Source: Fidelibacterota bacterium (lineage in GTDB: Bacteria > Fidelibacterota > Marinisomatia > SCGC-AAA003-L08 > TS1B11). From it: a stretch of DNA of 64,000 bases. Both the position numbers and the translations under genes were made by a program. The stretch's first letter is position 1, and each line of letters begins with the position of its first letter. Below are positions 1 through 64,000 of this stretch, in pieces. The stretch lies in contig SCKI01000010.1 in the NCBI GenBank assembly GCA_004124295.1, positions 1 through 64,000 of the forward strand. Reading direction: 5' to 3'. The notes beneath the pieces are model-generated. The model saw nothing but the letters and a program-made list of their open reading frames with translations, had not been told where the DNA came from and did not search any database.

Positions 1-1216
1 TGCCATTGGCCACCCGCCACAGTTTGACGGTCTTGTCTGCACTGCCGCTGGCGAGCAACGTTCCATTAGGACTGAAGGCCACGGAGGATACAACACCCGA
101 GCGTCCCGAAAGGGTCTTGACCAGGGTGCCATCGCCAACCCGCCACAGTTTGACCGTGTTATCCCGACTGCCGCTGGCGAGGAGCTCTCCATCGGGGCTG
201 AAGGCCACGGAGTGGACATAGTCAGAGTGTCCCGAAAGGGTTTTGAGCAGATTGCCATCGGCGGCCCGCCATAGTTTGATCGTACTGTCGCTACTGCCGC
301 TGGCGATCAGTTGACCATTAGGGCTGAAGGCCACTGAGAGTACAGAATTTGAGTGCCCCTTAAATGTTTTCATCAGTTTGCCATCGCCAACCCGCCACAG
401 TTTGACGGTATTATCGCTGCTGCCGCTGGCGAGCAGTTTTCCGTCGGGGCTGAAGGCCACGGAGCGAATTCCATCCGAGTGTCCCGAAAAGGTCTTGAGC
501 AGTGCGCCATCGTTGGCCCGCCACAGTTTGACCGTGTTATCCCAACTGCCGCTGGCGATCAGTTGGCCTTTAGGGCTGAAGGCCACGGAAAGTACATATC
601 CTGAGTGTCCCGAAAAGGTTCTCACGAGCTCGAAGCGCGTCGGCTGGCGGACCATGCCGAGGTAGGCGCCGCTGCTGTGGTTGACCGTCACGGCGGCCAG
701 CTGCGCCCCGGATTCCCCGCTCAAGCGCCACCAGCCGGTCTGCTGCAGGGCGCCCAGGTTGGTCTTGATCCCCTTCGCCACCTCTCGGGGAATGTCAATG
801 CTGCCGCTGTCCCCTGTGGCCTGCACATGAAAGGGGAAGCTCTCCCTGTCGGCATCGTAGGGTCCCAACCGGATGCGGATCGGAGCCGGCCACGGTCTGG
901 AGGTGAGGGCCGCGAGTTCATCCTCAATGGAGGCGAGACGGTCCGCCTTTTGGCGTTCATAACCGGGCAGGAGTTGCTGTCGGGCCCCTTCGGCCACTTT
1001 CAGGCGGGCCTGGTATTCCGTCGTCGTCTCGAACTCATCTTTGGGTCCCATTTTGTAACTGGACCGGAGTTCATTTTCCAACGCCACCTGGAAGGTCTTG
1101 TCAAGGTTGCTGATCTCCCGGGCCAATGCCTTCACCTGGGCCTTGGCCTGCACCAGTTCCGGCGATTGGGCCGCCAGGGGGAAGATCAGCAGCAGGATGG
1201 CGAGGAACGGCCGCAT
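1..1216 (-). CDS. Exported WD40 beta-propeller protein, C-terminus cut by window edge
   Basis: The reverse strand reads open from an ATG at 1216 to the window edge (about 405 codons). It begins with a signal peptide (MRPFLAILLLIFPLAAQS), followed by a charged helical stretch (to about residue 95) and a mixed domain. From about residue 200 there are at least five WD40 repeats with the pattern SVAFSPxGxLLASGSxDxTVKLWR. Repeats are 42 residues each, so the DNA shows an exact 126-bp period (the Lys-Leu-Trp codons recur near 14, 140, 266, 392 and 518). WD40 propellers are protein-interaction scaffolds, and this one is probably periplasmic or surface-located. More repeats must lie beyond position 1, since a closed propeller usually needs seven. 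No strong Shine-Dalgarno site precedes the ATG. Partner and role are unknown. Confidence 0.85.
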   Translation of the reverse strand, partial: MRPFLAILLLIFPLAAQSPELVQAKAQVKALAREISNLDKTFQVALENELRSSYKMGPKDEFETTTEYQARLKVAEGARQQLLPGYERQKADRLASIEDELAALTSRPWPAPIRIRLGPYDADRESFPFHVQATGDSGSIDIPREVAKGIKTNLGALQQTGWWRLSGESGAQLAAVTVNHSSGAYLGMVRQPTRFELVRTFSGHSGYVLSVAFSPKGQLIASGSWDNTVKLWRANDGALLKTFSGHSDGIRSVAFSPDGKLLASGSSDNTVKLWRVGDGKLMKTFKGHSNSVLSVAFSPNGQLIASGSSDSTIKLWRAADGNLLKTLSGHSDYVHSVAFSPDGELLASGSRDNTVKLWRVGDGTLVKTLSGRSGVVSSVAFSPNGTLLASGSADKTVKLWRVANG

Positions 1217-1268
1217 GGGCGAAGTTAGGCAGGAGATTTCCAAAGTCAAGGGGGGGCGCATAGCGCCC

Positions 1269-1760
1269 TCAGCAGTCAGGGTGCAAATGGTGCCTTGGGG
1301 CAGCTAATCTATACTGGGCCATGGCCGGATCGACGGTCTTGGCCCATGCGCGCAGACCGCCGGTGAGGTTCGAGACCCGGCTAATGCCGGCAGCCTGGAG
1401 CTGCTGCACTGCCCGTGTCCTGCGCACACCGGAGCATCAGATGACCACGGTTGACGACTAAGCATCGAGCTCTTTTAGCCGGTCCTGCAGCTCGGCCAGG
1501 GCTAGGCTCTGGGCACCGGGCAGGGCGGCAATGTGGTTCTTAAACGGTTCCTGGACATCGAGAATGGTCAGCTCTTCCAGCCGCCCAGTCACCCCCTGGG
1601 GACTGATCTGGGAAACCGCTTCCTGCAGGGCCGGCACGATATCTGCAATGCCCTGCTGTGCCGCCAGCATCGAGGCCGTCTCACCATTCTCCCGTTCGAA
1701 GTTGACGGCCACCAGCAGCAAAAGCGGCAGCAATCGTTTCATAGTTTCCTCTATCCGCAT
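1269..1760 (-). pseudogene. Rhodanese-domain protein interrupted by in-frame TAG and TGA
   Basis: From an ATG at 1760 (or the ATG six codons later, MKRLLPLLLLV, a signal peptide) the frame reads an ankyrin-like fragment (NGETASMLAAQQGIADIV) and then a rhodanese N-half (LTILDVQEPFKNHIAALPGA). A TAG stops it at 1458-1460. The same frame continues with the rhodanese C-half: TVVI, a TGA (1437-1439), then CSGVR, LQAAGISRVSNLTGGLRAWA and the usual DPxxxxY ending, finally stopping at 1269. Nothing is frameshifted; only the two stops interrupt an otherwise complete domain. The TGA falls at the first position of the six-residue active loop (CxxGxR), where the persulfide-forming Cys should be. Decay is the simplest reading. 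A selenocysteine codon is possible for the TGA but would not explain the TAG. Confidence 0.6.
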
Positions 1761-1841
1761 TTTTCAATGGTAATCGGGTTCTTTTTTATCGTACCGCCCA
1801 CTTGGGCATTCCCTGCTGAGGTTGCATTTGCGCCAGTTCGC

Positions 1842-2047
1842 TCATCTCAGGCCCAGTCTCTTCCGGCGATCCTTGTAATCCCGTACCGCTTCAATCACCA
1901 TGGCCCGGTCTGCCTCTGACAGGGAGAGCATGAACCGCGCCAGCCGGCCGTTCTTCCACTGATGTTGACCCGGAGCTGCCGGAGTACCTGTTTGACTCCT
2001 GTCCCTGCTTTGGCCTGAACGGCGGTCTCAGTAAATGTGTCCAACAT
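1842..2047 (-). pseudogene. Small frameshifted gene of unknown function
   Basis: An ATG at 2047 is preceded by a good Shine-Dalgarno site (AGGAG, 8 nt away) and starts MLDTFTETAVQAKAGTGVKQ. The frame soon becomes unlikely protein, while another frame takes over with WKNGRLARFMLSLSEADRA and then MVIEAVRDYKDRRKRLGLR, ending in TGA at 1842-1844. The two halves look like one short helical, charged protein of about 65-70 residues with an indel near 1960. I do not recognise the family. It sits at the edge of the tRNA-fragment island and beside another broken gene, which fits local decay. The evidence is the ribosome binding site plus the protein-like composition of both halves, so this remains tentative. 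Confidence 0.35.
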
Positions 2048-2186
2048 TAGTGAACTCCTATTTCTCGGCCCCTTCTGGGCCAGATTTTGAGGGGGATTCC
2101 GTACCTTGAAAGTGCTGTTCATCGCGAAATCTGCGTATTATTTCGGTATCAGATTTTCCACGATTTCCTAAAGTGCTGTGTTTGTT

Positions 2187-2269
2187 GGGAGATGGGGGAG
2201 AGGTCTCACGGGACTTAAAATCCCCTGCCCAGAGGGGCGTGCGCGTTCGAATCCCTCCGCCGCTTCCCA
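2187..2269 (+). pseudogene. Degenerate tRNA-Leu (anticodon TAA)
   Basis: The 3' two-thirds matches tRNA-Leu(TAA): anticodon arm GGGA-CTTAAAA-TCCC, long variable arm GCCC-AGA-GGGGC, T-loop TTCGAAT and acceptor strand GCTTCCC with discriminator A at 2269. The 5' part (GGGAGAT then a G-rich stretch) pairs only partly with the acceptor strand, is about five bases short and has no recognisable D-arm. The T-stem has two mismatches (GCGCG against CCCTC), and the first anticodon-stem pair is C-C. It is most likely an inactive copy, or the 3' scar left by an element that integrated into a tRNA-Leu gene. No 3' CCA is encoded. Confidence 0.6.
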
Positions 2270-2522
2270 TGGAAATAGATCTCCTTTTCCACTACTAATG
2301 GCCTCTTCCTTGATTTAGCGGTGGAAGGTCTGACATGATAGATAACAGACTTGCCAGATCGTCCGCCTTTGTCCGTGTTTCAGCAAGATTAGTTCGAAAT
2401 TTCTGTCACACAGGCGTACTCCAGCATATTGGCATGGCTTTTGCGCAACCCCTAGATATTGTGTATATCTGGAATAGTCGAATCTTATTCTGTAGATTTG
2501 ATAATAATCACGGAGGAAAATG

Positions 2523-2819
2523 ATGGCGAAGAGGAAACCTGGGCAGTTGTCCAGGCACGACAAAAAAGTGAAGCAGCTTGCAGACCAGCTCGAGAAACAG
2601 GGTTGGGATGTCCAAGCAGACCTACCTGGGTACGATGAACCTGACCCGATTGGCAGTCGTGGGCACATACCAGATGTCTTGGCTAGGAAGTCCGGTGCAG
2701 AGAAAATAATAGAGGTGGAAACAGAGGCTTCAATGAAGAAAGACAAAAAGCAGCATGAAGCGTTTCGCAGGAGAGCAGGCCAAAAGCCTCGATCAACCTT
2801 TACGATAGAGGAGGTTTAA
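2523..2819 (+). CDS. Small PD-(D/E)XK-like protein
   Basis: A 98-residue basic protein. Two ATGs overlap at 2520 and 2523; the second is chosen because GGAGG at 2512-2516 is 6 nt from it and only 3 nt from the first. After a Lys-rich N-terminus the protein reads a helix (VKQLADQLEKQGWDVQAD), then HIPDVLARK and KIIEVETEAS. The PD...ExE spacing with flanking beta-strands resembles the PD-(D/E)XK nuclease fold. Small proteins with this PDV-n-VEVET arrangement and a following 'AFRRRAG' helix are known as uncharacterised families. The canonical ExK is ExE here, so activity cannot be assumed. The gene stands alone between two tRNA remnants and has lower GC than the core genes, consistent with transfer. 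A hairpin follows it. Confidence 0.7.
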   Translation: MAKRKPGQLSRHDKKVKQLADQLEKQGWDVQADLPGYDEPDPIGSRGHIPDVLARKSGAEKIIEVETEASMKKDKKQHEAFRRRAGQKPRSTFTIEEV

Positions 2820-2870
2820 AAACAGATAAGGTTAACTAACCAGCATTGCGAATAGACCCTAAAGTGTAAA

Positions 2871-2902
2871 AGCCCCACCGATCTCCCGACCAATGGGGCT
2901 TC
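2871..2902 (+). terminator. Hairpin downstream of the PD-(D/E)XK-like gene
   Basis: AGCCCCA at 2871-2877 pairs perfectly with TGGGGCT at 2894-2900 across an 18-nt loop. Only a weak T-run (TTCCTGT) follows, so this is a plausible but imperfect intrinsic terminator, 50 bp after the stop codon at 2819. Confidence 0.45.
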
Positions 2903-2988
2903 CTGTCAGGTTGGCAGATGCCAACTATTTCGGCAGTGAGGCACACTCAGGGCACAGTAGCATGCTAAGCTGCTGTTTTTATTAACCA

Positions 2989-3022
2989 CTCGTCGGGCTC
3001 ATAACCCGAAGGTCATAGGTTC
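2989..3022 (+). pseudogene. Fragment of initiator tRNA-Met (CAT anticodon arm)
   Basis: The stretch CTCGTCGGGCTCATAACCCG followed by AAGGTC is the D-stem end, full anticodon stem-loop (GGG-CTCATAA-CCC, anticodon CAT) and variable loop typical of bacterial tRNA-fMet. It then reads ATAGGTTC, the start of a T-arm, and loses similarity. No acceptor stem or 5' half is present on either side. It cannot be a working tRNA and is best read as a piece left behind by integration, excision or recombination. Confidence 0.6.
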
Positions 3023-3261
3023 TGGTCTTGAGAATAAAAATGCAACCTGGCTTGAACATATGCCGGATACTGATCTCCTATTAACTCTAGTGGGAGGACG
3101 TCAGTTTGCGAAATAAGCCGAAAATAAGTTGGCCAACATTTTGCCACTGTTGGCACAGATTCGGCACTTCTCAGGAAAAACGGGAGAGGTATGCGGGCTC
3201 AGGAGGCCCGTCTATCAAGACCAATCTTCCGATATAAGAAATCGCGAATGGGCCGATGGAT
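3023..3261. other. Gene-free stretch after the tRNA-Met fragment
   Basis: AT-richer than the surrounding core genome. I see no gene, repeat or clear hairpin here. The downstream ends of the minus-strand accessory genes lie at its right border. Confidence 0.4.
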
Positions 3262-3921
3262 TCATTCAGGTTCCGGTTTATCCCACGGAAAGACAACGCC
3301 AGGTATGCCCAGATCAAAATAATCGGCCGGTAGTTGCGGAGGAGACTCCATTTCATCTATCTTCGATTGAGCCAGACCGACATTCAGTTTCACGTCCGCC
3401 ATGCGGCGATCAACTTGCTCCATGTGTTCGGGCCACTTTTTCGGGTATTTCTTGTAGAATTCCAGCGCCTTGCTCACACTCTCGTTGATTACTTTGTAAC
3501 CATGGCCAGCGTTCATCATTTTCTGAACATCTGCCACGAGATCACGACGATTATATGGGTTGAGATACTTGGACTCGGCGACGCGAGCTAAAATCGTGAA
3601 GTCCAGCTCCTCCAGATCACTGATCCACAGTCCGGTATCGAGGACCAGCCGCTCGAAAACAGCCAAGGCTCTCTGATAGGTTCGCAGGGATAATCGGGGA
3701 TACGCCAAGGCTATGGCATGCAAGTATTGGGATTGACTCATTTTGGCCTTTTTGCTATATCTGGTCATTTGCTTGTAAGAATAATAAATCGTCTGCCCGA
3801 CCCGGATCCGAGCGCTGAGCAGGGCGGATATTGATTCTTTTATCTCGAAAGTGGCAAGGCTGAGAGGATTAAAGAACTTCATCTGATTTCTCCATTTCTT
3901 GAGGCCAGGCATCTTGCTCAT
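3262..3921 (-). CDS. Unrecognised helical protein, last gene of the accessory block
   Basis: 219 residues from an ATG at 3921 that overlaps the stop of the preceding gene (ATGA, shared bases 3918-3921), so translation is probably coupled. An alternative Met (MKFFNPLS) lies 13 codons in. The protein is rich in charged helices and aromatic residues (MSQSQYLHAIALAYPRLSL, MMNAGHGYKVINESVSKAL) and ends with a Pro-rich acidic tail (VVFPWDKPEPE). There is no signal peptide or membrane segment, and I do not recognise a family. Its coupling to a degenerate recombinase-like gene and its place between tRNA scars suggest it arrived with a mobile element. A DNA-binding or accessory role for that element is a guess. 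Confidence 0.6.
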   Translation of the reverse strand: MSKMPGLKKWRNQMKFFNPLSLATFEIKESISALLSARIRVGQTIYYSYKQMTRYSKKAKMSQSQYLHAIALAYPRLSLRTYQRALAVFERLVLDTGLWISDLEELDFTILARVAESKYLNPYNRRDLVADVQKMMNAGHGYKVINESVSKALEFYKKYPKKWPEHMEQVDRRMADVKLNVGLAQSKIDEMESPPQLPADYFDLGIPGVVFPWDKPEPE

Positions 3922-4460
3922 GACCGTGGGAGCTTAATTTTTTCTGGCAATATGCCCTTCAGTTGTAATTCAGCAGGTCCGGATCCAGCGTGGCTATCCC
4001 GGATGATCTGATCATAGGTCACCCTGAAGGCGACCAGGGAGGCAACGGGCTGTCCTGCTGCCGACAGGATTGATTCGAGGTAGTCGGTGGGTGGCCCCAA
4101 CATTTCACTCAATTGCTCCAGTCGATATTCCTGGTACTCGACAGCCGAAAAAAGCTCCGGAAACAGCGGCGTCTCCGGGGGCACACCCTGCGGGTAATCA
4201 TCAAGGAGCTGGGGCGGGACTGAAACTTCCTCATACTTGTTATTCGTTTGCCGGAAATGGCCGATGACGCTCCGCGCCCAACTGATGTTGTTGAAGGTCA
4301 ACATGGCTGCATCAACAGGCCAGATTCCGGTTGTGAGCAACAGTGAATAATAGCGGTACCAATCATGGTCATATCTGAATATAGTCGCAAGATCTTCAGG
4401 CTGTAGGAGCCGATGCAATGTGCCTTCGATTATCCGGGGGAGGTCTTGTGTGCTATCCAT
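3918..4460 (-). CDS. Tyrosine-recombinase-like protein lacking catalytic residues
   Basis: 180 residues; the ATG at 4460 follows AAGGAAG by about 6 nt. YYSLLLTTGIWPVDAAMLTF with NNIS matches the core of phage-type integrases (usually ..LLLTTGLRxxDVALLxWxDI), but the first catalytic Arg is Trp here. VSVPPQLLDDYP followed by PLFPEL matches the strand and 'PLxPEL...LFPS' region. A weak box II (SLVAFRVTY) keeps an Arg but lacks the preceding His, and the C-terminal catalytic Tyr region is missing or unrecognisable. The family assignment is an inference from this ordered set of motifs; no search was possible. If correct, this is an inactive or repurposed integrase relative, coupled to the gene at 3262-3921 and flanked by tRNA fragments of the kind such enzymes target. 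Confidence 0.45.
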   Translation of the reverse strand: MDSTQDLPRIIEGTLHRLLQPEDLATIFRYDHDWYRYYSLLLTTGIWPVDAAMLTFNNISWARSVIGHFRQTNNKYEEVSVPPQLLDDYPQGVPPETPLFPELFSAVEYQEYRLEQLSEMLGPPTDYLESILSAAGQPVASLVAFRVTYDQIIRDSHAGSGPAELQLKGILPEKIKLPRS

Positions 4461-4696
4461 TGTTCTTCCTTCGAGTGTGACATAGATCTATTAATTACAG
4501 GACTACTCTCACGGCGCTTAACCTGCTGACAACCTAGCCAGGATATCCGTGTCGAGATTGACATGCTACTCGAGTTCCATGTCACTTCAGACAAGCGCCG
4601 ACCTTTCCTTTCCGGTTGGCAAACGGTAATGAGTGAATGGCACACCGAAATGTGCTTCATCTTTAATCGGTCTATCCATTTACGCTGTCAACCGAT

Positions 4697-5272
4697 CTAA
4701 AATATTCGTCCGCGAAAATATGGTTGAACATCAAATAATCCGTCCCGAGCATACCTTAGGGCTTGATAAAAGAGTTTGACGGTGGGAATACCTATCACAA
4801 TTCCCTCTGGCGCATCCTCAGGTATCACACCTGCTATTCTCTCTGCTCTCAACAGCAAACGCGAAATCGTTCTTTCACTGACCGTTATATCGAGTTCCTC
4901 AAATATTTTGCCCTGGAAATACATCGACCACAGGGCATGCTGAACATCCACGCTTGCTGGCGAGTGTATTGATTCTACTGCCTCGAGCAACCGATCCATA
5001 GTTTCCGGTTTGATGATGAAAATATGTTTCCCGCGCTGTGGTCGTCTTGCATTACTGGCTATCTCCCGCACTTTTGCCTTGTACATTCTTTTTCTCTGTT
5101 TAAATCTGCCTTTTAGATCTTCGATGAGTATCATGGGATAGCATCGGGGGAAGTGTTCGATTTCACCTGGTGTTACGGGTAATTCAACAGGGAGAATAGG
5201 ATGATTAAAATAGATCCACCTCTGAATTCCTTCCCGGAAAAGTGGTGGAATTGTGTCTTCTTGAGTGACCAT
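4697..5272 (-). CDS. Unrecognised protein, first gene of the accessory block
   Basis: 191 residues from an ATG at 5272, with GGTGG about 9 nt upstream. Soluble and mixed alpha/beta: an N-terminal Pro-rich part (PILPVELPVTPGEIEHFP), a basic segment (KGRFKQRKRMYKAKVREIA, NARRPQRGKH) that could bind nucleic acid, then helical regions and an aromatic C-terminus (LFDVQPYFRGRIF). No known motif is visible. It lies 236 bp upstream of the recombinase-like gene on the same strand. Position and basic charge suggest a mobile-element protein, but the function is unknown. Confidence 0.55.
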   Translation of the reverse strand: MVTQEDTIPPLFREGIQRWIYFNHPILPVELPVTPGEIEHFPRCYPMILIEDLKGRFKQRKRMYKAKVREIASNARRPQRGKHIFIIKPETMDRLLEAVESIHSPASVDVQHALWSMYFQGKIFEELDITVSERTISRLLLRAERIAGVIPEDAPEGIVIGIPTVKLFYQALRYARDGLFDVQPYFRGRIF

Positions 5273-5475
5273 GAACTAATCCACCAAACTTCGCGTGATA
5301 ATTACTGGAGGAAATAGGAGGATAAAAGGGAGCGGCGGAGGTGGAGTCCAAATCCTATGGGAATGACTTCGAGTCCCTCCACCGATCCGAACCCCACAAC
5401 TCGAGCTGGCCCATGGTGAATTGCATGCCAATAGCGACCCCATAGCAACCTACTCGTCCTCTTCCGTCGACAACA

Positions 5476-5523
5476 ACTGGCCTTTTAAGCCATTGGCCGT
5501 GGGTTCGAGTCCCACCCGAGTCA
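5476..5523 (+). pseudogene. 3' part of tRNA-Lys (anticodon TTT)
   Basis: Anticodon arm (TGGC-CTTTTAA-GCCA), perfect T-arm (GTGGG-TTCGAGT-CCCAC) and acceptor strand CCGAGTC with discriminator A at 5523 are intact. A matching 5' acceptor strand (GACTCGG expected) and a D-arm are missing; only TACTCGT at 5451-5457 is remotely similar. A good intrinsic terminator follows, as expected downstream of a former tRNA gene. The preserved 3' half with a lost 5' half is what an integrase attachment site leaves. Confidence 0.6.
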
Positions 5524-5535
5524 CGAGAGAGGGAA

Positions 5536-5568
5536 GCCCTTACTTCTCGACGGGGAGTGAGGGTTTTT
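5536..5568 (+). terminator. Strong intrinsic terminator after the tRNA-Lys fragment
   Basis: CCCTTACTTCTC (from 5537) pairs with GGGAGTGAGGG (to 5563) over 11 positions including G-U pairs, with a 4-nt loop, followed directly by TTTTT at 5564-5568. Confidence 0.75.
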
Positions 5569-5781
5569 CACGTTCGCGCTAGATTTTGAGAATGGTGAGG
5601 ATTGCAGGTGATTGGTGACAAAATAGCGACCCCATAGCAACCTGGCCTTTAAGGTCTTTTCAAACTTCACCTGGTTATCGATCTGCAAACTCAGGCCAGC
5701 ACAGTGCCATTCCGCAGCCCCTACGCTTGAATAGCCTAAGCCAGCGCTCGTCTGTCGCGGCAGGACGCCCTCGGGCATGGA

Positions 5782-5806
5782 AAAGCCCCTCAAACGAAGG
5801 GCTTCT
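5782..5806. terminator. Small terminator-like hairpin
   Basis: AAGCCC and GGGCTT form a 6-bp stem around a loop of about 11 nt, followed by CTT. No gene clearly reads into it, so its use is uncertain. Confidence 0.3.
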
Positions 5807-5863
5807 TGACTGATTACTGACGACAGATAACCGGATTCTGGTCACAGGTCCCAGGTTTTTTCC

Positions 5864-5893
5864 CTGCCCACTGCCACTGCCACTGCCAACTGA
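5864..5893 (-). repeat. GGCAGT-type dispersed repeat, copy 1
   Basis: On the reverse strand it reads CAGTTGGCAGTGGCAGTGGC and continues with further GGCAGT-like units. Related copies lie at 49301-49340 (plus strand) and 50217-50250 (minus strand), all between genes. Confidence 0.6.
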
Positions 5894-6172
5894 CCAGGGC
5901 TGGGCAAAATTTGCCGTACCGTGCATAATTTCATGTAAATTTTCCCCGGTATTAGACGCGGTACATGAACCTTGTCGTGGGGGGTGTGTATTCACACATC
6001 AGGGTACCGTCATAGGAGAACTGTCTGTTAAATGACAGGGAACTATCCCTATAGGCGTAGCCTTCAAACCACTGCCCCCCCGCAGTCTGCTGCGGTGCCA
6101 CATCCAGCATATGGAATGTGCTTCCGGCACCCCTCTACTTCCTGATTCAACTCCAAACGCCCTACTGGAAAT

Positions 6173-7498
6173 ATGAATCCCGCGTTAAAAGCCACACCCG
6201 GGAAAATATTGGTCATTGGCCAGTGGAAAACATTTTTCTCTTCGCTCGAAGCCATCGCGCCGGCTCATTGGCAGTTGATTCAGGCTACCGCGCTGATGCA
6301 GGTCAAGCGGATCGTGGAGTCGGAAGTCGTTGATCTCATTATTCTTACGATTGATCCCGGTCAGCTGGGATTTTCAGCCGTCACGGAATTCGTTACGGAA
6401 TTGCGGCTGCGGGCGGGCGTTGCGCACCTTCCGATCATTATCATTGATAATGAAGCAGATGTGGATCGCCAGGCGGAAAGCTTCGCCATGGGAGCCGATG
6501 CATATTTCACCCCGCCCATCGACTCCCGCTATTTCCCTGCCGCCATTGATACCCGCCTCATGCTGTCCCAGGTGCTGGCCGAATCGGCTCCACCGGATCA
6601 GGATGTGCCGCCGGTGTCCAGCACCCCGGTAACGGCCCCAGAGCCGCCAGCGCAGGTCTCATCGATAGAGAGCCGGGAGTATTTTGAGGAAAATTTTCTG
6701 CGCCTCAAATCGCTACTCCTGCGAACCCGCGACCCGCTCAGTCTGGCCGTTATCGAGCTCGATGCGCCTACCCTGCAGTTGGTGCCCGATGCGGGGATGC
6801 GATCCAAGGCCGTCGGCAAGTTCCTCGAAATCATCCGCCAGACCCTGCGTTACACCGATGTGATATTCCAGGCCCGCGAAGGGCACTATACGGCTCTTTT
6901 CGCCCTGGCGGGCAACAAGGGCTCGTACACGGCGCTAACCAAGATCAAGGATGCCTGGGAGCAGGAAAAACACTACCTGCCAGACGGCGGGCTGATACCA
7001 TTTTATGCCGCCATCGTGTCGATCAAACAGGACAGCGACCTGGAGGAAGCGCTGCAGCGGGCCCACGCGCTTATCGAATTCGGCCGCCGGGAACACAAGA
7101 CGCTGATCAGCGAGCAGTCCGAGTCTGGCGAAAAGCGGCAGGTGTTGCTGGTGGAAGACGACGCGACAACCAGCTCCATCATTGAGTACCGCCTGACCCG
7201 TGACGGATTCGATGTGTCACCCTTCTACAATGGGGAAGAGGCTCACCAGGCCTCCGAGGGGGTCAGCTATGACCTGATTATTCTCAGTGTCAAACTGCCT
7301 GGAATGGACGGCTTCGAGCTGCTCTCGTACCTGCGGAAGTCGCCGGCCAACCGCAGCACGCCGGTCATTTTTCTGACCAACGTGGGCCAGGAGCAGGAAG
7401 TGATCAAGGGATTCGGTTCCGGCGCCGATGACTATATCCAGAAGCCCTTCTCGCCTACCGAATTGATGGCCAGAATCAGGCAACTGATCAAGGAGTAG
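6173..7498 (+). CDS. REC-GGDEF-REC protein with lost phospho-acceptor sites
   Basis: 441 residues. Residues 1-130 have the receiver fold but lack the acidic pocket, and the phospho-acceptor position is Thr (DLIILTIDPGQLG). An Ala/Pro/Val linker (about 135-165) leads to a GGDEF-type domain (about 170-315, RDPLSLAVIELDAPT) whose signature is AREGHY instead of GGDEF, so cyclic-di-GMP synthesis is unlikely. A second receiver (about 323-441) keeps LLVEDD, the conserved Thr (PVIFLT) and the Lys (YIQKPF), but its acceptor Asp is Ser372 (IILSVKLPGMDG). No signal peptide or membrane segment. The architecture resembles PleD-like regulators, yet every catalytic site is altered, which suggests a scaffold or a ligand-sensing protein. 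The gene stands alone with its own leader. Confidence 0.85.
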   Translation: MNPALKATPGKILVIGQWKTFFSSLEAIAPAHWQLIQATALMQVKRIVESEVVDLIILTIDPGQLGFSAVTEFVTELRLRAGVAHLPIIIIDNEADVDRQAESFAMGADAYFTPPIDSRYFPAAIDTRLMLSQVLAESAPPDQDVPPVSSTPVTAPEPPAQVSSIESREYFEENFLRLKSLLLRTRDPLSLAVIELDAPTLQLVPDAGMRSKAVGKFLEIIRQTLRYTDVIFQAREGHYTALFALAGNKGSYTALTKIKDAWEQEKHYLPDGGLIPFYAAIVSIKQDSDLEEALQRAHALIEFGRREHKTLISEQSESGEKRQVLLVEDDATTSSIIEYRLTRDGFDVSPFYNGEEAHQASEGVSYDLIILSVKLPGMDGFELLSYLRKSPANRSTPVIFLTNVGQEQEVIKGFGSGADDYIQKPFSPTELMARIRQLIKE

Positions 7499-7608
7499 GC
7501 ATTGGGCACTGTTTCTGCACGGGAATTGCGGGCCGATGATAGCAAAATCTGACCACCTGGCAATGTTTATCAGCAGGGCAGCCTACGCCAAGCAACATTC
7601 CAGATAGA

Positions 7609-8486
7609 ATGATTCCATCCCTCCAGATCCTCCGCTCCCCCATCTACCTGTTCATGTTCGGGGTGATTCTGGTCTCGTTTCTGATGATTGCCCTTTTCCT
7701 CTGGTATATGCTGAACTTGAGGAAAAAGAACGCCCCGCCTGGCGGCCCGCTGGCGCGAGCTCGAACAGCGCTGGAAGAGCTCTGTCCTCGCGTTTATGAT
7801 GGGTGACGAAACGGTTGAAAAGGTTCACGCTAAAATCATGCCCGGCGAGAACCTGTTTTTTATCGATTTTATCCGCCGGTTCGCACAGCGGGTGCGCGGT
7901 ATCGAGCTGGAAAGAATGCAGGACCTGGTGCGGCCGTTTCTGGACACGGTTGCAGCGCGGCTTTCGACAGATGATGAGAATATACGGTCACGGGCTGTCC
8001 AGACCCTCTCCGTGCTGGGCATTTTCAGTTACCAGGACATGGTTCTCCCGCTCCTCAATGATCCTTCCCCGCTGGTGGCAATGATTGCCGCCCGGGCCAT
8101 TATCTCGACGTTGCAACCGGACAAGTCAAAAGCCGTGCTGGGCGTCATGGGCCGGTTCCAGAACTGGAGCCGCAGCTACATGGCAAACCTGCTGGCCATA
8201 GCGGGTCCCGGGATGTCGCCCTTCCTGCGTGAAGCCCTTGAGGACCTGAACCGGCCCGACCCGGAAAGGGTCATCGTGGCCGATGCGCTCCGGTTCCTGA
8301 ATGACGTCCCATCGGCAGATATCGTCTCACGGCTTTTGTCAAAGGGGACCGGCCACGGCCCGATCGCTGAGAGACAATGTGCTATCCAAGGGCGGCACCG
8401 AAGAGCCGATGGTCCTGTACTTGCGATTCCGGGGGAAGGAACCGGAAATTGAGCCGTTGTTAAAGCGGCGTGGCTTGGAGAAGTAA
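7609..8486 (+). CDS. Membrane-anchored HEAT-repeat protein, two frameshifts
   Basis: The first frame (7609-7806) encodes one membrane segment (LFMFGVILVSFLMIALFLWY) followed by NLRKKN. A shift in the A5 run near 7725 moves the natural reading to a second frame, TPRLAARWRELEQRWKSS, joining the body that is open to 8452 with HEAT-like helical repeats (LVRPFLDTVAARLS, AVQTLSVLGIFSY, LLNDPSPLVAMIAARAI). A second shift near the AAAGGGGACC run (about 8345) leads to a third frame ending KGKEPEIEPLL-like sequence and KRRGLEK at 8486. Both shifts are +1 in short homopolymers, so they may be sequencing errors. Such anchored HEAT proteins usually act as scaffolds. Partners are unknown. Confidence 0.6.
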
Positions 8487-8507
8487 GGATAAACCTCAAT
8501 GGCAGGG

Positions 8508-8525
8508 GCCCCTATCATAAGGGGC
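8508..8525. terminator. Bidirectional hairpin between convergent genes
   Basis: GCCCCT (8508-8513) and AGGGGC (8520-8525) form a 6-bp stem with a 6-nt loop, placed between the HEAT-protein gene and the end of the PEP carboxylase gene. Confidence 0.5.
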
Positions 8526-8545
8526 TTCCGCGCTCAGCAGCAAAA

Positions 8546-11314
8546 TCAGCCGGTGGATTGCATCGCGGCCGCTATGCCGTTAATGCTCAGCAGCAAGGCC
8601 TGACGCAGTTCTTCCTTATTTTTGCTGCTGTGCTCTCTCCAACGCTCCAACAACTCTACCTGAACACAATTTAGAATGTCCGTGAGTGGATTGCGCATGG
8701 CGATCAAATCCTGGATAACCGGGTGCTGGTCGAGCAGCCTGTCCTGCCGGGTTATCTTGAGCAAGAGGGCGCAGGTCAGGTCGAATTCCTTCCGGATATG
8801 ACTGGGTATATTGCTATTAGGCCGCGAGTTACTGTACAGGACGGCCATCTCCAACCGGCTGCGTGCCAATTCAAGTTGGGCATTATCAATGAGCGACTTG
8901 AAGAATGGCCAGCTTGTGTATAGATCATGCAGGTGGCCGATTTCATGGGAATCTCGCTTTAATACTTTGTCCAGCGCCGATCCAAAACCGTACCAGCCGG
9001 TGATGTTATACCGGGTCTGCGTCCATGCGAATACCCAGGGGATGGCCCGCAGGTCGTCGAATTCGACCTCAGCGGCGGACTTGCGAGAGATCGGTCTCGA
9101 TGCCAGCGGAAGCCGGCTGATATGTTCGATGGGCGTCACTCCGATGTACCAGGCCCAGAACTCCTTGCCGTGAATCAGCGCCTGATATTTATCCATTGCA
9201 GCCGCCGCCAGCGTATCCAGCAGCTCGAAATCTTGTTTGCCGGGAGCAAATCGCCTGCCAGCCTGGACATTGCCTGTGACAGGGGCCACCAGCAGCATGG
9301 CATTGACAATCTGCTCGAGGTGGCGACGGGCATTGGCCGGCATGGCGTATCGGAATGATATAATCTCGCCCTGTTCGGTGAAGCGAATCCGGCCGCTCTG
9401 GCTGGCCGGTGGCAGGGCAGTTATGGCTTCATTGGCCCTACCGCCGCCTCGGCTGATACTGCCCCCTCGACCGTGGAAAATTCGCATTTTGAGATTCCGC
9501 CGGCCGCTGATGGACCCAATGTCTTCCTGAGCGCGATACAGGGCCCAGTTGGCCATCACGTAGCCGCCATCCTTGTTGCTGTCGGAGTAGCCCAGCATTA
9601 TTTCCTGTTCGCGACCAACGCTCTCGAGATGCGCATTGTAAATCCCGTTATCCGCCATGCCGGCGAGGAGATCCTTGATGCGCCTGAGATCGTCGATAGT
9701 TTCGATCAGCGGCACTATGTTCAGGCGGGTTGTCACGCTGCCATCGTTGTATGACCATAGTCCCATTTGCCGGGCCAGGAAAAGTACTTCGAGCAGGTCG
9801 CTTACCTCGTGAGTCATGCTGATGATATAACTGCCGATGCCACCGCTGCCGGTCTGCAACCGCCGGTTGATGATAGCGAAGGTTTCCATGACCGATCTGG
9901 TCTGGTCCGTCATGGAGGCGAGGTCCACGTCCAAAATGGCGCTGAGGCAGGCTTTTTCGAGCAGATCAAGCCGCTCATGTTCCGGTAGTTCTGAATAGTT
10001 ATTGCAAAGACCTGCCCGGTCCAGGTATTCCCCGACCACTGTTTCATGGACCCCACTATGTTGGCGGATATCAAGGGCATGCAGGTAGAAACCGAAGGTC
10101 CGGGCCTTCACCAGCAGATCGTCAAGCCCGCCATCTTTCGCCATGCCCGGCAGACCGGTTTCCAACAGTGATCGTTTGATCAAGTTCAGGTCGCTGATGA
10201 AATCGGCGGGCGAATAGGCAGATAAATCGACATCTTGACCGTCATCCAGCCCATCCACTCTAGCCTGGAGTTTGACCATGATGTGGGATATGAACATGCG
10301 ATACGGCTCATACTTGTAAAAACGGGAGGCGTTTTCGGGCAAGGGATGATCAACCTCGCCGGCTGCGACTGCAGCGGCCATTTCATCACTCACCCGGTGG
10401 CGGCGGGTGGAGATCGAAAGTTCGCGGCGAAGGTGGGCAAGTTCAGCGAGATAGAGCCTCATGGTTGCGCTGTGATTGGCCTTGAGCGTGCTCGCGATGA
10501 CATCAGGCGTGACCTTGGGATTGCCGTCCTGGTCGCCGCCGATCCAGGTCCGGTAGCGCAGGAAGATGGGCAGTTCCACCGCTTCGCCGTAGTATTGGGA
10601 CAGCGCGCGATGAAGGTCCCGGCACAACTCCGGGACGGTATTCCAGATCGTGGCCGTGCCATAATAGAGTCCGTTGCGGACTTCATCCTCAATGGTGAGG
10701 CGCTTGCTGCGGACATCGTCGGTCACCATCAGCATGGTGATCTGGTGGACCAAGGCCTTGTGCAGCCGGGCGATTTCACCGGCAGCAAGATCCGGGCGAT
10801 CCAGTTCCCTGAGTATTTTTGACAGCTGTTCCTGCTTGTACAGGACCGACCGGCGGCGGGCCTCAGTGGGATGGGCCGTCAGGGTTGGCTGGATATCCAG
10901 GCATCCGATCACCTGCATCACCTGATCGAGAGAATAGCCTCGATCTTTGAGCTCCTTGATGGCGCTGGCGATGGATTCGCCCTTCGGCTTTTGCGGTGTG
11001 GCCCGCCGGTCCCGGACGCAATTGATGCGGGCTATTTCCAGCTGCTCAGCCTTATTTATCAGATGAAAATAAACGGTGTAGGTGCGAATGAGCCAAAGCA
11101 GATCGCTCAGTGGCAGCCCGTGGACATGGTTGATCAACAGGTGGCTGGAGGCGTCCGTAGATTGTGCCAGCGCCAGTTGACGCGTTTCCTCCTGCAGCAA
11201 CTGCTTTTGTTCGCCCCCCAGGTGCGTTCCCACTTCGTTCAATATGCCCTCAAGGAGGGCAATGCGCTCCAGCAATTCGTCAGAAAGGGCGGAGAATGAT
11301 GGTTTATCTGTCAT
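8546..11314 (-). CDS. ppc: Phosphoenolpyruvate carboxylase
   Basis: Carboxylates PEP with bicarbonate to oxaloacetate, feeding the citrate synthase and aconitase encoded elsewhere in the window. The ATG at 11314 (MTDKPSFSALSDELLERIAL) gives 922 residues, the normal length. The frame stays open for another 151 codons upstream, but that sequence is not protein-like. All family signatures are present: LTAHPTEARRRS with catalytic His148, GGDQDGNPKV, LGYSDSNKDGGY, FHGRGGSISRGGG, IPWVFAWTQTRYNITGWYG and a C-terminus (INGIAAAMQSTG) close to the usual xNTG end. In the glycine-rich loop the common GRGG is SRGG. Single-gene unit, convergent with the HEAT-protein gene and divergent from the helicase. 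Assignment is certain; allosteric behaviour cannot be read from the sequence. Confidence 0.97.
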   Translation of the reverse strand: MTDKPSFSALSDELLERIALLEGILNEVGTHLGGEQKQLLQEETRQLALAQSTDASSHLLINHVHGLPLSDLLWLIRTYTVYFHLINKAEQLEIARINCVRDRRATPQKPKGESIASAIKELKDRGYSLDQVMQVIGCLDIQPTLTAHPTEARRRSVLYKQEQLSKILRELDRPDLAAGEIARLHKALVHQITMLMVTDDVRSKRLTIEDEVRNGLYYGTATIWNTVPELCRDLHRALSQYYGEAVELPIFLRYRTWIGGDQDGNPKVTPDVIASTLKANHSATMRLYLAELAHLRRELSISTRRHRVSDEMAAAVAAGEVDHPLPENASRFYKYEPYRMFISHIMVKLQARVDGLDDGQDVDLSAYSPADFISDLNLIKRSLLETGLPGMAKDGGLDDLLVKARTFGFYLHALDIRQHSGVHETVVGEYLDRAGLCNNYSELPEHERLDLLEKACLSAILDVDLASMTDQTRSVMETFAIINRRLQTGSGGIGSYIISMTHEVSDLLEVLFLARQMGLWSYNDGSVTTRLNIVPLIETIDDLRRIKDLLAGMADNGIYNAHLESVGREQEIMLGYSDSNKDGGYVMANWALYRAQEDIGSISGRRNLKMRIFHGRGGSISRGGGRANEAITALPPASQSGRIRFTEQGEIISFRYAMPANARRHLEQIVNAMLLVAPVTGNVQAGRRFAPGKQDFELLDTLAAAAMDKYQALIHGKEFWAWYIGVTPIEHISRLPLASRPISRKSAAEVEFDDLRAIPWVFAWTQTRYNITGWYGFGSALDKVLKRDSHEIGHLHDLYTSWPFFKSLIDNAQLELARSRLEMAVLYSNSRPNSNIPSHIRKEFDLTCALLLKITRQDRLLDQHPVIQDLIAMRNPLTDILNCVQVELLERWREHSSKNKEELRQALLLSINGIAAAMQSTG

Positions 11315-11971
11315 CCCGGTTACCCGCAGGGGTGATTCATACTTGCTTGATCCAGGCTCCATGTCACATGCTGGACAGGCAGGGATAATAAACCGCAACG
11401 GCTGCGACTCCAAGCACTGAAACGGATAGAGTGAAGGGAGGATGGTGAGGCAATCGTCCCAAGGGTTCCCCGCGCCCTGTAAGGCCTTGGATACCTGACC
11501 CGTGCCGCAATATCCTCGATCCAAAAAACGGGTCTTGTTAAGGAAGTTACAAAGGCCAGAGCGGCAATCAGACGCCGGATAGCAAAGGGCCGGCACCCGC
11601 CCCATTAAAGGGCGCGTCCACCTGTGACCGCATCTTGGGAACCCTTGCCCACCCGCTTGCTCAGCAGCGGGCCAGGTACCCTGTCCGCCGGGCATGCTGA
11701 CAGGTGGGCGGGCCAGCCAGGCTGAGACCAAGCTTTCCTTCACCCTATATATGGCACCCCAGGACACCCTCGATAGCCCGCAAAAATCTGTAGGTATGCC
11801 TACTGCCCAAGGCTAAGTTGGGCGCGAATAGGCACCCACCGGTCGGTGCACGTTGCGATACAGTTGTATTCCCACCACAGTTTTCAGCTTCCGCACACAG
11901 CATTTTTTAAAACTTCGCCTGGACCGGACCCCAGGAAATCAGGGGCAGGCCGAATCAGGAGATTTGAACGT
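11315..11971. other. Long divergent leader between ppc and the helicase gene
   Basis: 657 bp without a convincing gene. It must hold both promoters. The open frame continuing upstream of ppc reads as low-quality protein (many Arg/Pro/Gly/Cys) and is not supported. I see no clear riboswitch or operator. Confidence 0.5.
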
Positions 11972-13210
11972 ATGTCATTTAACAACCTCGGCTTGCAGGC
12001 CGAACTGGTGCGGGCTGTATCCGCACAACGGTATTCAACCCCTACACCCATCCAGACTGCGGCCATTCCGGCCATCCTTATAGGCAGAGACGTCCTTGCA
12101 GGCGCCCAGACCGGCACAGGCAAGACGGCGGCTTTCACCCTTCCCATGCTGCAAATGTTGCACGGTTCTTCCAACGGGAACCGTAATCATCCCCGGGCGC
12201 TGGTGGTGACCCCCACCCGCGAACTGGCCGCGCAGGTGCACGAAAGTATAAGGACCTACGGCAAATATCTGCCGCTGCGCTCGGCGGTGGTCTTCGGCGG
12301 CGTCGGCTTTCATCCCCAGGCTGCCAAATTGAGAAAAGGGGTGGACATCCTCGTGGCCACGCCGGGCCGCCTGCTCGATCACGCCCAGCAGAAAACGGTT
12401 GATCTCTCAAAGGTGGAGTTCCTGGTGCTGGATGAAGCGGACCGCATGCTCAACATGGGCTTCCTGCCCGATATCAAACGGATCCTGAACCTGCTGCCCA
12501 AAAAGCGCCAGAACCTGCTCTTTTCCGCCACCTATCTGCCCGAAATACAGAAATTGGCCAATTCGCTGTTGACCGATCCCGCCCACATCCAGGTGTCGCC
12601 GAAAAATGCCGCCACCGATCTGGCGGTGCAAAGGATCCACCCCGTCGCGCGGACCCGGAAACGAGCGCTGCTGTTACACCTCATCCGCACCGAGAACTGG
12701 AAGCAGGCCCTGGTTTTCGCACGTACGAAACGGGGGGCGGACCGCCTCGCCAAACAGCTGCTTAAGGCGGGCGTGAACGCCCAATCTATCCACGGCGACA
12801 AAAGCCAGTCGGCACGCACTCGGGCACTGGCCGATTTCAAGAAGGGCAAAGTGTGCATCCTCGTCGCCACAGACATCGCTGCCCGGGGGCTCGACATTAT
12901 CGAACTGCCCCGCGTGGTCAATTTTGACCTGCCCCATGTGCCCGAGGACTATGTTCACCGCATCGGCCGTACGGGCCGGGCGGGGATCGATGGCCTGGCC
13001 ATTTCCCTGGTCTGCCCCGAAGAAGGTGACCTCTTGAACGAAATCGAGAATGTCATTCAAAAGCGCATCCCCATCGAGGTCATCGAGGGTTTCCAGGATG
13101 CGCCCCGCGAGGGCAACCGGCCCACGGCGAAACCGGCAGCGCCGGTGGCTCAGCCGGTCGTTCGCCGGATGCGGCCTGGCCGGCGCCCCGACAACAGACG
13201 ACGCCGCTGA
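11972..13210 (+). CDS. rhlE: DEAD-box RNA helicase, RhlE-like
   Basis: 412 residues from the ATG at 11972 ([19 protein letters not shown]), 10 nt after AGGAG. An upstream in-frame start exists but has no supporting site. ATP-dependent RNA unwinding, typically in ribosome assembly or RNA decay. Helicase motifs in order: Q motif (F..LGL...[10 protein letters not shown]), motif I AQTGTGKT, Ia PTRELAAQV, Ib [17 protein letters not shown] (V-L-DEAD), [18 protein letters not shown] and [12 protein letters not shown]. The C-terminus is a short basic Pro/Arg-rich tail ([15 protein letters not shown]) as in RhlE proteins, probably for RNA contact. Monocistronic. The exact DEAD-box subgroup is inferred from length and tail. 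Confidence 0.93.
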
Positions 13211-13803
13211 CGGGCGCGGTGAAATCGGCCCTGGAACGGTGCCGGGTGGGTTCACCCCCGGTGTCCGCCCCGATGGCGCGCAGGAACTCTAACCCGCAAT
13301 AATTTTTTCCACTACATAAGCCCAGCGCCGCTCAGCTGCTGCATCATCGCCCCGGCTGTCCGCCGATAAGCATGGTTCGTTCATAGTATCCCGAAGAGCC
13401 GGGACGGCGTTGGCCGGCGGGCCTCGGCGTAACCGTCCATGGCGATCCTTCGATCTGCCGCCCGGGACCGGGGATATCAAGGCAGACCGGGGCGGTCACC
13501 ACAGCCCAGGACAGCCAACGACTCAGTGACTACCAACGGGCTTTCGATGAGTTGGAGATAAAAACGTATGTTAACGTGGATAAATTGATCTTAAATTCTG
13601 ATACCAGGGCATACGATCTCGGCAAGCTGCCGGGGCCCCGGGCTGTGGACGCCGAAATGCGGCGGCGTTGTGCTTTGTCGATAGTTGGCTGCGTTGAATT
13701 CTGGCATTGACATAGATGGAATTATAATACAAGCGGTTCTCGGATTGGGGCCCATCCCATCAGGATCAACATGGAGAGCGGGCATTTTTTGCGCTGAAAT
13801 TTT
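13211..13803. other. Intergenic stretch, possibly a decayed gene
   Basis: 593 bp with no complete gene. One plus-strand frame, open from about 13470 to a TGA at 13708-13710, reads protein-like sequence (DSQRLSDYQRAFDELEIK, then YVNVDKLILNSDTRAYDLG) without a start codon in a good place. It could be the remains of a gene. Near 13707-13730, TTGACA and TATAAT are only 10 bp apart, too close for a normal sigma-70 promoter. Confidence 0.3.
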
Positions 13804-15228
13804 ATGAAAATACCCAAAATCATTCAAGGGGGCATGGGCGTTGCCATCTCCGATTGGAACCTGGCCAGGGCGGTGTCGCTACAGGGGCATTTGGGCGTCG
13901 TTTCGGGGGTCGGGATCGCCATGATCATGACTGCGCGATTGATGAATGGGGATAGCGAGGGGCATATCCGGCGGGCGTTAAGCCATTTCCCCTTCCAGGG
14001 GCCGGTCCGGCGAATTTTGGATAGATATTATGTTTCCGAACCGATAACCCCTCAACCGCCTTATAAACTCCCGTCGATGTGGACCCTTAACCCGTCCAAT
14101 GCGCTCAACGAGCTGAACGTCATCGCCAATTTCGTCGAAGTATTTCTGGCCAAAGAAGGGCATCCCAACGCCGTGGGGCTCAACCTGTTGGAGAAGTTGC
14201 AGTTGCCGACGATGGCCTCCCTTTACGGGGCGATGCTTGCGGAGGTGGACTTCGTGATCATGGGAGCCGGTATCCCGGTGCAAATTCCCGGCATCCTTGA
14301 CCAGCTGGCCGAGCATCGGGCGGTCAGCTACCGGGTCGACGTGCAGGGGGCCGGGCGGGAGGATGATTTTCGCCTGCACTTCGACCCCCAGGCCCTCTTT
14401 CCCGGCGTCGCGGAAATGGCCGGTCGATTGCCCCGGCCCTATTTTCTGCCGATCATCTCCTCAGTAGTGCTGGCGAAGGCCCTGCTCAAACGGGCCACGG
14501 GCCGGATAGATGGCTTTGTCATCGAAGCGCCCACGGCGGGGGGACACAACGCTCCCCCGCGGGGGCCGTTGCGCCTGAATGAAAAGGGCGAACCGATCTA
14601 CGGCGAAAAAGACGTGGTGGACCTCAATGAAATGAAGCAGTTTGAGCGGCCCTTTTGGCTGGCCAGTGGCTACGACGGCCCGCAGAAACTGCAGCACGCG
14701 CTGGATGCAGGGGCGGCCGGTATCCAGGTCGGCACCGCTTTTGGCTACTGCGCCGAATCGGGCCTGGATAAAACCCTCAAAAGCCGCGTCATCCAACAAG
14801 TTCTCGATCAAAAGGTAGTGGTGCGCACCGATCCTCTCGTCTCACCAACCGGCTACCCTTTCAAAGTGGTCCAACTGGAAGGAACGATGTCGGACCCGGC
14901 GATTTGCCAGGACCGGATTCGGATATGCGAGGTTGGTTTGCTGCGGCATCCGTACAAGCGAGCGGATGGGAAGGTGGGCTTCCGCTGCCCGGCCGAGCCG
15001 GTAGAGCAATACCTGGCCAAAGGGGGCATACTGGAGGACACCCTCGGGAAAAACTGCCTGTGCAACAATTTATGCGCTACGGCAGGCTATCCTCAGCATC
15101 GCAAAAACGGCTACGTCGAACCGCCCATAGTCACTGCCGGAGACGGACTGGTAGCCATCGGCAAATATATCAAACCGGGCCGGAACAGCTATACGGCCAA
15201 AGATGTGCTGGACTATCTGACCGCGTGA
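13804..15228 (+). CDS. Nitronate monooxygenase-family flavoprotein
   Basis: 474 residues, a (beta/alpha)8 FMN enzyme of the 2-nitropropane dioxygenase family. It starts IPKIIQGGMGVAISDWNLAR, the typical substrate/FMN-binding beginning, and has VIEAPTAGGHNAPPRGPL and AGAAGIQVGTAFGYCAESG, the phosphate-binding region. It is longer than classical nitronate monooxygenases (about 320-380 residues). The C-terminal part has a cysteine-containing stretch (GKNCLCNNLCATAGYPQ) that could bind metal. This long variant is a recognised subfamily whose substrate is not established, and it has some likeness to the PfaD-type enoyl reductases. The gene stands alone, and no carrier-protein or polyketide gene lies nearby. 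The family is sure; the reaction is not. Confidence 0.85.
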   Translation: MKIPKIIQGGMGVAISDWNLARAVSLQGHLGVVSGVGIAMIMTARLMNGDSEGHIRRALSHFPFQGPVRRILDRYYVSEPITPQPPYKLPSMWTLNPSNALNELNVIANFVEVFLAKEGHPNAVGLNLLEKLQLPTMASLYGAMLAEVDFVIMGAGIPVQIPGILDQLAEHRAVSYRVDVQGAGREDDFRLHFDPQALFPGVAEMAGRLPRPYFLPIISSVVLAKALLKRATGRIDGFVIEAPTAGGHNAPPRGPLRLNEKGEPIYGEKDVVDLNEMKQFERPFWLASGYDGPQKLQHALDAGAAGIQVGTAFGYCAESGLDKTLKSRVIQQVLDQKVVVRTDPLVSPTGYPFKVVQLEGTMSDPAICQDRIRICEVGLLRHPYKRADGKVGFRCPAEPVEQYLAKGGILEDTLGKNCLCNNLCATAGYPQHRKNGYVEPPIVTAGDGLVAIGKYIKPGRNSYTAKDVLDYLTA

Positions 15229-15458
15229 TTGAGGTATAATTCGCCAATGGGCGTGGCCGGCTCACAAGCGATTCCAGCGGCCGGGAGCGGATATGGTGAA
15301 CGGCGCCGTATCTCTGGAGGATCCGCAGGATGGTCCAGCTGGCGCAGCCCTCGTAGCTACAGATGTAGAACTGTCTGCCGTCTGCCGGGGACACGCCCTA
15401 ATTTGGGCACCGGCGGAGGGGAAAACCGGCGCAATCTACCGGCGCAGGGACCGGACCC
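15229..15458. other. Intergenic stretch between convergent genes
   Basis: 230 bp. A small hairpin (TGCCC near 15407 with its complement upstream) is the only structure noticed. No gene supported. Confidence 0.3.
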
Positions 15459-15830
15459 TCAGGTGGCGGCCAGAGCGGTATCGACGGTATAAAGGAAGTC
15501 TTTGTCTTTGATGGGCTTGAGCAGGAAGCCGGCCGGCCGGACAGCCTTGGTTCGGTCCAAAGTAGCTTGATCCGAATGCGAAGTCATGAAAATGATGGGC
15601 AGATGCAACTCGTCAATAATTGTCTTGGCAGCCTCGATGCCGTCCATAGCTCCCTTCAGAGTGATATCCATTACCACCAGGTCGGGGCTCTGCTCCCTGG
15701 CCAACTGAACGGCTCGCTCACCGGTGCTGGCCACGCCCACCACCTCGTGGTTACCCTGGCCCAAAATGTGTTTGAGCAACATGGTGATGACGGCTTCATC
15801 TTCTACGACTAATATCCGTGCCATTGGCAT
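15459..15830 (-). CDS. Single-domain response regulator
   Basis: 123 residues, a stand-alone receiver. It shows the acidic pair (VVEDEAV), phospho-acceptor Asp in LVVMDITLKGAMDGIEAA, the conserved Thr in IIFMTSHSD and Lys in FLLKPIKDKDF. The MDITLKGxMDGIEAA pattern is typical of partners of HWE/HisKA_2 kinases. The gene lies 46 bp downstream of such a kinase on the same strand, so the two almost certainly form one two-component system. There is no DNA-binding output domain, so the signal must pass to another protein or act by protein contact. Confidence 0.92.
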   Translation of the reverse strand: MPMARILVVEDEAVITMLLKHILGQGNHEVVGVASTGERAVQLAREQSPDLVVMDITLKGAMDGIEAAKTIIDELHLPIIFMTSHSDQATLDRTKAVRPAGFLLKPIKDKDFLYTVDTALAAT

Positions 15831-15876
15831 GCACCCAATTCAGCTTGGGACGGGTCGCCCCGGTTCTAAAATAGCC

Positions 15877-16815
15877 TCAATTCTCCACCGGGAATATAAT
15901 GTGAAAGCGGGTCCCGCCATGAACCTTGATTTCCAGCGTTCCATGCAGTTGCTCCACAAGATTTTTCACCAATTCCAGCCCCAAAGTTTTCGCATCACCC
16001 GCAGAGCGCTCAGGGGCCATACCGATGCCGTTATCGCTAACTACCAGATGGCAACCGTCCGGAGCATTGTAAAAAGCGACACTGACTTTACTTCCATCCT
16101 GACCGGAAAAGGCATATTTATAGGCGTTGGTTACCAACTCACTGACGATCAGCCCTACTGGAGTGGCCTCTTCCAGGCTGATGCTGCGCCTTGTAACCTG
16201 CAGTTCAATGGTTACGGGATTCTCGGCTATGCTGAAGGTCTGCTCAAGACCTTCCATGATGGCCTGCAGATACTTTTCGGCGTCAACAGTCTCAAGATCA
16301 GCTGTACGGTACAGATTTTCGTGTAGGGCCGCTATGGAAAGGATCCGTGAGCGGGTCGTTTCCAAGGCCCGGGTCAGGGTATCATCGGCCATCTTGGCTG
16401 ATTGCAGCTCCAGGAGGGCAGCGACTATCTGGAGATTATTCTTGATGCGATGGTGAATCTCCGCCAGCAGGATTTCCTTCTGCCGCAGTGATTCTCTGGT
16501 CTGCGCCTCAGATTTCCTCCGCACCGTGGAAAGACCGGCCGTAACCCAAATGGCCCCCACGGCCAGGCCCCGGTTGGTCGCTACCTTCCACGCCTCGCCA
16601 CCCTCTGGCGAGAGGAATAAACCTGCGCCTGTCAGCAACGTTGCGAATATGGCCAGAAGAGGAACAGCATAATTTTTCGGGGACCACGAGGCCAGCAATA
16701 CCGGCAGGATGAACGGCACGCCTCCGGCAACGCCCAACGGCAGATATAGATCAATGGCAAAAATGACGATTGCCAGACCCAGACTCAATGGCAGAATGTG
16801 TTTTATCGGAAGCAT
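15877..16815 (-). CDS. Membrane sensor histidine kinase, HisKA_2 type
   Basis: 312 residues. The N-terminal ~120 residues hold three to four membrane helices (LPLSLGLAIVIFAIDLYLPL, VPLLAIFATLLTGAGLFL, GLAVGAIWVTAGL) and no extended periplasmic domain. A short coiled linker leads to the HisKA_2 dimer/phospho-His box LAEIHHRIKNNLQIVAALLE, then an HATPase domain with the N box (VSELVTNAYKYAF), G1 (VVSDNGIGM) and G2 (LGLELVKNLVEQL). It autophosphorylates and passes phosphate to the receiver encoded directly downstream. The membrane sensor region resembles none I can name, so the signal is unknown. Confidence 0.92.
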   Translation of the reverse strand: MLPIKHILPLSLGLAIVIFAIDLYLPLGVAGGVPFILPVLLASWSPKNYAVPLLAIFATLLTGAGLFLSPEGGEAWKVATNRGLAVGAIWVTAGLSTVRRKSEAQTRESLRQKEILLAEIHHRIKNNLQIVAALLELQSAKMADDTLTRALETTRSRILSIAALHENLYRTADLETVDAEKYLQAIMEGLEQTFSIAENPVTIELQVTRRSISLEEATPVGLIVSELVTNAYKYAFSGQDGSKVSVAFYNAPDGCHLVVSDNGIGMAPERSAGDAKTLGLELVKNLVEQLHGTLEIKVHGGTRFHIIFPVEN

Positions 16816-17247
16816 CTCACCTTTACAGTGTCAAAACCTGACCACTTATCATTTCCCATCAGAACATATACGCATGCTGGAGAGGTCACCGGCAACAATT
16901 TGGCTGCATCAAGGTGGGGATCTCAGAGTGGGAATCCGGTCCAAAAGTATCTTTATAGATGCCACAATCCAAGATTTATTCACCGCTGCTGACTGTACGA
17001 GGTCTTTAGAATGAGTCCCCGCAACACTGGCGCCCTTGCCCTGCGGTGCCCCGGACTCGCCGGTTTGACTGCATATAACCCCGTGTATCGAGATTTTTTC
17101 CAGAACATCCAGACTCTATTTTTGCCGCCTTTCTGACGTCGGTAGGGGACCTTGGGCCGTATATTTGCTCCACACCACGAAAGGCAGGGTCTCCCATCAA
17201 CATTGCCAGTCTGACGCCACTCGGCAGGTCCACCTGCGGAGCACTGA
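16816..17247. other. Divergent intergenic region, no gene seen
   Basis: 432 bp between the kinase (minus) and the BNR-protein gene (plus). It must carry both promoters. I see no convincing gene, repeat or known RNA motif. Confidence 0.4.
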
Positions 17248-20200
17248 GTGAATAGATCTCGAAAGATCAGCTTGGCGGCCCTGGCCGTCATACTGGCGCT
17301 GGCCACGGTCATTTCCGTGCGGAAACCGGCTACCGGCGCACAGCCGGTGGAGCTGGCCTGGGGTGATCCCCAACGGCTGTTGGTCGCCCTGGGACAGCAA
17401 CTGGCTGACCTCGACCCCCGGGCTCCCGAAGCGGTGCGTCTTTCCCGTACGATCGCCTCCATCCGCCGGAAATCGGGCCAGACTGAGCCGAAGGCCCAGG
17501 ACCCGGGGGCCTTTCTGGAAGGGTTGGCCCAGGTCAAGACCGGCGTTGACGGCCGCACCTACAGCCCCGGCTACCGGACCCGTGAACGGGAGTGGGCCCT
17601 GGAGCGTTCCATCGGCGCCCTGCGCAAAGGCCAGCCGCCGAACTGGGTGGAGCGGGGACCGGGGAATGTCAGCGGCCGGGCCAGGGCCATTGCGGTCGAT
17701 CCCTCCGATCCGGCCGGAGACACCTGGTTCGTCGCCACGGTGGGCGGCGGAGTCTGGCTGACCAACGACGCGGGGGCCACCTGGAGCCCGATTACGCCCC
17801 AGCTCACCACACTCTCCACCACCAGCATCGCCATCAGCCAGTCCAACCCGGACGTGATCTACGTGGGGACCGGCATGGGTTATGGCCGGGTCATCGATCT
17901 GGCCGGCAGCGGGGTGTGGAAATCGGTGGACCACGGCCAGAGCTGGAGCCAGCTGCCCAACACCGCCAACGGCGAGCTGCTGGGGGCCATCAACCGGATT
18001 GTGGTCGATCCGCAGAACGAAAACCTGCTGCTGGTGGCCAGCAACAACAGCTACAGCTATCTTTCCCCCAACGGCGGCGACCGGACCGCGGGTATTTTCC
18101 GTTCGGCGGATGGGGGCGCCACCTGGACACGGGTGTTCGATCCCGATGCCGTTTTCGGCAGCCTGACCGATAACCGGGTGCAGCAGATTCTCGCCAACCC
18201 GCTGAATTTCAACACGCTCTACGCCACGGTTAACGAGGTGGGGATCATCAAATCGGTGGATGGCGGCCTCACCTGGGCCGTCTCGGTGGACACTCTGGCC
18301 CCCTATCTGGACGGAATCCAGGAGGGCAGCTACCAGGGCATCAGCACGCGCATCGAGATCGCGCCATAGCCCCCACCGATACTTCCCGCCTGTACGCTGC
18401 CGTGGAGCGCTGGAAGGGTATCGCCGACCTGTACGCCAGCCTGGACGCCGGGGCCAGCTGGCAGTTGATCAGCGACACCGGCAACGATCCCAACTGGTTC
18501 AACTCCTTCGGCATTTCCGGCGCGCTGGGCTACTCCGCCGGCTGGTTTGACAACACGATCATCGTCCATCCCAACGATCCCAATGTGGTTTTCGTGGGCG
18601 GCGTCAATACTTACCGGATCGATGTGACCCCGGCCAGCCTTAGCCGGCAGACCACTCCCATCGCCTGGAACTGGCCTAATGCGCAGGGCCTCTCCTATGC
18701 CCACGCAGACCACCACTGGTTGGCCATCATACCGGCCAATGACGGCTCGGGCAATTTCCGCATTCTGGATGCCAACGACGGCGGCATTGCCGTCTCCCCC
18801 GATGGTGGCGACAGTTGGCAGCAGCTGACCGGGATGGTCAGTACCCAGTTCTACGGCGTCGATAAAAAACCGGGCGAGAACGTCTTTATCGGTGGTATGC
18901 AGGATAACGGCACCTGGCGTTCGCCGGCGGATCCCAGCGCTACGTCGGCCTGGGTTTTTGATTGGGGCGGGGACGGCGTCGAAGTGGTCTGGAATTATGC
19001 CAATCCCGACCTGATTCTCGCCGGCTCCCAATGGGGCAATCTGACCCGGTCGGCGGATGGCGGCGCCAGCTGGGCAGCCGTTGGCGGCGGACCCCAGGGC
19101 AGCGGACCGTTCATCAGCAAGATCGCCGGCAGCAAGATTGATCCCGACCTGGTCTTCTCGGTGGGCACCGCCGGTATTCACCGGTCCGATGATTTCGGCG
19201 CCAGCTGGACCCTGACCCCCGTGACCACCAACTGGATCGGCAACCGGGCCTTCGACAATGTGGAAATATCGGTGGCCAATCCCCAGGTTGTCTGGGCGAC
19301 CTCCAAGCGGTCCTTCGATCTGCCCCTGGGCCGGCCGGGGGGCGTCCATGTGTCGGCTGACGGCGGCCTCACCTTCAGCGATATTTCCGCCAACCTGCCG
19401 CCGACCGTCAACGAGTCCTCCGGCCTTGCTACCCATCCCACGGATGACTCGACGGCCTACCTGCTGTTTTCGGCGCCGGACAATCCCAAGATTCTGAAAA
19501 CCACCGACCTCGGCCAGACCTGGGAGGATATCTCCGGTTATTCGCCGGCAACACAAACCGGCAGCCGGGGCCTGCCGAATGTGGCCGTCTTCAGTCTGCT
19601 GGTCATGCCCTTTAACGAAAATGAATTGTGGGCCGGTACGGAGATCGGCCTGTTCATCTCCCTCGACGGCGGCCTCACCTGGGCCTATGCCGATAACGGT
19701 CTGCCCCAGGTGTCCATTTTCCAGATGTCCATCGTTGACGATACGGTGCTGCTGGCCACCTACGGCAGAGGTCTGTGGACGGCCGCCCTGCCCGAGCTGG
19801 CCGGCTATACGCCACCCCTGGCCGTGCTCTCCCCCCGGCTGGCCAGCCCGGCCCAGGCGCCCACTGGACGGGTGGCGCTGCTGGTGGACTTGCGCTCGGC
19901 GTATGACTCCAGCAAGGTGTTCATCGCCGGCCAGGCCATCTACAATCTGGGCGCCAACAGCCTGCCCTACGACACCCTGTTGCATTATGCGCCGGTCGCA
20001 GAGGGACAAGTCAGCATCCAGGTACGGGGCTATAAAGGGGGCCGGGTCTATGCCAGTCCGGCCTATTCGGTTACGACCAGCCCCATTACCATCCTCAGCA
20101 AGTACAGCACCAGTTTCAACGCCGGCGACGAGGGCCATTTTTGGGGTAACGGTTTTTCCATTACTTCGGCCAGTGGATTTTCCTCCGTGGCCGCACACAC

Positions 20201-20951
20201 GGTCCACCCCTACCCCGAGGAGCTCCATCTGAGGTTCCAGTTGAACCCGTCCATTGCCGTGGCCCCGGCCGGCCAGGCGTTGATGACATTCGATGAAGTC
20301 GTGCTTGTGGAGGAGGGCCTGGTGGACGACTACCTGAACGCCAATTTCTTTGATTATGTCATCGTTGAGGGGAGTCTTGACGGGTCGACTTGGCTGCCCC
20401 TGTTGGACGGCTACGACTCGCGGGCCAAAATCGCCTGGTCTATCGCCTATAATGCCAACCTGTCGGGGGTGAATTCCACCACGCCGGGCAACGCATCCCT
20501 GTTTCTCAAACGCGTCATTGATCTCGGGGCGACCTTTAACCCACAGGATACCATTGCCATCCGCTTCCGGGTGTTTTCGGATGCGCTGGCCGTCGGTTGG
20601 GGCTGGGCTATCGATAACTTGCTGATTCAGTCCGACTCCCTCGACCAGGGCGAATTTAACGGACAGGTCCCCATCATATTCACGCTGCACCAAAATTTCC
20701 CCAACCCGTTCAACCTCGAAACGTCCATCCGTTTCGGTTTGCCCGAGGCGGAACAGGTCAGGCTGGCCATCTACGATGTGCGCGGCCGTCTGGTCCGTAC
20801 GCTCCAGGACGGCCTAATGGACGAGGGCTTTCACACCCTCCGCTGGCAGGGCCTCGACCAGTCGGGCCGGAGGGTTTCGTCCGGCGTTTACATCATCCGG
20901 CTGACCAGTTCCCTGGGGGCACGCACCATCAAGGCCATACTGCTCAAGTAA
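17248..20951 (+). CDS. Secreted sortilin-like BNR propeller protein with sorting tail, one frameshift
   Basis: The GTG start at 17248 lies 6 nt after GGAG and opens a signal peptide (SLAALAVILALATVISV). About ten Asp-box (BNR) motifs follow, such as SADGGATWTRV, SVDGGLTWAV, SLDAGASWQLI, SPDGGDSWQQL and SLDGGLTWAY, typical of sortilin/VPS10-like propellers. The first frame stops at 18369 (..RIEIAP), and the reading resumes in another frame (APTDTSRLYAAVERWKGIAD). A one-base loss near 18362 is the simplest explanation, by error or mutation. After the propeller comes a jelly-roll-like region (about 20100-20640), then a FlgD-like domain (NFPNPFNLETSIRFGLPE ... GVYIIRLTS) that serves as a C-terminal sorting signal. 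Total about 1,230 residues. Probably exported to the cell surface; ligand unknown. Confidence 0.82.
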
Positions 20952-21079
20952 TCCGGTCGGCTGCGCAGGGCCGCCCTGGAGCACCGCCTTGTGACCTATA
21001 TCATAACGGCTTTAAACATCCGGCGCAATCAGCCGATAAGGGGGCTATCAACAGCAATGAAACCGGCTGAAGACCCCCT

Positions 21080-21580
21080 ATGGACGCGCCCATCGAACCC
21101 CAAATCGCCCTTTCCGCCAGCGGAGCCGCACAGCTCGCCCCTCTCTCCACGGGGCGGTCCGGGGCGCTCTCACTACCGGCGCACCCGGATGCAGAAGCGC
21201 TCCTGGAACTGTTGCATCAGCAGAAGTCAGCCATTGGAGATTTGTTCAGTTCCCTGGGGACAGGATCGGCGGGTGTGGCTGCCCCGGACCCATCTCAGGC
21301 CCCGGACCTCGACAACCTGGCGGATCCCAGCGGGGCCGGCATCGATTTTCTGCTGGCCAGTCCCCAGCCCGGCGCCGGGGATATTTTCAACCTGGCCCTG
21401 CCCGGTTTCAGCAGCAGCCTTTCCATCCCCGGCCTGGCAGCGGCCAATGCCGCCGGGGCGCAGCAGGCCTACCGGGACGCCAGCGCCCTATGGCAACTGG
21501 TGGAGGATGCCCGGCAGTCGAACATGGCGACCTTGCTCAACCTCGGCAGCGGCAGCCTTGATCCGGGGAACCTGCTCTAA
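21080..21580 (+). CDS. Ala/Leu/Ser-rich protein of unknown function
   Basis: 166 residues, low in charge and aromatic residues, with a helical middle (HPDAEALLELLHQQKSAIGD) and C-terminus (RDASALWQLVEDARQSNMA). No signal peptide or transmembrane helix. Composition resembles flagellar- or virion-type low-complexity spacers, but nothing specific is recognised. The codon pattern agrees better with this frame than with the overlapping longer frame (20991-21929), which is very rich in Arg, Pro and Cys. It lies between the BNR protein and a small lipoprotein. Confidence 0.5.
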   Translation: MDAPIEPQIALSASGAAQLAPLSTGRSGALSLPAHPDAEALLELLHQQKSAIGDLFSSLGTGSAGVAAPDPSQAPDLDNLADPSGAGIDFLLASPQPGAGDIFNLALPGFSSSLSIPGLAAANAAGAQQAYRDASALWQLVEDARQSNMATLLNLGSGSLDPGNLL

Positions 21581-21711
21581 ACTGTCCCTGCAGGCCGGTC
21601 AGGCTCACCGGCCAACCATCAAGTACCCCCCTTTTTGCGCCGCCGAATGGGCCCGCCCCCGGCCCCCAGTACAGCGTAAATTCGCCCTGGCCCAGACCCG
21701 CCAGGATCGAC

Positions 21712-22377
21712 ATGACCCCAGCCCGCAAACCATACCGCCGCCAGACCACGACCGGCCTCGCGTTGCGACTGTACCTGGCCCTGTTCATGGCCACCGGTTG
21801 TGTGCCCCGGCCCCAGCCGGTGTCGGTGGCCGAAGCGCGGTACATGGAGACCCGGATCGAGGCTTACGGCTACGACCGAGTGTTCAAGGCTTCGATCAGC
21901 GCGCTGCAGGACCTCCGCTTTACCATTGACATGCTGGACCGCGATATCGGCCTGATTGTCGCCAGCCGGCTCTCCGAAGGGGCCCAGGCGCGGCTGGTAG
22001 AGGAGCCGCCGGAGGTCCGGGTCGTCCCGGTCTGGCAGAAAGTGCTCGGCGTCACCCTTATTCTCGCCATAATCACCGGCATCTTCTGGCTGTTCTCCCG
22101 GGGCGGGAGTGCTGCCGATGCCGACGCTGACCACGCTGATGATAGGACCGTCATTTACACGGGCGGCAACGCATCGCGCGGCGGACCTGCGGTGCACGAA
22201 TACCGGCTGACCCTCAACATCGAAGCGCAGGGCGACGCGCAGACCCGCATCCGGACCAGCGCTACCGGGAGAACCGTCCGGGGCGGGGTGATAGTACAGG
22301 CCGGCGCCATCGAGGATCCGGCCTTCTTCCAGCGCTTCTACGACGCTCTGCAGACGGCCCTGCGCCTCTCTCCCTGA
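21712..22377 (+). CDS. Putative lipoprotein with internal membrane helix
   Basis: 221 residues. A basic N-terminus leads to a lipobox-like end (LALFMATGC), so the mature protein may be lipid-anchored at Cys30. The domain after it (YGYDRVFKASISALQDLRFT, IDMLDRDIGLIVASR) resembles the repeated alpha/beta unit of small outer-membrane-assembly-type lipoproteins in which 'lf.aa..aL..lgf.i...d...G.I.a' recurs. A second hydrophobic helix (VLGVTLILAIITGIFWLF) sits at about residues 104-122. The C-terminal half is a beta-rich domain (HEYRLTLNIEAQGDAQTRIR). Function unknown; the family likeness is an inference from pattern only. Confidence 0.7.
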   Translation: MTPARKPYRRQTTTGLALRLYLALFMATGCVPRPQPVSVAEARYMETRIEAYGYDRVFKASISALQDLRFTIDMLDRDIGLIVASRLSEGAQARLVEEPPEVRVVPVWQKVLGVTLILAIITGIFWLFSRGGSAADADADHADDRTVIYTGGNASRGGPAVHEYRLTLNIEAQGDAQTRIRTSATGRTVRGGVIVQAGAIEDPAFFQRFYDALQTALRLSP

Positions 22378-22426
22378 ACCGGGACACCTTGACCCGCGCC
22401 GGACCTGCGCCTAGCTTTTTGGTCCC

Positions 22427-23362
22427 ATGACCGAACCAAATCAGACCGGCCCGCCTGCCCTTACCGACCGCGCCCGCCGGTTGGCCGGCGACAGCGGCAT
22501 CTACCTGGGCACATCATCCTGGCGCTACGACGGCTGGCGGGGACTGGTGTACAACGATCATTACCCCAGCAAAAAGGCCTTTCACCAGCGCTGCCTGGAG
22601 GAATACGCCCGCCATTTTCCTGCCGTAGGGGTGGATGCCACCTTTTATAAATTTCCCGACGCACCGTTCATCGACGAACTGGTGGCCCGCACCCCGGACC
22701 GCTTCCGCTTCGGTCTGAAGGCCACCGAGGAGATCACGGTTCTGAAGTGGCCCACCCACAAGCGCTATGGCAATCGGGCCGGCCAGGACAACCCTTACTT
22801 TCTCGACAGCGACCGTTTTGCTGAACGGTTCCTGGAGCCGGTTCGAGCGCTGGGCGCCAAACTGGGGCCGGTCATGCTCCAGTTCGGTACCCTGCCCAAG
22901 CGACTGGTGGATAGCGGTGATTTCCTGGAAAGGCTGGATGCTTTCCTCGGAGCCCTGCCGGGCGGCTTCCAGATCGCCACCGAAATCCGCAACCGCGACC
23001 TTTTCGGCGAAACCTACTTCGATATTCTCCGCAGCCACAATGTGGCCCATGTGCACACCTCCTGGAGCTGGATGCCGCCGCTGGCCGAGCAGTTGGCCCG
23101 GCCCGGATCCTTTACGGCCGACTTCTTTGCCATGCGTTTGCTCACCCCGCCCCAGGTTGCCTACCAGCAGGCGGTGGAGACCTACTTTCCCTACCGGGCT
23201 ATCCTGAAACCCCAGGAAGAGGTGCGCCAGGCCCTGGTGGATTTTCTGCAAAAGGCCCTGGGATCGGTGCAAAAGGGGTATGTGTTTGTGAACAACCGGC
23301 TGGAGGGGTCGTCGCCCCTGACCATCGAATATATCCTGGACCAGATTCTTGAGGATCAATAA
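22427..23362 (+). CDS. DUF72 (YecE-like) family protein
   Basis: 311 residues with a TIM-barrel-like pattern typical of DUF72: IYLGTSSWRYDGWRGLVY near the start, YARHFPAVGVDATFYKFPD, TPDRFRFGLKATEEIT, then KLGPVMLQFGTLPKR and a C-terminal VFVNNRLEGSSPLTIEYIL (DUF72 proteins commonly end 'fNNt..G.A...a..l'). It is soluble. The biochemical role of the family is not established. The gene begins 49 bp after the lipoprotein gene and may be cotranscribed. It is slightly longer than the common ~240-290 residues owing to an insertion near residues 105-125. Confidence 0.88.
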   Translation: MTEPNQTGPPALTDRARRLAGDSGIYLGTSSWRYDGWRGLVYNDHYPSKKAFHQRCLEEYARHFPAVGVDATFYKFPDAPFIDELVARTPDRFRFGLKATEEITVLKWPTHKRYGNRAGQDNPYFLDSDRFAERFLEPVRALGAKLGPVMLQFGTLPKRLVDSGDFLERLDAFLGALPGGFQIATEIRNRDLFGETYFDILRSHNVAHVHTSWSWMPPLAEQLARPGSFTADFFAMRLLTPPQVAYQQAVETYFPYRAILKPQEEVRQALVDFLQKALGSVQKGYVFVNNRLEGSSPLTIEYILDQILEDQ

Positions 23363-23468
23363 AACTTGACATATTGCATAGGATATCTCCGGCTAACCAC
23401 TTTGCAAAAGGGATATTATCAAAGTAATATTGAGCGGGGAATTAATAATAATATAGGGACCAGTCACC

Positions 23469-23825
23469 ATGGCTTATGAAAAATTCATGCCACCTAAAAA
23501 ATCGGCACCGCCAGCCAAGCTGCCTGCGGCAAAGATACTTAAAGGGGGCCAGATATCGCTCAATGAGACTGCTTACGCGCAGTACCTGAAGGGCTCAACC
23601 CACGTCGAGCTTTATTACGACACTGACACTAAAACCATCGGTCTCAAACCGAAAAAGTACGGCACCAAAGCAGCCTATAAACTGCGGGCGGTCGGCAAGA
23701 AAAACTTGCTCTACCGGGTAAATGCCAGACCATTAATCGACCATTACAACATCAAATTGACCGGCAAAAAGAACCTTTCTCTGGGCTGGAATGACAAGGA
23801 AAATCTGCTCGAATTATCCTTCTGA
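23469..23825 (+). CDS. Small basic conserved hypothetical protein
   Basis: 118 residues from ATG 23469 (MAYEKFMPPKKSAPPAKLPA). After a Lys/Pro-rich tail comes a compact beta-rich domain (AKILKGGQISLNETAYAQYL, VELYYDTDTKTIGLKPKKYG, LRAVGKKNLLYRVNARPLID). This layout (start 'YEKF.P', then a fold in which a Phe/Tyr-Asp-x4-IG-(F/L)KP segment is central) recurs in uncharacterised small bacterial and archaeal proteins. It could bind nucleic acid, given its charge. A perfect intrinsic terminator follows 18 bp after the stop, and the leader is AT-rich, so it is probably a highly expressed single gene. Confidence 0.75.
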   Translation: MAYEKFMPPKKSAPPAKLPAAKILKGGQISLNETAYAQYLKGSTHVELYYDTDTKTIGLKPKKYGTKAAYKLRAVGKKNLLYRVNARPLIDHYNIKLTGKKNLSLGWNDKENLLELSF

Positions 23826-23843
23826 ATGATGGCCGGAAGAATG

Positions 23844-23871
23844 AAAAAGGGGCCGATTGGGCCCCTTTTTT
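23844..23871. terminator. Perfect bidirectional intrinsic terminator
   Basis: AAAAAGGGGCC (23844-23854) pairs perfectly over 11 bp with GGCCCCTTTTT (23860-23870), loop GATTG, with T-runs on both strands. It separates the small conserved gene from the convergent aconitase gene. Confidence 0.9.
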
Positions 23872-23914
23872 CTGGCTGATAATTCTGGCAAGCCGGTGGG
23901 TTGGAGAAGCGGTC

Positions 23915-26170
23915 CTACTGGGCGGAGATGACGTTCAGGGCCGAACCGGCCTTGAACCAGCCGATCTGCACCTCGTTCAGGGTATGCTGCAGGGGGATGC
24001 TCTCCAGAGAGCCGTCGCTGTGCTTCAGCAGCATGGTCACTGTCGAGCCCGGGGCCAGTGTGTCCAGGCCGGTGAGCGAAACCCTGTCCTCGGCCCGCAA
24101 TTTTTCGTAGTCTGCCGGTCGGATAAAGGTCAGGGCCAGCATACCCTGCTTCTTCAGATTGGTTTCGTGGATGCGGGCGAAGCTCTTGACGACGACAGCC
24201 CGGCCGCCCAGATGGCGCGGTTCCATGGCCGCATGTTCGCGGCTTGATCCTTCGCCGTAATTTTCCTCCCCCACCATAATCCAGCCCTGGCCTTTGGCCT
24301 GGTACGAGCGGGCCAGATCGCTCAGCTTCATGACCTCACCGCCGCCGGTAACATCCCGGCCCATGCCGGCCCCTTCGGCGAAATCATTGCTGACCCCGAT
24401 AAACAGGTTGTCGCTGATGTTGTCGAGGTGTCCACGGAAGCGCAGCCAGGGACCGGCCGGCGAGATATGGTCGGTGGTGCACTTGCCTTTGGACTTGGCC
24501 AGGATCAGCAGCCCCTCCATATTATTTCCGTCCCAGGCCGGGAAAGGCTCCAGCAGTTGCAGCCGCTCGCTGGCCGCGTTGATGGTAATGGTTATCTCCG
24601 GCTCGGCTGAGGGCGGCAGGAAACCGGACTGGCCCTCGTCGAATCCGTCCGCGGGCAGTTCGTCCCCTTCCGGCGGCTCCAGCATGATGGAATCACCGTT
24701 CACCTGGAGGGGGTCGGTAAGGGGATTGAAGGAGAGCTTGCCGGCCAGGGCATAGGCGGTGACGATCTCCGGACTGGCGATAAAGGCGTGGGTGGCCGGA
24801 TTGCCATCATTACGCCGGGCAAAGTTGCGGTTAAAGGAAGTGACGATGGTGTTGGGCTCCCCGCCCTCCAGATCGGTGCGTTTCCATTGCCCGATGCAGG
24901 GTCCGCAGGCGTTGGCCAGCACCGTGCCGCCCAGCTTGGTGAGTGTCTCCAACTGCCCGTCCCTCAGGATCGTGGCCCTGATCTGCTCCGAGCCAGGCGT
25001 AATCATGAAGCCGGTCCTGGCTTTCAGCCCGATTTTCAGCGCCTGGTTGGCCACATGGGCTGCCCGGCTGATGTCCTCGTAGGAGGAGTTGGTGCAGCTG
25101 CCGATGAGGGCCACCTTGATCTCGTCAGGATAATCGTTGTCCCGCACGGCCTGGGCCATTTCGGAGATGGGCCGGGCCAGGTCCGGAGTGAACGGACCCA
25201 CCACATGCGGCTCCAGGGTCGATAGATCAATCTCGATGATCTCGTCATAGACGGCAGCGGGATCATCCATTACCTCGGGATCAGCCTGCAGGTGTTCGCG
25301 CACGGCATCGGCGCTATCGGCCACGTCGGACCTGCCGGTGGCCCGGAGGTAATTGGCCATGCGCCCGTCATAGGGGAACAGCGAGGTGGTGGCCCCCAGC
25401 TCGGCCCCCATGTTGGTGATGGTGCCCTTGCCGGTGGCGCTGATGGATGAGGTGCCGGGGCCGAAGTATTCGACAATCTTCCCGGTCCCTCCATCAACGG
25501 TGAGAATACCGGCCAGCTTGAGGATCACATCCTTCGGGGAGGTCCAGCCCTGGAGTTCGCCGGTCAGATGGACACCGATGAGGCCGGGCCATTTGAGCTC
25601 CCAGGGCATGCCGGCCATCACGTCCACCGCGTCGGCGCCCCCGACACCGATGGCCACCATCCCCAGGCCGCCCGCATTGGGGGTGTGGGAGTCGGTGCCG
25701 ATCATCATGCCGCCGGGAAAAGCGTACTTTTCCAGCACCACCTGGTGGATTATGCCCGCCCCCGGCTCCCAGAAACCGAGACCGTATTTGCGGGACACGA
25801 TTTTCAGGAAGTCGTAAACCTCGGCATTGTCGTGGAGGGCCGAGCGCATATCCTGGTCGGCGCCGACCTGGGCCCGTATCAGGTGGTCGCAGTGCACGGT
25901 GGTTGGCACAGCGGACGAATCGCGGCCGCTGTGCATGAACTGGAGCAGGGCCATCTGGGCGGTGGCATCCTGCAGGGCGACCCGGTCCGGCCGAAGATTG
26001 GAATAGGTCACCAGCCGCTCGGGCACGGCGGCAGGGGCGTCGTCAAACAGGTGCGCCACCAGCACCTTTTCGGTGTAAGCCAGTGGCCGGCCCAGCAGCC
26101 GGCGGGCCCAGGCCGTCCGCTCAGCCAGCCGGGGGTAGAGGTTTTCAATAATCTCTAGCGTTTCCTTCAT
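23915..26170 (-). CDS. acn: Aconitate hydratase, mitochondrial type
   Basis: Converts citrate to isocitrate through an Fe4S4 cluster. 751 residues, the length of the mitochondrial-type enzyme rather than bacterial AcnA (~890) or AcnB (~860). Cluster cysteines are in [11 protein letters not shown] and [13 protein letters not shown]. Substrate-binding motifs include [37 protein letters not shown] and the C-terminal swivel domain ([33 protein letters not shown]). This type occurs in several Bacteroidota-like lineages. Transcribed alone toward the terminator at 23844. Confidence 0.96.
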
Positions 26171-26337
26171 AAGCCCTTATCCTGCCCTTATAATACAGCC
26201 CCACAATCACTTCGCGTCCGGGCCAGTTGTCAGGGGGAATTTAGCATAATTTAAGGGGCTTGCGATACTTCAGGAGAGAAACTGCCCGTCAGGTTGCGAA
26301 GGGGGGCGGCTGTGTCCTGGGGTCACTGGAAGATGGA

Positions 26338-26631
26338 TCAGGCAGCCGGTACATCCAGTTTCTCCACGGCCTTCAAGTCAAACTGATTCCTGGCCCGCCA
26401 TAGGTCATAGTTGTCCTGCATGGCAAGCCAACTTTCCGCCGAGCGCCCCAGGGACTTCGACAGCCGCAGCGCCATTTCAGGGCTGACATTGGATTCGCCG
26501 TTAACCAGGCGATTGAATGTCGAAGGCGATACTTTCAGTTTCCTGGCCACGCTGCGGCTGCTGATGTTAAACGGTTGCAGGTAAACTTGCTGAATGAATT
26601 CACCCGGATGGGGGGGGGCATGCATCCTCAT
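26338..26631 (-). CDS. higA: HigA-family antitoxin
   Basis: 97-residue helix-turn-helix protein of the XRE/HigA group: HPGEFIQQVYLQPFNISSRS, ARKLKVSPSTFNRLVNGESN, VSPEMALRLSKSLGRSAESW, LAMQDNYDLW. The 'HPGE...L.P...s...lA..l.vs......l.NG...is..mA.rLs...g.s...W...Q..yDLw' order is diagnostic of HigA. It normally neutralises the HigB ribonuclease and represses the operon. Its ATG (26631) overlaps the stop of a ruined higB upstream (ATGA arrangement), so the antitoxin now lacks its toxin. Confidence 0.9.
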   Translation of the reverse strand: MRMHAPPHPGEFIQQVYLQPFNISSRSVARKLKVSPSTFNRLVNGESNVSPEMALRLSKSLGRSAESWLAMQDNYDLWRARNQFDLKAVEKLDVPAA

Positions 26632-26735
26632 CAGTGATAATCCTCATAGTTAACACCATAGACATTAATCCTTCTTCGAATCGGAAGGTCACACGCCAGT
26701 TCCCGCATTATTCCGTCGCATCCAGGGATTTCGAT
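26631..26735 (-). pseudogene. Remnant of HigB toxin
   Basis: Upstream of HigA and overlapping its start, the reverse strand reads GNWRVTFRFEEG in one frame and VYGVNYEDYH-stop in another. Together these are the conserved C-terminal end of HigB (gNWRltFrFedg...vnYeDYH). Farther upstream the frames contain stops (a TAA directly before CGNWR) and no HigB N-terminus is found. The toxin gene is therefore truncated and frameshifted. The exact left border of the remnant is uncertain. Confidence 0.7.
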
Positions 26736-26880
26736 GGATTTTCCCTCGCTTCGATAAACTCGATTTGATGTTTGTCACCTTCAAACACTTCGCGCTTATT
26801 GCCGAGGCACTCGGATAGTGTTAACAGGCTCGAGTCAAGCACCTGGCGGGCCTACATTCGAATCGAGGCAAACGATGCAA

Positions 26881-27249
26881 TTATTTTTCGACATACCCTA
26901 ATTTTTCTAATTGCCTTTTGACTATTGATTCTATCCCGTCATTTAATTCCTCATCAAACACGCTCTCCATCATTTCTCGTGAATCGGCACTTATCAATCT
27001 TGCTGCGAGTGACTCACAAAGATCACTCATTGATTCATAACCAATAACCGGAATACCAATAGAATCACTACGCATAAGTGCGCCATCTTTCGACGTTATC
27101 TTGCCAATTATAAACCGCCATTGTATTTCCTCGAACAGAACCGAATCCTTTTCCTCTGGGTTGTTCTTCCTTAGCATTTGATACATCTTATTTACATGCT
27201 TTACCATGTTCCGTATCACTCTCTGTTTGAATCTACCGATTTTCTTCAA
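26881..27249 (-). CDS. AT-rich orphan gene, unknown function
   Basis: 122 residues, soluble and helical: a basic N-terminus (MKKIGRFKQRVIRNMVKHVN), EEIQWRFIIGKITSKDGAL, then an acidic C-terminal half (SADSREMMESVFDEELNDGI). GC content is clearly lower than the core genes, which points to horizontal acquisition. No family recognised. Located among toxin-antitoxin genes on the same strand, but without a visible partner. Confidence 0.6.
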   Translation of the reverse strand: MKKIGRFKQRVIRNMVKHVNKMYQMLRKNNPEEKDSVLFEEIQWRFIIGKITSKDGALMRSDSIGIPVIGYESMSDLCESLAARLISADSREMMESVFDEELNDGIESIVKRQLEKLGYVEK

Positions 27250-27318
27250 GAGTCAACCTCCCTCGTCCAGATACGATTACCCGTACGGCAACCGTACACA
27301 AAGCGCTGCATCGGCACT

Positions 27319-27390
27319 GCCTAACTATGGTGTAGAGCAGCTACGAGCAGCAAGGCTGTTCCGCAGTCTATCTCCAGGTGCTCGTTAGGG
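27319..27390 (-). other. attC-like inverted-end element
   Basis: Read on the minus strand, a CCCTAAC end (27390-27384) and a GTTAGGC end (27325-27319) are complementary and 72 bp apart in total, beginning 18 bp after the stop of the 84-residue gene at 27408. GTTAGGC fits the GTTRRRY core of integron attC sites. The first base of the other end does not fit RYYYAAC, and the inner L boxes are weak, although GAGCAGC/GCTGTTC can pair around an AAG loop inside. Confidence 0.25.
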
Positions 27391-27407
27391 GTAATATCTA
27401 GATTTAC

Positions 27408-27662
27408 TCAAAGTTCTCCAATTAGATAGTTTGCTAATGCAACTTCCCACAATACTGGATATCCAACTCTTGGTCCTATCTTGCCAAATTGTAGAATTAC
27501 ATCGCCGGTATTGTATGCTTTTTCAAAATATTTAAAACTAATTCCGCATCTTGCATAAACGTAAGATTGCCGGGCACCCTTGAACTTCTTGTGCGGCAGG
27601 AGCAATATCCTATCTTGTGAAATCAATTCCTTAAGCTTTTGATAATTGGCTTTCTTGGACAC
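27408..27662 (-). CDS. AT-rich small orphan gene
   Basis: 84 residues starting MSKKANYQKLKELISQDRI. It contains a beta-rich middle (YVYARCGISFKYFEKAYNTG, DVILQFGKIGPRVGYP) and a hydrophobic end (LWEVALANYLIGEL). No membrane helix or known motif. Low GC like the gene at 26881. It ends 18 bp before an attC-like element, the position a gene cassette would show. Nothing firm can be said of function. Confidence 0.55.
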   Translation of the reverse strand: MSKKANYQKLKELISQDRILLLPHKKFKGARQSYVYARCGISFKYFEKAYNTGDVILQFGKIGPRVGYPVLWEVALANYLIGEL

Positions 27663-27678
27663 CGCTGGCTTTGCTCCT

Positions 27679-27975
27679 TTATGGGAGATACCGTTCTATA
27701 TCCAATGCGCCGTGAAATACACCGAGTATCTCGATTATATTTTCACTCGAGAGAAGATAAGCGATCCGATAATGCCCATAAAGCAGAATCCGGATTTCCC
27801 CTTTTGGTTCCGAGCGATACGCGTATCCCGCCTCCGGATATTTCTTAAGCAGTTGAACCTTATTGTAAATTTTTTCCACAACCCGCCCTGCCGCATCAGG
27901 ATTGTCTTGGGCTATGTAATCATGGATATCCTTGAGCCACGTCTCGGCCTCAGCCGTCCATCTTATTTTTGCCAC
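27679..27975 (-). CDS. RelE/ParE-family toxin
   Basis: 98 residues with the RelE/ParE fold pattern: IRWTAEAETWLKDIHDYIAQ, DNPDAAGRVVEKIYNKVQLL, PEAGYAYRSEPKGEIRILLY, GHYRIAYLL...IIEILGVFHGALD. The 'YRI.Y......I.Il.v.H..rd' ending is typical of ParE-like toxins that act on gyrase or of RelE-like nucleases; which target applies cannot be decided. Its start overlaps the 3' end of the antitoxin gene (27963-27975), the usual antitoxin-first layout. Confidence 0.88.
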   Translation of the reverse strand: MAKIRWTAEAETWLKDIHDYIAQDNPDAAGRVVEKIYNKVQLLKKYPEAGYAYRSEPKGEIRILLYGHYRIAYLLSSENIIEILGVFHGALDIERYLP

Positions 27976-28148
27976 GAGCGGGTGCGGCGCTCCATTTCCT
28001 CATTTGATATCACGCGGCCCTTCTCAGAATCCTTAAGGCCTCGCTCGACCATGCGTTCGAATGCGAGTTCTCGCATGATTTCTTCATAGGTCGCATCGTC
28101 CGGCTGGGCCTCAACAATTTCTCTCATCTTTTCCTTTACATTTTCCAT
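27963..28148 (-). CDS. Antitoxin partner of the RelE/ParE toxin at 27679
   Basis: 61 residues, highly charged: VKEKMREIVEAQPDDATYEE, IMRELAFERMVERGLKDSEK, GRVISNEEMERRTRSWQK. The 'ddatyeeil.eL.f...v..gl.ds..Gr.is.eE...r...w' pattern is common in small antitoxins paired with ParE/RelE toxins. No clear DNA-binding N-terminal domain is visible. It overlaps the toxin gene by 13 bp. Confidence 0.85.
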   Translation of the reverse strand: MENVKEKMREIVEAQPDDATYEEIMRELAFERMVERGLKDSEKGRVISNEEMERRTRSWQK

Positions 28149-28323
28149 AGAAATCCCCTCCGTATAAGACCTGGCGGTTTGACGATAACTTGCGTGTCGA
28201 GGCGCACTCGCTTCGCCAATACAGGGCGCCGAGACCCGCTGACACCATTACACCGGTAATGCAAACCATCCTACCACAATCCTCAAGGTGAATGCGGTGC
28301 AGAATACCTGATCGCTGAGCTTG

Positions 28324-28620
28324 CTATGTGCGGCTTTTCCACCGGCGTGGATCTCGGCTAGCATGGAGTATAGCAATAACCACGACAGTCGTCTCTTCAA
28401 TCCGGCAATAGACGCCGAAAGGAAAGCGATGGATCAGCACACGCCGAGTATTTCTATGAATGATCGGGTACCTTTGTGGTGCTTCAGCAATCGCCGAAAA
28501 AACCTCGAGAACCACATCAAGGAATTCGTGGCCCAAACCTGATCTCCGCTCCTCATACCAAGCCGCGGCCTCCGACAAGTCTTTCGCTGTTTCTGGTCGG
28601 AGACGAACATCAAGGGTCAT
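28324..28620 (-). CDS. RelE/ParE-family toxin, second pair
   Basis: 98 residues: VRLRPETAKDLSEAAAWYEE, RRSGLGHEFLDVVLEVFSAI, PQRYPIIHRNTRRVLIHRFP, FGVYCRIEETTVVVIAILHA, SRDPRRW. This is the classic ParE-like toxin paired with TIGR02574-type antitoxins ('a..wYe....glg..Fl..v......i...P..yp......r..l...FPy.v.y.......v.aV.H..R.P..W'). Its start overlaps the antitoxin stop (28617-28620). Confidence 0.9.
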   Translation of the reverse strand: MTLDVRLRPETAKDLSEAAAWYEERRSGLGHEFLDVVLEVFSAIAEAPQRYPIIHRNTRRVLIHRFPFGVYCRIEETTVVVIAILHASRDPRRWKSRT

Positions 28621-28826
28621 AGATTGCGTCGGATATCAGCTACCGTGTCTCCAGCCAAACGCCCACGGTCCTTATCGGTCTCGTAGGCATCAAGACGCCG
28701 GTCGAGTTCATCCCTTTGTTCGTCGGTGAGGGGGAGTGCTTGCTGGTCCGCCGCGATGCTATCCCACAGATCCTCAACGAGTTGGATCCTCTCTTCGACA
28801 GGCAGACCGTGCAGTTTGGAATTCAT
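28617..28826 (-). CDS. Addiction-module antitoxin (TIGR02574-like)
   Basis: 69 residues: GLPVEERIQLVEDLWDSIAA, LTDEQRDELDRRLDAYETDK. The 'Lp..eRiqLvedLWdSia......lt..q..eLdrRl..y' signature is that of the CHP02574 addiction-module component. It lies directly upstream of, and overlaps by 4 bp, the ParE-like toxin it should neutralise. Confidence 0.92.
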   Translation of the reverse strand: MNSKLHGLPVEERIQLVEDLWDSIAADQQALPLTDEQRDELDRRLDAYETDKDRGRLAGDTVADIRRNL

Positions 28827-28920
28827 CTTAGCCCCTGTTCATTTCTGATGACTGGTTATAGGCAACTCACTGGGCCGCCCATGCCAAATGCTGAAGGCTG
28901 CTGGCTAAGCGCTGACGGCC

Positions 28921-30267
28921 CTAGTACCGGTAGCCCTCCGGCTTGAAGGGGCCATCCTGGCTGATGCCCAGATATTCGGCCTGGTCAGCCGTCAACCGGG
29001 TGAGGGTCACGCCGAGTTTGTCCAGGTGCAGCCGGGCCACCTCTTCATCCAGCTCCTTGGGCAACAGATGCAGCTTCGTGTCGAGATCGTCCTTCCACAG
29101 GCTGATCTGGGCCAACACCTGGTTGGTAAAGGAGGTCGACATGACGAACGAAGGATGCCCGGTGGCATTGCCCAGGTTCACCAACCGGCCCCGGCTCAGC
29201 AGGATGATGCTGTGGCCGTCCGGGAAAGTGAACTGGTCAACCTGGGGCTTGATGTTTTCCTCAGTGATGCCCGCGCTGGTCTCCAGGTAGCGCACGTCAA
29301 TTTCGTCATCGAAATGGCCGATGTTGCAGACGATGGCGTTGTTCTTCATGCGGGACATATGCTCACCCGTAATCACATCCTTACACCCGGTCGCCGTAAC
29401 AAATATATCGCCGATTTCGGCAGCGGCATCCATGGTCACAACCTCAAAGCCCTCCATGGCGGCCTGCAGCGCGTTGATGGGATCGATCTCGGTGATCAGC
29501 ACCCGGGCGCCATAACCAACCATGGACTGGGCGGAACCTTTGCCCACGTCGCCATAGCCGGCCACCACGACGATTTTCCCGGCCATCATGATATCCGTGG
29601 CGCGCTTGATGCCATCGGCCAACGATTCCCGCACGCCATACTTGTTGTCAAACTTTGATTTTGTCACCGAGTCGTTCACATTGATCGCCGGAAAAGGCAG
29701 TTTGCCGGCTTTATCCAGCTGCATAAGACGATGGACGCCGGTGGTGGTCTCCTCCGAGACGCCCTTGATCTTCCCCACCAATTCCGGGTGTTTCTCCATC
29801 ACCACCTGGGTGAGATCACCGCCATCATCCAACAGCAGGTTTGGACCCTGTCCATCGGCAAAATGGATGGTCTGTTCAACGGCCCACCAGTATTCTTCTT
29901 CCGACTCGCCTTTCCATGCGAAAACGGGCAGACCTCTATCGGCAATGGCCGCGGCTGCGTGATCCTGTGTGGAGTATATATTGCATGAGGACCAACGCAC
30001 ATCAGCCCCTAATTCCACCAGTGTCTCGATGAGGACGGCTGTCTGGATGGTCATATGGATGGACCCGGCAATTCTTGCGCCTGCTAACGGCCGGCTGTCC
30101 CGGTATTTTTCCCTGAGCGCCATCAGACCGGGCATTTCGACCTCAGCCAGTGCAATTTCCTTGCGGCCAAACGCGGCCAATCCGATATCGGCTACCTTAT
30201 AATCAGGCGCCGTTGTGGGTTGTTTCTCTATCATTTCACCCGTTTTCGGGACGTCCTGGACAGCCAT
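28921..30267 (-). CDS. ahcY: S-adenosylhomocysteinase
   Basis: 448 residues. Hydrolyses S-adenosylhomocysteine to adenosine and homocysteine, NAD-dependent, clearing the product inhibitor of methyltransferases. Signatures: [37 protein letters not shown], substrate residues in [20 protein letters not shown]-binding [33 protein letters not shown] and the C-terminal PFKPEGYRY that reaches the neighbouring subunit's NAD site. AAAGGA lies about 4 nt before the ATG. Monocistronic. I looked for an SAH riboswitch in the 5' leader and did not see its consensus. Confidence 0.98.
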
Positions 30268-30400
30268 TCATAATCCTTTCTCAACGCAAATAATTGACCT
30301 TTATAAGCGATGTGAAAGTTACGGCTTGGTTATTCGGGGATGTATTTTTTCAGGTAGATCGAAGCGGGGCCGGCCACTGTCCTGAGTCTTGGCTCCAGCC

Positions 30401-31519
30401 CTATTGCCCCTCGCCCCACAGTCCGGCAATCCAGGGACCAAATGCCAGGGTAGCGGTAAGGCCGGGGCTGTCGATACCGAACATATTCACCCAGCCGGGG
30501 GAACCGGCTTCCGCTTCATCGCGGATAAGGAAGTCGCTGAGATATTCGCCAGCCCGGTAGATGTGGGGCCGTACACCGGCCCAGTCCGGTTCCAGGGTGT
30601 GGGCTGCGATGCCGGGCCAGTAGAGCGCCACTGCCGTCCGGAAATCAGCGGCCCGCTGGGGATCGACGATGAAATCGGGTTCCTCGCCATCCAGATACTC
30701 GGCGTCGGGGCCGAGCCGCACCTCATCCAGCAAGTCGAGGCGCAGGTGAATGCCCAGGCCGTGGTCGCTGGGCAGGGGATAGATCAGATGCTCGAAGGCG
30801 CCCCGGGCGCCCGGCACCCGGAAATAGGAGCCCTTGCACAGGCGCAGACGGTAACCCCGGTCGGCGTAGTCGAAACCGGCTGCCCCGGCCACATCCAGGG
30901 CCCCCAGCCCGGCGCTATTGATGACCCTCTCCGTGGGGACAGCCACCGTTTCGCCGGCCGCATCGGTCAGGGTGATCTCGAATCCGTCCCCGCTGGGGGC
31001 CATGCTGCTGAAGGTGCTCTGCAACGCCAGGTCGCCGCCGCCGGCCTGGAACTCCCCGGCCAGCTGGCGCATGAAAGCCTCCGCCGACAATATACCCGAG
31101 CTGGGACTGTAGAGGGCCGCGAAGGGCGACAATCCGGCGTAGATCCGGCGGACAGCGCCCCGCTCCAGGAGGGCCACATCGCCGGCCCCGTTATCCCGGG
31201 CCTGATGGTAGAGTTGCTCGAGCTGGTCCTCCGCTTCCGGCGCCGCCAACACATACTTGCCGCACTGCCGGTAGGGCAGGTCGCGCTGCTCGAGGTAATG
31301 GTACAGCCGTTCCCGGCCGCTTACGCAAAGCTCCGCCTTGAGAGAACCGGCGGGATAGTAGAGACCGGCGTGGATAACCTCGCTGTTGCGGGCGCTGATG
31401 CCCTGGCCGAAGGCGGCCTCGCGCTCCACCAGCAGGCAACGCCAGCCCCGCTCGACCTGGAAATAGCGGCCCAGCCCCAGGCCTGCGGCCCCCGCGCCGA
31501 TGATCACCAGTTCATACAT
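30401..31519 (-). CDS. lhgO: L-2-hydroxyglutarate oxidase-like FAD enzyme
   Basis: 372 residues of the DAO (glycine/D-amino-acid oxidase) fold. FAD dinucleotide motif at the N-terminus (LVIIGAGAAGLGLGRYF), then SARNSEVIHAGLYYPAGSLK, the hallmark of the L-2-hydroxyglutarate oxidase/dehydrogenase group, and C-terminal DWAGVRPHIYRAGEY with NMFGIDSPGLTATLAFGP. It would oxidise L-2-hydroxyglutarate to 2-oxoglutarate. It is shorter than E. coli LhgO (~420), so a sister dehydrogenase acting on a related 2-hydroxy acid is possible. Lies 133 bp upstream of ahcY on the same strand but probably has its own promoter. Confidence 0.85.
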   Translation of the reverse strand: MYELVIIGAGAAGLGLGRYFQVERGWRCLLVEREAAFGQGISARNSEVIHAGLYYPAGSLKAELCVSGRERLYHYLEQRDLPYRQCGKYVLAAPEAEDQLEQLYHQARDNGAGDVALLERGAVRRIYAGLSPFAALYSPSSGILSAEAFMRQLAGEFQAGGGDLALQSTFSSMAPSGDGFEITLTDAAGETVAVPTERVINSAGLGALDVAGAAGFDYADRGYRLRLCKGSYFRVPGARGAFEHLIYPLPSDHGLGIHLRLDLLDEVRLGPDAEYLDGEEPDFIVDPQRAADFRTAVALYWPGIAAHTLEPDWAGVRPHIYRAGEYLSDFLIRDEAEAGSPGWVNMFGIDSPGLTATLAFGPWIAGLWGEGQ

Positions 31520-31715
31520 TGCCCCTGATCCTGTCTGCCCCAGCCATTGATGATAGCCCGGCCATTCATGAAATCGCCGATAATCTGTCCGGCTGCCGGG
31601 AAGCTATCCCCGGCCATGGAGCGAGGCGAACGAATTCTTGTACGCTGGCGGCCGGCACCAATAAATTGCCGCCGGTTGGAGTGACTTCCACGATTCGCAA
31701 ATTGAGGACCTGTCC

Positions 31716-32288
31716 ATGCCGCTAAAAAGTATCCTGCAATTGACCGCACTGGCCCTGATATCGTCAGCCTGCGGCAAGGTGGAATCCCACGAGCTCCGCC
31801 TTACGCACCCGCCTATCGTCTTCGGAGAATATGTTACCCAGACTGCCAGCACAGCCGATTTCGCCGGTCTGGAGGTAGAGGTCGCCATACCCGGACGGCG
31901 GCCGGAATACCAAACCCGGACCATCAAGGATAACGTGGTGCTGTCAAACCGGCGCCAGGCGGTGGATATCACCCTGAACAATCCTGCGGATCAGACCGCC
32001 CTGGCCCCGCAGGTGGTGACTGTCGCTTTCTACGACGGCCCCACCGGCGAACTGCTGGAAGTGCTCAGCTTCAGCAGCGCGGTCATTGCCCCCGGCGGAC
32101 AGATCACGACGACCCTGGAAACGGCGCATAAGGCCCCCTCCGGCACCTATTATTGGTCGTACCAGATTGATCTGGCCGAGGACTGGGAAATGGCGCTGGA
32201 GACCTGGGCCGCGGCAGCCACAGAGGAAGTCGAGGATGACGGCTGGGATGCTGAGGGCGACGATGGCTGGGAGGACGAGGACTGGTAA
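31716..32288 (+). CDS. Lipoprotein with acidic Trp-rich tail
   Basis: 190 residues. Lipobox LISSAC (lipidated Cys19) follows a short hydrophobic signal. The body (about 25-155) is beta-rich (EVAIPGRRPEYQTRTIKDNV, LAPQVVTVAFYDGPTGELLE) and looks like an immunoglobulin-like sandwich. The last ~25 residues are nearly all Asp/Glu/Gly/Trp (EEVEDDGWDAEGDDGWEDED), with two or three DDGW units. Such tails bind cations or basic partners, though this is an inference. It converges on the TPR lipoprotein gene with only 18 bp between stops. An acidic low-complexity tract recurs in the outer-membrane-like protein at 39819. Confidence 0.75.
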   Translation: MPLKSILQLTALALISSACGKVESHELRLTHPPIVFGEYVTQTASTADFAGLEVEVAIPGRRPEYQTRTIKDNVVLSNRRQAVDITLNNPADQTALAPQVVTVAFYDGPTGELLEVLSFSSAVIAPGGQITTTLETAHKAPSGTYYWSYQIDLAEDWEMALETWAAAATEEVEDDGWDAEGDDGWEDEDW

Positions 32289-32306
32289 ACCGGCCGCTGT
32301 GATCCT

Positions 32307-32921
32307 CTAGGAGCCGGAGGCCAGGTCTTGCAGCTTGGCAGCCAGTGCAGAGCGCCCCGCCACCGTGCTGACGTTGGCGTTAAAGGTGGCATCGAGTTTT
32401 TTGACCCAGACCAGACTGGAGTCAAATTCGGCCTGGCCATAAAAGCCGGTGGCCACCGTCAACATCAAATCTTCGTAGGTCAGCGATATGTCCCGCTTGA
32501 ATATCCATAGGGGCGTCTGGATGAGGGCCTCCTTGGCATCGGTCACCGCCGTGATGAACTCGCCCAGGGCCAGGCGGGCAAAGGCCCGGCCGGCCAGCGC
32601 CTCGGTGCCAACCTCGCTGCCAGCCTCAGTCGTGTCACCAAAAATAATGGCCTGGATAAAGTTGATCTCGCTCGTATCGGGGATGCCGAGCTGGATGTAG
32701 GTCCAGCCGAGACCGTTCCAGGTATCTGCGTAAGTCTCATCAAGCGCCAGCCCGTCATCGAACTGCTGCAGGGCCCCAGCGTAATCCCCTTGAATCCATA
32801 GCTCCCAGCCGTATTCGGTGTAATCGGGAGTCTCGGGCACCAGTTTTTCCCGGCAGGCGCTGCCGGCCAGCAGGATGACGGCTGCCCAGAGCAACGCGCG
32901 GACGGTATGCGCAGTTTTCAT
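32307..32921 (-). CDS. TPR-repeat lipoprotein
   Basis: 204 residues. Signal with lipobox LAGSAC (Cys23), then two to three TPR units (EYGWELWIQGDYAGALQQFD, LDETYADTWNGLGWTYIQLG, GRAFARLALGEFITAVTDAK). TPRs bind other proteins. Its ATG lies one base after the stop of the giant repeat protein gene upstream, so the two are almost certainly one transcription and translation unit. It may anchor or help assemble the giant protein at the envelope (inference). Confidence 0.82.
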   Translation of the reverse strand: MKTAHTVRALLWAAVILLAGSACREKLVPETPDYTEYGWELWIQGDYAGALQQFDDGLALDETYADTWNGLGWTYIQLGIPDTSEINFIQAIIFGDTTEAGSEVGTEALAGRAFARLALGEFITAVTDAKEALIQTPLWIFKRDISLTYEDLMLTVATGFYGQAEFDSSLVWVKKLDATFNANVSTVAGRSALAAKLQDLASGS

Positions 32922-32922
32922 C

Positions 32923-35900
32923 TTATCTCACCAGCGCCATTTTGTGGGTGAAATTCCGGCCACTGCTGGTTTCGAGCCTGACGAAATAAATGCCGCTGGA
33001 CACGGCCCGGCCCCGCTGGTCCCGGCCATCCCATACAATGTCGTAGCGCCCCGAAGGCAGGGCGCCGTCGACCAGGGTGGCTATGCGCTGCCCCAACAGG
33101 TTATAGATCACCACTGTCGCCTGCTGGTCCGGTCCATCCAGCAGACCTAAATCGAAGACGATATGCGTCTCCGGATTGAACGGATTGGGATAGTTGGCCT
33201 GCAGGCTCGTGGTGAGCGGCACGATGATGGTCCGGGGGCCGCGGCGGAATTCCCCGGCGCGACGGGTCCAGGCGACCAGCCGACCGCCCTCATCCACCGT
33301 TAACAGTTCCTGCCAACGGTTGCCCGGTTCCAGGATATAAATGGCCTGGCCCGAGTCAGCATCCCTTGATGCGCTGCGCCGCAGATGAATTTTCACCGGT
33401 TTATCGAATATCTGCCCCGGCGATCCCAGGCGGTACATGCCGCCCGTGCCCGAGGCTCCGAAGCCGGTGGAATCGATGAGCACCATGAGGCGGTCGGTAG
33501 GCACCGCACCGGCCGGCGCCACAGCAGCGAAGGCCCCATCCAGGGAGGCCACACTCCAGGGCTCCTGGGCCAGGGCCAGGGCAATGACGGTCGTCACGGT
33601 GATGGATGTATCGCCGAGGGCCGTGCTGCCGGTAGCCACGAAATCGAAGGTGCCCACCGAGTCGAGCTTGTGGGTCGCCAGGTAGGTGAAGGAATCGATG
33701 ACGGCCAAGGTGGCAGCCGTGCCGCCTATGGTCAGGGTGATTGAGTTGGCCATGGCCAGGGTGTCGATGACCATGACCTGCAAATGCTCATCCAAAGCGC
33801 TGTTTTGCACCACGCCGATAGTCAGCCGTGCCTTGTCGATGATGCGGACCCCATCGCTGGTGATGGCGGCGGTACGGTTGCCGGCGGCATCAGTGGCCCG
33901 GACAGTGGAATAATAGAACTGCTTGTAAATCAGCGCCTGGGTGATGGTAAAGGTGGTGTCGATGCCGTTGCCGGTCCAGTCCACCACATCCGAGTCACCG
34001 GCGGTGGTGCCCAGAGCATATTCGTACAGGGCGATAGGCGAGGCGGGATCGGTGAAGCCGCTGAAGGACCCCCGGTAGCGCGTCTGGACCCGGGTCGAAT
34101 CGACATCCAGCGAATCGGGGGCGTCGAGCAGGCTGGCGCCCGTGATGAGCGGGGCCAGGGTATCGTAGGTCATCAGCGTTACGCTGGCGGTATCGGCGTT
34201 GCCGGCGGCATCATTACCGATGATTTCGATGCGGTATTCACCCCCCTGCGCCAGCGGCGGGGGACTGGTTAACACGCCACTGTGGAGACCAGCGGCAATC
34301 TCGGCCGCCGTCAGGACCTGCACATGGGGCGTCGCGCCATCGCTGACCCCGGCATTGGCCAACCAGGTCCAGGTGATGGTGCCGGCATCGAGAGTCTCAC
34401 CCAGCGAATAGTCCACCGCTGTGGTCTTGACATAAGCCGAGGCAGCGGGGGAGGTGACCGCGATCACCGGAGCAATGTTATCCACCTTGAAGGTGTTGGT
34501 GCCCCCGGAGATGTGCACCACCGTATTGCCGGCCAGATCCTTGGCATCCACCGTAACCGTGGCGAAGCCGTCATTCCCGGCTGGGACGGCAACCTGAAAG
34601 GTCCAGATCGTATCCTGTCCGATGTTGACCATGGGTGTATCGGCGATGTCGCTGCCGCTGCCGGCATAATCAAAGGTCAGCCTGGGGATGGCCAGGAGCG
34701 GTTCCTCGAAGACGAAGGTCAGGTCAATATTCTCGCTCTCCCGGGCCAGGGAGTCGGAGTAGGCCACCGTGTAGCCCGGCGCCACATTGTCCAGCACCAG
34801 TTTATCAGGGTCGGTGATGTTACCCACCGGCAAGGCGTTACCGGCCAGATCGGTGGCACTGGTCAGGGTCAGGGTGACCGTCCCGCTGTTGTCCGTGGGC
34901 AGGATGGCCTCATAAGTGTAGACGGTGGTGCTGGTGGAATCCAGGGTTGCCGGCCCGATCACAGTCGGATTGTAGGTGAGGGTGATGTCCGGGGCTATCT
35001 GCAGGGCCTCATCGGCAGTGGCGGTGATCAGCACCGTATCGCCGGCCATGCCCAGGGTGTCACTGTAGGTAAAGGTGAGACTGGGGGGGGTGGTGTCGAT
35101 GATCAGGGCCTTCCCCAGAGCCAGCGAACCGGCTCCGCCGGGACTGGCCAGTGTCAGCACGGCAGCGTTGCCGGCAGGATCGGCCAGCGTGCCGCCATTC
35201 AGAGCCAGCGAAGTGGTGCCGGCAAAGTCGAGGTCGGCGCTGGTTTCTCCGGCAGCCACGGTGTAGACGAACAGGATCGTATCATTGGCCGAACCGGAGG
35301 TATAATCGACGACGGCATCGCTGGCGCCGGTCTCCAGGGTGATCTGGGGCGTGCCGCCGACGGTGATGTCCTCGTCGAACACGACCTCGATGGCGATGGC
35401 GCTGCCGGCGTTGTAGGAGCCGTCAGTCGTGGGCGAAATGACCTCCAGCACCGTGGGCGGCGTCGTATCAATGAGGAAGTCCTGACTGTCGCCCAGCGAT
35501 CCGCTGGCTCCGGCGGCAGGCAGGGTCACCGGCGAAACCACATTCCCGGCCACATCGGTGATGGTGGCGGCATTGAGCAGGAACGGCGTGCCGGTAATAT
35601 AGTCCAGGTCGGCGCTGGTCTCTCCGGCCGATACGGTGTAGTTAAAGGTCAGGGTGTCGCTGCCCGACCCGCTGGACATGCTCACCTGCGGATCGGTGGC
35701 CCCGGTTTCCAGCACCAGCAGCGGGGGGCCACCGGCAACAGTTACATCCTCATCAAACACAACGTCTATAGCCAGCAGGTCGCCCGCCATGTAAGCGCCG
35801 TCGGCATCCTCGGACGAAACCAGCAGCACCGTCGGCACCACCGTATCAATGTCAATGGCCTTGGCGCCACTGAGGGAGGCCGGACCGTTGGGCGTGTCGA

Positions 35901-38900
35901 GAGTCAGGGTGGCATCGTTGCCGGCAATGTCGCGGATGGTGCCGAGATTCAGGGCCAGGGCAGTGGTGGAGGCATAAGCCAGGTCGGTGACGTCGTGCCC
36001 TGCCTGAATGGTGTACTGGAACTTAAGGGTATCACTGGCCGAGCCACTGGTGTAGGCCACCGGGAAGCCAGCCCCCAGGTCAAGGGTCAGGGTGGGGGTC
36101 CCGCCGGTCTCATCGACGATCACAATTTCGGAGAAGGCCACCACCAGGTCAAAGCTGACCCCGGCCTTGTAGATGCCGTCCGGCTTGTTGGCCGCGACCA
36201 GGCTCACCGTGGGCACGATGCCATCCACCTGCAGATCTTTGTTGTCGGCCAGCGAACTGCCCCCGCCCAGCGCCGGAAGTGCCAGCGTGGCATCATTGCC
36301 GGCCAGGTCCCGGACGGTTCCGCCGTTCGGCGCCAGGGAATTGGTGGCCACGTACTCCAGGTCGCCGGTCTCGTGGCCGATGGCAACCGTGTACTGGAAT
36401 ATCCAGACCGAATCGGTGGAACCGCTGGTGTAATTGACCACGGCATCGCTGCCGCCGGTCTCCAGGGTCAGTTGAGGCGACCCGCCCACGTAAACTTTTT
36501 CGGAAAAATCGACCTGCACATCGATGGTGCTGTCGGCCAGGTAATACTGGTTGGCGTCCGGGGAGGTAACCTGCACCACCGTGGGAGGTGTCGTGTCAAT
36601 GATGATGTCCTTGGAGCCGCCGATTGACAGCGGGTCGCCTGGGGTGGCCAAGGTCAGAACGGCATCATTCAGGGCCACATCGCGAATCGTGCCTCCATTG
36701 AGGGCCAGGGCCGTGGTGGTGGTGTAATCGAGATCGGTCGTGTTTTCCCCGGCGGCGATCCAGTAGTTGAACTGCAAGTTGGTGGACCCGGAACCGGCAA
36801 CGTAATCGGCCACGCCATCACTGGCCCCGGTCTCCACAGTTATCTGGGGTGTACCTGTAACATCGACGGCTTCATCGAAAAGCACAAATATGGGAATGCC
36901 CACGCCTACCGTATATGACCCGTCCAAAGCGGATGCGGTGACCGACACAACGGCGGGCGCCTGGGTATCGATGATAATGTCCTTGCTGGCGCTCAGCGAG
37001 TTGGCCATGCCGGGGGTCGCCAGGGTCAGGGTGGCATCGTTCCCCGAGGCATCCTTGATGGAGGCGCCGGCCAACAGAGAGCTGGCATCAACATAGGCCA
37101 GATCGGCGCTGGTCTGGCCGGCCTGCACCGTGTAGCGGAATGTGAGCACAGTGGTTGTAGTGCCGGAGAGGTAGTTGACCAGATAGCCACCACCCAGATC
37201 CAGGTTCAGGGTCGGTGTACCGCCAACAGTCACTGCATCATCAAATGTCACGGTAAGATCGATAACATCGGCGGCCTTGTAGCTGCCATCCAGGACGGCG
37301 GAGGAAACGCCTGACACCACCGGCCGGATGCCGTCAATGACGATGGCTTCCACATCGTCCAGGTTCAGGTTGGCGGGGATGGTGAAGTCGGTCATGGCAT
37401 TGCCGAAATCATCTTCCAGGGTACCGGCGCTCATGCTCACGGAGGTGACAGAGAGGTCGGCGGATGTATGCCCCTCCAGCACGGTGTAGGTGCCCGAGGC
37501 GGTGAGGGAGCTGACCACGCCGGATATCGTGATCTGCTGATCCGACGGGCCGGTCTCCAATTGGACGACGATACTGCCGCCGCCGGCGGTGGTCACCGCT
37601 TCGCTGAAGTCGATGGTGATGTTGACCATGGCGCCGATGGCGTAGGTGGCGTCAATATCGGTGCTGCGAATGCCGGTGATGGTGGGCCGGACGCCATCCA
37701 CCACGAGGGCCTTCGAATCGGATATATTCTGGCCTCCGGGGATCGTGAAGTCCACAATATTGTTGCCGCCGGCATCCTCCAGCGTCCCGCCGGAGAGGCC
37801 CAGGGAAGCGGCATCAAGGTCGGCGGAGACATCCCCCTCAGCCACTGTGTAGATACCCACGGCGGTAGAGGAATTGGTGATGGGCGATATGGCCGCTATG
37901 GTGCCGCTGCCTCCGTTGGCCAGGGTCACATCCAGGGTCTGGGCGACAGTCAGGGTCACCGGCTCCGACATGGTGACCTGGATGGATATAGCAGCACCGA
38001 TGCCGTAATTGGCATTGGCGCTGAGGGAGGTGACGCTGGTAACCGTGGGGCGGACGCCATCAATGACGATGTCCTTGCTGGCCGCCAGGTTGGAGGTCTG
38101 GATGGCGAAATCGGTCATCGTGTTGCCGGCCAGGTCCCGCAAGGCCGTGGAGGGATCGGCCACCGCGCTGACCGTCAAATCGCCGGAGACATCACCGAGT
38201 ATCACCATATAAGTGCCGGTGCCCGAGGAGGAGTTTGAAAAGGGGGTGATAAAAGCGATCTGGTCCGTGGCCCCGGTCTCCAGGGTCACCTCAACGTTGC
38301 CCCCGGACACGTTGACATTCTCACTGAAATTGAGCGTAATGGAAACGTTGTCGCCGATGCCGTAAGTACCGTTTCCTGTCGAGGAAGTGACCGTAAGTAA
38401 AGTCGGCCGGATGCCATCCACCAGTATTGAGCTGGTACTGGAGAGCAGGGAAACGGGTATAAAATCGGTCATCGAGTTGCCCGCAAGGTCCTTCACGGTG
38501 CCGCTGCCGGTTGGCTCTATGACGGATGTGGCAAGGTCGGAACTATTATCGCCCTCTACGATTGTATAATTGCCTGCAACGAAAAGGTAAGTGGCAGGGG
38601 TAAAAACGACGGACCGGTCCACGTCGCCGGTCTCGAAGGTGACCTGCAGGTTATCGTTGGCTACAACCGTTGTCTCACTGAAGTCGACCCTGAAGGCAAT
38701 GACATCGCCGATCCCGTAGGAGCCGTTGGAAGTGGTGGAGGTAACACTGGTAATGAAAGGCCGGACGCCGTCAATGTTCAACGTACTGGAAGCTGACAGT
38801 GCAGCGGCTGGCGCAAAATTTGAAAGCACATTCCCGGCGGCGTCGGTAATGGAGCTGGCGGTGATGGAAATGGTGCTGTTGTTAAGAGGGTTCACCTCAT

Positions 38901-39597
38901 CGCCGGTGCCCACCGTGTAATCCGCGCTGGCAGTTGTATTGTAGGCTCCCGCAGGAACGGAAACAACATCTCCGGTGTTAAGCAGCGTTTCAAGGCTCCC
39001 GCCACCACCTAAAGTGACATTTTCACTGAAATTGACCTCGATGCTGATCATTTCGCCAATGGCCTGGGTGCCGGTGGAAGGGGTCGATGTAACACTCAAA
39101 ATGGTGGGCTTGGTAACGTCGAAAGTCAGGTTGAAGCCACCCCCAAGCACTGTGGCGCTGTCAGTAGCGATAAGGCCGCTACCGTTATCCACAATGCCAA
39201 AGGTGAACAGGTCGCCGTCAGACAGGAAGTAGGGGTCCCCGATAAGCATATTATGGGTGATTTGTACTCTTGCTGTACCGGCACCGCTATTGCTGACAGT
39301 TCCCGTGTTGTTAAAAACCTCGTTAAAGTAAATATCGGTACCGGGGGACCAGGTGGCGGCATTATTTTTTTTAAACAGAAATTTTGAGTCACCATCCACC
39401 ACCAAGCCGCTGAAGTCAATACGTACCCCACCGGTAGTGATGGCGGTGCCCGTTGAGTACTGGCTGTCCAACAGGTTGTAAAAATCGGCGACGTGGGCCG
39501 AAGGAGTATCGTACTCCCGGACTGGCTTCAGCTCAGCGACGACCTGCCCCCACAGGCCCAGCGGCAGCAGGAACAGCAGCAGGGCCCGGCGCAGCAT
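32923..39597 (-). CDS. Giant secreted repeat protein (about 2,224 residues) with sorting tail
   Basis: The ATG at 39597 opens a signal peptide (MLRRALLLFLLPLGLWGQVV); thirty further in-frame codons upstream do not look like signal sequence. After a unique N-terminal domain come about eleven repeats of ~113 residues (roughly 165-1410), each built as D-x-x-x-PT-x-x-x-V-x-S...DGxYxxG...IxVxFSExV.VxG.P.xxLETG...F.YTVxxGxxSxDLxY....LxxG.IxDxAGN. This is a cadherin/Big-like sandwich design, probably calcium-binding and rod-like. Four shorter Ig-like units follow, then a globular region and a FlgD-like sorting domain (NYPNPFNPETHIVFDLG ... SSGIYFVRLETSS). It is likely a surface adhesin or stalk. The TPR lipoprotein gene follows after 1 bp. 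Confidence 0.88.
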   Translation of the reverse strand: MLRRALLLFLLPLGLWGQVVAELKPVREYDTPSAHVADFYNLLDSQYSTGTAITTGGVRIDFSGLVVDGDSKFLFKKNNAATWSPGTDIYFNEVFNNTGTVSNSGAGTARVQITHNMLIGDPYFLSDGDLFTFGIVDNGSGLIATDSATVLGGGFNLTFDVTKPTILSVTSTPSTGTQAIGEMISIEVNFSENVTLGGGGSLETLLNTGDVVSVPAGAYNTTASADYTVGTGDEVNPLNNSTISITASSITDAAGNVLSNFAPAAALSASSTLNIDGVRPFITSVTSTTSNGSYGIGDVIAFRVDFSETTVVANDNLQVTFETGDVDRSVVFTPATYLFVAGNYTIVEGDNSSDLATSVIEPTGSGTVKDLAGNSMTDFIPVSLLSSTSSILVDGIRPTLLTVTSSTGNGTYGIGDNVSITLNFSENVNVSGGNVEVTLETGATDQIAFITPFSNSSSGTGTYMVILGDVSGDLTVSAVADPSTALRDLAGNTMTDFAIQTSNLAASKDIVIDGVRPTVTSVTSLSANANYGIGAAISIQVTMSEPVTLTVAQTLDVTLANGGSGTIAAISPITNSSTAVGIYTVAEGDVSADLDAASLGLSGGTLEDAGGNNIVDFTIPGGQNISDSKALVVDGVRPTITGIRSTDIDATYAIGAMVNITIDFSEAVTTAGGGSIVVQLETGPSDQQITISGVVSSLTASGTYTVLEGHTSADLSVTSVSMSAGTLEDDFGNAMTDFTIPANLNLDDVEAIVIDGIRPVVSGVSSAVLDGSYKAADVIDLTVTFDDAVTVGGTPTLNLDLGGGYLVNYLSGTTTTVLTFRYTVQAGQTSADLAYVDASSLLAGASIKDASGNDATLTLATPGMANSLSASKDIIIDTQAPAVVSVTASALDGSYTVGVGIPIFVLFDEAVDVTGTPQITVETGASDGVADYVAGSGSTNLQFNYWIAAGENTTDLDYTTTTALALNGGTIRDVALNDAVLTLATPGDPLSIGGSKDIIIDTTPPTVVQVTSPDANQYYLADSTIDVQVDFSEKVYVGGSPQLTLETGGSDAVVNYTSGSTDSVWIFQYTVAIGHETGDLEYVATNSLAPNGGTVRDLAGNDATLALPALGGGSSLADNKDLQVDGIVPTVSLVAANKPDGIYKAGVSFDLVVAFSEIVIVDETGGTPTLTLDLGAGFPVAYTSGSASDTLKFQYTIQAGHDVTDLAYASTTALALNLGTIRDIAGNDATLTLDTPNGPASLSGAKAIDIDTVVPTVLLVSSEDADGAYMAGDLLAIDVVFDEDVTVAGGPPLLVLETGATDPQVSMSSGSGSDTLTFNYTVSAGETSADLDYITGTPFLLNAATITDVAGNVVSPVTLPAAGASGSLGDSQDFLIDTTPPTVLEVISPTTDGSYNAGSAIAIEVVFDEDITVGGTPQITLETGASDAVVDYTSGSANDTILFVYTVAAGETSADLDFAGTTSLALNGGTLADPAGNAAVLTLASPGGAGSLALGKALIIDTTPPSLTFTYSDTLGMAGDTVLITATADEALQIAPDITLTYNPTVIGPATLDSTSTTVYTYEAILPTDNSGTVTLTLTSATDLAGNALPVGNITDPDKLVLDNVAPGYTVAYSDSLARESENIDLTFVFEEPLLAIPRLTFDYAGSGSDIADTPMVNIGQDTIWTFQVAVPAGNDGFATVTVDAKDLAGNTVVHISGGTNTFKVDNIAPVIAVTSPAASAYVKTTAVDYSLGETLDAGTITWTWLANAGVSDGATPHVQVLTAAEIAAGLHSGVLTSPPPLAQGGEYRIEIIGNDAAGNADTASVTLMTYDTLAPLITGASLLDAPDSLDVDSTRVQTRYRGSFSGFTDPASPIALYEYALGTTAGDSDVVDWTGNGIDTTFTITQALIYKQFYYSTVRATDAAGNRTAAITSDGVRIIDKARLTIGVVQNSALDEHLQVMVIDTLAMANSITLTIGGTAATLAVIDSFTYLATHKLDSVGTFDFVATGSTALGDTSITVTTVIALALAQEPWSVASLDGAFAAVAPAGAVPTDRLMVLIDSTGFGASGTGGMYRLGSPGQIFDKPVKIHLRRSASRDADSGQAIYILEPGNRWQELLTVDEGGRLVAWTRRAGEFRRGPRTIIVPLTTSLQANYPNPFNPETHIVFDLGLLDGPDQQATVVIYNLLGQRIATLVDGALPSGRYDIVWDGRDQRGRAVSSGIYFVRLETSSGRNFTHKMALVR

Positions 39598-39818
39598 AAC
39601 GGCTACCGGTCGCGGTCGCGGGGTATTATGGGGCAATAGGGTCACATTTTTTCCAAGGTCAATGGCCGCCAGAATATAATCCGCCAATTTAACCTGTTAT
39701 ACTAAAACATGAAGCGTTATGTGGAAGTGATCTGCGTCAACTGGAGAAGTTGCTTGTGCGCCCCGTCAAGTCTGCCGGGTGCCCCGGGTCACAAAAGCAG
39801 CCGGCTCTTTCCGGGCCC

Positions 39819-40724
39819 TCAAAACAGGTAGCCGAGGCTCCCGCCGATATCCATCCAGTAGGCGGCGCCGCCGGTACCGGTATCCATGACATAATTCAGC
39901 CGGGTATCAACCGTGACGCTCATGAAGCGGATAAACGGCACCCGGTAGGAGGTACCCAGCATGATGCCGCCGGTAAGCACGTCGAAGCCGTACAGGCCGC
40001 CGCCGGTGGAGAGTTCCAGCGGCCCCCAGGGGAAGCGCAGGTAGGCCAGCATGGCGATCCCCTTGAAGGCGCCGCCCGAGGGGTGCTGATTGACAAAACT
40101 GTAGCTGCCCAGCTCCAGTGAATAGGAGAGGGTCTGTCCGGCCAAGGTCTTTTGGGGGAAATCGAGGGTCAGCCGGCCGTCCACCAGGGAGTGCCACCAG
40201 GAGTCGAAGGCCAAGCCTACCAGCCAGGGAGATGCAATCGTCAGTTTGGCGGTATAACCCAGCGGTATGCGCGGCTCCTTGATTTCTCGCTGTTCTATTT
40301 CCTGCAGCTCCACCTCGCCGGCCCGCGCATCTGCCAGGGCCAGAGAGTCATCCTCCGCCAGGCCGTCGAACTCGTCCAGCTCCCCTTCACTAAAATCGTC
40401 ATCAAAACCCTCATCATCGTAAAACTCATCGAAATCCCCGCCTTCATCATCATAGTACTCGTCGTCATAATACTCATCATCGCCGTATTCATCATCGTAA
40501 TACTCGTCGTCGGCATATTCGTCATCGAAGTAACCTTCGTCGTCGTAATATTCGTCGTAGTAATCGTCCTCAAAATAGCCGGTGTCCGCTGGAGCCGGGT
40601 CCTGGGCCTGGGCCGCCAGGGGCCATAAAGCCAGCAGGCAGACGATTCCCAGCCGTCGCCAGAGGGACCTGCGATGGAATAGGCCGGGAGGTCTTGGGTC
40701 AGTTTGCGGTGCGGAGATAAGCAT
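39819..40724 (-). CDS. Outer-membrane-like protein with Asp/Glu/Tyr-rich tract
   Basis: 301 residues. A basic N-terminus leads to the signal LGIVCLLALWPLAAQAQ. Residues ~48-130 are an extreme low-complexity tract made of units such as YYDDEYxDDEYYDDEYGDD, almost only Asp, Glu, Tyr, Phe and Gly, with about half acidic residues. The C-terminal ~150 residues have alternating beta-strands with aromatic ends (LTLDFPQKTLAGQTLSYSLE, LSTGGGLYGFDVLTGGIMLG) and a final ...GGSLGYLF, the pattern of a small beta-barrel ending in Phe. It is probably an outer-membrane protein exposing or holding a cation-binding acidic segment. It lies 221 bp upstream of the giant repeat gene on the same strand. Confidence 0.78.
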   Translation of the reverse strand: MLISAPQTDPRPPGLFHRRSLWRRLGIVCLLALWPLAAQAQDPAPADTGYFEDDYYDEYYDDEGYFDDEYADDEYYDDEYGDDEYYDDEYYDDEGGDFDEFYDDEGFDDDFSEGELDEFDGLAEDDSLALADARAGEVELQEIEQREIKEPRIPLGYTAKLTIASPWLVGLAFDSWWHSLVDGRLTLDFPQKTLAGQTLSYSLELGSYSFVNQHPSGGAFKGIAMLAYLRFPWGPLELSTGGGLYGFDVLTGGIMLGTSYRVPFIRFMSVTVDTRLNYVMDTGTGGAAYWMDIGGSLGYLF

Positions 40725-41058
40725 GATATTATCCGGTTGGGGCCATCAGGCCTCCACTGCCGGGAATGTAAGCGATTTTTCGGAATGATACAGCCATCTC
40801 TTTGCGCGGCCGGCCGGGCCCGGAAAGTGCCCTTGCATCCTCTCCAACCGGCAGTGGGAATGTCCCCGCCGGCTATCCCGCGGGCGACAAGGCCGGCATT
40901 CTTACGCTGCTCTGCGCAATATGCCGGGCAATCCTGATGCTGTCGACGTAAATTTCGATGCTGATCCGGGTCCGCTGGACCCACCCATTAACTACTGGCA
41001 TTGCCGAGCCCGGCCGACTCGCCGCGCCAGGTCCCGCCGAACGCTGTGGAGGTCTCGC
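40725..41058. other. Divergent promoter region before citrate synthase
   Basis: 334 bp. The plus-strand frame of citrate synthase is open upstream to 40921, but this sequence is Arg/Pro-rich and precedes a good ribosome binding site, so it is treated as leader. No other feature seen. Confidence 0.4.
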
Positions 41059-42315
41059 ATGGGTCCCGCCAAATTAATTCTTGACGGAAATGAATACGAA
41101 TTGCCAGTCGTTGTCGGCAGCGAAGGCGAGGTGGGCATTGACATCACCAAGCTGCGGGCTGTAACCGGCGCCATCACCCTCGACCCCGGCTACGGGAATA
41201 CCGGCTCCTGCCAGAGCGCCATCACTTTCATCAACGGTGAGGAAGGCATCCTGCAGTACCGCGGCTACCCCATAGAGGAGCTGGCCGCCAGGGGCCGCTT
41301 CGTGGAAATATGCTATCTGCTCATCTACGGCGATATGCCCAGCCCGCAGGAGCTGGATGAGTTTCGCCATCAACTGACTTACCACAGCCTGATCCACGAA
41401 GACATGAAAAAGTTCTTCGAGGGGTTTCCCCCCAAGGCCCATCCGATGGCCGTATTGCTGTCGATGATTTCATCGCTCTCGAGCTACTATCCGGAAAGCG
41501 ACAACGGCGAAGGGGAAGATCTGAATATCATCCGGCTGCTGGCGAAGGCCAAAACCATTGCCGCATTCTCCTACAAAAAGTCTATCGGCCAGCCCTATAT
41601 CTATCCCCGCAACGACCTGAGCTATCCCGGCGATTTTCTGCATATGATGTTCGCCGTGCCGGCAGAGGAATATGTCGTCCCCGAAGTGCTGGAGCAGACC
41701 CTGAACCTGCTGCTTATTCTGCATGCTGATCACGAGCAAAACTGCAGCACTTCAACGGTCCGCATGGTGGGCAGCAGCCAGGCCAACCTCTTCGCGTCCA
41801 TTTCAGCAGGCATCGGCGCCCTGTGGGGACCGCTCCACGGTGGCGCAAACCAGAAAGTCATCCAGATGCTCCAGATGATACAAGATGACGGTGCCGACTA
41901 CCGTAAGTATGTGAAGATGGCCAAGGACAAGAATTCCGATTTCCGGCTGATGGGCTTTGGGCACCGGGTTTACAAGAATTTCGATCCCCGGGCCAAAATT
42001 TTGAAGGCACAGTCCGACAAGGTGCTCAGCCAGATCGGCGTCACCGACCCGTTGCTGGACATCGCCCGGGACCTGGAACAGGTGGCCCTGGAGGACGATT
42101 ACTTCATTGATCGCAAGCTCTACCCCAATGTCGATTTCTACAGCGGTATCCTCTACCGGGCCATGGGCATTCCCACCAACATGTTCACCGTTATGTTCGC
42201 CCTGGGCCGCCTGCCGGGGTGGATCGCACAGTGGAAGGAGATGCGCGAGAATCCTCAGGGCCGTATCTACCGGCCGCGGCAGATATATACCGGAGAGACC
42301 CAGCGCTCCTTCTAG
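41059..42315 (+). CDS. gltA: Citrate synthase
   Basis: 418 residues from the ATG at 41059, 6 nt after GGAGG. Condenses acetyl-CoA with oxaloacetate. Contains the type II (GltA) N-terminal beta domain (MGPAKLILDGNEYELPVVVG), ILQYRGYPIEELA, the substrate His in LLILHADHEQNCSTSTVR, GPLHGGANQKVIQM, the active-site GFGHRVYKNFDPRA and the catalytic Asp in YPNVDFYSGILYRAMGIP. The C-terminal RIYRPRQIYTG is typical of Gram-negative hexameric enzymes that NADH can inhibit; allostery itself is not visible. Monocistronic. Confidence 0.97.
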   Translation: MGPAKLILDGNEYELPVVVGSEGEVGIDITKLRAVTGAITLDPGYGNTGSCQSAITFINGEEGILQYRGYPIEELAARGRFVEICYLLIYGDMPSPQELDEFRHQLTYHSLIHEDMKKFFEGFPPKAHPMAVLLSMISSLSSYYPESDNGEGEDLNIIRLLAKAKTIAAFSYKKSIGQPYIYPRNDLSYPGDFLHMMFAVPAEEYVVPEVLEQTLNLLLILHADHEQNCSTSTVRMVGSSQANLFASISAGIGALWGPLHGGANQKVIQMLQMIQDDGADYRKYVKMAKDKNSDFRLMGFGHRVYKNFDPRAKILKAQSDKVLSQIGVTDPLLDIARDLEQVALEDDYFIDRKLYPNVDFYSGILYRAMGIPTNMFTVMFALGRLPGWIAQWKEMRENPQGRIYRPRQIYTGETQRSF

Positions 42316-42383
42316 GGGCTGGACCGGGCTCCGGCGGTCACCAGGCTCCAGCGCAAGGGCGGCTGCGAAAGAGGATTGGCCCC

Positions 42384-42397
42384 CTCCGGCGCCGGAG
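42384..42397. other. Perfect 14-bp palindrome
   Basis: CTCCGGC immediately followed by GCCGGAG, two bases beyond the stop of the minus-strand gene at 42400. With no loop it would fold poorly as a terminator; it could be a cruciform or a protein site, or chance in GC-rich DNA. Confidence 0.3.
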
Positions 42398-42399
42398 CA

Positions 42400-42633
42400 T
42401 CAGCGTCGCTCGCCCTCGCCTACCGGCTCTTTTCCGGTCCACAGAATTTCCTTCTCTTCCGTCCAGTAAACCGGCTTTTCGTTGCGCAGGATATCAACCA
42501 ACAGCAGCGTCCGGGCCGGGTCCAGCCCGGTATAATGGCTAAAGGATTCATCGGCAAAATGAAGATTGATCCGCGAGGTGCCGTTCTGGTAATGCAGTAC
42601 CGAATAGGCGACGATCTCTTTTTGTGCGGGCAT
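42400..42633 (-). CDS. Small conserved-looking hypothetical protein
   Basis: 77 residues from an ATG 6 nt after AAAGGAA. The sequence is compact and beta-rich: KEIVAYSVLHYQNGTSRINL, HFADESFSHYTGLDPARTLL, LVDILRNEKPVYWTEEKEIL. No signal or membrane segment. The good ribosome binding site and protein-like composition support a real gene; the family is not recognised. It is convergent with citrate synthase. Confidence 0.6.
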   Translation of the reverse strand: MPAQKEIVAYSVLHYQNGTSRINLHFADESFSHYTGLDPARTLLLVDILRNEKPVYWTEEKEILWTGKEPVGEGERR

Positions 42634-42796
42634 TGTATTCCTTTCAACTGATATGCAGGTGCAGCCGGGAATTTAACTTCCCTGCACGGCCCGCAAAAGA
42701 CTCCCCAGGCAGCTCACGGGATCGGCCGCAGGACTCCCGCCGGGGCCGCCTAGGGATTGCTTGACCGGCCCCCGCCGGGGTGGCTAACCTGCGCCC

Positions 42797-44545
42797 ATGA
42801 ACGCCCCTGCCATCCTCACGGGACTGTTGCTGGCCGGTCTCGCCTGCACACCCAAATCAGGCGCCGATCTCATCCTGCACAGCGGCCTGGTCCTCTCCAT
42901 GGACCGCTACATGCCGCCTGCGCAGGCGCTGGCGATTGTGGATGGCCGCATTCTGGCCGTGGGACGCAATGCGGAAATCATGCCCCTGGCAAACTGGAAG
43001 ACCCGCAAGATCAATCTCAAGGGCGCGGTCGTTCTGCCGGGCCTTACCGACAGCCATTTCCATCTGCTCGGTTTCGGCCGGTCGCTGGAAAATCTCGATC
43101 TGCTGGGGACAGCATCGGCCCAGGAGGTCGCCGACCGGGTGGCGGCCCAGACGGTCAACCTGCCCAAAGGCAGCTGGTTCACCGGCCGGGGCTGGGACCA
43201 GAACGACTGGGAGGTAACCGAATTTCCTGATCGGGAACTGCTGGACCGGGCCGCCCCGGATCATCCCGTTGCCCTGCGGCGGGTCGACGGCCACGCCCTG
43301 TGGGTCAACAGCCTGGCCCTGGAGCTGGCCGGCATCGACGCCCGCACAGCAGACCCGCCGGGCGGCTTCATCCACCGGCGGGAAAATGGCGCACCGACCG
43401 GAGTGCTCATCGACAATGCCATGGGGCCGGTTAACCGGGCCATGCCGGCGCCCACCAGAGCCGACATCCGCCGCCGCCTGGCCGCCGCTGTGGCCCGCTG
43501 CAACCAGGTCGGCCTGACCACTATTCATGATCCCGGCGTGGGCCAGACGACCCTGGACGTGATCCGTGAAATGATTGATGACGACGCCTTCCCGTTGCGC
43601 TACTACGGCATGCTCGACGGTTCGGATCCGGAACTGCTGGAACGTCACTTTGCCGCTGGCCCCACGCTCGATTACAAGGACCGGTTGACGATCCGCAGCG
43701 TGAAACTCTACGCCGACGGCGCCTTGGGCAGCCGGGGGGCGGCCCTCCTCTCCCCCTACAGTGACGATCCGGGCAACCGGGGCCTTCTGGTGACCTCCCG
43801 GCAGGACCTGGAGCGGGTGATTTCCCGAACCTTCAAGGCCGGTTTCCAGCCTGCGGTCCATGCCATCGGCGACCGGGCCGTGCGCATCGTGCTGGATATT
43901 TATGAAAAATTGCTGCCTCCGGGAAATGAGCACAATCTGCGCCCACGCATCGAACATGCCCAGATGATGGCCCGCCGCGATATCCGGCGCTTTGGCGCCA
44001 TGGGCGTGATACCGGCCATGCAGCCGACCCATGCCACCAGCGATATGTATTGGGCAGAGGACCGGGTCGGTCCTACCCGGATCAAGGGGGCCTATGCCTG
44101 GAAATCGCTGCTGGAGGGCGGGGCCTTCATCGCCGGTGGTTCCGATTGTCCGGTGGAGCGGGAGCAGCCGCTACTGCAGATCTACGCCGCCCGGACCCGC
44201 CAGGATACGACCGGCTGGCCCGAGAACGGCTGGTACGCCTCCGAGGCGATGAGCGGACTGGCCGCAGCCCGGTCCATGACGACCTGGGCCGCTTACGCCG
44301 CCTTTCAGGACAGTGTCCGGGGGAAAATCCTGCCCGGATATGATGCCGACCTGACCATTCTTTCCCGCAATCCGGTCGGCAGTGCAGCGCAGGTGATCCT
44401 GGAAACCGAAGTGCTGGCCACCATGATAGGCGGCGAAACCGTCTGGCGGAATGCCGCCGCCTGGCGCAAGCTGCCGCTGCCGCCACTGCCCGAGGAATCG
44501 ACCGCAACCGACACCGTTTTGGCCACCGGCAACGGCAGCTCATGA
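42797..44545 (+). CDS. YtcJ-family amidohydrolase, lipoprotein
   Basis: 582 residues. A short signal with lipobox LAGLAC (Cys16) suggests an envelope-attached enzyme. Amidohydrolase 3 features: GAVVLPGLTDSHFHLLGFGR (metal HxH), TGRGWDQNDW and HPVALRRVDGHALWVNSLAL (YtcJ hallmarks), IRSVKLYADGALGSRGAALL (Lys ligand region), AVHAIGDRAVRIVLD, RIEHAQMM and AGGSDCPVEREQPLLQIYAA with the last Asp. Substrates of YtcJ proteins vary (N-substituted amides, imides). It overlaps recO by 4 bp and leads a four-gene run with recO, an esterase and a rhomboid protease. Confidence 0.93.
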   Translation: MNAPAILTGLLLAGLACTPKSGADLILHSGLVLSMDRYMPPAQALAIVDGRILAVGRNAEIMPLANWKTRKINLKGAVVLPGLTDSHFHLLGFGRSLENLDLLGTASAQEVADRVAAQTVNLPKGSWFTGRGWDQNDWEVTEFPDRELLDRAAPDHPVALRRVDGHALWVNSLALELAGIDARTADPPGGFIHRRENGAPTGVLIDNAMGPVNRAMPAPTRADIRRRLAAAVARCNQVGLTTIHDPGVGQTTLDVIREMIDDDAFPLRYYGMLDGSDPELLERHFAAGPTLDYKDRLTIRSVKLYADGALGSRGAALLSPYSDDPGNRGLLVTSRQDLERVISRTFKAGFQPAVHAIGDRAVRIVLDIYEKLLPPGNEHNLRPRIEHAQMMARRDIRRFGAMGVIPAMQPTHATSDMYWAEDRVGPTRIKGAYAWKSLLEGGAFIAGGSDCPVEREQPLLQIYAARTRQDTTGWPENGWYASEAMSGLAAARSMTTWAAYAAFQDSVRGKILPGYDADLTILSRNPVGSAAQVILETEVLATMIGGETVWRNAAAWRKLPLPPLPEESTATDTVLATGNGSS

Positions 44546-45285
44546 TCGCCGACCACCAGACCGAAGCGCTGGTCCTGCGGAGCGTCAACTACTCCGACAG
44601 CTCCCTCATCGTGCGCCTTTTCAGCCGCGATTATGGCAAGATCAGTATCATCGCCAAAGGAGCCCGGCGCTCAAAGGATGGCACCGGCGCACTGCTCCAA
44701 CCGCCGAACCACCTGGCCCTGACTTACCGCCACAAGGACGGCCGCGATTTGCAGACCCTGATTTCCGCCGAATTTGAAGCCCGGTATCCGAACCTCTCTG
44801 CCGATATGGCCCACAGTGCCGCCGCCATGCTGGCCGTAGAAATGCTTGACCGGGCCACCGATGAGGACGATCCCCAGCCGCTGCTGTTCAGGCTCATCAT
44901 TGCCCTGCTGGGGGCCCTCAACGCTCAGCCAAGCGACCCGCTCCTGCTGATGCAGTTTTACCAGCTCCACCTGGCCCGGCAGCTCGGCTTTGCTCCCCAA
45001 CTGGACACCTGCATCCACTGCGGCCGCCCGCTGGTCAGTGCGGTGGTGGAGTTGGTCGCCGGGCACCTGAGCTGCCCCGGCTGCCGGCCTGAGGGCTCGC
45101 GGCAGCTCGACCGGCAGACTTTGGCCTATCTCCGCCAGCTGGAAAGGACCCACATTAACCAACTGGCCGGACCGGGCCAAGCATCCCCTGCCGCGGGCGA
45201 TTATCTGCTGGAGCACCTGTTCAATCATGTCGACGGCATGAGCCGGCTCAAGTCCCTCACCTTCTGGCGGGAGATACAGACCTGA
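44542..45285 (+). CDS. recO: DNA repair protein RecO
   Basis: 247 residues. Helps load RecA on SSB-coated DNA in the RecFOR pathway. N-terminal OB fold (TEALVLRSVNYSDSSLIVRL, FSRDYGKISIIAKGARRSK), helical middle (LEML-like AAAMLAVEMLDRATDEDDPQ) and a C-terminal zinc site with CIHCG and CPGC. It starts within the stop of the amidohydrolase gene (ATGA) and ends one base into the start of the next gene, so the three are translationally coupled. Confidence 0.95.
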   Translation: MIADHQTEALVLRSVNYSDSSLIVRLFSRDYGKISIIAKGARRSKDGTGALLQPPNHLALTYRHKDGRDLQTLISAEFEARYPNLSADMAHSAAAMLAVEMLDRATDEDDPQPLLFRLIIALLGALNAQPSDPLLLMQFYQLHLARQLGFAPQLDTCIHCGRPLVSAVVELVAGHLSCPGCRPEGSRQLDRQTLAYLRQLERTHINQLAGPGQASPAAGDYLLEHLFNHVDGMSRLKSLTFWREIQT

Positions 45286-46088
45286 TGGCGGAACCGGGCA
45301 GCAAGATTTCCGATCGGGTCATCATGACCGGCTCAGGACCCATCGGCTGCTATCTGATCCACGGCCTCACCGGCTCGACCTACGAGCTGCAGGGGCTGGC
45401 GGACTACCTGGCGCAGGCCGGCTACCGGGTCCAGGCCCGCCCCCTGCCCGGGCACGGCACCACCGTGGAGGAGCTGCAACTGGTGCGGGCCGATGACTGG
45501 CTTGTGGATATTGAATTCCACTTCACCGAGATGCTGCTCGATGGTGAGGCCGCTTTTGTCATCGGCCTGAGTATGGGCGCCGGATTGGCCCTCCATCTGG
45601 CGGCGCTGCTGCCGGTGGCCGGGGTCGTGGCCATCTCTCCGTTCCTGCGGCCGGGCACGGTACGCTTCCCCTGGCTGCTGCCGCTGGCGGCCCCGTTCAT
45701 CGACACGATCCCGAAAAGCCGCATTTACAAGGGCCGCAACCCTGCCGACCATCCCTATTACGGGTATGACCGGTACCCGATCCGGACGTTGCGGGAGCTG
45801 GTGTTGCTGAATAGGAAAATCCGCGGAGAACTGGCTGAGGTCCGTGCGCCGCTGCTGGTGCTGCACTCCACCGCTGATATCACCGCCGACATCAGCAATG
45901 CCCATTTTGTCATGGCTGCCGTGGCCTCGGAGGACAAGGAGCTGGTTGTCTTCGAAAAAGGGGGCCACATCCTGCCCGACAGTACTGAAAAAGAGGCCGT
46001 GTGGGAAACCATCGGCCGCTTCATCGCCGCCCACCTGCCCGATTTTGAGACCGCAGAAGATGCGCTACCAATATACGAGCCCCGGTAG
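45285..46088 (+). CDS. Alpha/beta-hydrolase, carboxylesterase (Est30-like)
   Basis: 267 residues. GCYLIHGLTGSTYELQGLAD gives the oxyanion region, RPLPGHGTTVEELQ the following strand, FVIGLSMGAGLALHLA the nucleophile elbow (GLSMG), LLVLHSTADITADISNA the acid (Asp) and VFEKGGHILPDSTEK the catalytic His. This order matches monoacylglycerol lipase/carboxylesterase Est30-like enzymes that hydrolyse small esters. No signal peptide. Start codon overlaps the recO stop; the rhomboid gene begins 29 bp before its end. Confidence 0.9.
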   Translation: MAEPGSKISDRVIMTGSGPIGCYLIHGLTGSTYELQGLADYLAQAGYRVQARPLPGHGTTVEELQLVRADDWLVDIEFHFTEMLLDGEAAFVIGLSMGAGLALHLAALLPVAGVVAISPFLRPGTVRFPWLLPLAAPFIDTIPKSRIYKGRNPADHPYYGYDRYPIRTLRELVLLNRKIRGELAEVRAPLLVLHSTADITADISNAHFVMAAVASEDKELVVFEKGGHILPDSTEKEAVWETIGRFIAAHLPDFETAEDALPIYEPR

Positions 46089-46899
46089 TTACGACCTGTT
46101 CGGCTGGGGCCGCCCGCGCCCCGACACCATCCGCACCCTGCTGGTCCTCAACATCGGTATCTGGTTGCTGCTGAGTCTGTCGGCCACTGCGCAATACTTT
46201 TTCCCGCTGCTGGGCCTGGTGCCGGCCTACGTCTGGGGCAAGGCGATGATCTGGCAGCCCCTTACATACATGTTCCTGCATGCCGGATTTTGGCATGTGG
46301 GCATGAACATGCTGGTGCTGTGGATGTTCGGCTCGGAGCTGGAACGGGAATGGGGCGGTCCAGGCTTCCTGCGGTTTTATCTCATCACCGGAGCCGGGGC
46401 CGGCCTGGTGACCGTCCTGTTCAACCTCAATTCGACCGTTCCGGTGGTGGGCGCCAGCGGGGCCATCTATGGTGTTCTGCTGGCTTACGGGCTGGCTTAT
46501 CCCAACCGGGAGATATACCTCTATTTCATGTTTCCTGTGAAGGTGAAGTATTTCGTCGGCGTCCTGGCGCTGATTGCCTTCTTCGCCTCCCTGCAGCCCG
46601 GCGCATCCACGGTCAGCCACTTGACGCACCTGTCGGGTATGGGTATCGCCTGGGTCTACCTGCGGTCGGGATGGGGCCGGGGCTGGCTCAATTTGAGCCA
46701 GCAGGTTAAGGTCCTGCGGCAGGGCCTTAAGGAGCGCAACGTCGCCCGGCAGCAGCAGGCTGAGGACAGCGTCAGGGAAGAGGTAGACAAGATTCTGGAC
46801 AAGATCAATGCCGAGGGCTACTCCAGCCTGACCGATGAGGAACAGAAAGCCTTGTATCGGGCTTCGGTCCGTTTTTCCAAAAAATCCGACCGGAACTGA
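46060..46899 (+). CDS. Rhomboid-family intramembrane serine protease
   Basis: 279 residues from the ATG at 46060 (MRYQYTSPGSYDLFGWGRPR); the frame is open farther upstream but overlaps the esterase. Six membrane helices. MFLHAGFWHVGMNMLVLWMF is the oxyanion/HxxxN helix, VVGASGAIYGVLLAYGLAYP carries the catalytic Ser (GASG), and STVSHLTHLSGMGIAWVYLR the catalytic His. A soluble charged tail of ~75 residues follows (QQQAEDSVREEVDKILDKIN, EGYSSLTDEEQKALYRASVR), the 'DxILdKI...G..sLt..Er..L..aS' module seen in many such rhomboids. Cleaves membrane-protein segments. Confidence 0.93.
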   Translation: MRYQYTSPGSYDLFGWGRPRPDTIRTLLVLNIGIWLLLSLSATAQYFFPLLGLVPAYVWGKAMIWQPLTYMFLHAGFWHVGMNMLVLWMFGSELEREWGGPGFLRFYLITGAGAGLVTVLFNLNSTVPVVGASGAIYGVLLAYGLAYPNREIYLYFMFPVKVKYFVGVLALIAFFASLQPGASTVSHLTHLSGMGIAWVYLRSGWGRGWLNLSQQVKVLRQGLKERNVARQQQAEDSVREEVDKILDKINAEGYSSLTDEEQKALYRASVRFSKKSDRN

Positions 46900-46941
46900 A
46901 CGGCTGGACCGGGGGTCAGCCCCAGGGGTCAGCCGCAGGAT

Positions 46942-47406
46942 TCAACGCTGAATCCCGGCCACGGCCAGGCGGTCGGCGCGCTCGTTCTCCGGGTGGCCCG
47001 AGTGTCCCCGGATCCAGTGAAAGGTTACCTGGTGGGTCGCCAGCAGGGGAATGAGCCGTTCCCACAGGTCCCGGTTAAGCACCGGCTTGCCGGTACCCCT
47101 GGCCGCCGCCTTGCGCCAGCCCCGGGCCTGCCAGTTATCCAGCCAGCCTTTATTGATTGCATCGACCACATAGCGTGAATCGGAGTGTACCGCCACCCCG
47201 CAAGGCCGGCTGAGAGCCTGCAGCCCTTCGATAACGGCGATGAGTTCCATGCGGTTATTGGTGGTATCGGGAGCGCTGCCGGAGAGCTCCTTCTCCGTGC
47301 CGCCGTAGCGCAGGATGGCCCCCCAGCCGCCGGGACCGGGATTGCCCGAGCAGGCGCCATCGGTGAACAGCTCCACATCAGCAGCGGTGGGCGCCAAAGA
47401 GGTCAT
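46942..47406 (-). CDS. rnhA: Ribonuclease HI
   Basis: 154 residues. Degrades RNA in RNA-DNA hybrids. Catalytic acids in order: [20 protein letters not shown] (Asp), [18 protein letters not shown] (Glu), [20 protein letters not shown] (Asp) and [21 protein letters not shown] (His and last Asp). The basic handle region ([17 protein letters not shown]) is present. Its ATG overlaps the stop of the membrane-protein gene upstream by 4 bp, so they share a transcript. Confidence 0.97.
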
Positions 47407-48137
47407 CCGGCAGCGGGAGCCGCCCGGTTACCGGCCCGCCGGCGGATGTTGAACCAATAGCCGAGCCAGATCAGAATGATACCGAAAAACTCGCCTATAT
47501 AGAGCAGTTCGGTATACCCCAGCCGGCTGGCCATACCACCGATGCCGGGCAGGGTTGCGCCGACAGCAATGAAGACATTACCGAAAAAGCGGTCCCGGGC
47601 CAGGTCCGCGCCCTGCCCGCCCCCTTTGGCAGCCCGGTTGAAGCGCACGGCCGAAAGGATGGCGCCGCCGATGAGAAAAGTGACCGCATAGGTGTTGATG
47701 AAGGGCGAAAGATAGCGGATCCATTGCCAGCCCAGCGCCCGGCCGGTGGGCAGGGCCAGTTCCAGCACTTCGGCGTTGAGCGGGCTGAGCATCACCAGTA
47801 CCGCCGGAATGGTGATAGCTGTCACCAGCGCCCAGGTGAGGCGGCGGGCGGTGCGCTCCTTCAGCAGCAGCCAGACAGTGCCCTGGGCCAGAGGGGCGCC
47901 CCCCATGAGTGCGCCGACGATATACCAGAATTTGAAGATCACCGGATTCTGCCCCAGCAGGGTGATGTAGCTCTCGGCGAAAGTACCCATGCCGTATACC
48001 AGCACGCCGCCGGTCCACCAAAGGAGATGATTTCCGCTGCGCCCCCGGAGCAGATATCGCTGGTAGATGGTCCAGGCAAATATGATGCTCAGCAGCGTCG
48101 TGGCGATGGGGAGATAGTGGGACAGGGGCAAGGTCAT
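47403..48137 (-). CDS. Seven-helix membrane protein, unknown function
   Basis: 244 residues with about seven hydrophobic helices: [118 protein letters not shown] and [19 protein letters not shown]. The even spacing and short loops resemble 7-TM histidine-kinase N-terminal modules, but there is no kinase part. Ends with a short basic tail. Coupled to rnhA. Function unknown. Confidence 0.8.
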
Positions 48138-48197
48138 GGGCTAGGGGGTCTCCTTCCGGGGCGTCTGGGGACCGGGAAATTTATTGCCGCGCCGGGT

Positions 48198-49145
48198 TCA
48201 AAGGGCGGCGTAATCGATGCGCACCAACCCGTCATTCCAGCTGTTGAAGCGCAATTTGAAGATCTTGCCCCCTGCCTCAATGATGTAAACATAATCGGGC
48301 TGGGGAACAGTGACGCTGTCCGGCCCGGCCATATCAAACACCTGGAACGGCCGCCCATAGCCGAAGGGATGGCTGCCACCTGATTCATCCAGCCAGTTAA
48401 CGTTACCCGGAACCTCGAGAACATCAGCCCAGCGCCGGGCCGTGACCACCGCCATCCTGGTGCCGTTGGCATAGTTGGTGATGACGCTGGGCCAGGCCAC
48501 GAGGGCGCCCAGGCTATCGACGTACACCGCTTCGGTGGTCAGACCGAGATGCCAATCGGCGGCGCTGAGGGTATCGCCGGAGTCGAAGTCGTAATGCGCC
48601 GGTTGCGCGGTGGAGTAGGGCACGGTCCGGTTCACCACCACGCCCGCGCTGCCCGGGCTCGGCTCAAAGGCATAGCGGATGGTGAAGGCGTTGGTGTCGG
48701 CGACGGTGACCTGGAATTTCACCACAGCGTAACCCCCCAGCAGCAGGAAGTAGAAGGTATCGCTGCTGAGAATAGAGAAATGGTTGCCGGGATCGACGGT
48801 AGCCGGGTCCATCCAGCTGCTGCCGATAACCGGCGTGTCGCCGTCAAACTGGACAGTCGCCGTGGGATCGAGAACCCCGCTGTCGAAGCCACCCCCTGCC
48901 TCTACCACCACCCCCACCCCGGCGGCGGAGTTGAGGGCCACCGAATAAAACAGGTCGATCCGGCTGAAGGTGACGTCGGGCAAGTTGGTGACCCCCTCCC
49001 GGCCGGTGAGGGAAAAGTAGTACGGTCCCAGGTTGATGTCGGGGGTCTCCAGCTTGCGCACCTCCGGCGGACTGCCGCAAGCCAGGCCGGCCAGCAGGAG
49101 CGCCCCGGCCAGGGCCGATAAATGGTTATGTCGGCGGTTGCGCAT
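48198..49145 (-). CDS. HmuY-like lipoprotein
   Basis: 315 residues. Lipobox LAGLAC (Cys23) after a typical signal. The C-terminal half carries the HmuY-type pattern: AHYDFDSGDTLSAADWHLGL (the 'YfdlstG..v...dWDlaf' motif) and, at the end, DYVYIIEAGGKIFKLRFNSW ('vyvvrt..GkyaKLrf.sy'). In Bacteroidota, HmuY binds haem at the cell surface and works with a TonB receptor; no receptor gene lies nearby. An N-terminal beta domain (residues ~30-150, LYFSLTG-like) is extra. Haem binding is not proven by sequence. Confidence 0.65.
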   Translation of the reverse strand: MRNRRHNHLSALAGALLLAGLACGSPPEVRKLETPDINLGPYYFSLTGREGVTNLPDVTFSRIDLFYSVALNSAAGVGVVVEAGGGFDSGVLDPTATVQFDGDTPVIGSSWMDPATVDPGNHFSILSSDTFYFLLLGGYAVVKFQVTVADTNAFTIRYAFEPSPGSAGVVVNRTVPYSTAQPAHYDFDSGDTLSAADWHLGLTTEAVYVDSLGALVAWPSVITNYANGTRMAVVTARRWADVLEVPGNVNWLDESGGSHPFGYGRPFQVFDMAGPDSVTVPQPDYVYIIEAGGKIFKLRFNSWNDGLVRIDYAAL

Positions 49146-49436
49146 GAGGGCGGAAATTAATGCGCCGGGGAGCCGGTTGGCAGTAGCAGGTGGCCGGTTG
49201 CAGTAGGGAAGAATGAACCGTCATGCCTGCCCTGAGGCTCTCGAAGAGCCCGCCAGGAAAATCATTCATTTAACAACAGAGGCACAGATGACACGGAGAA
49301 TCAGTTGTCAGTATCAGGTGGCAGCGGCAGTAGCGACTGTCTGGCTCTGTGCACTCTCACATTCTCTGTGGTCCGGTCATAAACAGCCAGGGCGCCTTGG
49401 CAGTCCGTCTTCCTCTGTCTCTTCAATTTCCATTTT
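49146..49436. other. Intergenic stretch with dispersed repeat
   Basis: Holds a run resembling the widespread 'acagaggcacagatgacacg' type intergenic sequence (49274-49297) joined to a GGCAGT-type repeat (49301-49340). No gene supported. Confidence 0.45.
49301..49340 (+). repeat. GGCAGT-type dispersed repeat, copy 2
   Basis: Reads TCAGTTGTCAGTATCAGGTG then GCAGCGGCAGTAGCGACTGT, a diverged form of the copies at 5864 and 50217. Confidence 0.5.
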
Positions 49437-50093
49437 TCATTTAACAATTTGCAATTCTTCCTTCTCCGGCACTTTCTCCCGCAGCAGCCCCCGGCCGTGC
49501 TCGTACACATCGGCGATCTCCGCGGCGTGCTCCACCGCAAAGCCGTCGTTCACCAGCAGCCAGTGGAGGTCATCCCGGCTGATCTGCAGGTTGTGGGCCG
49601 AGCAGTGGCGGATGAAGCGATAGAACCGCCGCCAGTCGGCTGCAGTGAGGCCGCTCTTATGGGCCTGGCCGGTGAAGGTCTCCATCAGCCCTCGGGCCAT
49701 GGCCGGCAGGTGGGGCGTCATATCCGCCTTTGAGGGGATGTGCAGCTTGCGCTTGGAGCCGTGGCGGTGGTTGTACTGGCGCAGGATGGGGAGGAACAGG
49801 TCCCGGGCGGCGGCCACGTAGGTCTCGTAGGTGGGGGGCTCGGGATTCCAGCGGGCGGCGGCCACCGTCAGCGCTACCCGGTCGTGCACCTGCAGGTTGG
49901 CCGCCAGGCGGCCCTGCAGCTCCCGGTGCTGGGTCACCTGGAGGGGCCGGATGATGAGCCGGGTCGAATCGCCGTCAGGGCCCAGGTCGATGAGGTACTC
50001 GCCCAGGTCGGCGGCGGCGGCCTCCATGCGGCGCAGGAACTGCTCCGGCGCGAGGTCCGTCTTGATGCTGATGTTGGGGAGACGATCTCTCAC
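49437..50093 (-). CDS. Unrecognised soluble protein
   Basis: 218 residues. Begins MRDRLPNISIKTDLAPEQFL, then an alpha/beta part (YLIDLGPDGDSTRLIIRPLQ), a helical segment with basic patches (ILRQYNHRHGSKRKLHIPSK) and helical C-terminus (DWRRFYRFIRHCSAHNLQIS, LLVNDGFAVEHAAEIADVYE). No signal, membrane helix or catalytic motif recognised. Composition and codon use agree with a real gene. It ends next to a dispersed repeat and starts 161 bp downstream of the DnaJ-type gene on the same strand. Confidence 0.7.
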   Translation of the reverse strand: MRDRLPNISIKTDLAPEQFLRRMEAAAADLGEYLIDLGPDGDSTRLIIRPLQVTQHRELQGRLAANLQVHDRVALTVAAARWNPEPPTYETYVAAARDLFLPILRQYNHRHGSKRKLHIPSKADMTPHLPAMARGLMETFTGQAHKSGLTAADWRRFYRFIRHCSAHNLQISRDDLHWLLVNDGFAVEHAAEIADVYEHGRGLLREKVPEKEELQIVK

Positions 50094-50216
50094 CCGCTAC
50101 CTCATGTGTGCCGTATGGCCGGCCGGGAAATTCAGGGCGAAATCAATCCTGCCGCCAGCCTGCCCTCGTTCTGCCCATCCACGTGACTGCCTTCATCAAT
50201 CTTCAATTATCCTTGC

Positions 50217-50250
50217 CGCCAACTGCCACAGCCACTGCCACCGCCAACTG
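50217..50250 (-). repeat. GGCAGT-type dispersed repeat, copy 3
   Basis: On the reverse strand reads CAGTTGGCGGTGGCAGTGGC and TGTGGCAGTTGGCGGC. It lies directly beyond the stop codon of the gene at 50255. Confidence 0.6.
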
Positions 50251-50254
50251 ATTT

Positions 50255-50983
50255 CTACTCCCAGCCCCGCTCTTCCTTGATATGTGCGTAGGCGTCATTG
50301 ATGGACTTGAATTTTTCTTCGGCCACGACCCCGAAATCTTCTCCCAGGTGGGCCACCTTGTCCGGATGGTATTTGTTGGCCATCTTGCGGTAGGCTTTCT
50401 TCACTTCCTCCCGGCTGGCCTCCGGATCGACTTCCAGAACGCGGTAGGGCGCGCCCGAGTCCCGCATGAACATGGCCTGGATCGATTTAAAATCGGCGGA
50501 AGAGATACCCAGGTAGCCGCTGATGATGCCGATAACTTCCATTTCCGATGGGTCGATGTTGCGGTCGGCCTGGGCCAGCCCGAAGAGGACATGCACCATC
50601 TCCAGCCGGGCCGGATGGTCCATGTGGCGCTTGATCTGGGCACAGACATCCCGCAGGGGGTAGTCCTGATCCAGAATATCCTTGAACAGCACCATCAGGT
50701 CCTGGCTGTGCTCGGTGCCGAAGGTCTGCACCAAGAACTTTTTGACGAAGTCGAGCTCCGACTTGAGCAGCTTTTCGTCGGCCTTCATCACGGCCGCCAG
50801 CAGCACCATCATGGAGACGCCGAAGTCGCCGGGGCGGGTCCGGGGATAATGGGCGTCTTTGCGGTAGTAGCCGGAGCTGCGGTTATCGCTCATGCTGCCC
50901 AGAGCAAACCCCATGATGCCGCCCAGCGGACCGAATATGGACCAGCCCAATCCGCCCCACAGCCATTTTTCCCAACCGGCCAA
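50255..50983 (-). CDS. DjlA-like TerB/DnaJ co-chaperone
   Basis: 242 residues. The N-terminus has a Gly-rich hydrophobic stretch ([20 protein letters not shown]) that may sit on the membrane. The middle is a TerB-like helical domain ([20 protein letters not shown] ... [20 protein letters not shown]). The C-terminus is a J domain ([37 protein letters not shown]) with the HPD triad that stimulates Hsp70 ATPase. This order equals E. coli DjlA. The DnaK partner is not in the window. Confidence 0.92.
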
Positions 50984-51146
50984 GATTCACTCCCTCGCGT
51001 GTGTCCCGCCGGTGCGGAATCTCTCCGGCCGACGAGAAAGGTTGAGAGAACTTAGGACTAGCGCCTTACGGCAACAAGCACTCAAAGCGGCTGCCGGTCC
51101 CTCCGGCCCGCTCCCGGGCGCTTCGTTGGCCTAAATTCCCGGCCTT

Positions 51147-52601
51147 ATGAGCGCTGCCTGGATCGCCTTTCTGCTCTACGCCGCGCTGGCCATTGGTCTG
51201 GGCTGGCGAGTACAGCGCCGGGCCGCCGACCCGGCCACCTACTGGACCGCCGGCCGGCAGCTGCCCGGGAGCGCCGTCGGCCTCTCCATCTCCGCCGGGT
51301 TCATGTCGGTCTCCTGGTCGTGCGTATACGCGGTGCAGCTGTTCTACTGGTACGGCCTGGGGGCGCTGTGGCTGATCACGATCCCCTGGCTGCTCTCCCT
51401 GTGGGGTATCTACCTGCTGGCCAAGCGCTATCACGCCCTGCCGGCCTTCAGCCAGCCTGAAATGGTGGGCCAGCGGTTCGGACCGGGCGCCCGGAAGGCA
51501 GTGGCCCTCTCGCTGGCCCTGGTGTTTCTGGTCTGGGGCGGGGCCGAGATGTACGTGGCGGCCACCCTGCTCGCGCCCGGCCTGGGCATTCCGGTGCCGG
51601 CGCTGATTATCATCATCGGCCTGATCGTGGGCCTTTATTCTGCGCTGGGGGGCTTCGGGGCTGTGGTGGCCACCGACAAAATGCAGTACGTCCTGGTGGG
51701 CCTTTACATCCTGGCCATGGGCTGGCTGGCTTTGCAGGGGATCAGGCAGCTGCCGGACGGCTGGCCCGAGGTCCACATCGCCGCCGCCAAATCGGGCCAG
51801 AGCTGGGCGAGCCTGATGTCGCCGGGCCTGGCGGTTATTGCCCTGACGTTTATCGGCTATCTCCCGGGCTGGATATTCGAAACCGACCTGTGGCTGCGGG
51901 TGCAGGCCGCCCGCGATGTGCGGGCCGCCCGGCGCGGTGTGGTCATTGCCGGCGTCAGCGCGCTGCTGTTCGTGGGCCTGCTGCCGCTGGTCATCGGCAT
52001 CGCCGCCCTGGGGCTGTTTCCCCTGGAGGGGGGCGTCATGCCGCCCATTGCCGGGACCGAAGGCGATGCCATCTTCGCCGCGCTGGTGACCCGCTATGCG
52101 CCGGCCTGGCTGGCGGTGCTGGTGGCCGTCGGGCTGGTGGCGGCAGCCATGAGCACCATCGATACGTGCGTGAACGTGATGGCCCTGAGCATCGGCTACG
52201 ATCTGCTAAACAAGGGCCCGGCTGCGGCCAGCGGCGCCCGCTCCCGCTGGGCGACAATCGCGGCGACCGCCGGCACCCTGTTGTTCGCCCTCAATACCCA
52301 ATCGTTGTGGGACATTTTCTACCTCTCCTCGGGTATCCTTACGGCGGCGGTGGCATTCCCGGTGGCGGCCATCTTTATCCCGAAGGTGCGCGAGCGCGGG
52401 GTGGCGGCGTCGTCGCTGGCCGGGCTGGGCGGCATCCTGCTGGCCTACTTTCTGGAGACCTACGGCCCCCTCAAAGGGTGGGAACCGGCCTGGCTCGCAG
52501 AAACCGGACTCGGCTTTATCCTGTGGGGCATCCTGGCGGCCGCGGCGGGCTATCTGGCCGGAAGCCGAAGGGCTGCCGCGGGGCGGGACCAGGAAGCATG
52601 A
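51147..52601 (+). CDS. Sodium:solute symporter family transporter
   Basis: 484 residues and about 13 membrane helices. YWTAGRQLPGSAVGLSISAG is the 'f.aGR......g.s..as..S' start of the SSS family; FGPGARKAVALSLALVFLVW, YSALGGFGAVVATDKMQYVL (the 'y...GG..aVv.TD..Q' signature) and VAAAMSTIDTCVNVMALSIG ('aA.mSt.ds.ln..s...') follow. It imports a solute with Na+; the substrate cannot be told. Its stop overlaps the start of an EamA transporter gene, making a two-gene operon. Confidence 0.93.
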   Translation: MSAAWIAFLLYAALAIGLGWRVQRRAADPATYWTAGRQLPGSAVGLSISAGFMSVSWSCVYAVQLFYWYGLGALWLITIPWLLSLWGIYLLAKRYHALPAFSQPEMVGQRFGPGARKAVALSLALVFLVWGGAEMYVAATLLAPGLGIPVPALIIIIGLIVGLYSALGGFGAVVATDKMQYVLVGLYILAMGWLALQGIRQLPDGWPEVHIAAAKSGQSWASLMSPGLAVIALTFIGYLPGWIFETDLWLRVQAARDVRAARRGVVIAGVSALLFVGLLPLVIGIAALGLFPLEGGVMPPIAGTEGDAIFAALVTRYAPAWLAVLVAVGLVAAAMSTIDTCVNVMALSIGYDLLNKGPAAASGARSRWATIAATAGTLLFALNTQSLWDIFYLSSGILTAAVAFPVAAIFIPKVRERGVAASSLAGLGGILLAYFLETYGPLKGWEPAWLAETGLGFILWGILAAAAGYLAGSRRAAAGRDQEA

Positions 52602-53491
52602 TGGCCCGGCGGCCCTATCTGCCCGATCTGGTGCTGCTGCTGGCGGCTCTCGTCTGGGGCGCCACTTTCAGCGTGGTCAAGCAGGCCCTGGACCACACGA
52701 CCCCGTTCACCTTCATGACCCTCCGTTTCGGACTGGCCCTGCTGGTCATCACCCCCCTGCTGATCGCCCGGGGCCGGAAGCCGGGCCGCAGGGAGCTGTG
52801 GGGCGGGATACTGACCGGCCTGGCCCTGTTCTTCGGCTTCTCCTTCCAGACCTGGGGACTGGTCTATACCACGGCCAGCCGCTCCGCCTTTATCACCGGC
52901 TTAAATGTTGTGCTGGTGCCTTTCCTGCTATGGGGTTTGGGCCAACGGAAAATCGGCCTGCGGCGCTGGCTGGCAGCCGCCCTGGCCACCGCGGGGCTCT
53001 ACCTGCTGCTGGACCCGGCGGCCGGTGTGGCCGTCAACCGGGGAGATCTGCTGACCCTGCTGTGCGCCGTTGCCTTTGCCGGCCAGATTATCCTTTTGGG
53101 CATCTACGCCCCCAACACCGATACCCTGGGATATTTCTGGGTGCAGGTTGTCACGGTGACCCTGCTGGCTCTCGGGGCCGCTGCCGGCAGCGGAGCGCTG
53201 AGCCTTGAACCGGCGGCGGCACTCTGGTGGGGGCTGGCCATCACCGGCCTGCTGGGGACGGCAGCCGCTTTCCTGGGAATGACCTGGGCCCAGCGCCACG
53301 TATCACCCACCCGGACGGCCCTGCTGCTGGCCACCGAGCCGTTGTTCGGAGCCCTTTTTGCGGTATGGATCGCGGGAGAATTCCTGGGCCCTATCGCCTG
53401 GCTGGGAGGACTGCTTATTGTGGGTGCGGTGGTCTGGTCCGAGCTGAGCGGAAAGGCTAACCCGGCGGCAGCTGATCCAGAAAGCGGCTGA
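52598..53491 (+). CDS. EamA/DMT-superfamily transporter
   Basis: 297 residues from the ATG at 52598, overlapping the symporter stop by 4 bp. Ten membrane helices in two EamA repeats: LLLLAALVWGATFSVVKQAL, LRFGLALLVITPLLIA, TTASRSAFITGLNVVLVPFL in the first; LLTLLCAVAFAGQIILLGIY and SPTRTALLLATEPLFGALFA in the second. Typical drug/metabolite exporter. Its 3' end overlaps the 3' end of the convergent AroQ-like gene by 35 bp. Confidence 0.92.
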   Translation: MMARRPYLPDLVLLLAALVWGATFSVVKQALDHTTPFTFMTLRFGLALLVITPLLIARGRKPGRRELWGGILTGLALFFGFSFQTWGLVYTTASRSAFITGLNVVLVPFLLWGLGQRKIGLRRWLAAALATAGLYLLLDPAAGVAVNRGDLLTLLCAVAFAGQIILLGIYAPNTDTLGYFWVQVVTVTLLALGAAAGSGALSLEPAAALWWGLAITGLLGTAAAFLGMTWAQRHVSPTRTALLLATEPLFGALFAVWIAGEFLGPIAWLGGLLIVGAVVWSELSGKANPAAADPESG

Positions 53492-53894
53492 CCAGCGCCA
53501 GCAGCCCTTCCAGACCGGGCCCCGACGCCTCTACGACGGCGATTTTCGAGAACAGCGATTCCTCCGCGTGCTGCCAGGGCCCCTGCGGTGGCGTCAGATG
53601 GTAGACCGCCAAGGGGAGTTCCAGAATCTCCAGCGTTTCCCGGAGTTGGCGGCCCGTCCCGGCCCAGAGTCCGGGCACCAGCAGGACACCGTCTCTGCGC
53701 TTCCGTTGACTCTTGACGGCCCGGCAAGCCCGCACCTCATCGTCGGTTTGCAGCAACTGAATTTTTACGTCCCGGCTGCTGCAGGCCTTGCGCAGCGCCA
53801 CCTGGAGCCGGGAGAGGGTCAGCCTTTCAGCGCTGCCCCGGCTGATATGCCCCAGCAGGTTGAGGTTGGGCCCCAGCAGCACCAGTACCTGCAC
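53457..53894 (-). CDS. AroQ-like (type II dehydroquinase fold) protein, probably inactive
   Basis: 145 residues if the GTG at 53894 is used; GGGAG lies 8 nt upstream, and the start follows the NUDIX stop by 2 bp. VLVLLGPNLNLLGHISRGSA matches the AroQ start (LvLNGPNLNLLG.REP..YG), LLQTDDEVRACRAVKSQR matches 'QSN.EG.li..i', and DGVLLVPGLWAGTGRQLRET matches 'g.iiNPgAyTHtS.alrDal'. However, the catalytic Arg and Tyr after NLLG, the Asn-Pro-Gly-Ala-Tyr-Thr-His segment and the final His (EVHLSN.) are replaced. Length and overall order agree with 3-dehydroquinate dehydratase, but it probably no longer has that activity. No other shikimate gene is near. Confidence 0.65.
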   Translation of the reverse strand: MQVLVLLGPNLNLLGHISRGSAERLTLSRLQVALRKACSSRDVKIQLLQTDDEVRACRAVKSQRKRRDGVLLVPGLWAGTGRQLRETLEILELPLAVYHLTPPQGPWQHAEESLFSKIAVVEASGPGLEGLLALVSRFLDQLPPG

Positions 53895-53896
53895 CC

Positions 53897-54391
53897 TCAG
53901 CGCTCCCGGGAAAGGAATATCTCGATGAGGGCCCGGTGGCACGGAAAGGCGACCGGGGGCAGATCGGCGAGCGGAAAATAGCGGGCCTCGGCCGCATCAT
54001 CTCCGGGCACGATCTGGCCCTTCAATTCTGCGGTGTGATAGGCCAGCACCAGCACGCCATCGGGACCGCTGGGATAAGGGCAGAAGTCCAGGAAGGTCAG
54101 TGCGCCGGCCTCCAGCCCGGTCTCCTCGTGCAGCTCCCGGCGGGCTGTCTGCTCCGGCACCTCGCCCCTTTCCATGAACCCCCCCGGCAGGCACCACTGG
54201 CCGACGGCCGGTTCGACGGCTCTCTTGACGAGCAGCAGCTGGTCACCCTGCACCCCGATGACGGTGGCGGCCGGGCTTGGGTTTTCATAATGGATGGTGC
54301 CGCAGCTGGGGCACACCCTGCGCTGCCTCCCCGCGACATGCCGGAGTTCGTTGGGCTGCCCACATTCTGAGCAGTATTCAAGATACCCCAT
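53897..54391 (-). CDS. NUDIX hydrolase with zinc ribbon
   Basis: 164 residues from the ATG at 54391 (MGYLEYCSECGQPNELRHVA). The N-terminal zinc ribbon has CSEC and CPSC. The NUDIX box is GGFMERGEVPEQTARRELHE followed by ETGL, complete for GX5EX7REUXEEXGU. NadC/NudC-like proteins combine a ribbon with a NUDIX fold, but the NudC substrate motif (SQPWPFPxS) is absent, so the substrate is unknown (a nucleotide sugar or dinucleotide is likely). Translation of the AroQ-like gene starts 2 bp after its stop. Divergent from a PfkB kinase gene. Confidence 0.9.
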   Translation of the reverse strand: MGYLEYCSECGQPNELRHVAGRQRRVCPSCGTIHYENPSPAATVIGVQGDQLLLVKRAVEPAVGQWCLPGGFMERGEVPEQTARRELHEETGLEAGALTFLDFCPYPSGPDGVLVLAYHTAELKGQIVPGDDAAEARYFPLADLPPVAFPCHRALIEIFLSRER

Positions 54392-54426
54392 GAACCAAAT
54401 TAGTCCCCGGCAAACTACAATCAAAC

Positions 54427-54456
54427 TTGCTTTTTTCCCGACAACCCGGCTAAACT
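54427..54456 (+). promoter_or_regulatory. Possible sigma-70-type promoter before the PfkB kinase
   Basis: TTGCTT at 54427-54432 and TAAACT at 54451-54456 are 18 bp apart. Transcription would begin near 54463, almost at the GTG start at 54465, implying a very short or absent leader. Inferred from the two hexamers only. Confidence 0.3.
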
Positions 54457-54464
54457 GGCCGGTC

Positions 54465-55373
54465 GTGATTCCGAAACCCATATTGGCAGTTGGATCCATT
54501 GCCCTGGATACCATTGAGACACCGGCCGGGCGGCGCGAAAATCTCCTGGGCGGTTCGGCCACTTTTTTTGCGGTGGCCACCAGCCTGTTTGCGCCGGTCC
54601 GCTTGGTGGGCTTGGTGGGCGACGATTTCCCCCAGGCAGGCTGGGACCTGTTCCGGGAGCGGTCGATAGATACCCGAGATGTCCAGACCCTGGCAGGGAG
54701 CACTTTCCGCTGGGGCGGCCGCTATCCGGCCGGCTTCAACGGCCGTGAGACCCTGTTCACCGAACTGGGCGTTTTTGAAGGCTTTCAGCCCCTGCTGAGC
54801 GCCACCAACCGCCGGACGGAAATCATCTATCTGGGCAATATCCAACCCAGCCTGCAGCTGGAGCTGGCCAAGCAGGTGGACGACGCGTCTCTCATCGTCA
54901 GCGACACCATGAACCTGTGGATCGATACAGCCCGGCAGGATCTCGATAAGGTACTGGCGGCCAGCGACATTTTCCTGATCAATGACGAAGAGGCGGAACA
55001 GTTGACGGGGAACCCGGACCTTGACGCGGCGGCGGCGATACTGCTGGCTGCCGGCCCCCGGGCAGTGATTATCAAAATGGGCTCCCGGGGTTCCATGCTG
55101 GCCCAGGGCCGGGAACGGACCCGCGTGCCGATCTTCCCCGGCGTGGAGGTTATCGATCCTACCGGCGCGGGTGACACGTTTGCCGGAGGGTTCCTGGGGC
55201 ATATTGCTGTCCACGGCAGGGACGATCTGGCCGCCGCCGTGGTGCAGGGGACGGCCGTGGCCTCATTTGCCGTAGAGGGTTTCGGCCTGGACGGTATCCG
55301 CAAGGCCACGCTGGAAAAAGTGGTCGTCCGGGCTGCCGCCATCGCCAAGGCCATGGCCGCGAGCTTAAATTAG
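54465..55373 (+). CDS. PfkB-family sugar/nucleoside kinase
   Basis: 302 residues from a GTG at 54465 (VIPKPILAVGSIALDTIETP). An ATG at 54390 is possible but adds non-homologous residues and would overlap the divergent NUDIX start. GSIALDTIETPAGRRENLLG and GSATFFAVATSLFAPVRLVG are the PfkB N-terminal substrate part; VIDPTGAGDTFAGGFLGHIA is PfkB signature 2 with the anion hole and catalytic Asp. It phosphorylates a sugar or nucleoside; several lineages carry this 'sugar kinase' near cell-envelope genes. Substrate not determinable here. Confidence 0.93.
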   Translation: MIPKPILAVGSIALDTIETPAGRRENLLGGSATFFAVATSLFAPVRLVGLVGDDFPQAGWDLFRERSIDTRDVQTLAGSTFRWGGRYPAGFNGRETLFTELGVFEGFQPLLSATNRRTEIIYLGNIQPSLQLELAKQVDDASLIVSDTMNLWIDTARQDLDKVLAASDIFLINDEEAEQLTGNPDLDAAAAILLAAGPRAVIIKMGSRGSMLAQGRERTRVPIFPGVEVIDPTGAGDTFAGGFLGHIAVHGRDDLAAAVVQGTAVASFAVEGFGLDGIRKATLEKVVVRAAAIAKAMAASLN

Positions 55374-55442
55374 ACCTCCCCGGGCACCGCCGGGCGGCAG
55401 CCGGTGGCCGCTGCTGCGCTACAGGCCCGGACCTGACCTAGC

Positions 55443-56534
55443 ATGAGGAAATTTATCATGAGACACAGACTGACCCTCCCCGCGTTGCTGGTTCTGCTTC
55501 TGCTGGGGCAGGCCTGCGAGAGCAAGGAGTTCATGTCGGCCAAAAGGTGGGTGCAGGATGGCGATCTGGAACAGGCCGAGGAATATTTCGTGCTGGCCCT
55601 TGAGGCCGAGCCGGAGAATGCCGAAATCCTCTTCCTGCTGGCCCGGGATGTCTACGCCCCGCAGGAGCGCTGGGCAGAAATGGTAGAGACCCTGGATAAA
55701 GCCCTGAGCATAAACCCGGAGCATGAGATTCAGGGCGGCACCATCGAGGCTTGGGACATGATGATCAGGCAGAATATGTGGACCGATGTCTATCGCAGGG
55801 GAGCTGATCTGTACAACGAAATCCTCGAAGAAATCGGCACCGCCGGCCCCAACGAGGAGCAGATAGTCGGCTTGCGGCGGGTGATCGAACATTTCCTTAC
55901 GGCCCTCGAAATTCTTCCCAGCGAGTCAGCCACATATCAGCCGCTGATATTTACTTATCGCCAGCTGGGCGATAAGCAGGGGGAAGCAAAGGCTATTGCA
56001 GATGCCCTGGAGCGAAATCCGGAGCACGGTGTGATATTGATGATGGCTGGCCAGAACGCCTTCACAGATAAGCGGCCCAGGGAATCTCTCCGCTACCTGG
56101 AGCGGGCCAGCAAGGTTATGCCTGAAAACCTCGAATTGCTGCAATTCATGACCGGCATCTACATGGAGCTGGACAGCGCCGAAGGCGCCCTGGCGACACT
56201 GGAGCGGGCCCGGCGGAATTCCCCGCAGAGCGCCGACGTATTTTTCAACATTGGCGCGATCTACACGAATGTGGCCAACGACGCGCTGACCCGTGGCCAG
56301 GATAATTACCGGGCAGCCATCCAGGAGTCGCCTCCCCTGCAGGCCAATGTAAAAAAGGCCCTGCAATATTTTGAGGATGCGCAGGAAGCTTATTTGGAAG
56401 CGCTCTATTTCATGGACAATGTTCTCGCCCTGACTCCCGATGACGAGGCGGCTGATGAGGCCATCCGGGAAATTCGGGATCGCAAGCGGCGCCTGGATGC
56501 CCTGCGAATGGCCGTGGAAGGCCTGCTGGAGTAG
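55443..56534 (+). CDS. TPR-repeat lipoprotein
   Basis: 363 residues. Signal LLVLLLLGQAC with lipidated Cys25, then about six TPR units: WVQDGDLEQAEEYFVLALEA, LARDVYAPQERWAEMVETLD, HFLTALEILPSESATYQPLI, YRQLGDKQGEAKAIADALER, SLRYLERASKVMPENLELLQ and GIYMELDSAEGALATLERAR. Probably an envelope scaffold. The following exported-protein gene overlaps its 3' end, which suggests joint function. Confidence 0.9.
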   Translation: MRKFIMRHRLTLPALLVLLLLGQACESKEFMSAKRWVQDGDLEQAEEYFVLALEAEPENAEILFLLARDVYAPQERWAEMVETLDKALSINPEHEIQGGTIEAWDMMIRQNMWTDVYRRGADLYNEILEEIGTAGPNEEQIVGLRRVIEHFLTALEILPSESATYQPLIFTYRQLGDKQGEAKAIADALERNPEHGVILMMAGQNAFTDKRPRESLRYLERASKVMPENLELLQFMTGIYMELDSAEGALATLERARRNSPQSADVFFNIGAIYTNVANDALTRGQDNYRAAIQESPPLQANVKKALQYFEDAQEAYLEALYFMDNVLALTPDDEAADEAIREIRDRKRRLDALRMAVEGLLE

Positions 56535-57150
56535 CTCCATTACCAGACCCGGCATTCCGTTTCCTCTGGCCGTCACCTTGACGGCCGGACTATTTTTGGG
56601 CCTGCTGGCCAGTCCCGGCTTGTATGCCATTTATGGCAAGGGGGCCAAACCGGCCAGCACCAACGCTCCCGGCGAGACCGCCTGCCAGGATGCCAAATGC
56701 CACACCCAAAACCCGCTGAACAGCGGCGGCGGGACCCTCGCTCTGGCAGGCGTTCCGGCGGCTTATGAAACCGGAATGACCTACCCCCTGACCATCTCTC
56801 TGGCCCAGGAGGGCCAGAAGCGCTGGGGGTTCCAGATTACCGCCCTGGACAGCAACAATCTCGCCGCCGGCATCTTCAGCCTCTCCGATGAGGAGCGCAC
56901 CCAGCTGCGGCACGAGATAATGCCTGATGGCAACCAGCGGCTGTACGTGGAACACACCCTGGCCGGGTCGCATATGGGCCGCAAGGACGGTCCCGTGACA
57001 TGGCAAATCGAATGGCAGGCCACGGGCGATCTGCACGGTCCGGTCTATTTCTACCTGGCGGCGAACGCGGCCAACTTCAACAAGAAGCCCTGGGGCGACT
57101 TTATTTACACCCGCACCGATACCGCCGGACCCCCTTCCGGCGATCGGTGA
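56497..57150 (+). CDS. Exported Reeler-like (choice-of-anchor-V) protein
   Basis: About 217 residues from ATG 56497; no ATG or GTG exists between the stop of the TPR gene (56534) and the signal helix (VTLTAGLFLGLLASPGLYAI), so the gene must overlap the TPR gene or use a rare start such as ATT at 56550-56560. APGETACQDAKCHTQ provides a CxxxxCH pair resembling a haem-c-like or metal site. GGTLALAGVPAAYETGMTYP, LTISLAQEGQKRWGFQITAL and YFYLAANAANFNKKPWGDFI match the Reeler-like 'choice-of-anchor-V' domain found in many environmental bacteria. Secreted or envelope-bound; role unknown. Confidence 0.75.
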   Translation: MPCEWPWKACWSSSITRPGIPFPLAVTLTAGLFLGLLASPGLYAIYGKGAKPASTNAPGETACQDAKCHTQNPLNSGGGTLALAGVPAAYETGMTYPLTISLAQEGQKRWGFQITALDSNNLAAGIFSLSDEERTQLRHEIMPDGNQRLYVEHTLAGSHMGRKDGPVTWQIEWQATGDLHGPVYFYLAANAANFNKKPWGDFIYTRTDTAGPPSGDR

Positions 57151-57188
57151 TACGCCGCCTCGTCTCCGCCAACGCCGGCTGAGATCCG

Positions 57189-58070
57189 ATGAATTCCAAG
57201 CCCCGCCCGGCAGTGCAATGGCTGGCTTTCGCCATTCTGTCGCTGGCCTGGGGCAGTTCGTTCCTGTTCATCAAGATCGGGGTCAGCCATGTGGGCCCGT
57301 TGACCCTGGTGGCCGGACGGATGCTGATCGGCTGGCTGGCCGTATCGCTGCTGCTGTGGTGGCAGGGTACCGGTCTGCCCCGACGCCGCCAGGAATGGGG
57401 CCACCTGCTGTTTCTGGGGGTGCTGAACACCGCCCTGCCCATCTACCTTATATCCTGGGGCGAGCAGACCATTGACAGCGGCGTAGCGGCCATACTCAAC
57501 AGCACGGTCCCTATCTGGACCATATTGATGGCCCATTGGCTGCTCCACGATGAAAAGCTGCGCCCGGGCCGGATTGCGGGGGTGGCGACCGGCTTCGCCG
57601 GTGTGCTGGTGCTGGTCGGCTGGCCCCTGCAGATCGCCGGCAACGCCATGTTGGCCGGCCAACTGGCAGTGGTTGCCGCGGCCTTCTGTTATGCCCTGGG
57701 GGCGGTGTACACCCGGCAGTTTTTGTCCAAAGTCCCGATCCTGCGCATCACCTGGGTCACGCTGCTCTCGGCCGCGGCCGTATCGGGGAGCCTGGCGCTG
57801 ATTGTGGAGCGGCCCTCGCTGGGCAGCCTGCACCCGGCAAGCCTGATGTCGATGGCCTGGCTGGGTCTGGTGGGCACCGCCCTGGCCTACCAGCTCTACT
57901 ACCGCCTCCTGGGCTGGTGGGGCGCCGCACGGGCCACATCGGTTACCTACATGTTGCCGGTGGTGGGACTGCTGCTGGGAGTGATATTTCTGTCCGAGAC
58001 GGTCACGCTGCAGATACTGGCCGGGGCAGCCCTGATCGGGGGCGGCGTGCTGCAGACCAACCGGGGCTAG
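57189..58070 (+). CDS. EamA/DMT-superfamily transporter
   Basis: 293 residues with ten membrane helices: AFAILSLAWGSSFLFIKIGV, LTLVAGRMLIGWLAVSLLLW, LGVLNTALPIYLISWGEQTI, AGVATGFAGVLVLVGWPLQI and, in the second repeat, LVGTALAYQLYYRLLGWWGA, YMLPVVGLLLGVIFLSETVT. Typical exporter of amino acids or metabolites. Its last ~9 codons and stop region (from 58044) are repeated at 59348 as part of a tandem duplication. Confidence 0.92.
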   Translation: MNSKPRPAVQWLAFAILSLAWGSSFLFIKIGVSHVGPLTLVAGRMLIGWLAVSLLLWWQGTGLPRRRQEWGHLLFLGVLNTALPIYLISWGEQTIDSGVAAILNSTVPIWTILMAHWLLHDEKLRPGRIAGVATGFAGVLVLVGWPLQIAGNAMLAGQLAVVAAAFCYALGAVYTRQFLSKVPILRITWVTLLSAAAVSGSLALIVERPSLGSLHPASLMSMAWLGLVGTALAYQLYYRLLGWWGAARATSVTYMLPVVGLLLGVIFLSETVTLQILAGAALIGGGVLQTNRG

Positions 58071-58187
58071 GGCTGGCACAGCAGTGCGGCAACCGGGGAG
58101 AAACTTGCACATAAAGCAATATTGACCTAGATTACCATATATTGCCGGTTGTTTTTTTCCAGGCGCCAAGTCCGAGGAGGCGTCAGT

Positions 58188-59258
58188 TTGGGAGGCTATA
58201 TTTTGGCAACTCTGTTGGCCCCTCCTTATTTTCACACGCCTTTCCGGTTCACCGGGAATGCTCAGGAATACTTTCGCATCTGGATCGTCAATACTTTGCT
58301 GACGATCTTGACCCTGGGCATCTACTCGGCCTGGGCCAAGGTTCGGAAAAAGCGCTACTTTTACGGCAATACACTTCTGAATGATGAGCCGTTTGACTAT
58401 CTGGCCGACCCGGTCAAAATCCTTAAAGGCCGCCTGCTGGTACTGGCCATCTTCGCCCTTATTGTGCTTATTATCACTTTCTATAATATCAATATCATCA
58501 ATGCCTACTTCTTTTTCTGGCCTTTTATCATCCCCGCGTCTGCAGTCTATGCATGGCTGTTTGTTATGGCAATGCGGTTCAGGTTGCGCAATAGCGCCTA
58601 CCGCAATATTCGCTTCAACTTTCGTGGCACACAAATCCAAGCGGCCTGGGTTATCATCAAATCCGGCCTGGTAATACTCATTACATTAGGCATCGGGTAT
58701 CCCTACTACGCCTATAAGCGTCGACAGTTTGTCGTTTCTAAGACCACTTATGGTACAACACCGTTCACTTTTACTGCCACGGCAGGGGACTTTTTTTTTA
58801 TCTACTTCATCACCGGCCTGCTTCTGTTTGTTGGTCCTAGCCTCCTTCTCGTGGTTGTTCTCACGGTTGGCGCGGTTGAATCCGTGCTGATCTTAATTTT
58901 TATGCCCGTGCTGATGACAGTTTATCTAGGTGCCCTCTCCCTGGCGGCATTTGCTTACCGGAGTACATCCATCGCGAACCTGGTTTACTCAAACTGCGCC
59001 ACGGAGCGGTTTCGTCTCAAAAGCGATCTGGAATTTGGCTCCATGTTCAAACTTTATTGGACGAATGCCATCGTCATTATCCTCTCTCTGGGGCTCATGA
59101 TCCCCTGGGCAGCCATACGCATGGCACGCTATCGGGTGGAACACATCACACTGCTCCATCACGGCGATCTGGACGACTTTATTGCCGGCGAGCAGGAACG
59201 GACCAGTGCCGCCGGTGAAGAGATTGCCGAGTTCTTCGATTTCGATATCGGCTTATGA
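58188..59258 (+). CDS. DUF898 (YjgN-like) membrane protein, copy 1
   Basis: About 356 residues. The frame is open from 58149, but the TTG at 58188 lies 7 nt after AGGAGG and is the best start. Signature FRFTGNAQEYFRIWIVNTLL, TILTLGIYSAWAKVRKKRYF, followed by YLADPVKILKGRLL and two more internal repeats (RNIRFNFRGTQIQ-like, ITLGIGYPYYAYKRR, LGLMIPWAAIRMARYRVEH). Six to seven membrane helices. DUF898 proteins often accompany M48 peptidases, as here; a role in membrane quality control is suspected but not shown. The stop overlaps the start of the peptidase remnant. Confidence 0.9.
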   Translation: MGGYILATLLAPPYFHTPFRFTGNAQEYFRIWIVNTLLTILTLGIYSAWAKVRKKRYFYGNTLLNDEPFDYLADPVKILKGRLLVLAIFALIVLIITFYNINIINAYFFFWPFIIPASAVYAWLFVMAMRFRLRNSAYRNIRFNFRGTQIQAAWVIIKSGLVILITLGIGYPYYAYKRRQFVVSKTTYGTTPFTFTATAGDFFFIYFITGLLLFVGPSLLLVVVLTVGAVESVLILIFMPVLMTVYLGALSLAAFAYRSTSIANLVYSNCATERFRLKSDLEFGSMFKLYWTNAIVIILSLGLMIPWAAIRMARYRVEHITLLHHGDLDDFIAGEQERTSAAGEEIAEFFDFDIGL

Positions 59259-59374
59259 TCCGCTTCAAGGCCTACTATTTCGACGGCAAGTCTCCCCGCA
59301 AATGGGCGGTGGAGGTAGCGTTCTCCCCGCCGGGCACACTCCGAATCGGCGTGCTGCAGACCAACCGGGGCTAG
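59255..59374 (+). pseudogene. Chimeric remnant: M48-peptidase start fused to EamA end
   Basis: The 39-codon frame reads MIRFKAYYFDGKSPRKWAVE, VAFSPPGTLRI and then GVLQTNRG-stop. The first 31 codons match the start of the complete peptidase gene at 60543 (MIRFEASYYDGKSSRKKAVE). The last 8 plus the stop are identical to the C-terminus of the EamA transporter at 58044-58070. It is the junction scar of the duplication, and its ATG still overlaps the DUF898 stop as in the intact copy. Confidence 0.88.
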
Positions 59375-59502
59375 GGCTTCCATAGCATGACGGCAACCGG
59401 GAACGGGCTTGTGTTTCGGGCTTTGTTGATATAGATTTCCGTACTGCCGGTCGCACTGTCGATGCGCCCGATCCGAAGGGGCGCCTGATAGGGAGTCTCT
59501 AG

Positions 59503-60542
59503 ATGGATTTGGCGAATGAATCTGTGGTGCATGAATCGGCCCCGCCTGATTCACCCATTCAGTTCCAGTTCACCGGTAATAGCCATGAATATTTTCGCAT
59601 CTGGATCGTCAATACTTTGCTGACGATCTTGACCCTGGGCATCTACTCGGCCTGGGCCAAGGTGCGGAAACAGCGCTACTTTTACAGCAATACGCTCCTA
59701 CAGGATGAGCCGTTTGATTACCTGGCCGATCCGGTTAAGATTCTCAAAGGCCGGCTGCTGGTGCTGGTCATTTTCGCCGTTTACGCATTTATTGCCGCCG
59801 CCAATCCCATTCTTGGAATTCTTTTGACCCTGCTCGCCCTGGCGTTCTTTCCATGGCTCATGGTGATGTCATTGCGGTTCAAATTGCGAAATAGCGCCTA
59901 CCGCAATATTCGCTTCAACTTTCGGGGCACCCCGTCCCAGGCGGCGGGAGTGTTAATCAAAGCCGGTCTGGTAACACTTATCACCTTGGGAATCGGGTAT
60001 CCCTACTTCGCCTATAAGCGCCGGGATTGGGTCGTTTCCAACAGCAGTTACGGTACGACCCCGTTCACTTTTTCCGCCACGGCCGGGAACTTTTTTGGTA
60101 TCTACATCATCACCGGGCTTCTCCTGACCGTTGGCATTTTTTTCGCTATCACAGTCGGCTTTCTCTTCGCTTTCATGGGCGGGATAGTAGCAACCGTGCT
60201 AATGCCGGTTTATGTAGGCGCCCTCTACCTGGCGGCATTTGCTTACTTCTATACAGCCATCACGAATCTGGTTTACTCAAATTGCGCCACCGAAAGGTTT
60301 AAGCTCAACAGCAATCTGAAAACCGGTGCTATGATGGGGCTGTACATTACTAATGCTATTGGAATCGTCGTCTCTTTGGGGCTTCTGATCCCCTGGGCAG
60401 CTATCCGCATGGCCAGGTACAGGATTGAACACCTGGCATTGCTCAGCGATGGGGATCTGGAAAGCTTTATTGCCGGTGAGCAGGAACAGGTCAGCGCCGC
60501 CGGTGAAGAGATCGCCGAATTCTTCGATATCGATGTGGGCCT

Positions 60543-60546
<4 letters not shown>
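59503..60546 (+). CDS. DUF898 (YjgN-like) membrane protein, copy 2
   Basis: 347 residues, ATG 59503. Same architecture as copy 1: FQFTGNSHEYFRIWIVNTLL, TILTLGIYSAWAKVRKQRYF, GTPSQAAGVLIKAGLVTLIT and LGLLIPWAAIRMARYRIEHL, with the same C-terminal FIAGEQEQVSAAGEEIAEFF. The N-terminal third is nearly identical in DNA to copy 1 (around 59600-59665 against 58284-58349), while the middle (59760-60230) has diverged strongly, a pattern expected from gene conversion or different constraint. It overlaps the complete M48 gene by 4 bp. Confidence 0.92.
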
Positions 60547-63278
<2,732 letters not shown>

Positions 63279-63319
63279 CAGGCTGGGGATAACCGGAGAT
63301 AAAACATTAAATTTTAGCA

Positions 63320-63736
63320 ATGGGGTACTACATCAGTTCTAGAGCCAATGTTTTTATTGCAATATTTTGGGGAATCATTATTGCGTTCTTGATCTGGAAA
63401 TCAGACTTTACCCAAAAAAGAGTGGCTCCAGTTAATTATTGGGGGTTACAGGTCAAGGAGTTGGAGCTTCGCCTGAGAAATGATAGGTCGTCTCTAAGAA
63501 GTGCTCAACAACAGTTAGAAAAATTCGCTCCCGATTCAATACGAGCGGCGAAAATTGACTCACTCGTTTTGCAGGGAATAGAAAGAGAAGAGGCGATCAA
63601 ATTCACATCCACCTGGCTCTCTTTTATGAAGATGGTCGATTCTTCCAGCAGAGCCCAGCTCAGAGAAGATTCAGTTGCACTTCAAAATGCTAAACGGAAT
63701 TTACTAAAGTATCAGAAGGAGATTTCAATTCCATAA
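63320..63736 (+). CDS. Membrane-anchored coiled-coil protein, unknown
   Basis: 138 residues. One N-terminal membrane helix (NVFIAIFWGIIIAFLIWKSD), then a charged helical region (KELELRLRNDRSSLRSAQQQ, LREDSVALQNAKRNLLKYQK). The gene is noticeably AT-rich compared with eno and ftsB. Its layout resembles FtsB/FtsL-like proteins, but no diagnostic residues were found. It follows ftsB by 41 bp on the same strand and may be cotranscribed. Confidence 0.65.
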   Translation: MGYYISSRANVFIAIFWGIIIAFLIWKSDFTQKRVAPVNYWGLQVKELELRLRNDRSSLRSAQQQLEKFAPDSIRAAKIDSLVLQGIEREEAIKFTSTWLSFMKMVDSSSRAQLREDSVALQNAKRNLLKYQKEISIP

Positions 63737-64000
63737 GATTTTTCAGAGATCGGATTTCTCGGCCCTGGAGACCCTAATTAATGGAGTCTGAGCAGTCGTC
63801 CGACGGCTTGAGACTCCGACAGGTCGTCGGCAGCCGAAGCTAGGGATCATCCCCGTGCGACACGCCACATGGAGGTTGCACTCCTGACCTGCCCCGCATA
63901 AGTTCCCCGCGTGAGCGTTGCAATCCATCTCGAAGGGCCTCATTATATGCCACTTAGGGTTACGGGCGCCTGCCGGCGGAGCGGTTTGCTCCGGCTTCTG
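63737..64000. other. Window end, no gene seen
   Basis: 264 bp. Contains a hairpin-forming stretch near the end (GGAGC-GGTTT-GCTCC at 63979-63993 within GC-rich flanks) but no supported gene. Confidence 0.35.

Follow-up and report, generated by a model that had tools for sequence, protein, structure and literature searches.

Gene organisation of the locus

The window, a stretch of 64,000 nucleotides, comes from a member of the Marinimicrobia (SAR406), an abundant and mostly uncultured phylum that now goes under the name Fidelibacterota (PMC11652737). Three genes follow one another on its minus strand. The first (39819..40724) encodes an acidic barrel protein of 301 amino acids (aa), with a signal peptide ending in ...LAAQA, a tract rich in Asp, Glu and Tyr (D/E/Y tract) and a C-terminal barrel domain at approximately residues 156-301. 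The second (32923..39597) encodes a giant repeat protein, the frame of which is open from a TTG at 39687, with a signal peptide, MLRRALLLFLLPLGLWGQVVA, that begins at the ATG at 39597 and gives a product of 2,224 aa. The third (32307..32921) encodes a TPR lipoprotein of 204 aa with the motif ...LLAGSAC, and is separated from the giant gene by a single base (32922). A fourth gene, convergent to the TPR gene, encodes a lipoprotein with an acidic DDGW tail (31716..32288), and 18 bp lie between the ends of these two genes. The preliminary description of this DNA had placed four open reading frames here in the same order and with the same spacing, and all of this was recovered from the sequence and its list of open reading frames. 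In a scan of the locus, promoter- and terminator-like sites did not rise above the level of shuffled sequences, and the claim that the genes are co-transcribed therefore rests on their spacing and conservation.

The acidic barrel protein

The D/E/Y tract (40350..40590, minus strand; approximately residues 47-125) is encoded by tandem repeats of 15/45 bp, and the best stretch of 60 residues contains 35 acidic ones, so that the extreme composition reported earlier for this exported protein is indeed present. Judging from this composition, the tract is probably disordered. The protein has no match in Pfam or NCBIfam, 12 relatives of the barrel gave no credible Pfam match, and the barrel profile found no PDB sequence either; the predicted barrel is one without a curated family model. 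The AlphaFold2 model of the C-terminal 172 residues has eight strands (pLDDT 81.5, pTM 0.72), with a pLDDT of around 90 or higher over much of the strand region, and its best PDB match in Foldseek is to the barrels of OmpA (probability 1.00, TM 0.56), with further matches to OmpT, OmpW, OmpX, PagL and NspA. The C-terminal domain is predicted to be an eight-stranded barrel of the OmpA type, as the outer-membrane-like appearance of the protein had led one to expect.

Both ends of eight-stranded barrels, as of even-stranded barrels generally, face the periplasm, and the acidic tract is for that reason predicted to be periplasmic. On this topology the tract does not lie on the surface, and it could not simply bind a rod on the outside. 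We also considered the acidic tail as a sink for calcium and set this aside as implausible in seawater.

In the class of the window organism the best 60 residues mostly contain 30-47 acidic ones; the tract is weaker in families f23 and f30, and it is absent from some of the second barrels of f30 and f31. In the second barrel of f31 a long, non-acidic N-terminal part rich in P and K replaces it. The constant feature is the barrel, not the acidity. Well conserved within the barrel are one putative outward loop, loop 2 (QHPSGG in the window), and an SP...V motif that ends strand 1. Such conservation of an outward loop is unusual for exposed loops, and is consistent with the existence of a conserved partner.

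The giant protein and the TPR lipoprotein

After the signal peptide and a variable N-terminus, the giant protein continues with 11 Ig-like repeats, each some 120 aa long and pairwise 26-55% identical, and four more Ig-like units. These are followed by a conserved base, delimited from conservation and from the structural model, which consists of an Ig-like and a ZU5-like module (33190..33900, minus strand; approximately residues 1900-2136), and finally by a type A sorting domain of the type IX secretion system (T9SS), with the motif NYPNPFNP... (32926..33190, minus strand). The matches above the Pfam cut-off are Big_5 (48.5 bits) and FlgD_ig (35.8 bits), and the NCBIfam model for the type A sorting domain, TIGR04183, reaches 26.0 bits where the cut-off is 23; by sequence, the giant found no match in the PDB. 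The description as an exported repeat protein of about 2,224 residues with a FlgD-like sorting domain is thus confirmed by the signal peptide, the repeats and the FlgD_ig match. At several positions an acidic residue recurs in 10 or more of the 11 repeats, a pattern that is at most compatible with calcium binding at the domain junctions.

The N-terminus and the shaft of the giant vary among relatives, the C-terminal 320 residues are kept in all of them, and the base module and the sorting domain are the best conserved parts of the protein. The shaft of the window giant is made of Big_5-like repeats, while in a congener (G001) the repeats of the window are missing altogether and the shaft has eight Calx-beta domains. 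Elsewhere the shaft has nine Calx-beta domains (G006) or nine Big_13 domains (G009), and in others it is likewise built of Calx-beta or Big_13. The preliminary description had seen a rod in this protein, and a secreted multi-domain rod it still appears to be, but the repeat type of the window is not a conserved part of it. When the giant of the congener (L049 5073-11195) is set beside that of the window (32923-39597), the shaft has been fully replaced within one genus while the base and the neighbouring genes are kept, which suggests replacement by recombination. The largest giants of the set, of 4,300 to more than 5,400 aa, were seen in family f13 (L105 2465-15385, L106 3207-19499).

A model of the C-terminal 320 residues of the giant is of moderate quality (pLDDT 73.9, pTM 0.50). 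One of its domains matches the ZU5 domains of ankyrins (TM 0.56-0.61 over about 150 columns) and there are also Ig-like domains resembling those of SiiE. At this quality of prediction the base may be described as having a ZU5-like fold. Against Pfam, only one of eight members of the base module has a match, to Big_7.

The TPR lipoprotein matches TPR_2 above the Pfam cut-off and contains TPR motifs only. We also considered, and dropped, a binding of the acidic tail by this protein through charge, since the TPR proteins carry a net negative charge too.

Conservation and distribution of the unit

We searched 171 genomes of the class with one profile for the barrel and another for the TPR protein. 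In 31 genomes strong matches to both share a contig at no more than 22 kb from each other, and in all 31 pairs the barrel comes first, on the same strand, at a distance of 6.4-18 kb that corresponds to the length of the giant. In 20 genomes the two fall on separate contigs, as is to be expected of assemblies that break at long repeats. Two genomes on a single contig (G002 and G010) have the barrel far away from the giant base and the TPR gene, and the giant is split or partly missing. In G002 the barrel gene at 1.60 Mb is accompanied by the N-terminal part of the giant (L051 8810-10790), and the base and the TPR gene are found together at 2.18 Mb, on the opposite strand (L052 6758-8993). Either an inversion by way of the repeats or a misassembly could account for this arrangement.

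The C-terminal module of the giant, searched as a profile from which the sorting domain had been left out, occurs in 78 genomes of the class and is practically single-copy. Among the strong matches to the TPR lipoprotein in the 171 genomes, 77 of 78 lie 336-734 bp downstream of this module on the same strand, and the lone exception, like the two modules that have no TPR gene, is truncated or at a contig end. In the individual loci examined, the TPR gene stands directly after the giant gene in 38 of 39 giants (32 once doubly sampled contigs are removed), and the last giant runs off its stretch. Giants without a TPR gene were thus seen at contig ends only, and the giant gene is not one that relatives carry without this neighbour; the three minus-strand genes are kept together. 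Most of the giant-TPR gaps measure -4 or -1 bp (overlaps of the ATGA type), which suggests translational coupling. On the other side, the barrel gene comes immediately before the giant in 28 rows of our data, at a gap of 6-33 bp in most families as against 165-222 bp in f1, the family of the window itself.

Trees of the barrel, the base and the TPR protein correlate with Mantel r of 0.79, 0.83 and 0.91, values that none of 999 permutations reached; the part of the giant used in this comparison was the true C-terminal 320 aa (r 0.83-0.91). This co-inheritance tracks the species tree and is not a proof of interaction, and it could in part reflect the common descent of a stable operon.

The unit is found in other classes of the phylum also; family f23 carries it in full, and so does G173, a genome on one contig (2,788,509 bases), in which the local G+C is 48.5%. 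Such recurrence across class and phylum puts the arrangement far beyond chance, and what the preliminary description could only propose as a system is a real and conserved one as far as the three minus-strand genes are concerned. Relatives that carry it (26 loci) are labelled Candidatus Marinimicrobia or Neomarinimicrobiota, save for a few labelled as FCB group and for single contigs of metagenome-assembled genomes labelled as Gammaproteobacteria and Thiotrichaceae, which we take for mis-binning. The spread outside the phylum was examined with strict patterns and a search of plasmids; a plasmid collection searched with the barrel gave no match, and neither did viral contigs searched with citrate synthase.

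The convergent lipoprotein, which had been described alongside the system, does not belong to it in the same sense. It adjoins the unit in only two other genomes examined, both of the same family (G001, L049; G003, L058), where the counterparts have similar acidic, W-rich tails and sit in the same place, and it is absent from this place in the other family members examined. It is a local neighbour with a conserved acidic tail of its own, outside the conserved unit.

Some variants of the arrangement were seen. Families f30 and f31 have two tandem barrel genes ahead of the giant (L099 8067-16671, L101 1-11190), and in one genome (G007, L056 5696-18748) the giant and the TPR lipoprotein have been duplicated together in tandem.

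Type IX secretion in the class

The genome of the window has a match to SprA (G000:C1:430143, E 7.7e-84), and SprA was found in 161 of the 171 class genomes, with no exception among the 59 of good quality, which makes the type IX system a general property of the class. The same genome encodes two proteins of the PorV family above the cut-off, one C25 protease of 1,295 aa that is a putative PorU, and 33 FlgD_ig proteins. Neither PorP/SprF (TIGR03519) nor GldK was found above the cut-off in this genome, but these are weak negatives as the controls were silent (TIGR03519) or unspecific. Many genes with Por sorting domains have earlier been reported in SAR406 (PMC5596340). That report was all that we found in the literature on Marinimicrobia and the T9SS; we found no description of the three-gene unit, and nothing on how Marinimicrobia build surface structures.

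Another T9SS cargo lies in the window itself (18402-20951), a protein of 849 aa with repeats of the sortilin/BNR type, related to the F510_1955 glycosylhydrolases, and its C-terminal end is a FlgD_ig sorting domain of the same kind as that of the giant.

Discussion

Two known systems come to mind when looking at the unit. In the gliding system of Flavobacterium johnsoniae (PMC12635249) the gene for SprB, a giant repetitive T9SS adhesin, likewise lies beside the gene for an outer-membrane barrel, the PorP/SprF-type carrier SprF. However, SprB has a type B C-terminal domain (CTD) and SprF is a 14-stranded barrel of the FadL type (PMC9143113), whereas our giant has type A as its sole sorting-domain match, with none to the type B model TIGR04131, and the acidic protein is predicted with eight strands, carries an acidic tail, and has OmpA as its best match and no NCBIfam match, TIGR03519 included. 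The complex of PorE, PorP and PG1035 in Porphyromonas gingivalis resembles the unit in combining a T9SS cargo, an outer-membrane barrel and a TPR lipoprotein (PMC9143113), the last of which is placed at the periplasmic side of the outer membrane (PMC5053529). Here too the differences are considerable, for PorE has in addition a propeller, a CRD and OmpA_C, all of which the 204 aa of our TPR protein lack, PorP is of the FadL type, PG1035 is a type B cargo, and the sequences are unrelated as far as tested. That SprF anchors SprB, and that PorE, PorP and PG1035 form a complex, has experimental support (PMC9143113, PMC12618676). The best reading is that the unit is analogous to both systems and not homologous with either. 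The likeness to OmpA is limited to the predicted eight-stranded fold, that of its N-terminal barrel, with about 10-13% identity and a TM of approximately 0.56, and the acidic tail is N-terminal while the peptidoglycan-binding domain of OmpA is C-terminal. The giant shares with adhesins of the SiiE type the long array of bacterial Ig-like domains, and its base model matches SiiE, but SiiE is a cargo of type I secretion and the export signal of the giant is of T9SS type A.

The giant carries TIGR04183, and SprA, PorV and a PorU-type C25 protease are all encoded in the genome, as expected for a type A cargo. The giant would be exported by Sec and then routed by the type A signal across the outer membrane through the T9SS, the established route for signals of this kind. 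The variable shaft would point outward, where it may have an adhesive or structural role, and the ZU5-like base and the sorting domain would remain at the membrane. There the acidic barrel protein would serve the base as a dedicated outer-membrane partner that receives or holds the rod and extends its acidic tail into the periplasm, and the TPR lipoprotein would be a scaffold on the periplasmic side. Because the neighbours are invariable, a dedicated role in assembly or anchoring is indicated, and we find it probable that the unit is such a set of partners for a giant T9SS surface rod, with its members in physical contact. In Bacteroidota, PorV acts as the general carrier that collects type A cargo, which does not require a partner of its own (PMC12618676), and for this reason the partner role of the barrel is something that we can only infer. 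It also counts against the role that the barrel and the giant base are apart in G002 and G010, and that the fold matches have a modest TM (0.56 to OmpA, around 0.6 to ZU5).

An alternative is that the barrel and the TPR protein act during export only. The acidic tail and the TPR domain would then hold the long, calcium-prone repeat protein in the periplasm, so that it neither folds nor clogs the translocon, and the finished rod would be anchored by the general PorU/PorV path. The acidic tract is predicted to be periplasmic from the topology of the barrel, the giant and the TPR protein appear to be translationally coupled as judged from their gaps, the shafts are made of Calx-beta or Ig-like repeats, and genes of the PorV and PorU type are present in the genome, all of which would fit. 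A short tail, however, could hardly buffer the calcium of seawater, some members that have both barrel and giant have a weak acidic tract or none, and the putative outward loop 2 is among the better conserved parts of the barrel, which suggests a partner on the outside. We therefore consider this explanation unlikely.

Less likely still is that the barrel with its acidic tail is an envelope tether like OmpA, functionally unrelated to the giant and merely co-regulated with it as another abundant surface protein. The OmpA barrel is after all the best structural neighbour, and in f1 the wide gap between barrel and giant contains a weak promoter-like site, albeit one not above shuffled sequences. 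Against this stand the tight linkage in most other families, an order that is invariable over the class, and the congruent trees of the barrel, the base and the TPR protein. That the unit drives or serves surface motility, with the giant as a gliding adhesin like SprB, is suggested by the analogy with SprB/SprF (PMC12635249) and by a giant acidic repeat protein with a T9SS signal, but is highly improbable given a sorting domain of type A and not type B, the weak negatives for PorP/SprF-family proteins and GldK in the window genome, and the description of the cultured Fidelibacter multiformis as non-motile (PMC11652737).

One can go a step further and propose, with somewhat less than an even chance of being right, that the unit stands for an undescribed, phylum-wide class of T9SS surface structures, in which giant type A rods, whose shafts can be exchanged, are set on a dedicated, eight-stranded, acidic-tailed barrel and a TPR lipoprotein. 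Anchoring would then be specific to the cargo without barrels of the PorP/SprF type, and would not follow the general PorV path alone. From the conserved unit, research on the T9SS would gain an arrangement for the anchoring of cargo outside the Bacteroidota, and the unit would be a first handle on the attachment or protection of Marinimicrobia cells, which are abundant in the ocean and nearly all uncultured. The fixed base and partners, as against a shaft that has been swapped between congeneric species, also make the unit a natural experiment, and a clean one, on the modularity of surface proteins.

One genome (G015, L113 2906-13861) has, in a row, a different exported protein, a T9SS cargo of 1,694 aa, a TPR lipoprotein of 389 aa and a second T9SS cargo, and TPR lipoproteins beside T9SS cargo may thus be a wider theme.
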